Below, one piece after another: positions 1-30,302 of a DNA stretch of 30,302 nt. The notes beneath the pieces are model-generated. The model did not search any database, was not told the DNA's origin, and worked only from the letters and a program-made list of their open reading frames with translations. Both the position numbers and the translations under genes were made by a program. Position 1 is the stretch's first letter; each line of letters opens with the position of its first letter. This DNA is from a virus. Location of the stretch: IMG/VR virus record IMGVR_UViG_3300037136_000087, positions 1 to 30,302 of that record. The stretch is one strand, 5' to 3'.

Positions 1-56
1 GCATACGCAACAGATCCAATGAGTAACATTAGACATATCGTGAGCTTATTTAACAT
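1..56 (-). CDS. Small signal-peptide protein, cut by the left window edge
   Basis: An ATG at 54-56 on the reverse strand opens a frame that reads MLNKLTICLMLLIGSVAYA and runs off the window without a stop. A lysine near the N-terminus, a leucine/isoleucine-rich core and an AYA end look like a Sec signal peptide, so the mature protein probably acts in the envelope. It overlaps the end of the preceding reverse gene (46-228) by 11 nt, which suggests translational coupling in one operon. A small secreted protein beside a small membrane protein in a phage could belong to a lysis cassette, but nothing visible proves this. The function is unknown. Confidence 0.5.
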   Translation of the reverse strand, partial: MLNKLTICLMLLIGSVAY

Positions 57-228
57 TTTTCTTCTCGATTAACAGGGCAAGAGGTCCCGCCAGGGCTATA
101 ACTAGGATCCAGAGATTAATGGCTACTGCTGCGGGTACGCCCATGAGGGAAGAGGCACATAGGTGGATAAGCCCGAACATCTTTGCCACCTCGAATACGG
201 CTGAAAAGTATGATTTAAGGTAAGTCAT
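46..228 (-). CDS. Small hydrophobic membrane protein, 60 aa
   Basis: This protein has a long hydrophobic stretch from about residue 18 to 54, enough for one or two membrane-spanning helices, and a charged tail (EKKNVK). A good ribosome site (GGAAGG, about 7 nt upstream on the reverse strand) supports the ATG. The start overlaps the stop of the upstream reverse gene as ATGA, so the two are translationally coupled, and its 3' end overlaps the next signal-peptide gene. Size and topology would fit a small holin-like or other inner-membrane phage protein. No family motif is visible, so the role is left open. Confidence 0.6.
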   Translation of the reverse strand: MTYLKSYFSAVFEVAKMFGLIHLCASSLMGVPAAVAINLWILVIALAGPLALLIEKKNVK

Positions 229-428
229 TGTTTTCCTTCCGATTTGTTTATTCTGGCGGCGATTTTTTGAGCCTGATTCTTAAAAAAAGCATCTAATTCC
301 TCAGACCTACCATCCATAGCCCTCAAGGTTAAAGTTAAAAGATTCTGTAAGTGCCAGATTTCATTAGAGATTTCCTTGGGGGGTTGTTTTTTCTTCGCTA
401 CTTTTTTCTTTTTGGATCGATTTGCCAT
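225..428 (-). CDS. Small basic protein, 67 aa, unknown function
   Basis: The first 15 residues are extremely lysine-rich (RSKKKKVAKKK), followed by a predicted helical region with leucines (IWHLQNLLTLTLRAM) and a polar C-terminus. The basic tail could bind nucleic acid or acidic membrane lipids; this is inference. It is the first gene of a three-gene reverse operon, read from a sigma70-like promoter (434-462). The next gene overlaps its stop codon by 4 nt (ATGA). There is no clear Shine-Dalgarno sequence. I do not recognise a family. Confidence 0.55.
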   Translation of the reverse strand: MANRSKKKKVAKKKQPPKEISNEIWHLQNLLTLTLRAMDGRSEELDAFFKNQAQKIAARINKSEGKQ

Positions 429-433
429 GATTC

Positions 434-462
434 ATAGTACCATCATCTATATATTCTGTCAA
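434..462 (-). promoter_or_regulatory. Sigma70-like promoter for the leftmost reverse operon
   Basis: Read on the reverse strand, a perfect -35 box TTGACA (462-457) is followed by exactly 17 nt and TACTAT (439-434, 4 of 6 consensus bases). The -10 box ends only 5 nt before the ATG at 428, so a normal start point would give a leaderless or nearly leaderless mRNA. The promoter looks host-type, unlike the CAATCTTA element upstream of the structural genes, and would fit expression by unmodified host polymerase. Confidence 0.5.
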
Positions 463-502
463 TACTCAATTTTAAGTGATATATAGGGCTAGAGCTAACC
501 GT

Positions 503-531
503 CAATCTTATCTTATAGGGCTCTCTATAAT
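503..531 (+). promoter_or_regulatory. Candidate promoter of the tape-measure operon (CAATCTTA motif plus TATAAT)
   Basis: The octamer CAATCTTA occupies 503-510, in the divergent gap upstream of the first forward gene. A perfect TATAAT lies at 526-531, 18 nt before the ATG at 550, and the gene has a GAGG ribosome site. The 9-mer TATAGGGCT occurs twice (482-490 and 514-522). The same octamer recurs upstream of other unit starts (7563, 10278, 20374, 21561 reverse, 21609). Which element positions the polymerase here cannot be decided by eye. Confidence 0.4.
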
Positions 532-549
532 CGTTCTGAGGTATTTTAA

Positions 550-2745
550 ATGGCTGGCGGCGAAGTAAAACTTAAAATTGGTGCCGATACGGCTGACCTA
601 GAAAAAGCCTTCACTAATCTCATCAAAAAGATTCAGTCAGATGCCGACAAGCTGAACCTTATGCCCACAGGTGCGAGAGGTGCGCCCGCTACTCCAGGCC
701 ATAGAGAGTATCAACAAGCACACACCAAAGCTCAACAAGCAACGAACGATAAAATTGCGGCAGAGGCTTCGAATAGAATTTTGGCTCAAAAAGAAAGCAC
801 ATTAGCTAGAATATTGCAATTAGAATCTAGGATTGCCAAAACGGGGGGAGACACTTCCGTATTGGCAGAAAAAAGATTACAAACAGAAAAAGCCATCAAT
901 AATGAGAAAAAAGCATCGGTAATATTAAGCGATAAGGCAATGGCATCTGAGGTTAGAGGATATAAAGAGCTATTCTCTACTATGGAAAGCGGATTTAAAT
1001 CTGGGGGTATGGCCGGATTAAAAAAAGCCTGGGCCGATATGAATTCAGTAGAGAAGATCGGCATGGCCGGTACTACCATCGGAGGAGTATTAGGTGGTCT
1101 AGGTATGGCCGCAGATTACGTAGGCAGAAGACCTATCGATATGGCCAGAATGCAAGCTTCTGCTATTTCTATGACTACGGGCCGACAATTAGGAGAGGCA
1201 AGAAGCGGCGAGTATACATATCAGGGCATGTATGGAGATACCAGACAGAAAGCTCAAGATCAAGCCGCATCGTCTAAAGCTTGGGGCACCGCAGGCGACA
1301 TACTTAAATTGGTTGGTGGCGTTACGACAGCTGCGGTTGTTGCCGGATCCGCTCTAGCTACCGGAGGATTAAGTTTGGCCGGAGGAGCCGCTATTGTTGG
1401 TGGGTTGGGAATGGCAGGTTCTGCCATTAACAAAGGAATACTAGATCCTTCAAAATATGCCGCTTATAGATCACAACAAGAAGCCTCAGATTTCACTACG
1501 ATGTTGGCTTCATTGCAAGAAATGAGTCCGTATAAAAAAGATGCCATCGAAAGAATGAAAGCTACTGCCGGTAGAGACATAGGCATGGAGAGAACCTTAG
1601 GACTAAAAGACTCAGACTATCTCGGCAAAGGTGGCTATTTACAACGTAATATGAATTTAGGCTTCACAGATGACATGGTAACTAATGCATCTGCAGGTAT
1701 AATAGGTGCTGGTGGCTCTTCGGCCATGGCGCGACAATCGGGAACTGCGTTACAAGCAGAACGAGGATTAGATCTAACAAACTCCCAACAACTTTTAGGA
1801 CAATTGAGTGGCACTCAAAGTATACCTGAAACTAGTAAGAAATCTTTAATAGACATTTTTGCTCGTGGATTCGATACCTCTAAATATGCTGAAGAAAACA
1901 GAAAGTACATGCAATCTGTTACCGAACAAGTCTATAGAGGTGGATCTACTTCAGTCGATGCAGCAGACAAAATTGCGGACATGATTAGATCTACAATAAG
2001 TGGCGCACCGACCTCTAGGAATATAGAGGCTGGAAAAACGGCGTTCGAAGCATTTCAGACGGCCAGCACCGCTACATCAGGATATCTAGGTGGAATAAAC
2101 GTAGCTTCAGCTATGCAAGATAAAGATTTAAGAAAAATAAAAGATCCTGCAGAACTTCAAGCTCTCTTGAAATTAAAACCTAATGAGATTGACGAAACAG
2201 ATCCCGATTTTATTGAGTCTGCCCAGAAAATGGGTCTGACTGGATCCCAATTATCTAAAAAACTAAGAGATAGGCAGGTAAGCAATATTAAAACCGCTCT
2301 AGGCGGTCGTAGTGGTATGGGCGAAAGAGGAATGATAAGCACCCTAGTCCCTGGACTTGGCGCTCCAGAACAGAAAGCTTTTGCTAATCTAGTGAATCAA
2401 CAACCATCTCCACAAAGAGATGCCGAAATACAAAAATTAATGACCGAATCTGAAAAGAAAATGGCGGGCAAAGAGACGGGTAGGGCTGGAGATACTGCGA
2501 TACAGGCATCGTCTAAAAATGCTCAGATTTCTTTAGAAACACTTAGTGAGAGTATAAATAAATTTGCTGCCGATGCCATGAAAGCCGCCAATAAATTGGG
2601 AGCAGAAGCTCCAGTCGGTAGGGCAAAGGAAAACAGCTCGTTTGGTTCGGATCAGGGTACCGGAACGCGTGGGCATAGAGTCGAAGATTTGTATGAAGCC
2701 GTGAAGTCCATGTCAGGATCCAATAAGCAGAAACAAGGAAATTAG
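550..2745 (+). CDS. Tail tape-measure-like protein, 731 aa
   Basis: The N-terminus (GEVKLKIGADTADLEKAF) has the form common in phage tape-measure proteins: a short beta segment followed by a helical start. Charged, heptad-rich helices follow to about residue 165. Two glycine/alanine-rich hydrophobic stretches at about 167-191 and 252-293 resemble the membrane-active segments of tape-measure proteins. The rest is helical and polar. By the usual 1.5 angstrom per residue rule, 731 residues would set a tail of roughly 110 nm (inference). No peptidase or lysozyme domain is evident. It is the first gene of the forward unit and is followed after 7 nt by the baseplate hub, the order expected for a contractile tail. 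Another internal virion protein is possible. Confidence 0.6.
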   Translation: MAGGEVKLKIGADTADLEKAFTNLIKKIQSDADKLNLMPTGARGAPATPGHREYQQAHTKAQQATNDKIAAEASNRILAQKESTLARILQLESRIAKTGGDTSVLAEKRLQTEKAINNEKKASVILSDKAMASEVRGYKELFSTMESGFKSGGMAGLKKAWADMNSVEKIGMAGTTIGGVLGGLGMAADYVGRRPIDMARMQASAISMTTGRQLGEARSGEYTYQGMYGDTRQKAQDQAASSKAWGTAGDILKLVGGVTTAAVVAGSALATGGLSLAGGAAIVGGLGMAGSAINKGILDPSKYAAYRSQQEASDFTTMLASLQEMSPYKKDAIERMKATAGRDIGMERTLGLKDSDYLGKGGYLQRNMNLGFTDDMVTNASAGIIGAGGSSAMARQSGTALQAERGLDLTNSQQLLGQLSGTQSIPETSKKSLIDIFARGFDTSKYAEENRKYMQSVTEQVYRGGSTSVDAADKIADMIRSTISGAPTSRNIEAGKTAFEAFQTASTATSGYLGGINVASAMQDKDLRKIKDPAELQALLKLKPNEIDETDPDFIESAQKMGLTGSQLSKKLRDRQVSNIKTALGGRSGMGERGMISTLVPGLGAPEQKAFANLVNQQPSPQRDAEIQKLMTESEKKMAGKETGRAGDTAIQASSKNAQISLETLSESINKFAADAMKAANKLGAEAPVGRAKENSSFGSDQGTGTRGHRVEDLYEAVKSMSGSNKQKQGN

Positions 2746-2752
2746 TTGATGT

Positions 2753-4702
2753 ATGTCTGATTCTAAAGCCTACACTTATTACGTCAACCCTTCAGGTTCC
2801 GGTACAGGAGAGAATAATCTCGTCCACGTTGTGAGTCCTTCGTGGGTTTTGACTTTTATTCGCTGGAAGTACAGAGATACCTATAGAATCGACGATGCTA
2901 TAAATACCAGTCCTAATCAAAACCTTAACGCCCTAAGCGCACTAAAAGATACGCTCGACCCTCTCGTTGTTATCAATGATTGCATAGGAGTATCCGTAAC
3001 ATGCAATAAGAATTCCTTCACGCCGTCCATGGAAGCTACCCTGTTACAGACGGACGTAAATTATCTTACGGCGGTAGCACCAGGAGATTTCGTTTTGGTC
3101 AATATGGTCAACTGGCAAACCCAGGCCGATAGCATATACAGCAGAGCGAATTCAAATACCCCAGGTCACATAAATGGATTTAATGATGGGTTTAAGGGTA
3201 TCTTTAAGATACAATCTGTAAGAAGAATTACCGCAGTGATCGATCAAGCGACCGGTAAAAAAGGCACTGTTTTTAAAATTACAGGATATGCCTTTACCGA
3301 ATTTAACAATATGTTGTACTTTGATCCATCAGTTGCCCTTCAAAGTCCAGATCTCCCTATTTTTGCTGGTCAAATAAGCACAACATGGCAAGAACTAGTG
3401 AGTGCCAATAAAAATCAAAGCTTGCAGGACCTAATAAGGATCTTGATAAGTAGTTTCATCGGCGAAGGCTATCCAAAAAATGCCAGCGCTACCATAACCG
3501 GCTCACAATATCAAAGTCCGAATGATAAATTTTTTATGCCCAGCATCATCGGCAAATTGATGGCTATTCCTCAAGTCACTGTTGCCGCCGATATTTATAA
3601 TTACTGGTTTGGGTTGCAAGCCTATACGCAAACTAATTCAAATATTTCTCCTAAGATCGGATTAAATCCTAAGATGGGCCAAAACGTGGATGGATTTTTC
3701 TATACGACCACTCCATGTGCAGGAAGGGCAATTTTAGCTCCGGAATATTGGAATCAGGTTAAGGCTTGGGATATTTTGAATCAATACACCAATGCCCCAC
3801 TTAATGAATTCTTTACTTGTTTCAGGGCTGATCCCGATGATGGAACAATCATTCCTACCGTTGTATTAAGACAAATCCCATTTACGAATGAAGATTTTTA
3901 TGTAAATAATGGGATCACTTCTGCAAATCTTCCGGTCACCATGTTCATGAGCGTCCCTAGATGGAAAATTGCTCCGGCAATGGTCATATCTGAGGATATT
4001 GGTAGAGATGAAGTTTTAAGAATCAATTATGTCCAGGTTTTCGCTAGGCTGCTTCAGGGTGGAGCATTAGGGGCAGATTATACTTTGGAAAGTGCTAATC
4101 ACAATTATAGATTTGATTTAAATGACATACAAAGAAGCGGATTAAGGCCAAAAATATCTGCCAGCATGTTCGATCTTTATGATACCGCTGCCTCTAGAGC
4201 AAGTTTTAATAGTCCCTTTTGGGCCAAAATCCATGCAGATGCTCTCATTGGAGGACATCTTAAGATGAGCGGCACTCTCGTATGTGCTGGTATAATGGAT
4301 CCAATAGCCATTGGGGACAATTTAGAATTCGAAGATGTTGTTTACCATATAGAACAGATAACGCATGATTGTTCGATAAACCCAACTAATGGCATTAAAA
4401 CCTTTAGGACTACTATAAAGGTATCTCAAGGTATCTCCATCTATAGCAATGCAACCAATGGGACTTCTTATCCGGAAATGGCCTACACGAATGCATATGC
4501 CGAAAGAGAATGGGACTATAAGAGAGCACAAATTTTACCTGGAGTTTCTGAAAGTCAGGATGTTCCTTATAGATCACCTGGAGTAGACGATACGAATCAG
4601 CCACTAGATCAACCCAATAATTCTTTACCACAACCCAAACAAACCGGTGTTATCGCGACTCATAGCAATACCAAAAATACCGGCAACAATAACGGATCAT
4701 AA
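2753..4702 (+). CDS. Baseplate hub protein (gp27/gpD-like), 649 aa
   Basis: This protein lies between the tape measure and the spike, the standard position of the hub that crowns the tail tube and carries the spike. The middle and C-terminal parts contain segments typical of hub proteins: a VAPGDFVLVNMVNW strand region near residue 110, a CAGRAILAPEYWNQVKAW segment near 322, and a C-terminal domain around residues 500-580 (GHLKMSGTLVCAGIMDPI, then IGDNLEFEDVVYHIEQITH) that resembles the second barrel domain of gp27-like proteins. The last 50 residues are a polar, proline/asparagine-rich tail. The start ATG is 7 nt after the previous stop, with AAGGA inside the preceding gene. The family call rests on pattern and neighbourhood, not an alignment. 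Confidence 0.65.
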   Translation: MSDSKAYTYYVNPSGSGTGENNLVHVVSPSWVLTFIRWKYRDTYRIDDAINTSPNQNLNALSALKDTLDPLVVINDCIGVSVTCNKNSFTPSMEATLLQTDVNYLTAVAPGDFVLVNMVNWQTQADSIYSRANSNTPGHINGFNDGFKGIFKIQSVRRITAVIDQATGKKGTVFKITGYAFTEFNNMLYFDPSVALQSPDLPIFAGQISTTWQELVSANKNQSLQDLIRILISSFIGEGYPKNASATITGSQYQSPNDKFFMPSIIGKLMAIPQVTVAADIYNYWFGLQAYTQTNSNISPKIGLNPKMGQNVDGFFYTTTPCAGRAILAPEYWNQVKAWDILNQYTNAPLNEFFTCFRADPDDGTIIPTVVLRQIPFTNEDFYVNNGITSANLPVTMFMSVPRWKIAPAMVISEDIGRDEVLRINYVQVFARLLQGGALGADYTLESANHNYRFDLNDIQRSGLRPKISASMFDLYDTAASRASFNSPFWAKIHADALIGGHLKMSGTLVCAGIMDPIAIGDNLEFEDVVYHIEQITHDCSINPTNGIKTFRTTIKVSQGISIYSNATNGTSYPEMAYTNAYAEREWDYKRAQILPGVSESQDVPYRSPGVDDTNQPLDQPNNSLPQPKQTGVIATHSNTKNTGNNNGS

Positions 4703-4704
4703 TT

Positions 4705-5613
4705 ATGAGCGGCAACAATTTTCTAGATAATGGAACCGTAATGCCGCATGGCTTGTTGTCCTGCGATCCTTCAGATTTTATGAGAGGGATGAATAAATCA
4801 TACAATAATACCTCTCTTAGATTCGGGGTGATTACCCAGATCTATTCCATTAATGACACTAATAATATAAGCAAGCTTACAACCGAATATGATGTAGTTG
4901 TTATCGAGCAGGATAGTAATAGAAGCGTAGCACCAGTAACGTACAAAAATTGCCTATCTGTAGATGCGCTGGGTAGCATAGCGGACTTCTTTGAGAAAAA
5001 CTATAGAGCCCAAACGAAATCGGACAATTTTCAAATCCCCCTAACAAAAGGCCAAAATGGACCTACCGTATTGGTACTTTGCTTAGATGCCACGACCGGT
5101 AAGGGCGTAATTCTAGGCGGCCTAAATCATCCCAATCGACCCACTACGTTGGTGAACGATCAACCCAGACTTGCCGGAGAGTATAACGGTGTAGCAGTTG
5201 CGGTTAATCCTGATGGCTCTACATCTTTAACCTTCAAAGGCGCCACCGATAGTTACGGCGTTCCAACCAATCCATCCCAAGGAAATACCGTTTTCCAGAT
5301 CAAGACCGACGGATCATTTGAATTTAACCACTCCACCGTGGATATCAGCGCTAATAGAAGTGGCGTGTTGAACATCACCACTAAGTCAGATACGAATATT
5401 GTAACTGGTGGGAATACGAACGTCACTACTTCTGGAAACACAAATCTCACGACTACCGGAAAAACGGTAGTTCTTTCTAAAGAGATTGATTTGAATATAA
5501 AGTCGCCGGTACCTGGAAATGGTATATTGACTAGCGATAGCTCATATGGTGTAGTGGACATGATTACGGGTTTGCCACTTTTGCCGAGCAAGACAGTTTT
5601 TGGAGACGTATAA
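4705..5613 (+). CDS. Baseplate central spike protein (OB fold plus beta-helix), 302 aa
   Basis: The first part (about residues 35-155) is an oligonucleotide-binding-like beta barrel: RFGVITQIYSIND, then YDVVVIEQDS, then GPTVLVLCLDATTGKGVILGGL, as in gp5/gpV/gp45 spike proteins. From about residue 155 there are short strand repeats (NPDGSTSLTF, TDGSFEFN). Residues about 225-265 form a regular threonine/asparagine ladder (NIVTGGNTNVTTSGNTNL) typical of the intertwined triple beta-helix of the membrane-piercing spike. It immediately follows the hub (2 nt gap) and overlaps the next gene as TAATG. No lysozyme domain is present, unlike T4 gp5. No C-terminal PAAR-like tip is evident within this gene. 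Confidence 0.72.
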   Translation: MSGNNFLDNGTVMPHGLLSCDPSDFMRGMNKSYNNTSLRFGVITQIYSINDTNNISKLTTEYDVVVIEQDSNRSVAPVTYKNCLSVDALGSIADFFEKNYRAQTKSDNFQIPLTKGQNGPTVLVLCLDATTGKGVILGGLNHPNRPTTLVNDQPRLAGEYNGVAVAVNPDGSTSLTFKGATDSYGVPTNPSQGNTVFQIKTDGSFEFNHSTVDISANRSGVLNITTKSDTNIVTGGNTNVTTSGNTNLTTTGKTVVLSKEIDLNIKSPVPGNGILTSDSSYGVVDMITGLPLLPSKTVFGDV

Positions 5614-6326
5614 TGGCCGTAAGTGGGTCCGCTCTAGCAGCATTGATCCTCGCCGATGTGGATAGCAGAATGTCTGCAATCGCAGGCCACCATCCTTTGC
5701 AACAAAGGAATACTCACTACTATACAGAAATGTGCGAAGCCATAGGCAACGGCATAATTAATGGAGCACAAACCATTTCATTCACAACCACCGATGCCGG
5801 TCTAGCAGGCGTCCCATTAGTAGCTGGCGTCGGCGCCGGTATAGGAATTGTCACCGACCCGACTTGGTTTGTTCAGGATCTCTATACGAGAATTAGAAAC
5901 TATGTCATTCAAGATTTCGGGAAAACCTTGCACGATCCCTATTTGCCTGGACCCGGAAACTCTGGCGAGTATTTATTGGCTTTGTGTCAGGGCATCAACG
6001 ACGCCATCATGTCGTATTACGTCACCGCCTGGACTTTGGTGTCAGTCCATCCCCAAATCTACATGGGCACGGGACTAATCAATGACGGGCAATTCTCTGG
6101 CCTATCCACTTCAGCCATACAGGCTGACATAATCGCGGGCGCCCCAGATTTCCACGGAAGATTTTGGCCCAGGTTAGCTCAGGCTATCGCGGAGAGCTAT
6201 GTGGGCTTAATCGAGCAGCACTCTACGGGTATGGTTACGATCACGGGTACCTGCGTAATCAACATAGCCCCACCACAAGCATGCGGCATTACCGGCGTAG
6301 GCGTCGGTAGTGGTGTCGCGTCTTAG
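5613..6326 (+). CDS. Baseplate or spike-associated protein of unknown family, 237 aa
   Basis: The start overlaps the spike stop codon by one base (TAATG), so it is co-translated with the spike. The body is mostly helical, with aromatic-rich segments (TWFVQDLYTRIRNYVIQDF; FHGRFWPRLAQAIAESYVG). The last 40 residues change to a beta and glycine-rich pattern: GMVTITGTCVIN, then GITGVGVGSGVAS. That tail, with its TGTC motif, could be a small insertion or interaction tag. Position suggests a hub, spike-tip or tape-measure-associated component. I do not recognise a characterised family. Confidence 0.6.
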   Translation: MAVSGSALAALILADVDSRMSAIAGHHPLQQRNTHYYTEMCEAIGNGIINGAQTISFTTTDAGLAGVPLVAGVGAGIGIVTDPTWFVQDLYTRIRNYVIQDFGKTLHDPYLPGPGNSGEYLLALCQGINDAIMSYYVTAWTLVSVHPQIYMGTGLINDGQFSGLSTSAIQADIIAGAPDFHGRFWPRLAQAIAESYVGLIEQHSTGMVTITGTCVINIAPPQACGITGVGVGSGVAS

Positions 6327-6334
6327 AGAATGTT

Positions 6335-6598
6335 ATGGCAAATAAAAAGCAACCATATGCGGGATATTCGGAATTGGATGTAACCATAATGGAGAGCAAT
6401 TATTACATATTGCAATTCGGCAATGACTTCATGTCTAGAGGAGGATCGTTTCTTTTTACCAAGAAAGAAATGGCTAGACTGTACAAAAGAACCGTGAAGA
6501 ATTTGATGAGCATAATTGCAACCGGCTCTCCCAAAGACAAGAAACACGCTTTAAAGTTGATGTCGCAATTAGTCATACAACCAATGCGATTGCACTAA
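6335..6598 (+). CDS. Small protein of unknown function, 87 aa
   Basis: This short basic, mostly helical protein (for example TKKEMARLYKRTVKNLMSII) ends the forward unit that starts with the tape measure. It begins 8 nt after the preceding stop, with only a weak ribosome site. Its stop overlaps the stop of the convergent reverse gene by 3 bases, leaving no room for a separate terminator. It could be a small virion or tail-assembly factor by position. No motif supports a specific role. Confidence 0.55.
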   Translation: MANKKQPYAGYSELDVTIMESNYYILQFGNDFMSRGGSFLFTKKEMARLYKRTVKNLMSIIATGSPKDKKHALKLMSQLVIQPMRLH

Positions 6599-6942
6599 CC
6601 GTTGTAGATAATACCTACTTCGGACATTCCTAAATAGTAATGTAGGATGTAGGCATTCTTGGGATGAAGTTTTTCAGTTTCCTTATAGAGCATTAAGATA
6701 GCCCCTACAGCCTCTAGAATGTGTGGGGCCATGCAATACTGTTGGTCGTGGTTATTCTCACATCTGAAAGTGCCTTTTGAGTGCTGCATATATTTAATGG
6801 CAGATTCGCCAATAACTTCTTCCTTAGAAAGACCTTCCAGTTGCTCCAGGACGTTATCCACGTTGGTCCAATCCTCTGTTTCGCTATCTATGAAGCGATG
6901 ATAAACCATTTGGATTGTTTTGACTTGTTCGGGAGTCATCAT
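6595..6942 (-). CDS. Unknown protein, 115 aa, coupled to the metzincin-like gene
   Basis: This acidic, helix-rich protein contains a cluster of cysteines and histidines near the middle (FRCENNHDQQYCMAPH, about residues 59-74) that could bind a metal, although the pattern does not match a standard zinc finger. Its ATG overlaps the stop of the upstream reverse gene by one base (TAATG), so the two form a translationally coupled pair. It was probably acquired as a small reverse-strand cassette within the tail block. I do not recognise the family. Confidence 0.55.
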   Translation of the reverse strand: MMTPEQVKTIQMVYHRFIDSETEDWTNVDNVLEQLEGLSKEEVIGESAIKYMQHSKGTFRCENNHDQQYCMAPHILEAVGAILMLYKETEKLHPKNAYILHYYLGMSEVGIIYNG

Positions 6943-7508
6943 TAGTAGATCTCACACCGCTGGAACATATCTTCGATATACGGGTACATGTGCCGATTAA
7001 AACATAGATCTGATACTACGATAGGAAACATTAAAGATATCGGACAATTATCTTCAAAAAATCCACCTCTTTTAGAAGGGTCGTTGAGAGCCTCTCTGCC
7101 ATCTTCACCATATTCCTTACCGTCACCATAATCGTGACCTCGTCCACAGTACGAATGTGTCAATTCGTGCCAGACCAGTGACATCTGACTCGTTTTGGTA
7201 AAATAGCGCCAATATTTCGAATCTATGTCGATTTCTCTAAACCATAGGCCACGATTGCTCACACCAACTGAGACCAGACCGTCGGGCGTTTTAACATCGC
7301 CACCAGTATCTTTAAACCCAACATTTATTTTATGATGGAAGGTTAGCCCGTGTAAATTAGCCAAATAAAGATACGCGTCAACATATGGAACAATTTCCGG
7401 GTCCACCTCATGATAGTGAGGCGTTGACCTATAGCCCATATTGATAAAGGTGCAACAAACAAAAGTGGCCAAAAGAACAGGGTAGAGAGCGATTTTAAAA
7501 AACTTCAT
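6942..7508 (-). CDS. Secreted or anchored metzincin-like zinc metalloprotease, 188 aa
   Basis: A hydrophobic N-terminal segment (residues 5-24, preceded by lysines) looks like a signal peptide or membrane anchor; CC at 18-19 lacks a canonical lipobox. HELTH at 114-118 supplies the HExxH zinc-binding histidines and catalytic glutamate, and His125 in CGRGHDY is a plausible third ligand. Downstream, SLM at 158-160, followed by FP, resembles the Met-turn of metzincins. The spacing HExxHxxxGxxH has one residue more than the classical HExxHxxGxxH. The protein therefore probably cleaves a peptide substrate in the envelope or outside the cell. It is transcribed against the surrounding tail genes, from a gap shared with the 880-residue wedge gene. 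Substrate and role in infection cannot be seen. Confidence 0.7.
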   Translation of the reverse strand: MKFFKIALYPVLLATFVCCTFINMGYRSTPHYHEVDPEIVPYVDAYLYLANLHGLTFHHKINVGFKDTGGDVKTPDGLVSVGVSNRGLWFREIDIDSKYWRYFTKTSQMSLVWHELTHSYCGRGHDYGDGKEYGEDGREALNDPSKRGGFFEDNCPISLMFPIVVSDLCFNRHMYPYIEDMFQRCEIY

Positions 7509-7518
7509 TCCTATTTAT

Positions 7519-7548
7519 ATCATAAGTGCCAAATCGTCTATATGTCAT
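7519..7548 (-). promoter_or_regulatory. Possible sigma70-like promoter of the metzincin-like operon
   Basis: On the reverse strand ATGACA (7548-7543, 5 of 6) is followed by 18 nt and TATGAT (7524-7519, 5 of 6). An overlapping TATAAATA (7519-7512) equals the T4 late-promoter box. Either would start transcription at or just before the ATG at 7508, giving a very short or absent leader. Both elements are short and AT-rich, so chance matches are possible. Confidence 0.3.
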
Positions 7549-7562
7549 TTGAGGTCACAGGA

Positions 7563-7570
7563 CAATCTTA
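7563..7570 (+). promoter_or_regulatory. CAATCTTA promoter-like motif upstream of the 880-aa wedge gene
   Basis: CAATCTTA lies 15 nt before the ATG at 7586 and is followed by a strong ribosome site, GGGAGG. The gene is the first forward gene after a reverse-strand pair, so a promoter must lie close by. The motif is one of six copies or near copies located upstream of transcription-unit starts in this window. Confidence 0.4.
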
Positions 7571-7585
7571 ATAGGGAGGAATTAT

Positions 7586-10228
7586 ATGGCAAGTATCCTG
7601 TCTGCCTTAGGAATCGGTTCATCGGCGGTAGCACCCCCTCCAGGTCTTACCCCTATTTCTGGCCTACTTCCATGGCAACCAGTCTCTCCTGAAGTAGATG
7701 CTGCCGCCGCTACTCTGGGTTATAAGCCCGTTGTACCTCAAATCAATTCTTTTTTTCAACCGTTGGCGCCTAGAGGAGAACTCTGGGACAAGCTAATGCC
7801 CTACAGGCTGGTGGTTGTCGATGTATCGACATCTCCGGTACAAGTTGTTCAAGGATCAGATCCTTCCCCAGTTATCGTAGAACCCTTAGGAAACGGAACC
7901 TTAGCATTCAGCAAAATGTCGTTAGCCTGGGAATTCTTTTTGCCAATTACACCGCAACAGCTTTCCATTACGGATAACTATTCTATCAATACTTCCGCTA
8001 CGTTACGCGGCATACTAGAAGAGCATTCGGGCGTACGATTTAAGAATATTTCTGTTCAAGGGACGTTCGGTGTTTGGCCCGGTAGGCCAGCTATAGTGAA
8101 TCCTCCGGGAACTCCTAGCGTTCTGCAGTCCATTTTCGGCGGAACTATTGCGGCAGCTCAAAATGTGGCAACTCAATTTACTTCTATAATCAACAACATA
8201 ACCACCGGATCTAATGCCTCCAAGCCAGTCACGATTAGACCAGGAGGCCCCAAAGATGATGAAAAGGGATTTGGAACAGGATATTATCAAACCATAATGC
8301 TAACGCAGTTTTTGGAACAATATGCGGAAGCTAAGCGTAATCCAGTAAATGCCGGATGGCGCTTGGTATTCGATATTCCTAAACAAAATCAATCATTTGT
8401 AGTGACACCAGTCGGCTTTACTTGGAACGAAAATGTAAACAAGCCAATGGAAATTGATTTTAGTCTTCAGTTTAAGGCATGGAGAAGAATTGACCTAAAC
8501 GATAAATTAGTACAAGCTCCATTGCAAGTCACTCAGCTCTCCCCTGGCATCTTACAGACAATCCTTAATACCATCCAGGCTGCACAGAATACTGCGGCAG
8601 CAGCGGTCAATCTCATAGGAGCCGTACGAAGCGATGTAGACAACATTCTGAATATTATTAGACAGACAGGATTGTTAGTAAAAGGGATCGCCGGAATAGC
8701 AGTTGCCGCTTCAGATCTTCCAGCTCAACTTGTAAGCGATACTAAAAGCACCATCTCCACATTCTTGGCCACATTAACGCCGCAAAGCCTTTTTGGTCCA
8801 GCTTCTACAGACCCTACTACGGTAGCAGCCTTAGCAGCCATCACAGCTTTGGCAGTAACAAATGAGGGGCTATCTACCACAGCAGTTGCAAATGGTCAAT
8901 TAGGATCTTCAGCAGTGGCATCTGCAACGCTGAATCCATCAAATGTTGTATTCAAAAATCCGCTGCAATACCCTCTTCTTTTTGGTCAAGTACCGGTTAG
9001 TAGCTTAACGCTAAATAGTGCTCAACAAACTGCGCTTCAGAATGAAATAAATACTGTCAGCGCTTTTACTGTGGCAAATCTCAAGACGATGAGAGCAACT
9101 ATTCAAACGCTTTGCTCACAGTTGGCCAATTCTTTTGGTGCTGGAGATGCCTATTATAGCGCTCTTTTTAATCTTCCAACTCCTACACCCAGTACACAAC
9201 CAATGAATTTAGACGACTTTGATATTCTAGAATCTTTCTATGCCTTATTAGAAGCATACGATCTGTTAACCGCAACCAATATTTTGGACAATAATCAGAT
9301 ACTTAATAATATGGAGTATGTTAGCGCATTAGCCGCAACTTCTAACATTGCCTTTTCTATTCCGAATTCTAAAATTCAAGTACCAGTACCATATGGCCTT
9401 ACAATAGAGCAAATCGCCATGAGATATTTGGGTGACCCGCAGTTATGGATAGAAATCGCCACGCTAAATAATTTACAAGAACCTTATATCGATGAGATAG
9501 GATTCCAGTACCCATTGCTTTCCAATGCGGATGGCAGAAATGTCGTCATCGGAAGCGATGTAGATCTTTTTATCGGACAGACCATATACTTATATGCTAA
9601 TACTCAAGCGCCTACTGCTAGAACCCTTATCAATATCGTTCAATTGTCTCAGACCAGTTTCCTGCTGACATTGGATGGCCTTGCCAACTTAGATACTGGA
9701 TTTACACTGGCCAATCAGGCTTACATCCAGGCATACTTGCCAGGAACGGTTAACTCACAGAATGTGATTTGGGTTCCATCAAATATAACTACTGTGCCAG
9801 ACGATATGATAAATATACCGGCATCAGTGGCCTCTGTGGATCTAGTCGGTCTCTCGAAGGTAGATTGGTTGCTTACCCCCCAAGGAGATTTAGCTACCAC
9901 CAATAGCGGAGATTTTAGATTGGCTGCAGGAATTCCCAATCTTATCCAAGCCTTGTCCATCAAACTTGGTACCCAATTAGGTACTTCTCTTTTGAACCCC
10001 GACTTTGGGCTAAGTGTAAGACCCGGAGCTATGGTATGCAATACGAGTGCTGGCGATATATATAATGAAATCGAATACTTAATAGAAGCAGACCCAAGAT
10101 TTGATGGTATAAGCGGGTTGCAAGTTAATGCGCAACCGCCTAGCGTAGGCATTAGCTTAGGCGTTCAATTGGCTGGTCAGCAGGGCGTTTTTCCTGTTTC
10201 CTTCCAGTTACCTACAGGTATGATATAA
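7586..10228 (+). CDS. Baseplate wedge fusion: gp53/XkdP-like, LysM-like and gp25-like domains, 880 aa
   Basis: Three wedge or tube-initiator functions seem joined in one chain. Residues about 105-170 and 235-305 (AWEFFLPITPQQLSI; then WRLVFDIPKQNQSFVVTP) resemble the split N-terminal domain of XkdP/gp53-type proteins. About 598-672 is LysM-like (PYGLTIEQIAMRYLGDPQLW). About 752-875 is gp25-like: GIPNLIQALSIKL followed by LLNPDFGLSVRPGA, which matches the 'nPdyG' signature of the baseplate gp25 family. The region 305-520 between them is helical and alanine-rich. In T4, gp53, gp25 and gp6 form the inner wedge; here the gp6-like gene follows directly. The start is fixed by a GGGAGG ribosome site. 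Domain calls are by eye; gp25 is the surest. Confidence 0.75.
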   Translation: MASILSALGIGSSAVAPPPGLTPISGLLPWQPVSPEVDAAAATLGYKPVVPQINSFFQPLAPRGELWDKLMPYRLVVVDVSTSPVQVVQGSDPSPVIVEPLGNGTLAFSKMSLAWEFFLPITPQQLSITDNYSINTSATLRGILEEHSGVRFKNISVQGTFGVWPGRPAIVNPPGTPSVLQSIFGGTIAAAQNVATQFTSIINNITTGSNASKPVTIRPGGPKDDEKGFGTGYYQTIMLTQFLEQYAEAKRNPVNAGWRLVFDIPKQNQSFVVTPVGFTWNENVNKPMEIDFSLQFKAWRRIDLNDKLVQAPLQVTQLSPGILQTILNTIQAAQNTAAAAVNLIGAVRSDVDNILNIIRQTGLLVKGIAGIAVAASDLPAQLVSDTKSTISTFLATLTPQSLFGPASTDPTTVAALAAITALAVTNEGLSTTAVANGQLGSSAVASATLNPSNVVFKNPLQYPLLFGQVPVSSLTLNSAQQTALQNEINTVSAFTVANLKTMRATIQTLCSQLANSFGAGDAYYSALFNLPTPTPSTQPMNLDDFDILESFYALLEAYDLLTATNILDNNQILNNMEYVSALAATSNIAFSIPNSKIQVPVPYGLTIEQIAMRYLGDPQLWIEIATLNNLQEPYIDEIGFQYPLLSNADGRNVVIGSDVDLFIGQTIYLYANTQAPTARTLINIVQLSQTSFLLTLDGLANLDTGFTLANQAYIQAYLPGTVNSQNVIWVPSNITTVPDDMINIPASVASVDLVGLSKVDWLLTPQGDLATTNSGDFRLAAGIPNLIQALSIKLGTQLGTSLLNPDFGLSVRPGAMVCNTSAGDIYNEIEYLIEADPRFDGISGLQVNAQPPSVGISLGVQLAGQQGVFPVSFQLPTGMI

Positions 10229-10259
10229 GGTAGTTATGAAGCAATAGCCTTAAAGTTTT
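10226..10259 (+). terminator. Weak candidate hairpin after the 880-aa wedge gene
   Basis: TAAGG at 10226-10230 can pair with CCTTA at 10248-10252, followed closely by a run of five T. The stem is only five base pairs with a 17-nt loop and includes the stop codon, so at best it would be a weak attenuator ahead of the large wedge gene. Confidence 0.2.
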
Positions 10260-10277
10260 TAATGGCCCTATAACCCT

Positions 10278-10285
10278 CAATCTTA
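10278..10285 (+). promoter_or_regulatory. CAATCTTA motif just upstream of the giant wedge gene
   Basis: CAATCTTA ends 4 nt before the ATG at 10290, and no Shine-Dalgarno sequence is present. If the octamer is a promoter element, the giant wedge gene would have its own, probably leaderless, transcript in addition to read-through. If it is not, it sits where a ribosome site would normally be. Confidence 0.35.
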
Positions 10286-10289
10286 TACT

Positions 10290-13200
10290 ATGGCAATTTC
10301 ACCCCAACCCCCATCCAATTCGCTTCCCCAACCTTTGAGTTATGATCAGATTTTGGGTCAGGCCCTCTCTAGCTACGCGGCATCATTGGGGATTAACGAC
10401 TTAAACGTAGGGTCTGCGAACGTTTCCTTTTTTCAAGTTGTCGCGCTTCTCGTTGCACGCAGTTCAGGAGATATTTTTCAGATCCTAAAAGATTATAGTT
10501 TAGACAGGGCTCAGGGTCCAGCGCTTCAAAATCTTGCCATTGAATATGGAGTTCCACCTTTACCAGCGGTTGTAGCCACCGCCTTCATTACGGTAGTAGA
10601 TCTCAGTTTTCAAAAGATTAGCACCGTTATTTATGCTGGCGTGAATCCGCCGATTGCTGGTTCCACGACTATCTATGTGAGCGATGCTTCCAAATTCCCA
10701 GCAACTGGCGCTGTATATTTGGGTCGAGGAACCCCTAATATCGAAGGGCCATTACCCTATTCTGCTGTAATGCCGATCGGATCGTATTGGTCGATTACAC
10801 TTTCTAGCCCTACTACAAAATTTCATAACATCTCAGAATCAGTTATTCTATCGCAAGGTGGAGTTAGAACCGTACCCGTTAATACGACAGTAGTCTCCCC
10901 TGGAATTGGAACAACCCCAAATATTTCATATTCTGTCAGTCAGCAAGGAACCATTCTTGATGGTGAAACTACGGTAACCAATGTTCCAATCACCGCTTTA
11001 ATTCCCGGTTCAGCTGCCAATGTTCCAGCGGGAGCTATCTCACAATTTGCAGGTAACCCTCCTGGGCTTCCAAATGCTAGCGTCACCAACCCCCTAGCAG
11101 TTACTACCGGACAAGATATTGAGACCGATAATCAACTTAGAATTCGCGTTAAAAATGCTTTGGCTTCAACTGGCCTTGGCACCGTAACAGCTATTGAATC
11201 TGCTCTTCAGGGTGTTCAAGATCCTACCTCTTCTGCTACAATCGTAAGCACCGATATTTTGAATACTTCACCTAACACGATTGTATACGTTGACGACGGA
11301 ACCGGATATGAAGCAACACATCAAGGCGTTCCAATTGAATCAATCGTCAATTCGGCACTCGGCGGAGAAAAGTTCTTTCAGTTAGTTACAGGGGGAACTC
11401 AAACTTCCGTAACAAAAGCATTCCTGCAAACGATAGCAACCTCTCCATTCAACCTTTCCGGTGGAGAAATTCTAACAGTTATTGTTGGAAATATTACTTA
11501 CTTTCACACTTTTGTATCGACCGACTTTGCAAATCCGGGTTCAGCCACTGCTTATGAAGTTTGTGCTAGCATTAATGCCGATACTCTTCTTAACTATGAG
11601 GCTGTTACTGCTGGCGGTGGAACTTACGTAGTCATCCGTCCAGAAGATGAAGTAACCAATTCTATCCAAGTGACCACTCCAGCTAGCTCATTGTCTATAG
11701 ATGCGAACACATTTTTGCAATTTCCTTCACAAAAAGCACAAACTCTAATTCTATATAAAAATGGACAACTTCTAACCGAAGATGGGTCTACAGCCTCAAT
11801 TTTTACTCAAGAGCAAAGTTTATGGTCACCTACGATCGCTTCTGGAGATACCATTAGTCTATCCGTAGACGGAACGCTTCCTATTACCTATACTTTGACG
11901 AATGCCATGTTTGTAGCTGAGGGAACTTATACTTCCGTATCTTACTCTAACAGCCTGCAATCTTGGGTAAATGTTCTCAATGCCAACATCACCGGAATCA
12001 CCGCCTCTATCGTAGGATCTACCATAGAAATTACTAGCAATTTAGGCCCAGTAGATAGAGCGGAAGTAACTGTAGTAAACACTATTTCTAATCCAAGTTC
12101 TCTTATTTCGAAAGGTTTTCTTAGCAACTTAGATCTTACTTCTACAGGAGTTGCATCACAATACATCCTAGATAGGAATACGGCCCAAATCGAATTGATT
12201 AACGCTCTAATCAAAGGAGACTCTCTTTCCGCAGGTTGGCTGGTAACAGAAGCAAATATTGAGGCGGCCACCGAATCTTCTGGTAGCGTAACCTTATCGA
12301 CAGATGCCCATGTTTGGATTTCTATTGATACCGATGCCGTTATTATACCTACAATACAAACCGGATCTACCCTATCTGTTTCTAAAATATCTCCAAATGT
12401 CATAAGATACACCGCTAATTCCTCTTCGGCATTTTCTAATGTTCTTACCGGGGATTACGTCATAGTTTGGTCTGCTGAAATTCCAGCAACCGACCGATTA
12501 GAGGGAAGAGTTCATGCTGTAACCGGTTCTACGCTAGATATAAAAATTACCGTTGCGGAATACGCCTTAGCTACTCCAGTAACAAATGCCGCCTTTATTC
12601 AGGGATTTGTAGTTGTTAGAACGGCAAATGTTCCTCAGAAATTTACCGTATTGGCTGGAACTAAGACCTTAGATGTTATTGCGGCAGAATTACAGGCACA
12701 AACAGACGAACTCACATTTGCAGTGTTCGACAATACGAACATTACTGTAACTACAAATACCCTCGGTACGACTGGTCAGATTACCGTATCAGCAGTAGAT
12801 TCGTCTGGGCAACTCCTAGGGTTCGTTAGTGGAACAAATAGTGTTAGCCAAGTTTCATTGCTCGCCTATCAGGAAACTAAGGCCGTTACCGCAGAACTTC
12901 CGTTGTTTTTTCATTCTACCATCAGCGCAGATTCTTACGCCAATCCTCCTTATTCCTTTTTGACTAATTTCGATTCTACCATTTCGCTCCCATCCACATG
13001 GCCAAATGATCTCGTTAGTTTCTTGAATCCATATGGCATCGTTCCAGGCACAATTCTTGATGATGAACAGCCTTCTAATGAAACCGTTCAGATCTCCGCT
13101 CTTTCTGGATCGGCGATTACCATTCTTCCAGTGTATCCGGATGTAAGACGTCTCAGAGTAAACGACAGATTCTTTGTAGCGAACCCTTTAGATTTTGGGT

Positions 13201-16200
13201 ACAATGATACCGTTGTAGCTATTGTGGATAACAATGATCTTGGGGAAACTTATACGATGCCTCTCTATAGGAGAGCTATCGTAAATAGCACCTATGCGCC
13301 CAATGATTATAGTTTCAACGCCTATGATGTGGATGCTGGTGCAACCGCCAACTTTGCTACCAATTTTTCTACGCCCACAGATTTTTTTGCTAATTACAAA
13401 GCTCTCATGCAGGCTAAATACGTCCTTCAAGGTGCAAATGCTCAGACAGCTCTCCTGTACAGATCGGTCCTTTGGGGAAATAGCGGCGAGAATATAAATA
13501 TTTCTTATGTATATCCGACTTCAGCTAATCAGCCTATTAACTCGACTGTCACCATTACTGGTCAAAATAATGTTAGCATCAACATCGGCTTGATATCCGG
13601 CAATCCCATTTCTTCAACTACTGCAGCTAGCACCCAATGGAATGTTACGATTGCTTCCAACACCCCTAGCGCTGGAATTGATCAGGTTACGTATACCTAC
13701 AATGGAACTGGAACCGCTCCCAATTTGACATTGAGTGGTGGCGAATACGTAACAATTCTCCCTTCCACTGGATTTAATGTAAAGAACACCGGAACGTTTA
13801 GGGTGTCAACCGCAGTAGGATATACGCCAACGGCCACCAAATTTAGTGTCCAGGCACCAACGGGAATGGCATTCGCACAAACCAACGTGGTCACGAGCGT
13901 CCTCAACGGTATTAGCTTTTACGCCGCCACTCCTACCAGCGCTGCCGCAATCAACACATACGTAAATGCCAATTTGAGCCAGTACCTTACGTCCACCATC
14001 GTCAACGATGGCGGCACGACTGGATCCGGAATCATTGTACTTAGTACCTACGAAGATAGCGGATTCATGCACCCCTTTTATTACCTTAGAGACGGCATTA
14101 ATTGGATCGCAAGCTCTAATGTTTCTGGAAGCCCACAATTTACACTTAAAGAACCGCTTACTTACTCCAGCGATACGGGATACAGTTTCTTTACCAGTGG
14201 AGATGAAGTTAGACTGATTCCCACTACGATGGAGCAAGTCCAAGAGTTTTGGTCCATATTGGCCGTAACTGGATTTACTACCGTTGGCACCATAGAAGTA
14301 GCAGATCGAGGAACTAGACTGCAGCTAGCAACGGATACCATCGGATCCGTAGGATCCGTTCAAGTCGTCGGAGGTAGCGGAAATGAATATTCCGTACCAG
14401 TTCTCACATCTGGAGGATTGGTTGGAAATAACGAAATGATGGTTTCCGCAAATAGCATCGCTAGTCAGGCAATGGCCAGCGATCAATGGTTCAGACTACA
14501 AGCGCTAAACTATCAGTCTAAAGATACCGGAATCGGCAATAACACTAGTGTTACCGTTCTCAGCAACACTCCCGTTGCAGGAGAATCTACTATTACTCTC
14601 TTAAATCAAGAGACTAACCAGCTTTATTTTGGCGGCCCTAGAAGCAACATTAACGTAGAAGGCGATACTTTCAGAATAGAAAAACAAGGTTATCTCGCTT
14701 GCTTGAGCTGGGATGGAGTAGGAACCTCTCCAGGATTCGGCTCTTCGGTAAACTTTAATGATATTGGCGGTTGGGTCGTAGATGTGTCTGCCGATGGAGT
14801 TTATACCGTAGCGGCCAATCCTTCGCCTCCGCCAGCCACGTTACTGGCTTCAGCCGCCAGCTATGCCATTTTAGCCGCTTCTGCTGTGACCAGCACCGGG
14901 TTCACCGTTCTAATTGGAGATTTAGGCATTTCCCCTGGAACCTCTATTACGGGTTTCCCCCCTGGAACCTATTCTGGCACAGAAAATGTGGATAATTCAG
15001 CAGCGATAACCGCTCAGTCTGATGCCCTTTCGGCCTATACGACCCTATCAACCCATTCATCCACTGTTATTCCCTCAGCTTTGGATGGTCAGACTTTGAC
15101 GGCAGGCTACTACAGTTTCTCTTCTGGAGCGGCGACCCTAGCCCAATCTGGTCCGGGAACCTTGACGTTAAATGGCTCTGCAACCGATGTTTTTGTTATT
15201 ATAACGGCATCGACCTTAACGACGGCAGCCGGTGGAGTTGCCACAATAGCCCTAACTGGGGGAGCGCTGGCCTCCAACGTATATTGGATCATTGGGTCTT
15301 CCGCCACCATTAATTCAGGCGTTGCATGCACATTCCAAGGCAATATCGTCGCTCAAGACTCTATCACCAATACATTAGGCGGTACGGTAAATGGCAGCCT
15401 GATAGCCTTGACTGGCGCTGTGACTCTGAGTGCTGCCGCCATAGTTACAGTTCCATCTTATGCTCCAGTTCCTTCAGGAAGTCCCAATTTTGCAGATCTT
15501 ACTATTGGAGATCTGATCTCCATTTCCGGTTTAACTAATCTCGGCAATAATGGAACTTTCTATGTGACCGGCGTAGCCCCAAATGGCCTGTCTTTTAGTA
15601 TTTCGAATCCCTTAGCAGTAGTTGAAAATGGAACGGCCATTTTAGCTGGAGATTTTACCGCCGACTCTTCAGTTTCTGAAGGGGATACGATGATCCTATC
15701 TTCTCCGTTCGCTCCCCTTAACCAAGGCGAATACAGAGTTATCCGTAGATTCAATGATAGCGTATGGTATGAAAATCCAAATGTTGTTGAAGAAGAAGTG
15801 ACTTGTACGGCCAATAACATTCCAGTTGGCTTTGACGCAACAACTGTTTTCAATGTCACCGTTTCCGGTGGAACCGAGACAGTAACTTGGAACGGTACTG
15901 GAACGCCACCATTTTTAGGCCTAACTTTGCCAGGTGACGTGGTCACATTTGGATCAGGATTTTCGACACCTAATCAGGGCAGTTTCGTAGTAACGGAATC
16001 GGGCGTATCCCAACATCAAGTCGTTCAACTTACGATGCCAGCAGCCTCAACCTTTTCGTCAGCTGGTCCAGGAAACTACTTTGAGATCTATAATGGCGGC
16101 AACGCTAATCAATATTACGTTTGGTATAATGTCCTAGGCGGAAGCAATACTGACCCAGCACCAGTTGGGTTCACAGGGATAGAGGTCTCTATCAATGGCA

Positions 16201-17270
16201 GCGATAATGCTGCGACTGTTGCGAATGAAACGAATACGGCACTTTCAGCACTGGCTGCTATGACCCATTCTGTTTTTGGAAATGTGGTAACGGTTACCGC
16301 TACGATCATCGCTCCTACCAACCCACCAGTAGACGTTTCTATGCCGTCTGCCTTTAGTTTTGCAGTTACTCAGACTGGACAAACATCATTCTTCTCAGTT
16401 ATCAATCCTGCGGCAGTGACACAAACCGGCATCTCTTCTGTAACCTTTTCCGTAAATCGCCCACAGATTCAGTTCTTTCCGTATGAGGCTACGGTTCCTG
16501 GAGATAAGCTGGTGGTCAATGGGTCGGTGCTTGGAGCAGGAAATGCCGGTGTATACAAAATCCTACAGGTTTTGAGTCCGAATACCGTTGTCGTTTCCGG
16601 AATCATTTCTTCTCAAGTCGCCACCAGTTTGGCCGGGAATTCTTCCTCTTTCTCAGTTCAAGAAGGTACGGCATATACCGGATATAAACAAGTTGCATAC
16701 GTAGTTGCGCAATCAGGAATAGCGAATTTCAACAACATAGTATTTAATACTTCGGCCCAGTATGAAAAAATTGACCTATCTGCAAATATATCGATGGTTG
16801 CACTTAACAAATTGAATTTTCCGACCGCGATTAAGACCGGGATCGATGCCTACAATTACGATACGGGGTTAATTGGGCAAGCCAATAGGGTTATATATGG
16901 CGATCCGAGAGACCAAGTTACGTACCCTGGCGTTTCTGCTGCAGGTACTAACATTTTTATTAGAGAGCCCCTATTAAAGAGGATCCAAATCGCATTGGCC
17001 ATTAGGACAAATATCGGCGTGTCTTTCGCTCAAATTACGTCCCAGATTCAAAGTTCCGTATATTCCCTCATCCAGTCCAATCCGTTGGGTCAATCGATCG
17101 ACTTGAGCAGCATCGTTGAGACGGTTCGATTAATTCCAGGAGTGACTTCGGTTGTTATTACGAGCCCCGAGTACAATATCAGCAATGATGAAATAGATTT
17201 ATCAGTTGGTGAAAAGGCCTTCATTGTCAACTTAAACACGGACATTTCCGTAGCTCTTATAGGGTCGTAA
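10290..17270 (+). CDS. Giant baseplate wedge protein (BaseplateJ/gp6-like) with DUF3494 and Ig-like insertions, 2326 aa
   Basis: The two ends are typical of the BaseplateJ/gp6 family. Residues about 230-345 contain ALIPGSAANVPAGAISQF and then GQDIETDNQLRIRVKNAL. Residues about 2225-2320 contain EPLLKRIQIALAIRTNIG and then IVETVRLIPGVTSVVI, the usual C-terminal domain. Known relatives are several hundred residues, so some 1800 residues are inserted between the core halves. The insert is a chain of beta-rich modules: two copies of an Ig-like module (about 1114-1205 and 1850-1928), a DUF3494 ice-binding-like domain (1516-1724), and a 'YYVWYNV' module (1930-2025). The core should dimerise to form the wedge ring; the insert probably projects outward as a surface or adhesive decoration (inference). 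It is followed by a 645-residue gene that shares the same modules. No frameshift was seen. Confidence 0.8.
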   Translation: MAISPQPPSNSLPQPLSYDQILGQALSSYAASLGINDLNVGSANVSFFQVVALLVARSSGDIFQILKDYSLDRAQGPALQNLAIEYGVPPLPAVVATAFITVVDLSFQKISTVIYAGVNPPIAGSTTIYVSDASKFPATGAVYLGRGTPNIEGPLPYSAVMPIGSYWSITLSSPTTKFHNISESVILSQGGVRTVPVNTTVVSPGIGTTPNISYSVSQQGTILDGETTVTNVPITALIPGSAANVPAGAISQFAGNPPGLPNASVTNPLAVTTGQDIETDNQLRIRVKNALASTGLGTVTAIESALQGVQDPTSSATIVSTDILNTSPNTIVYVDDGTGYEATHQGVPIESIVNSALGGEKFFQLVTGGTQTSVTKAFLQTIATSPFNLSGGEILTVIVGNITYFHTFVSTDFANPGSATAYEVCASINADTLLNYEAVTAGGGTYVVIRPEDEVTNSIQVTTPASSLSIDANTFLQFPSQKAQTLILYKNGQLLTEDGSTASIFTQEQSLWSPTIASGDTISLSVDGTLPITYTLTNAMFVAEGTYTSVSYSNSLQSWVNVLNANITGITASIVGSTIEITSNLGPVDRAEVTVVNTISNPSSLISKGFLSNLDLTSTGVASQYILDRNTAQIELINALIKGDSLSAGWLVTEANIEAATESSGSVTLSTDAHVWISIDTDAVIIPTIQTGSTLSVSKISPNVIRYTANSSSAFSNVLTGDYVIVWSAEIPATDRLEGRVHAVTGSTLDIKITVAEYALATPVTNAAFIQGFVVVRTANVPQKFTVLAGTKTLDVIAAELQAQTDELTFAVFDNTNITVTTNTLGTTGQITVSAVDSSGQLLGFVSGTNSVSQVSLLAYQETKAVTAELPLFFHSTISADSYANPPYSFLTNFDSTISLPSTWPNDLVSFLNPYGIVPGTILDDEQPSNETVQISALSGSAITILPVYPDVRRLRVNDRFFVANPLDFGYNDTVVAIVDNNDLGETYTMPLYRRAIVNSTYAPNDYSFNAYDVDAGATANFATNFSTPTDFFANYKALMQAKYVLQGANAQTALLYRSVLWGNSGENINISYVYPTSANQPINSTVTITGQNNVSINIGLISGNPISSTTAASTQWNVTIASNTPSAGIDQVTYTYNGTGTAPNLTLSGGEYVTILPSTGFNVKNTGTFRVSTAVGYTPTATKFSVQAPTGMAFAQTNVVTSVLNGISFYAATPTSAAAINTYVNANLSQYLTSTIVNDGGTTGSGIIVLSTYEDSGFMHPFYYLRDGINWIASSNVSGSPQFTLKEPLTYSSDTGYSFFTSGDEVRLIPTTMEQVQEFWSILAVTGFTTVGTIEVADRGTRLQLATDTIGSVGSVQVVGGSGNEYSVPVLTSGGLVGNNEMMVSANSIASQAMASDQWFRLQALNYQSKDTGIGNNTSVTVLSNTPVAGESTITLLNQETNQLYFGGPRSNINVEGDTFRIEKQGYLACLSWDGVGTSPGFGSSVNFNDIGGWVVDVSADGVYTVAANPSPPPATLLASAASYAILAASAVTSTGFTVLIGDLGISPGTSITGFPPGTYSGTENVDNSAAITAQSDALSAYTTLSTHSSTVIPSALDGQTLTAGYYSFSSGAATLAQSGPGTLTLNGSATDVFVIITASTLTTAAGGVATIALTGGALASNVYWIIGSSATINSGVACTFQGNIVAQDSITNTLGGTVNGSLIALTGAVTLSAAAIVTVPSYAPVPSGSPNFADLTIGDLISISGLTNLGNNGTFYVTGVAPNGLSFSISNPLAVVENGTAILAGDFTADSSVSEGDTMILSSPFAPLNQGEYRVIRRFNDSVWYENPNVVEEEVTCTANNIPVGFDATTVFNVTVSGGTETVTWNGTGTPPFLGLTLPGDVVTFGSGFSTPNQGSFVVTESGVSQHQVVQLTMPAASTFSSAGPGNYFEIYNGGNANQYYVWYNVLGGSNTDPAPVGFTGIEVSINGSDNAATVANETNTALSALAAMTHSVFGNVVTVTATIIAPTNPPVDVSMPSAFSFAVTQTGQTSFFSVINPAAVTQTGISSVTFSVNRPQIQFFPYEATVPGDKLVVNGSVLGAGNAGVYKILQVLSPNTVVVSGIISSQVATSLAGNSSSFSVQEGTAYTGYKQVAYVVAQSGIANFNNIVFNTSAQYEKIDLSANISMVALNKLNFPTAIKTGIDAYNYDTGLIGQANRVIYGDPRDQVTYPGVSAAGTNIFIREPLLKRIQIALAIRTNIGVSFAQITSQIQSSVYSLIQSNPLGQSIDLSSIVETVRLIPGVTSVVITSPEYNISNDEIDLSVGEKAFIVNLNTDISVALIGS
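13629..13905 (+). repeat. Ig-like module A, copy 1 (in the 2326-aa wedge protein)
   Basis: The encoded pattern is STQWNVTIASN, then TYTYNGTGTAPNLTLSGGEYVTI, ending in NTGTFRVSTA. It recurs at 15837-16075 in the same gene and at 17941-18190 in the next gene. The core is W-x-V/I-x-I, then TWNGTGTxP, GxYVxIxxxGF and NxGTFxV. Similarity is at protein level, which fits old duplication of a beta-sandwich surface module. Confidence 0.6.
14835..15462 (+). other. DUF3494 (ice-binding-like adhesin) domain in the wedge protein
   Basis: Residues 1516-1724 carry the whole pattern of the PF11999 family: LLASAASYAILAASAVT at the start, GDLGISPGTSITGFPPGTY, then DALSAYTTL, SALDGQTLTAGYYSF, a DVFVIITASTLTT strand, NVYWIIGSSATINSG, FQGNIVAQDSITNTLGGTVN, and GSLIALTGAVTLSAA. 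The length (about 209 residues) is that of a complete domain. Known members form a right-handed beta-solenoid; some bind ice, while many have no tested ligand. Ice binding is not claimed here. A second, similar copy lies in the 1254-residue fibre. Confidence 0.85.
15837..16075 (+). repeat. Ig-like module A, copy 2 (in the 2326-aa wedge protein)
   Basis: This copy reads ATTVFNVTVSGG, TVTWNGTGTPPFLGL, GDVVTFGSGFS and NQGSFVV. It matches copies at 13629-13905 and 17941-18190 in order and spacing. A partial relative (SPNFADLTIGDLISIS, then NNGTFYVTG) follows the DUF3494 domain at about 15478-15620. Confidence 0.6.
16078..16320 (+). repeat. Module B ('YYVWYNV'), copy 1, in the wedge protein
   Basis: The encoded pattern is NQYYVWYNVLGGSNTDPAPV, then GFTGIEVSINGSDNAATVAN, a small domain found in many phage fibre and baseplate proteins. 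A close copy lies at 18427-18670 in the next gene, with 26 identical bases (16137-16162 against 18493-18518). A more distant relative lies in the 1254-residue fibre at about 24328-24540. Confidence 0.7.
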
Positions 17271-17271
17271 C

Positions 17272-19209
17272 ATGGCCGTAACAACTCAAGCCGCAGAATA
17301 CACACGTCTCAGGAAATACCTTACACCGTATATCCACGGACCAAACTGTGACGCCGTATTGGGATCCCTTGCAACTTCCTCCGCTTACCTAGTCAATTCA
17401 GCTCAGGCCGTGAACGATTCTTTGTATGTCGTGACCGCCCAAGGTAACTACCTAGCCCTTAAACTTGCAGACTACGGGATCTCCAATGATCCAACTGTCG
17501 CCTTGAGCGATGGCATCTTTAGAGAAATTGGCATTCAAGTAAAAAATCGTAAACAAGTTCGAGATCTCATTAATAATATTCTGGATATTATTTTCGGAGA
17601 TGAGTTCGTAAAGGCTACTAGCGATGCTCAAAATTTAGAGCCATATGCTCTGCAAGATGGCGACACTCTATTGGTAAATTTTGATGGTACGACGACCAAC
17701 ACCATTACCTTCTCTGCCGCTCAATTTGCAAATATTGGTGCAGCGCTTGCTCAAGAAGTAGCAGACGCCATTTGTATAGGACTAAGTGCCTTGAACGTTT
17801 CAGGAAGCGCCGTTACGAATAACGATGGTAATGGGAACTATGTACAATTGTTGAGCGACACCATTGGAGCCTCTTCTTCAGTCACCGTTCTAGGGGGCCG
17901 AGCAGAAAACGTTCTTTTGTTCCCATCTTCCGTCCCATCCAGCGGCAATTTCTCTACGCAGTGGACCATTTCTATCCAATCAGGCGGAATCCTCAGGTAC
18001 ACATGGAGTGGTGGTGCCAACCCAGATCTTGGAATTGTTCAACCACAACAATACGTCAATATTTTCGGAGGAGGATTTTCTTCTTCTGATAACGAAGGAA
18101 CATTTACTATCGTTAAGGCTCAAGGTGGTGCCGTAAACGTTGCGTATTTTGAAATCTCCAATCCCACTGGAAGTACCGGAATTGTTGTTCAAGGAACTGA
18201 TACTGCGGTACTTTTTTATACTCCTATTCGAGAAACCATATTGAATAAGCAATACTATGCCGCTGTCTATCAAACTCAGGCCAACATTCTTCAGATATTC
18301 GTTCCAGCCACAACTCAAGTAATTTCTCGTTCTCGCATAGGCTCAGCTCATCTCCATGGAATAAGTGAGCTGCCGGTGGTGCAGATGATTTTGCCAGCTG
18401 GAGATCAGATCCTATCTTCAGGACAGGCGGAATACTTTCTAATAGACGATCTGGGAAGCCCGTACATGTATTACGTTTGGCTTAACGTTTCCGGCGGAAG
18501 CAATACTGACCCAGCACCTGCCGGTTTCACCGGCATCGAAGTTACCGTTAATGGCAGCGATTCGGCGGCAACCGTTGCCAATAAGGTTTATGCGGCGCTT
18601 ACTACCACTATTCCCGCATTGACATATACAATATCGGACAATCTCATCACGATCACTCTTGAAGTTACCTCAACCATCCCAGATGCTGGCCCATCTACCC
18701 CAAATTCGCTTGGGCCTTACATTTATGACACGAGCCAGGGTTTTACTATCGGGGACGGCAGCACCACCTTAACCGGTATTGTGAATGGCGAAACGGGTCA
18801 GATCGTTAATGTCGCTAACTCTTCGGACTTTCCGAATAGTAGCGGATATATCGTCATCAATTATGGATGTGAAGATCAAGAAGTAATTCCTTATATCGCA
18901 ACGCCCTCAAGTGGGACCATTTTGATTTCGCCCGCATATTTTATCCAGCAAGACCATGCTATCGGCGAATCGGTTTTATTGGTGTATCAAAAATCCCCCA
19001 TCACACTTCCTACAGACGGTAGCGATTATCAGCCATATCTCACCGATACCGCTTCAGGGCGCGTGTATGCAGAAGCGCTCATAAATTCTGTTGCGGCGGC
19101 GGGAGTTACCGTAATCTTTACAGTACTTTATCCCTCAAGCGAGGGTCTCGGAGGCTGGCAAAGTCCCGTGCCTGGATGCAATGAGGTTGCATATGTCTAT
19201 GGGCCGTAG
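17272..19209 (+). CDS. Baseplate-associated protein carrying modules A and B, 645 aa
   Basis: The start codon is 2 nt after the wedge stop, so the gene is coupled to the wedge gene. Residues 1-120 are helical (TRLRKYLTPYIHGPNCDAVLG; RKQVRDLINNILDIIFGDE) and may dock onto the baseplate. Residues about 125-220 form an Ig-like unit (LLVNFDGTTTNTITFSAAQF, then SDTIGASSSVTVLGGRAEN) like those in tail fibre and sheath-type proteins. Module A follows (224-306), then module B (386-466), and a C-terminal beta-rich part of about 180 residues. The shared modules suggest that this protein and the wedge insert have exchanged or duplicated pieces and sit on the same surface. A specific T4 counterpart is not evident. 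Confidence 0.6.
   Translation: MAVTTQAAEYTRLRKYLTPYIHGPNCDAVLGSLATSSAYLVNSAQAVNDSLYVVTAQGNYLALKLADYGISNDPTVALSDGIFREIGIQVKNRKQVRDLINNILDIIFGDEFVKATSDAQNLEPYALQDGDTLLVNFDGTTTNTITFSAAQFANIGAALAQEVADAICIGLSALNVSGSAVTNNDGNGNYVQLLSDTIGASSSVTVLGGRAENVLLFPSSVPSSGNFSTQWTISIQSGGILRYTWSGGANPDLGIVQPQQYVNIFGGGFSSSDNEGTFTIVKAQGGAVNVAYFEISNPTGSTGIVVQGTDTAVLFYTPIRETILNKQYYAAVYQTQANILQIFVPATTQVISRSRIGSAHLHGISELPVVQMILPAGDQILSSGQAEYFLIDDLGSPYMYYVWLNVSGGSNTDPAPAGFTGIEVTVNGSDSAATVANKVYAALTTTIPALTYTISDNLITITLEVTSTIPDAGPSTPNSLGPYIYDTSQGFTIGDGSTTLTGIVNGETGQIVNVANSSDFPNSSGYIVINYGCEDQEVIPYIATPSSGTILISPAYFIQQDHAIGESVLLVYQKSPITLPTDGSDYQPYLTDTASGRVYAEALINSVAAAGVTVIFTVLYPSSEGLGGWQSPVPGCNEVAYVYGP
17941..18190 (+). repeat. 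Ig-like module A, copy 3 (in the 645-aa protein)
   Basis: The copy reads STQWTISIQSGG, LRYTWSGGANPDLGIVQPQQ, YVNIFGGGFS and NEGTFTIV, then ends in EISNPTG. It is homologous to the two wedge copies (13629-13905 and 15837-16075) at protein level. Confidence 0.6.
18427..18670 (+). repeat. Module B ('YYVWLNV'), copy 2, in the 645-aa protein
   Basis: It encodes MYYVWLNVSGGSNTDPAPAG, then FTGIEVTVNGSDSAATVANK. Compared with copy 1 in the wedge protein, 26 consecutive bases are identical (18493-18518), although flanking codons have diverged. This fits recent local recombination or gene conversion. Confidence 0.7.
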
Positions 19210-19221
19210 TATACTATATAT

Positions 19222-19350
19222 ATGATAATTTACAAGGCGACAAACAATATAACCGATAGAGGTTTAGGCAGTGTGTATAGCGTGAAGGATGAGAAAGATT
19301 CTAAAAGAAAGAAAACTTATTTTGCTTTATGGTTTAGGCAGTGTGTATAG
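19222..19350 (+). pseudogene. Remnant of a GIY-YIG homing endonuclease (N-terminal stub, 42 codons)
   Basis: An ATG 13 nt after the stop of the 645-residue gene opens a frame reading MIIYKATNNITDRG, which matches the start of free-standing GIY-YIG endonucleases (compare MLIYKLTNLLNGK at 26273). The expected YVG motif, catalytic Arg and metal-binding Glu are missing: the frame passes into the 28-bp repeat (19261-19289), a lysine-rich stretch, and a stop at 19348-19350 inside the second repeat copy. The position right behind a structural gene also matches the second intact GIY-YIG gene. I read it as a deleted endonuclease gene; a chance resemblance over about 13 residues remains possible. Confidence 0.5.
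19261..19289 (+). repeat. 28/29-bp repeat, direct copy 1
   Basis: The sequence begins ggtttaggcagtgtgtatag and continues with CGTGAAGGA. It is identical over 29 bases to copy 2 (19331-19359) and over 28 bases, in inverted orientation, to copy 3 (19844-19871). It lies inside the GIY-YIG stub. Both direct copies are upstream of the tail-tube-like gene. Confidence 0.95.
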
Positions 19351-19359
19351 CGTGAAGGA
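19331..19359 (+). repeat. 28/29-bp repeat, direct copy 2
   Basis: This copy lies exactly 70 bp downstream of copy 1, with 41 unrelated bases between them. It ends 35 nt before the start codon of the tail-tube-like gene, so it would be in that gene's 5' leader. Confidence 0.95.
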
Positions 19360-19394
19360 AACAGAAATTGACTTTTATAAAGGTTAAATAATTT

Positions 19395-19832
19395 ATGGCA
19401 GTAAATCAAAACTCCCTTATCGTAAGTGCTGGCAGAACCCGTTTTTATGTGAATAACGTGATATATCCTGTAGTTCAGGATGTAGATATCAGCGTGGATA
19501 CTGGAGAATACTCCATTTATGGGATCAATTCTCCCTACCCCCAAGAAATTGCAGGCGGCGGTCAAAATGTTGTGAAGGGATCTGCAAAAATTGTTAGAAC
19601 GTCTAATTCGGGTGGTGTTCAGGGCGTGAATCTTCGCCCTCTTTTTTCTGACTTGGCAGCTAGTAATTATGTAAGTCTTCGCCTAGAAGACAGAAAAACA
19701 GGGGAGACATTGTGGAGTGTCCCTAAGGCCAAAATAAATAACGTACAGGAAACCGTTTCTGTTAAGGGGATTTACCATATCTCATTCAATTTTATTGGTC
19801 AGATCCTTTTTTGGCCTCTGGATCTTGCTTAG
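19395..19832 (+). CDS. Tail tube-like protein, 145 aa
   Basis: The protein is small and almost entirely beta: SLIVSAGRTRFYVNNVIYPV, DVDISVDTGEYSIYGINSPY, a middle strand pair (NVVKGSAKIVRTSN), then SLRLEDRKTGETLWSVPKAK and a C-terminal VSVKGIYHISFNFIGQIL. This order of strands and the length fit the tail tube/gp19-like family, whose subunits stack as hexameric rings around the tape measure. The call is by pattern only; a related tube-initiator or other barrel protein is possible. The gene stands alone between inverted copies of a 28-bp repeat, apart from the tape-measure operon. No tail sheath gene is seen in the window. The start has only a weak ribosome site (AGG about 12 nt upstream). Confidence 0.6.
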   Translation: MAVNQNSLIVSAGRTRFYVNNVIYPVVQDVDISVDTGEYSIYGINSPYPQEIAGGGQNVVKGSAKIVRTSNSGGVQGVNLRPLFSDLAASNYVSLRLEDRKTGETLWSVPKAKINNVQETVSVKGIYHISFNFIGQILFWPLDLA

Positions 19833-19843
19833 AGTTTGTCCAC

Positions 19844-19871
19844 CCTTCACGCTATACACACTGCCTAAACC
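19844..19871 (-). repeat. 28-bp repeat, inverted copy 3
   Basis: This exact reverse complement of the two upstream copies starts 11 bp after the stop of the tail-tube-like gene. It lies in the gap between that gene and the convergent transglycosylase gene. In the tube mRNA the 3' copy could pair perfectly over 28 bases with either 5' copy. Confidence 0.95.
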
Positions 19872-19891
19872 AGACCCTATGCCAGACTTCT

Positions 19892-20320
19892 TCATGGAAC
19901 CCACTCGCATGAAAGCTTATCCCGAAGTTCTTGGCCTAACTTTCCTTGAACTCTACGGACATAGAGCAGATTCCTTGGTTTTCCCGGAACCTTTTTGCTT
20001 TCCTTGTACGTTCCACTGTTATAGGCGGCAGTAAGGCGACACCAATCATCTGCTCCATAACGGCCCTCTTGATATTTCAAGTAAAGCGCCGCCCACTTCG
20101 CATTTGTGATAGGATTTACAAGATCTTGAGGCCTACCACTATACCCCAGCATTTTGGCCGTATCGAATTTAACTTGGCAAATTCCGTATGAAGGAGAGCC
20201 TCCATCGTGATAGACAGTCACGTTAGTTAGGTTGGTCTCGTAGGTGCAGATAGCTAGAAGAAGAGAGCCTGAAACCTTAGCCGCTTTTGCTGCATTTAAA
20301 ATGATCGCTGTATAGGTCAT
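19892..20320 (-). CDS. Lytic transglycosylase (SLT-like) muramidase, 142 aa
   Basis: The sequence matches the SLT/goose-lysozyme-like fold. LLAICTYETNL supplies the catalytic Glu28, PSYGICQVK at 43-51 is the classical 'GxxQ' segment, NAKWAALYLKYQ at 73-84 follows, and LTAAYNSG at 96-103 is the conserved AYN-G motif. It would cleave the MurNAc-GlcNAc bond of peptidoglycan. A GTG at 20347 would add nine residues, but the ATG at 20320 has GGAGG four bases upstream and is preferred. There is no signal peptide, so it would need a holin for lysis or act as a virion-associated enzyme. It is transcribed against the neighbouring structural genes, and TATAAATG (20336-20329) overlaps its leader. Confidence 0.85.
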   Translation of the reverse strand: MTYTAIILNAAKAAKVSGSLLLAICTYETNLTNVTVYHDGGSPSYGICQVKFDTAKMLGYSGRPQDLVNPITNAKWAALYLKYQEGRYGADDWCRLTAAYNSGTYKESKKVPGKPRNLLYVRRVQGKLGQELRDKLSCEWVP

Positions 20321-20373
20321 TGAACCTCCATTTATAGATCCTAGCACTCATCGAGGCATAAGTCAACTCCGGA

Positions 20374-20382
20374 CAATCTTTA
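20374..20382 (+). promoter_or_regulatory. CAATCTTTA promoter-like motif upstream of the 251-aa gene
   Basis: CAATCTTTA (one inserted T compared with the octamer) ends 4 nt before the ATG at 20387. The gene follows a reverse-strand gene, so it needs a new start of transcription here. There is no Shine-Dalgarno sequence, as at the other motif copies that touch a start codon. Confidence 0.35.
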
Positions 20383-20386
20383 ACAT

Positions 20387-21142
20387 ATGAGCAATATAAG
20401 ATCTGATTTTGCCCCATACTTCGACGGTAACGGTTTAATGGCCTCCAGTCCCGTAACCACTGGAACTTTAAGCGCTTCTGACAACGGCGGAATGTTCCTT
20501 TCCGAGTTCGAGATCATATTGCAAAAATTGGGCCAATCAACTGATCAGGATAAGGTCTATTTCTTTGAACACATAACCAATTGTATGAACCAGGGACTGC
20601 TTTGCCGTAGACCCTTAGGCCAGAATCAATCTCAAGAGTCGGTCGATGACTACTACGGCGTTTTAAATGGATGTAAACAGCTTGGCATTACTTCCATCCC
20701 AATGCAATTTCTATGGTCCGTTCTCAAATATAAAGGCGCCCTTAATAATGTCTCGCCAGGGATGTGGTCCTGGGACAGCTTTTTGATACGCCAGCCCCAG
20801 ATTTTGGCCTGTATGGTGGCCGCTTCTTTTCCCAGTTGGAAGAACCCTCTAGATATTTTAGCCAGAATTGCCTGCGCCCCCTTCTTCCTTATAGCGGCCA
20901 TTGCCACTGCGGTCAGCTGCATCGGAACAGATCCCTCAGATAGCGACTCCAGACGTCTAGCGTGGCACGTATGGCAGTGTACCAAGCCGGTGAGCCTCAT
21001 GTGCTGGCTTGCTGGCCTTTTGTGGCTAAACAGGCTCAAGGGCGCTTATGGTGCTCCTGAAATGCAGGCAGTTGCTGGAATATACTACTATCCCCAAGGA
21101 CTTGGCAATAACCCCTTCTCAAAATACTGGATAACGGACTAA
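20387..21142 (+). CDS. Phage membrane-associated protein of unknown function, 251 aa
   Basis: The first 50 residues are polar. From residue 51 the protein is compact and rich in Trp, Tyr and Cys (QDKVYFFEHITNCMNQGLLC; VDDYYGVLNGCKQLG; MWSWDSFLIRQPQIL). Two hydrophobic stretches at 157-179 (LARIACAPFFLIAAIATAV) and about 202-214 (SLMCWLAGLLWL) could sit in a membrane, separated by a charged SDSDSRRLAWH loop. The pattern resembles conserved unannotated proteins I associate with tail regions of large phages, but I cannot name a family. It is a single forward gene between two reverse genes, ending directly against the next stop with no gap. A role at the host membrane during entry is only a guess. 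Confidence 0.6.
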   Translation: MSNIRSDFAPYFDGNGLMASSPVTTGTLSASDNGGMFLSEFEIILQKLGQSTDQDKVYFFEHITNCMNQGLLCRRPLGQNQSQESVDDYYGVLNGCKQLGITSIPMQFLWSVLKYKGALNNVSPGMWSWDSFLIRQPQILACMVAASFPSWKNPLDILARIACAPFFLIAAIATAVSCIGTDPSDSDSRRLAWHVWQCTKPVSLMCWLAGLLWLNRLKGAYGAPEMQAVAGIYYYPQGLGNNPFSKYWITD

Positions 21143-21526
21143 CTATTCGGTTCGTTTTAGGATACCCTTAACGATATTAGCGTCGTAGCGTTGGGATTTG
21201 GTACGGTGGTCACACCCATTGCAACGACGGAAGTAGTGGACATTATTGACTTTATTGAACACAACGATCTCTAAATAACCCTTACATTCGGGAGTCGCAG
21301 TACATTTCCACTCCTCTTTCATGCGTTCGAGCATGCCCTTGCCTTCTTCTTCAAATTCATGCCGACAATGCTGATCGACAGCTTCTTTGACTTGGCCGAA
21401 CTTATCCAGATCCAATCGGGCTAAAATTTTTCTGAGACGGCCTATCTCTTTTTTTAAAGTCTTGTTTTCATGAGCCAATTCCTGTTCTCTGGATTTAGTG
21501 GTGTCAGTGTATTTGGTTTTACCCAT
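21143..21526 (-). CDS. Coiled-coil zinc-ribbon protein, 127 aa
   Basis: Residues 12-40 form a leucine-zipper-like coiled coil (ELAHENKTLKKEIGRLRKIL), which suggests a dimer. The C-terminal half has four cysteines (C75, C81, C102, C105, as CxxxxxC and CxxC) around beta strands (GYLEIVVF; VHYFRRCNGCDHRT), a zinc-ribbon layout. Proteins with this design occur in many phages and may bind nucleic acid or RNA polymerase (inference). A GTG at 21538 would add four residues, but GAGGG lies 5 nt before the ATG at 21526, which is preferred. A CAATCTTA motif lies upstream on the same strand (21561-21554). Confidence 0.65.
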   Translation of the reverse strand: MGKTKYTDTTKSREQELAHENKTLKKEIGRLRKILARLDLDKFGQVKEAVDQHCRHEFEEEGKGMLERMKEEWKCTATPECKGYLEIVVFNKVNNVHYFRRCNGCDHRTKSQRYDANIVKGILKRTE

Positions 21527-21553
21527 CGATGCCCTCACGATCCTATCATATCA

Positions 21554-21561
21554 TAAGATTG
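21554..21561 (-). promoter_or_regulatory. CAATCTTA promoter-like motif for the zinc-ribbon gene
   Basis: On the reverse strand CAATCTTA is followed by TGATATGATAGG and then the start region of the zinc-ribbon gene, 27 nt before its ATG. This is the only reverse-strand copy of the octamer found by eye, and it again lies directly upstream of a transcription-unit start. Confidence 0.4.
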
Positions 21562-21581
21562 ATGGAAAAGTAAAGAAGATA

Positions 21582-21616
21582 TGATATAGTATATCTGAGC
21601 AAAGGAGATAATCTTA
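21582..21616 (+). promoter_or_regulatory. Promoter region of the first GIY-YIG gene (extended -10 plus TAATCTTA)
   Basis: TGATATAGT at 21582-21590 matches an extended -10 box (TGnTATAAT, one mismatch). AAAGGAG at 21601-21607 would be a strong ribosome site but lies 14 nt before the ATG at 21622, longer than usual. TAATCTTA (21609-21616), one base off the octamer, ends 5 nt before the ATG. Free-standing phage endonucleases often have their own promoter. Confidence 0.4.
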
Positions 21617-21621
21617 ACTGT

Positions 21622-22491
21622 ATGACATTATATGAAATTACAAACACTATCACTGGAATGGGATACGTGGGAATCACCAAAGGTAGGGTAAAACATCGGT
21701 GGTGGTCGCATAAGAAAGATTTGAGAATGGGCAGACACGGAAATCGCTGGCTACAGAATTCTTATAATAAATATGGGCCAGAGGCCTTTGAGTACAAAAT
21801 AAGACAAAAGTGCAATTCCATAGAAGAGTTAGGAAATTTAGAAAAGCAGGTTTTAAAGGAAGAAAAACATAGACTTTACAATATAAAAGAAGGCGGATAC
21901 GATGCCACTCCTGTAAAAATGAGCGAAGATGGCAAAAAGAGAATATCAGAACGTCAAAAGATCCCAGTCGTAGGAATGTCTATAAAAACAGGCGAAATTA
22001 AAGAATATCTGTGCGGCAAAGATACTCAATTAGACGGATTTAATCCAAAAAATATCGGCAAGTGCTGCTCCCTTTCTATTTCTCATGCAAGCGGAAGAAT
22101 CCAACAGGCTATTTCTACGGGGAAATGGGTTTGGATGAGAAAAGATGAATTCAATTTGGAGGAAATGGAACGTAGACGAGAAGTGGCCGTACGTAGAGGA
22201 AACAACGATCAATCGCGAGCTGTAATTGGTAAATCATTGGTAGACGGCTCCGTAGTTCATTTCAGATCGTGTTTAGAGGCTGCGAGAACTATAAATGGAA
22301 CGCACCAAACTATTAGACAGGCATGCTTATGGAGTACCGTCAAATCGCATAAAAAGCACGTATGGGTTTTTGCCGATGAACCCCAACCCACAATCTTATT
22401 AGGAGAGAGATATACTTACGCCCTAGACACGTTTAATGGTCATCGCGTTATAGGTCCCAGATCTAAGCGCGCCTCGATTAAAAAAGTATAA
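21622..22491 (+). CDS. Free-standing GIY-YIG homing endonuclease with NUMOD1-like repeats, 289 aa
   Basis: The N-terminal nuclease domain (1-95) has LYEITN, GYVG at 14-17, the candidate catalytic Arg26, His30, Glu74 in the NLEKQ helix as metal ligand, and the closing LYNIKEGG. The rest holds two NUMOD1-like DNA-binding units: VVGMSIKTGEIKEYL ending in WVWMRKDEF, and AVIGKSLVDGSVVHFRSCLE followed by AARTINGTHQTIRQACLW and ending in HVWVFA. It probably cuts a specific site in phage genomes that lack the gene, so that repair copies it together with its flanks. It sits 15 nt upstream of the 1254-residue fibre gene, with a second GIY-YIG gene just after that fibre. All catalytic positions appear intact. 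Confidence 0.88.
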   Translation: MTLYEITNTITGMGYVGITKGRVKHRWWSHKKDLRMGRHGNRWLQNSYNKYGPEAFEYKIRQKCNSIEELGNLEKQVLKEEKHRLYNIKEGGYDATPVKMSEDGKKRISERQKIPVVGMSIKTGEIKEYLCGKDTQLDGFNPKNIGKCCSLSISHASGRIQQAISTGKWVWMRKDEFNLEEMERRREVAVRRGNNDQSRAVIGKSLVDGSVVHFRSCLEAARTINGTHQTIRQACLWSTVKSHKKHVWVFADEPQPTILLGERYTYALDTFNGHRVIGPRSKRASIKKV

Positions 22492-22506
22492 GAGAATCAA
22501 GTATTT

Positions 22507-25500
22507 ATGGCAATTTTAAGCACTGGAAATTGGCTTTCCGAGCAGAGAATGGATGTGTCAGACATAAGACGCATCGAATCTGCTGTCAGGAATGACTTTG
22601 ACGAAACGGTGACCTCGATCATCACGGGAACGAGCCAAGGCTACGTCATCCGTGGCTTTTCCATCCTCACCGCCGGTTCCATTGGTAGTCCAGCGAACTC
22701 TCTCGAATTGGTAGTGGATCCAGGCGCAGTCCTCAATATTAACGCTTCTGTATCTGGTACTATTTTCCAAACCCCTATCGGAACGCCAAATCAGGTCCTC
22801 AATGCTGCTACCAACACGAACGTCTCCGGTTCCTTTACGGCAAACTCCACCAATTACGTGGGTATCGATTACAATCGTTTCGCGGATTCAACTACAGATG
22901 TTACGAAATATATTTGGCAAGTCTCCTCCAATTCAGAGATAGAAACGATTGCCCCCGCTGCTCAAACTCTCACATACAAAGTATTCATCACGACCTCTGT
23001 GTGGGCCGTCAACGTTCTTCCCGTTGCGATTGTTACTACCGACAGCAATGGTAATGTAACCTCCATCACGGATGCTAGATGGATGCTTTACAGTCTCCAG
23101 ACTGGCGGCCTTACTCCGAATCAAAGCTACACGTATCCTTGGGCTGCAGGTAGAACCCAACCTCCCGTAACAACGACTTCGGATGCGATAGACCCATTCG
23201 TAGGTGGTGACAAGCAATTAGACTCCCTTAAGGCTTGGATGGACGCCATCATGTCCCAAATTGGAGCTATTCTGGGGGCTCCCTGGTCTTCCTCATTAAA
23301 CGGCCTTTCTCTCCAAAGTATTCTCCAAGATCTTGGCAATACCGTCATTACTGGAGCTGGTGAAATTTCCAATGGTATCTTGCCTAATTCTGATTCCATT
23401 CTGGTTACGACTGGAGTTATTACATCCGGTAGCAATCAGCTCACCAATCTACCATCCGTTGCAGGACTAGCCAACGGGGACTTCATATTTGGTACCGGTA
23501 TTCAAACAGGAACAACGATTCTTAGCATCACTGGTAGCGGACCCTATACCATCACGATGTCAAAGAACGCAACCATTAATGGTTCGGGAATCGGAATTAC
23601 TTTTTATAGCCCTAGCGTTATTACCGCCCCAGGTCAAATTAACTGGGACGATCCTATTTATATCCGAGTTATCGGATCTTCTCTCACCTATGTTTTGGCT
23701 GCCAACCCTTCTTCTACCGATATTACGCTCGCAGATGACGAAGTGGCCTATATCACTTTTATCAGTGAGCAACCGATTGCTCCGAATCTGATTTTTGTTT
23801 TTGGATCCCCCACCGTCATTTCTGTGGGCGCGGTTAGTTGGACGGGTGGCCTATTACCGGGCGATTATATCAAGGTCGCTTCTGACAACACATCCGGATA
23901 TTATCAGATTTTAACAGTAGACAGCCCTTCTCAGGTCACTCTTTCTACCAACGTGCTAGTGGGAGACGATACCGGTGTAGGTGGCGCTCAAGCCGAGTAT
24001 GCATTTGGAAGCTATCTGGCATCTCCTACTCCTTCTACAACTCGTAACATTTATATCTCACCTCGCCCAGAAGTTCCTGCAAACGCCTTTTGGCTCATTT
24101 TGCGAGAAGATAATGGCGGCGCTCCAAGGGTATACATCCGATTCTTAGCGGAAGAGCTTGACAACGGCCAATCTGTAGAAGTAAGTGGAACTACTTCATT
24201 GCAACTCCTGCAATACATTGGTTCTTTGTCGGCCAGCGATTCTTCTCCACAATACGTATCTGCCTTAAATCCAGGATCATTGCCTCAGATCACGAGCATC
24301 GGCATTGGTGCCGGATCTACTATTACTGCAGGACAATACTTTTTCATTAGTTCTTCCGCTGATGCTAGAGAATACGCTGTTTGGTTTAAAGTAGATGGAG
24401 TCGGCGCAGCTCCATCGATTCCAAATATTAATTCGTTCATAGAAGTCGATATTCTCAGTACAGATACTGCCGCACAAGTTTCTGCTAAATTAAATATCGC
24501 TCTTGATACTACTCCTTCTGGAGATTTTAGTTCCCTAGCTAGTAGCGAGTACATCTTTACTACAAGTCCAGCGAATGCTACCGCTGGGGCCACTTACACC
24601 AACAATGGTCAAACTTTTACTGTAGTGTCTACTGCCTCTGGCGCCACCACTCTGGTCACTACCGGAACCGGGGCACCTGCCCTTGCCGGATCGAGTCTTT
24701 TGGCATCGGCATCAAACTATGGAATTTTAGCTGCCTCAGCAATAACAAATAGTGTTGGAACAAGCATTGTCAATGGGGATTTGGGAGAATATCCTGGTTC
24801 TACTGTTACTGGTGCCTTTACCGTATCAGGCTCCACTGATTTAGGAAATGCAGCCGCTCATACTGCTCAGAACGATGCCCTCTCAGCCTATACCACTTTA
24901 GCAGCCCACTCTTCTACAACCATTCCCTCCGCCCTTGATGGCCAAACTCTAACCGCTGGCTACTACAGTTTCACTTCCGGAGCCGCAACTTTGGCTCAAT
25001 CGGGACCAGGAACATTGACCCTTAATGGTTCAGCAACTGACATTTTTGTTATCAAAACTGCCTCAACACTAACGACTGGTGCTGGCGGAGCCGCCACCAT
25101 TTCCTTGACCGGTGGTGCTTTAGCCCAGAACGTTTACTGGGTAGTTGGCAGTTCTGCTACCATCAATTCCGGCACTGCTGGAACCTTTAACGGAAATATC
25201 ATAGCGCAAGCAAGCATCACAAATACCCTTGGCGGAGTTGTCAATGGTAGCCTTATTGCCCTAACGGCTGCAGTAACCCTAAGTGCCATAACCACCATCA
25301 ATGCGATTCCTGGCGCTTCTTCTGGAACGCTCACCAAAGCAACGGGTACTGGCGACGCTACAATTACATTTTCGGCTTTTTCTCTATCGTCTCTTATTGT
25401 AACCAATACTTCTGCTGGAACAGCAAATCCTACGACTAATTTTAATGTCGGCGCCCCATTCGCTGTATTTACGATTCAATCTGGAACCGGTGTCGGAAAC

Positions 25501-26271
25501 TACATCATCCACGATGGCGACAACCTTACATTAGCCATTAAAGAATTAGATGAGGCTATTGGCAATATTGAGTCTGCATTGAATTCCCCTTCATACGATG
25601 AAGTCATCGAGATAGTTGCTTCTGGCGCAACTCCTCCTACTTCATTGAACGGTCCAATCGCCAATGGAACTCTCATTACTCTTCCCAACAATTCCAGGGA
25701 AGGAAATATTGCCCAGTACTATACGGTTGGTAAGGGCGTATTGATGGTGTTCTTGAACGGCCAATTCATGGACGTGGAGAGCAATGTCTATGTGGAAGTA
25801 GGGGCGTCAGGTGCTCCAAGTAATCAAATTCAAATTTTAACGTTGCCGGGCGGCGGCCTAGTTGTCGGCGATGAATTGGAAATTAGAATTAGCAGCGGTG
25901 GCGGTGGAGGAAGTGGTGGAGGCATAGGCCCTGTAGGTCCAGAAGGACCACAAGGTCCTCGTGGATTCGATGCCATTCATGGCCCCTTTGCTATCTCAAC
26001 AAAAAATGGTCCTACAACCTACAATGTTCTTTCTGTAGATTGTTTTTTGCTGGCCAATACTTCTGGAGGAACAGTAAATTTTGACTTACCGGCAGCGTCT
26101 ACTGTAACTGGAAATGCGTTCTACTTTAAAAAGACTTCACCAGACTTTAACTACATGAACATAGTCGCATCGGGGGGAGATCTGATCGATGGTTTTGGTT
26201 CTCTAACCACAAACACCCAATACGAAGAATTCGGGCTCGTCTCGGACGGGTCAAAATGGAATATATTTTAA
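22507..26271 (+). CDS. Tail fibre protein with DUF3494 ice-binding-like domain and collagen-like segment, 1254 aa
   Basis: The N-terminal 215 residues (LSEQRMDVSDIRRIESAVRN; GYVIRGFSILTAGSIG) are probably the baseplate attachment domain. Residues about 219-300 are helical (DKQLDSLKAWMDAIMSQIGA). Beta-rich shaft modules follow, including a distant module B (about 608-678). A 'TYTNNGQTFTV' module starts near 690 and is split by a DUF3494 domain (729-937); its second half (SSGTLTKATGTGDATITFSA) resumes right afterwards. The C-terminal third has a trimer-type LVVGDELEIRIS segment, a glycine-rich hinge, a short collagen-like GPVGPEGPQGPRGF run (1141-1154), and an 80-residue head that may bind the receptor. 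Fibre and collagen features suggest a trimer. The gene is flanked on both sides by GIY-YIG endonucleases. Confidence 0.82.
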   Translation: MAILSTGNWLSEQRMDVSDIRRIESAVRNDFDETVTSIITGTSQGYVIRGFSILTAGSIGSPANSLELVVDPGAVLNINASVSGTIFQTPIGTPNQVLNAATNTNVSGSFTANSTNYVGIDYNRFADSTTDVTKYIWQVSSNSEIETIAPAAQTLTYKVFITTSVWAVNVLPVAIVTTDSNGNVTSITDARWMLYSLQTGGLTPNQSYTYPWAAGRTQPPVTTTSDAIDPFVGGDKQLDSLKAWMDAIMSQIGAILGAPWSSSLNGLSLQSILQDLGNTVITGAGEISNGILPNSDSILVTTGVITSGSNQLTNLPSVAGLANGDFIFGTGIQTGTTILSITGSGPYTITMSKNATINGSGIGITFYSPSVITAPGQINWDDPIYIRVIGSSLTYVLAANPSSTDITLADDEVAYITFISEQPIAPNLIFVFGSPTVISVGAVSWTGGLLPGDYIKVASDNTSGYYQILTVDSPSQVTLSTNVLVGDDTGVGGAQAEYAFGSYLASPTPSTTRNIYISPRPEVPANAFWLILREDNGGAPRVYIRFLAEELDNGQSVEVSGTTSLQLLQYIGSLSASDSSPQYVSALNPGSLPQITSIGIGAGSTITAGQYFFISSSADAREYAVWFKVDGVGAAPSIPNINSFIEVDILSTDTAAQVSAKLNIALDTTPSGDFSSLASSEYIFTTSPANATAGATYTNNGQTFTVVSTASGATTLVTTGTGAPALAGSSLLASASNYGILAASAITNSVGTSIVNGDLGEYPGSTVTGAFTVSGSTDLGNAAAHTAQNDALSAYTTLAAHSSTTIPSALDGQTLTAGYYSFTSGAATLAQSGPGTLTLNGSATDIFVIKTASTLTTGAGGAATISLTGGALAQNVYWVVGSSATINSGTAGTFNGNIIAQASITNTLGGVVNGSLIALTAAVTLSAITTINAIPGASSGTLTKATGTGDATITFSAFSLSSLIVTNTSAGTANPTTNFNVGAPFAVFTIQSGTGVGNYIIHDGDNLTLAIKELDEAIGNIESALNSPSYDEVIEIVASGATPPTSLNGPIANGTLITLPNNSREGNIAQYYTVGKGVLMVFLNGQFMDVESNVYVEVGASGAPSNQIQILTLPGGGLVVGDELEIRISSGGGGGSGGGIGPVGPEGPQGPRGFDAIHGPFAISTKNGPTTYNVLSVDCFLLANTSGGTVNFDLPAASTVTGNAFYFKKTSPDFNYMNIVASGGDLIDGFGSLTTNTQYEEFGLVSDGSKWNIF
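24691..25318 (+). other. DUF3494 (ice-binding-like adhesin) domain in the 1254-aa fibre
   Basis: Residues 729-937 carry SLLASASNYGILAASAIT, GDLGEYPGSTVTGAF, DALSAYTTL, SALDGQTLTAGYYSF, DIFVIKTASTLTT, NVYWVVGSSATINSG, FNGNIIAQASITNTLGG and GSLIALTAAVTLSA. The wedge-protein copy has the same segments in the same order, several of them residue-for-residue identical, while the DNA differs at many third codon positions. The two are therefore old paralogues or separate captures, held by selection on the protein. The domain interrupts a repeat module of the fibre. Confidence 0.85.
25921..25968 (+). other. Collagen-like Gly-X-Y segment in the fibre
   Basis: The codons read GIGPVGPEGPQGPRGF (residues 1139-1154), about four to five Gly-X-Y triplets after a glycine/serine-rich linker. 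Such short collagen-like runs act as triple-helical joints in trimeric phage fibres, here between the shaft and the C-terminal head. Confidence 0.7.
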
Positions 26272-26272
26272 T

Positions 26273-27022
26273 ATGTTAATATATAAATTGACCAATTTAT
26301 TGAACGGTAAGATCTACGTAGGAAAGACTAAAAATTCCCTATCCGATAGACTATCTACGCATAAAAGTGAAGCAAAACGAAGTCGATCTAATCAATATAT
26401 CCATAAAGCAATAAGAAAATATGGATGGGAAAATTTTAAATCGGAAATTATAGAAGACAATATAGATAGTCTGAAAAATCTTAATAATAGAGAGATATTT
26501 TATATTGCCCTATATAATTCCACCAATAGGGGTATTGGATACAATTTAAGCCCAGGAGGAGACGGCGGTCACGGACTTAGTGGGCCAGCACATCATTGTT
26601 TTGGTAAAAAACTTCCATGGCTATCGGAAAAAAATAAGAAAAATAAAGGGAAAACATACGAAGAAATATATGGAGTAGAAAAAGCCGAAGAAATGAAAAA
26701 GTCTATGTCTGATATTCAGACCGGAAGAATTCATTCCGAAGAGTCCAAGAATAAGGGCGGTGTTGCTAGAAAAAAGGCTTGGAAGAGAGGCGTCTACGAT
26801 AAACCAGAAATTCGAGCCGCATTTTCCTATAATAAGGGAAAGCCCAGTGCTAGAAGGGTGAGGGTATACAGTCCGGAGCTTAATATGGAATTCGAGTCTT
26901 TGGCGGCAGCTGCGACACATATAAAAACTACTCCAGGGAACATTTGTAGTGTGGTAAAGGGCAACCTTAAGCATATTAAGGGTTATACCTTTGTGAAGGT
27001 AGAGAATAAAAATGTCCTATAA
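26273..27022 (+). CDS. Free-standing GIY-YIG homing endonuclease with NUMOD3- and NUMOD1-like units, 249 aa
   Basis: The nuclease domain (1-95) has IYKLTN, IYVG at 14-17, Arg26, His30, Glu74 in NREIFYIALY, and GIGYNLSPGG. A lysine-rich middle holds NUMOD3-like units (KGKTYEEIYGVEKAEEMKKS; GRIHSEESKNKGG). The C-terminus (VRVYSPELNMEFESLAAAAT, then HIKTTPGNICSVVKG and HIKGYTFVKV) is a NUMOD1/IENR1-like DNA-binding unit. The ATG lies one base after the stop of the 1254-residue fibre, and the 3' end overlaps the next fibre gene by 11 nt. The gene is visibly richer in A and T than its neighbours, which fits horizontal acquisition. The key residues look intact, so it may be active. Confidence 0.9.
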   Translation: MLIYKLTNLLNGKIYVGKTKNSLSDRLSTHKSEAKRSRSNQYIHKAIRKYGWENFKSEIIEDNIDSLKNLNNREIFYIALYNSTNRGIGYNLSPGGDGGHGLSGPAHHCFGKKLPWLSEKNKKNKGKTYEEIYGVEKAEEMKKSMSDIQTGRIHSEESKNKGGVARKKAWKRGVYDKPEIRAAFSYNKGKPSARRVRVYSPELNMEFESLAAAATHIKTTPGNICSVVKGNLKHIKGYTFVKVENKNVL

Positions 27023-27749
27023 CCCTAATTCAGTCGGATCTGAGATTAAGCTAACCGGGTCAACATCTGGCACCGTTGCTCAATTCGCATCCGCTATCAC
27101 TACTTCCTATGCCCTCATTTGGCCAGACGCCCAGGCCGCAGCCTCGGGATACGTTTTGGTTAATGATGGAGCCGGAAACCTAAGCTGGGGTCCTGGTGGC
27201 GGCGGTGGTGGAGCGGTCTCTAGTGTTGCTCTCAGCCTCCCTTCTATTTTCACTGTTTCTGGATCGCCCATTACTTCTAGCGGAACATTGACGGGAACCC
27301 TTGCTGTTCAGGCCCCCAATACTATATTTGCTGGCCCAACTTCTGGTGGATCGGCAATACCGGCGTTTAGACTTTTGGTTTCTGCCGATATTCCCAATAA
27401 TACTGCCAACACTACCGGCACTGCGACTAACATCACTGCCACCAGCAATTCAACCATTACAACCCTTTCGGCCCTAAGCCTTCCCTATTCTCAAATTACA
27501 GGAGCGCCGACGTCAACACAAAAAGTTGACTTATTTACCTTAAATAACACGGACATAACTAATGGGTTTGTAACCCTATCAGCCGCGCCAACTACGCCGA
27601 GCGCCACAATCTTATTAGTAGAAAACGCCGGGAACATGTTCTATGGCGTAGATTTTAATGTAAGCGGGAGCCAATTGATTTGGACCGGATTTGCCCTAAA
27701 TGGGATTTTAGCTAGTGGTGACAATTTAACCGTAACGTATAGTACCTAA
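27012..27749 (+). CDS. Tail fibre protein, 245 aa
   Basis: The start overlaps the end of the upstream GIY-YIG gene by 11 nt. The protein has a short N-terminal attachment part (SVGSEIKLTGSTSGTVAQFA), a linker ending in NLSWGPGGGGGG, and a shaft repeat VSSVALSLPSIFTVSGSPIT followed by NTIFAGPTSGGSAIPAFR, a pattern found in many phage fibre proteins. The C-terminal domain (FTLNNTDITNGFVTLSAAPT, ending in LASGDNLTVTYST) is homologous to the end of the 615-residue fibre. It is a shorter paralogue with fewer shaft repeats, probably part of a branched or multi-component fibre. Confidence 0.75.
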   Translation: MSYNPNSVGSEIKLTGSTSGTVAQFASAITTSYALIWPDAQAAASGYVLVNDGAGNLSWGPGGGGGGAVSSVALSLPSIFTVSGSPITSSGTLTGTLAVQAPNTIFAGPTSGGSAIPAFRLLVSADIPNNTANTTGTATNITATSNSTITTLSALSLPYSQITGAPTSTQKVDLFTLNNTDITNGFVTLSAAPTTPSATILLVENAGNMFYGVDFNVSGSQLIWTGFALNGILASGDNLTVTYST

Positions 27750-27760
27750 GGAGAACGACA

Positions 27761-29608
27761 ATGTCTCAGATTGTAACGAAATTTATTGCAGATTTAGCGA
27801 TCCTATCAGGTTCGTCTGCGGCCCATGGAAAAATCGGTTCCGGTGCTGCTACGGCAACTCAAGCGCTGTTTTCTGATGGGGCAGGCGGTACGAGTTTTAG
27901 AAGCATTCTGTCTACAGATATTCCGACTCTTAATCAGAATACGACCGGCACAGCTTCTAATATTACGGCTACTACCAACTCAACTCTTACGACCCTTTCT
28001 GCTCTTACGACAGCCAACTCTCTTACTTCGGCAACCAGCCTCGCAATTAGTGGATCGCAAGTAAGCGGCGGTACTTTCGGAGCTGTAAATGGATCTGCCC
28101 TAACCAACCTTTCCGCTGCGGCTCTAAGCGGAATTCTTCCTGTTGGCGTAACTGGCGGTTCAGGACTTTCGATTGCGACTTCCCAACTTACAGGTTCTGT
28201 AAGTCTTACTAGCCAAGTTTCTGGAATTCTTCCAGTAGCTAACGGCGGTACTGGCGACTCATCGTTTACGGCAAACCAAGTAGTCATTGGCGGAACAACC
28301 AGCACCAACCCACTAGCTCAGGTAGCAGCCGGTACGTCTGGACAAGTTCTGACTTCTAATGGATCCTCAGCTCCTACGTGGGCGACTCCCGCTACAGGAT
28401 CGGTAACTTCAGTTGCTCTTGCTGACGGAAGTACGACACCTATCTATGCTATTACTGGTTCTCCAGTAACGGGTGCCGGAACTCTTACTTTCACGTTAGA
28501 TGCTCAGAGTGCCAATACGGTATTCGCCGGTCCAACTTCAGGTAGCGCGGCCCAGCCAACCTTTAGGGATCTGGTTATTGCCGATCTAACATTTGCTGGC
28601 GCCGCTAACGGTGTCGCAACCCTCGATGGTAGCGGCAAAGTCCCTCTTTCGCAGCTCCCATCTACCCTCATGGAATTCCAGGGTAATTGGAATCCGAATA
28701 CCAATACCCCTACCCTAGTCGATGGAACAGGCACAACTGGCTTCACGTACTGGGTAAGCGCTACCGATACCGGAACTGTTGCTGGATTGACAGATCCGTC
28801 GATGGTCAACTTTCAAGTTGGCGATCTGGTTATCTATAATGGAACTAAATGGGTACTGACTACCCCTGCAGCTGGTGTTAGTTTCGTTAACGGTTCTCAA
28901 GGAGCCGTAGTAATGACTATGGCTAGCGCAAACGGCTTTGCTGGAACCTACAGCGGAACCGCATTAACGGTTTCGACTACTCTAACTGCCCCAGTTGTAG
29001 CTGCAAACGGAACTGCTCTGATCGCTGCCACAACGACTGGAACTGGAAGCACCGTAGTTCTGTCTACCAGCCCCACTTTGGTTACGCCAGCATTAGGAAC
29101 TCCTTCCGCTCTCGTATTGACCAACGCTACGGCGCTGCCTTTGACGACAGGCGTTACCGGAATTCTTCCTATTGCTAACGGCGGAACTAACGCTTCGACC
29201 GCAGCAGCCGCATTTAACAATCTGTCTCCGATGACGACTACCGGCGATATGGAATACGAGGCTTCCGCTGGCGTTGCAGCGAGACTCCCAATCGGAACTA
29301 CCGGTCAGGTCCTGACCGTCGTAGGTGGCATCCCTACTTGGTCAGCTACTTCTGCTACAATGACTCCTGGGAAAGATACGTTTGGTCTGTCTAGTACCGA
29401 CATTACGAATCAGTACGTTACCTTGAGTCATACACCAATCGCTAATTCTACCGATCTTCTAATCCAAGGTGCCGGAGATCAATTAGAAGGCGCTAGCTAT
29501 GACTACACGGTGAGTGGCGCAAAGATTGTGTTTCAAAATGGATTGGCTACGGGCGGAGTATCGGCTCTAGTTGCTGGAGATGTTTTACAAGTCGCATATA
29601 TGTATTAA
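27761..29608 (+). CDS. Long tail fibre protein, 615 aa
   Basis: A good ribosome site (AAGGAG, 7 nt upstream) supports the ATG. The N-terminus (SQIVTKFIADLAILSGSSAA) is an attachment segment. The shaft contains repeats well known from phage fibres: two GILP-ANGGT units (GILPVANGGTG and GILPIANGGTN), SVALADGSTTPIYAITGSPV followed by NTVFAGPTSGSAAQPTFRDL, and TSPTLVTPALGTPSALVLTN. A central domain around residues 300-375 (MEFQGNWNPNTNTPTLVDGT; VNFQVGDLVIYNGTKWVLTT) resembles carbohydrate-facing fibre modules. The C-terminal domain (FGLSSTDITNQYVTLSHTPI to VLQVAYMY) is shared with the 245-residue fibre. A strong hairpin follows the stop. Its role is likely host recognition. Confidence 0.8.
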   Translation: MSQIVTKFIADLAILSGSSAAHGKIGSGAATATQALFSDGAGGTSFRSILSTDIPTLNQNTTGTASNITATTNSTLTTLSALTTANSLTSATSLAISGSQVSGGTFGAVNGSALTNLSAAALSGILPVGVTGGSGLSIATSQLTGSVSLTSQVSGILPVANGGTGDSSFTANQVVIGGTTSTNPLAQVAAGTSGQVLTSNGSSAPTWATPATGSVTSVALADGSTTPIYAITGSPVTGAGTLTFTLDAQSANTVFAGPTSGSAAQPTFRDLVIADLTFAGAANGVATLDGSGKVPLSQLPSTLMEFQGNWNPNTNTPTLVDGTGTTGFTYWVSATDTGTVAGLTDPSMVNFQVGDLVIYNGTKWVLTTPAAGVSFVNGSQGAVVMTMASANGFAGTYSGTALTVSTTLTAPVVAANGTALIAATTTGTGSTVVLSTSPTLVTPALGTPSALVLTNATALPLTTGVTGILPIANGGTNASTAAAAFNNLSPMTTTGDMEYEASAGVAARLPIGTTGQVLTVVGGIPTWSATSATMTPGKDTFGLSSTDITNQYVTLSHTPIANSTDLLIQGAGDQLEGASYDYTVSGAKIVFQNGLATGGVSALVAGDVLQVAYMY

Positions 29609-29624
29609 TAATTAGTTGACTAGT

Positions 29625-29655
29625 GAGATGGGGCGTAAAAACCCCATCTCTATTT
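29625..29655 (+). terminator. Hairpin terminator after the 615-aa fibre gene
   Basis: GAGATGGGG (29625-29633) pairs perfectly with CCCCATCTC (29642-29650) around an 8-nt loop, followed by TATTT. The nine-base-pair GC-rich stem right after the stop fits an intrinsic terminator, although the T-run is short. Confidence 0.65.
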
Positions 29656-29657
29656 AC

Positions 29658-29706
29658 CGGTTGAAATACCGAAGCTGGGGGTGGATACCCCTGTTTCTAA
29701 CGAAAC
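29658..29706 (+). promoter_or_regulatory. Structured leader with three small stem-loops before the last fibre gene
   Basis: Three hairpins follow each other: CGGT/ACCG (29658-29661 with 29668-29671), GGGGT/ACCCC around GGAT (29678-29682 with 29687-29691), and GTTTC/GAAAC around TAAC (29693-29697 with 29702-29706). The ribosome site AAAGGA follows immediately, then the ATG at 29717. The compact series suggests an RNA leader that affects stability or translation, or further termination. No known riboswitch is recognised. Confidence 0.35.
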
Positions 29707-29716
29707 AAAGGATAGT

Positions 29717-30302
29717 ATGAGTCAAGTAAGAAATAAGTTTCTAGCTCAAGTTCCTGCCAATACACTAAAGGGCAATAACACCGGGTCTACCGCTAACGTA
29801 CTTGATTTGACGGCAACTCAAGTCACTGCGATGCTGAATCTGTTTTCCTCTACATTACAGGGTCTAGTACCTTCTTCAGGTGGTGGAACCACCAATTTCT
29901 TAAGAGCTGACGGTACTTGGGCAGCCCCATCGGCTGGTAGCGGAACCGTTACATCTGTAGCATTGAGCGTTCCGGCAACTAGTATTTTTGGCGTAACTGG
30001 AAGTCCAGTAACTACTACTGGGACCCTAGGATTAACAACTACGGGGATTTCTGGCGGTATTCCCTATTTCTCTAGCACTACAGCCTTAAGCAGTTCGGCA
30101 TTATTGGTAGCTAGCCAAGTCATGATTGGTGGTGGTGCCGGAACGGCTCCATCAACGTTGGCGGCTGGGTCTCAATATCAAGTTTTGGTTATGGGGGCTA
30201 GTACCCCTTCTTATGGGGCGATAAATTTGGCCCAATCTGCTGCCGTTACAGGAGTATTGCCAACGGCGAATGTTGGTCTTCTTAGAACCATCAATGCTAA
30301 GA
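29717..30302 (+). CDS. Tail fibre protein, cut by the right window edge (195 codons seen)
   Basis: From the ATG at 29717, with AAAGGA 5-6 nt upstream, an open frame runs to the window end without a stop. It begins MSQVRNKFLAQVPANTLKGN and contains TNFLRADGTWAAP, a motif typical of phage tail fibre shafts. It then has SVALSVPATSIFGVTGSPVT, homologous to the shaft repeat of the 245- and 615-residue fibres, and AAVTGVLPTANVG, related to their GILPVANGG units. It is therefore a fourth fibre gene in the cluster, with its own terminator-separated leader. The C-terminal, probably receptor-binding, part lies outside the window. Confidence 0.8.
   Translation, partial: MSQVRNKFLAQVPANTLKGNNTGSTANVLDLTATQVTAMLNLFSSTLQGLVPSSGGGTTNFLRADGTWAAPSAGSGTVTSVALSVPATSIFGVTGSPVTTTGTLGLTTTGISGGIPYFSSTTALSSSALLVASQVMIGGGAGTAPSTLAAGSQYQVLVMGASTPSYGAINLAQSAAVTGVLPTANVGLLRTINAK

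Follow-up and report, generated by a model that had tools for sequence, protein, structure and literature searches.

Why should a structural protein of a phage baseplate contain a domain of the ice-binding DUF3494 family (PF11999)? Cellular DUF3494 ice-binding proteins are, as far as known, secreted or carried at the cell surface. The window analysed here is a whole 30.3 kb virus record that holds tail and baseplate genes. Its open reading frame at 10290–17270 (+) encodes a Baseplate J/gp6-like wedge protein of 2326 aa, matching PF04865 (Baseplate_J) at aa 194–298 (E 9.3e-12) and phrog_6, 'baseplate wedge subunit' (E 8.5e-23), in agreement with an earlier note on this DNA that had called the carrier a gp6/gpJ-like wedge protein. 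These matches fall in the N-terminal part, whose conserved stretch spans aa 8–353 (10311–11348, +; phrog_6 match and similarity to the J protein of phage Mx1); the identity is completed by a conserved C-terminal part at aa 2057–2326 (16458–17267, +), defined by an alignment of relatives and with 188 relatives in IMG/VR. Among cultured phages, Myxococcus phage Mx1 (OR576727, L047) is the closest relative and has a homologous J and baseplate protein; its J is 40% identical to that of the window over aa 18–353 and 36.7% over the whole protein. This kinship makes Myxococcota a first guess for the hosts of the carrier phages. Mx1 also encodes nicotinamide phosphoribosyltransferase and nicotinamide-nucleotide adenylyltransferase, an NAD salvage pair, between its baseplate genes. 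The note had described the two wedge ends as separated by about 1800 residues that include a full DUF3494 domain. The domain is indeed there, but most of this long middle is typical of the lineage and is not ice-binding insertion. We rejected the idea that the entire middle was inserted, since wedge orthologues without the domain are still about 1770–2200 aa long (Mx1 J, 1925 aa).

The wedge insert belongs to the DUF3494 family by sequence and by fold. An hmmscan of the wedge protein placed PF11999 at aa 1527–1718 (E 1.5e-35), and at the nucleotide level the match runs from 14868 to 15443 (+), covering model positions 1–207 of 208 at 130 bits against a curated cut-off of 28.7. The domain itself extends over J aa 1518–1722 (14841–15455, +), so that the complete domain proposed in the note at 14835–15462, for which it had suggested a PF11999 search, was placed correctly to within a few residues. 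We modelled wedge aa 1385–1845 with AlphaFold2 using 36 related sequences. The DUF3494 blocks were mostly above 90 pLDDT, with a bracing helix at 186–203, and the residues on either side were below 50 pLDDT, a low confidence that is consistent with flexible linkers. A Foldseek search of the PDB with the modelled domain returned 31 matches with E <0.001, all 31 of them ice-binding proteins, and the first match after these appeared only at E 0.056. The match to 6eio had E 2.9e-15, a target-normalised TM of 0.81 and 39% identity in the fold alignment; for 7bwy the target-normalised TM was 0.87. The predicted fold is a beta-solenoid with a bracing helix. A low-complexity or chance match was rejected on the basis of an E value of 1e-35 together with the matching fold.

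The domain sits in the wedge protein as a cassette of Pro-rich linker, DUF3494 and Pro-rich linker (14814–15473, +), 220 aa that are absent from empty-site orthologues. The orthologues L210/L211 (2097 aa, 71% identity) and L218 (2390 aa, 73% identity) are collinear with the window protein across the site and lack its aa 1509–1728. Because otherwise collinear orthologues do without it, the domain does not belong to the usual fold of the wedge. As the earlier note had suggested looking for, other phage J proteins in IMG/VR carry it too: the window's site (site A) is occupied in 8 of 51 distinct wedge orthologues, and a second site (site B; aa 919–924, 13044–13061, +), empty in the window, in 3 of 47, with G002, L213 and L217 holding an additional DUF3494 near window aa 916–924. 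The contig is metagenomic, and a bacterial ice-binding gene could have been joined in silico to phage genes; we regard such an artefact as exceedingly improbable, given that the frame is unbroken for 2326 codons, that L213, L215, L216 and L217 carry the wedge domain at the same place, and that a near-identical contig has the second copy described below at 99%. An assembly chimera was rejected because these four contigs are independent. A very close contig, L206, carries in J, at window aa 1891/1892, an inserted 70-aa module (M70) that is missing from the window, which implies that insertion or loss in J is recent and continuing.

We found a second DUF3494 domain in the window, overlooked in the earlier note. 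It lies at 24694–25308 (+; PF11999 E 1.8e-33, aa 740–929) in a 1254-aa tail protein encoded at 22507–26271 (+) that contains a collagen-like GPxGPxG stretch; this protein has no PHROG match and is termed fibre-like from its position and composition. Both window copies score 123–130 bits, far above the PF11999 cut-off. The second copy is nested inside a split M70 module, detected with a home-made profile as an N-terminal part at 24547–24693 (+; model 1–49, E 5e-15) and a C-terminal part at 25309–25380 (+; profile match at aa 923–963, overlapping the end of DUF3494, E 6e-6). M70 (~70 aa, of the TLTKxSGTGDATITFSAF type) is scattered through structural proteins of these phages in up to five copies per protein, as seen in the window (24547–25380), L206, L042, L078 and L087; in J of G002 its halves are seemingly in swapped order. 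Two GIY-YIG homing-endonuclease-like genes, at 21622–22491 and 26273–27022, lie on either side of the fibre-like gene, and L206 lacks most of window 26242–27017, including the second of them. A transglycosylase SLT protein (PF01464, E 7.8e-13) is encoded at 19892–20347 (−), among the tail genes but on the other strand; this may be a lysis or tail-lysozyme gene.

Scans of IMG/VR yielded 98 related places and about 70 distinct phage ORFs with the domain, in a lineage of large contractile-tailed phages. Carrier classes were set by the sequence outside DUF3494. Among the 70 ORFs were 19 tail sheaths, 10 J/wedge proteins, 7 fibre-like proteins of the window type, 4 of a second fibre-like class, 7 of a ~540-aa class, 14 putative decoration proteins and 9 others, some of the carriers being small putative decoration or virion proteins; the 'fibre-like' and 'decoration' labels derive from composition and similarity between carriers and are named by no family model. 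Single contigs contain up to five DUF3494 matches, and several of 150–177 kb contain none. Some members of the ~540-aa class have CHB_HEX_C_1 domains. A class of ~540–660 aa in L030, L363, L364, L365 and L366 carries a different, higher-scoring DUF3494 (up to 223 bits), which in L363 and L364 sits behind chitobiase-C-terminal-like repeats. We conclude that virion proteins of several unrelated kinds (wedge, fibre-like, sheath and putative decoration proteins) can carry the domain as an optional insert. It is missing from many orthologues, which manage without it, and is therefore not essential.

The sheath carriers were identified by PHROG (E 1.4e-21) and by fold, with matches to the phage 812 sheath (E 3.4e-16) and to ice-binding proteins over about 148 columns. 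DUF3494 is present in 12 of 56 distinct sheath orthologues, and an empty site is provided by L292, a 716-aa sheath without the domain that is 72% identical to a 918-aa sheath with it. In sheaths the domain is circularly permuted, its C-terminal part preceding its N-terminal part, and it is still modelled as an ice-binding fold. Permuted copies also occur in the wedge protein of L231 and the fibre-like protein of L065, and L062 has two DUF3494 domains in tandem. This combination suggests that the permuted form arose when a tandem duplicate was trimmed.

When cellular relatives were included in a tree, 69 phage copies formed one clade without cellular members (SH-aLRT 98–99), although cells were represented by the 80 best loci of a single scan, which may have missed a closer cellular source. 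Carrier types are mixed within the phage clade, which indicates that DUF3494 has moved between proteins. Five copies of the ~540-aa class (P540-II type) fell apart from the clade, near second domains of Bacteroidota proteins. The two-capture grouping had SH-aLRT support of 100 and 97, and the tree thus suggests a second, independent capture; a single origin was not rejected by an AU test (p 0.093). The two window copies share 74% amino acid and 65% nucleotide identity, and their third codon positions are only 35.5% identical, near saturation. Such protein conservation alongside nearly saturated third positions indicates purifying selection and an old separation, and the same saturation led us to reject that the two copies were recently duplicated or homogenised by gene conversion.

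Cellular DUF3494 proteins (EfcIBP, 6eio; AnpIBP, 7bwx; SfIBP_1, 6bg8; FfIBP, 4nu2) belong to the same family and share with the phage copies the beta-solenoid, the bracing helix and conserved Thr/Ser in candidate columns assigned by sequence. The phage copies differ in being internal insertions in virion proteins, in forming a separate clade with small insertions of its own and in being circularly permuted in sheaths. Decoration by Ig-like domains is already familiar in phages. Ig-like domains (T4 Hoc; type 2/3 tail sheath domains) are likewise accessory, promiscuous beta domains; they are exchanged among virion proteins, are proposed as carbohydrate binders and are added to proteins of the capsid, sheath, fibre and baseplate, where they probably serve weak attachment (PMC9230969, PMC10385173). 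Their fold is unrelated, DUF3494 being an ice-binding-type solenoid and not an immunoglobulin-like beta sandwich (Foldseek), and the available portion of a phage tail sheath survey does not mention such a solenoid among extra domains.

The fold search of BFVD, a viral fold library, gave three Hyperionvirus proteins as its only significant matches and no phage protein; these have the same domain in a giant virus rather than a phage. Two domain queries found no match in the phages of GenBank (50,697 records), and the 169.6 kb genome of Mx1 has no PF11999 match even at E 1. Neither DUF3494 together with phage nor viral ice-binding at Stordalen was found in the open PMC literature, and the former could have been described in a subscription journal or on bioRxiv. 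The earlier statement that no baseplate with this domain had been described fits the GenBank, BFVD and open PMC results, and it seems that an ice-binding-type solenoid plugged into wedge, sheath and fibre-like proteins has not been described before. Another parallel comes from bacteria, where the ice-binding domain of MpIBP belongs to a family other than DUF3494. Split domains of bacterial adhesins let a ligand-binding domain project outwards, and in MpIBP-type RTX ice adhesins a ligand-binding domain likewise buds from a host domain and faces the environment, although these are bacterial giant adhesins (PMC12077191). In the available text of PMC11515562, which also names Synechococcus phage S-SKS1, PF11999 auxiliary genes of Arctic surface-microlayer viruses are read as host-cryoprotecting; the domain is the same and is not placed there on virion structural proteins.

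Does the phage domain bind ice? Ten positions in two candidate outward columns, assigned by sequence and not on coordinates, are mostly Thr/Ser in the phage copies, as in EfcIBP. These ladder residues are kept in about 60–99% of phage copies, and the last rows of the columns hold Asn and Ser in phages versus Gly and Asp in cells. Conservation of the ladder makes ice binding plausible, but only tentatively so, as other ligands fit equally; it may instead reflect fold stability, because Thr/Ser columns are a general feature of the cellular family. True ice binding would anchor virions to ice or limit recrystallisation and thereby aid freeze–thaw survival in seasonally frozen soil, a possible role that we do not favour. 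It is in keeping with the nearest solved relatives, which are ice-binding proteins, with columns like those of EfcIBP, whose ice activity is real though modest (PMC12337378), and with the presumed origin of many source metagenomes (IMG 3300014501, 33000286xx–31251, 33000150xx–152xx) in peat/permafrost at Stordalen and in soils of glacier forefields; a search of papers for the IMG project numbers found none. Against it, the mapped positions are Thr/Ser and show no apparent alanine trough like that of hyperactive SfIBP, and DUF3494 also occurs in substrate-binding proteins from non-frozen settings (PMC12337378). An alanine column goes with strong ice binding, whereas Ser/Thr goes with less activity and with proteins from sediment, rock or the subsurface (PMC12337378). 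The broader proposal that large soil phages coat baseplate, sheath, fibres and capsid decorations with true ice-binding solenoids, making the virion ice- or freeze-adapted, is more doubtful still.

The domain could instead recognise host-surface glycans as an accessory adsorption domain related to host range, an option to be held with similar reserve. In its favour are the nature of the carriers (baseplate, fibre-like and sheath proteins), the strong protein constraint and a sister carrier class with CHB_HEX_C_1 domains, which are frequent in carbohydrate-active proteins. Yet the domain also occurs on sheath and decoration-like proteins and not on receptor-binding tips alone, and its candidate face is conserved across phages, unlike host-specific diversification. 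If the domain had no ligand, it could act as a rigid spacer or stabiliser that exposed loops tolerate. Such a role would suit the variable presence of the domain between close orthologues and the insertion of another module, M70, in the same proteins. We consider it unlikely, since one specific solenoid lineage is under strong purifying selection in many unrelated carriers and may have been joined by a second independent capture.

By analogy with phage Ig-like domains, we favour a reading in which DUF3494 is a mobile binding module displayed on the virion surface, with a probability of roughly 0.6, and virion attachment of some kind seems to us about as probable. One ice-binding-type beta-solenoid lineage would have been captured long ago from a cellular source and later copied and moved among loops of the wedge, fibre-like, sheath and putative decoration proteins. 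Within the wedge protein, flexible Pro-rich linkers would join DUF3494 to a loop in a small beta domain, and it should therefore project from the baseplate with wedge assembly undisturbed. Many copies per particle could then provide weak multivalent attachment to a repeating surface, with ice, particle or peat polysaccharide, biofilm matrix and host envelope glycan as candidates, and such attachment would keep the virion near hosts ahead of true receptor engagement. The computations show what the domain is and how it folds, that it is inserted as a module, how it is spread over virion proteins and that its protein sequence is constrained. Exposure on the particle, a binding function, its ligand and its benefit are what we infer here, and the suggestion that the domain tethers virions to ice, particles, polysaccharide or host surfaces has the same standing.

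The wedge domain singled out in the earlier note is thus one instance of a much wider phenomenon in uncultured bacterial viruses. PF11999 matches in this lineage should be read as particle parts, not as genes that shield the host from frost, and the domain probably makes the particle stick to its surroundings or its host. The sheath copies are natural circular permutants of the ice-binding fold that protein engineers could use. Whether the particles bind ice is a question that can be tested directly; if these phages do wear a coat of ice-binding solenoids, it would be the first virion-borne ice-binding system described.
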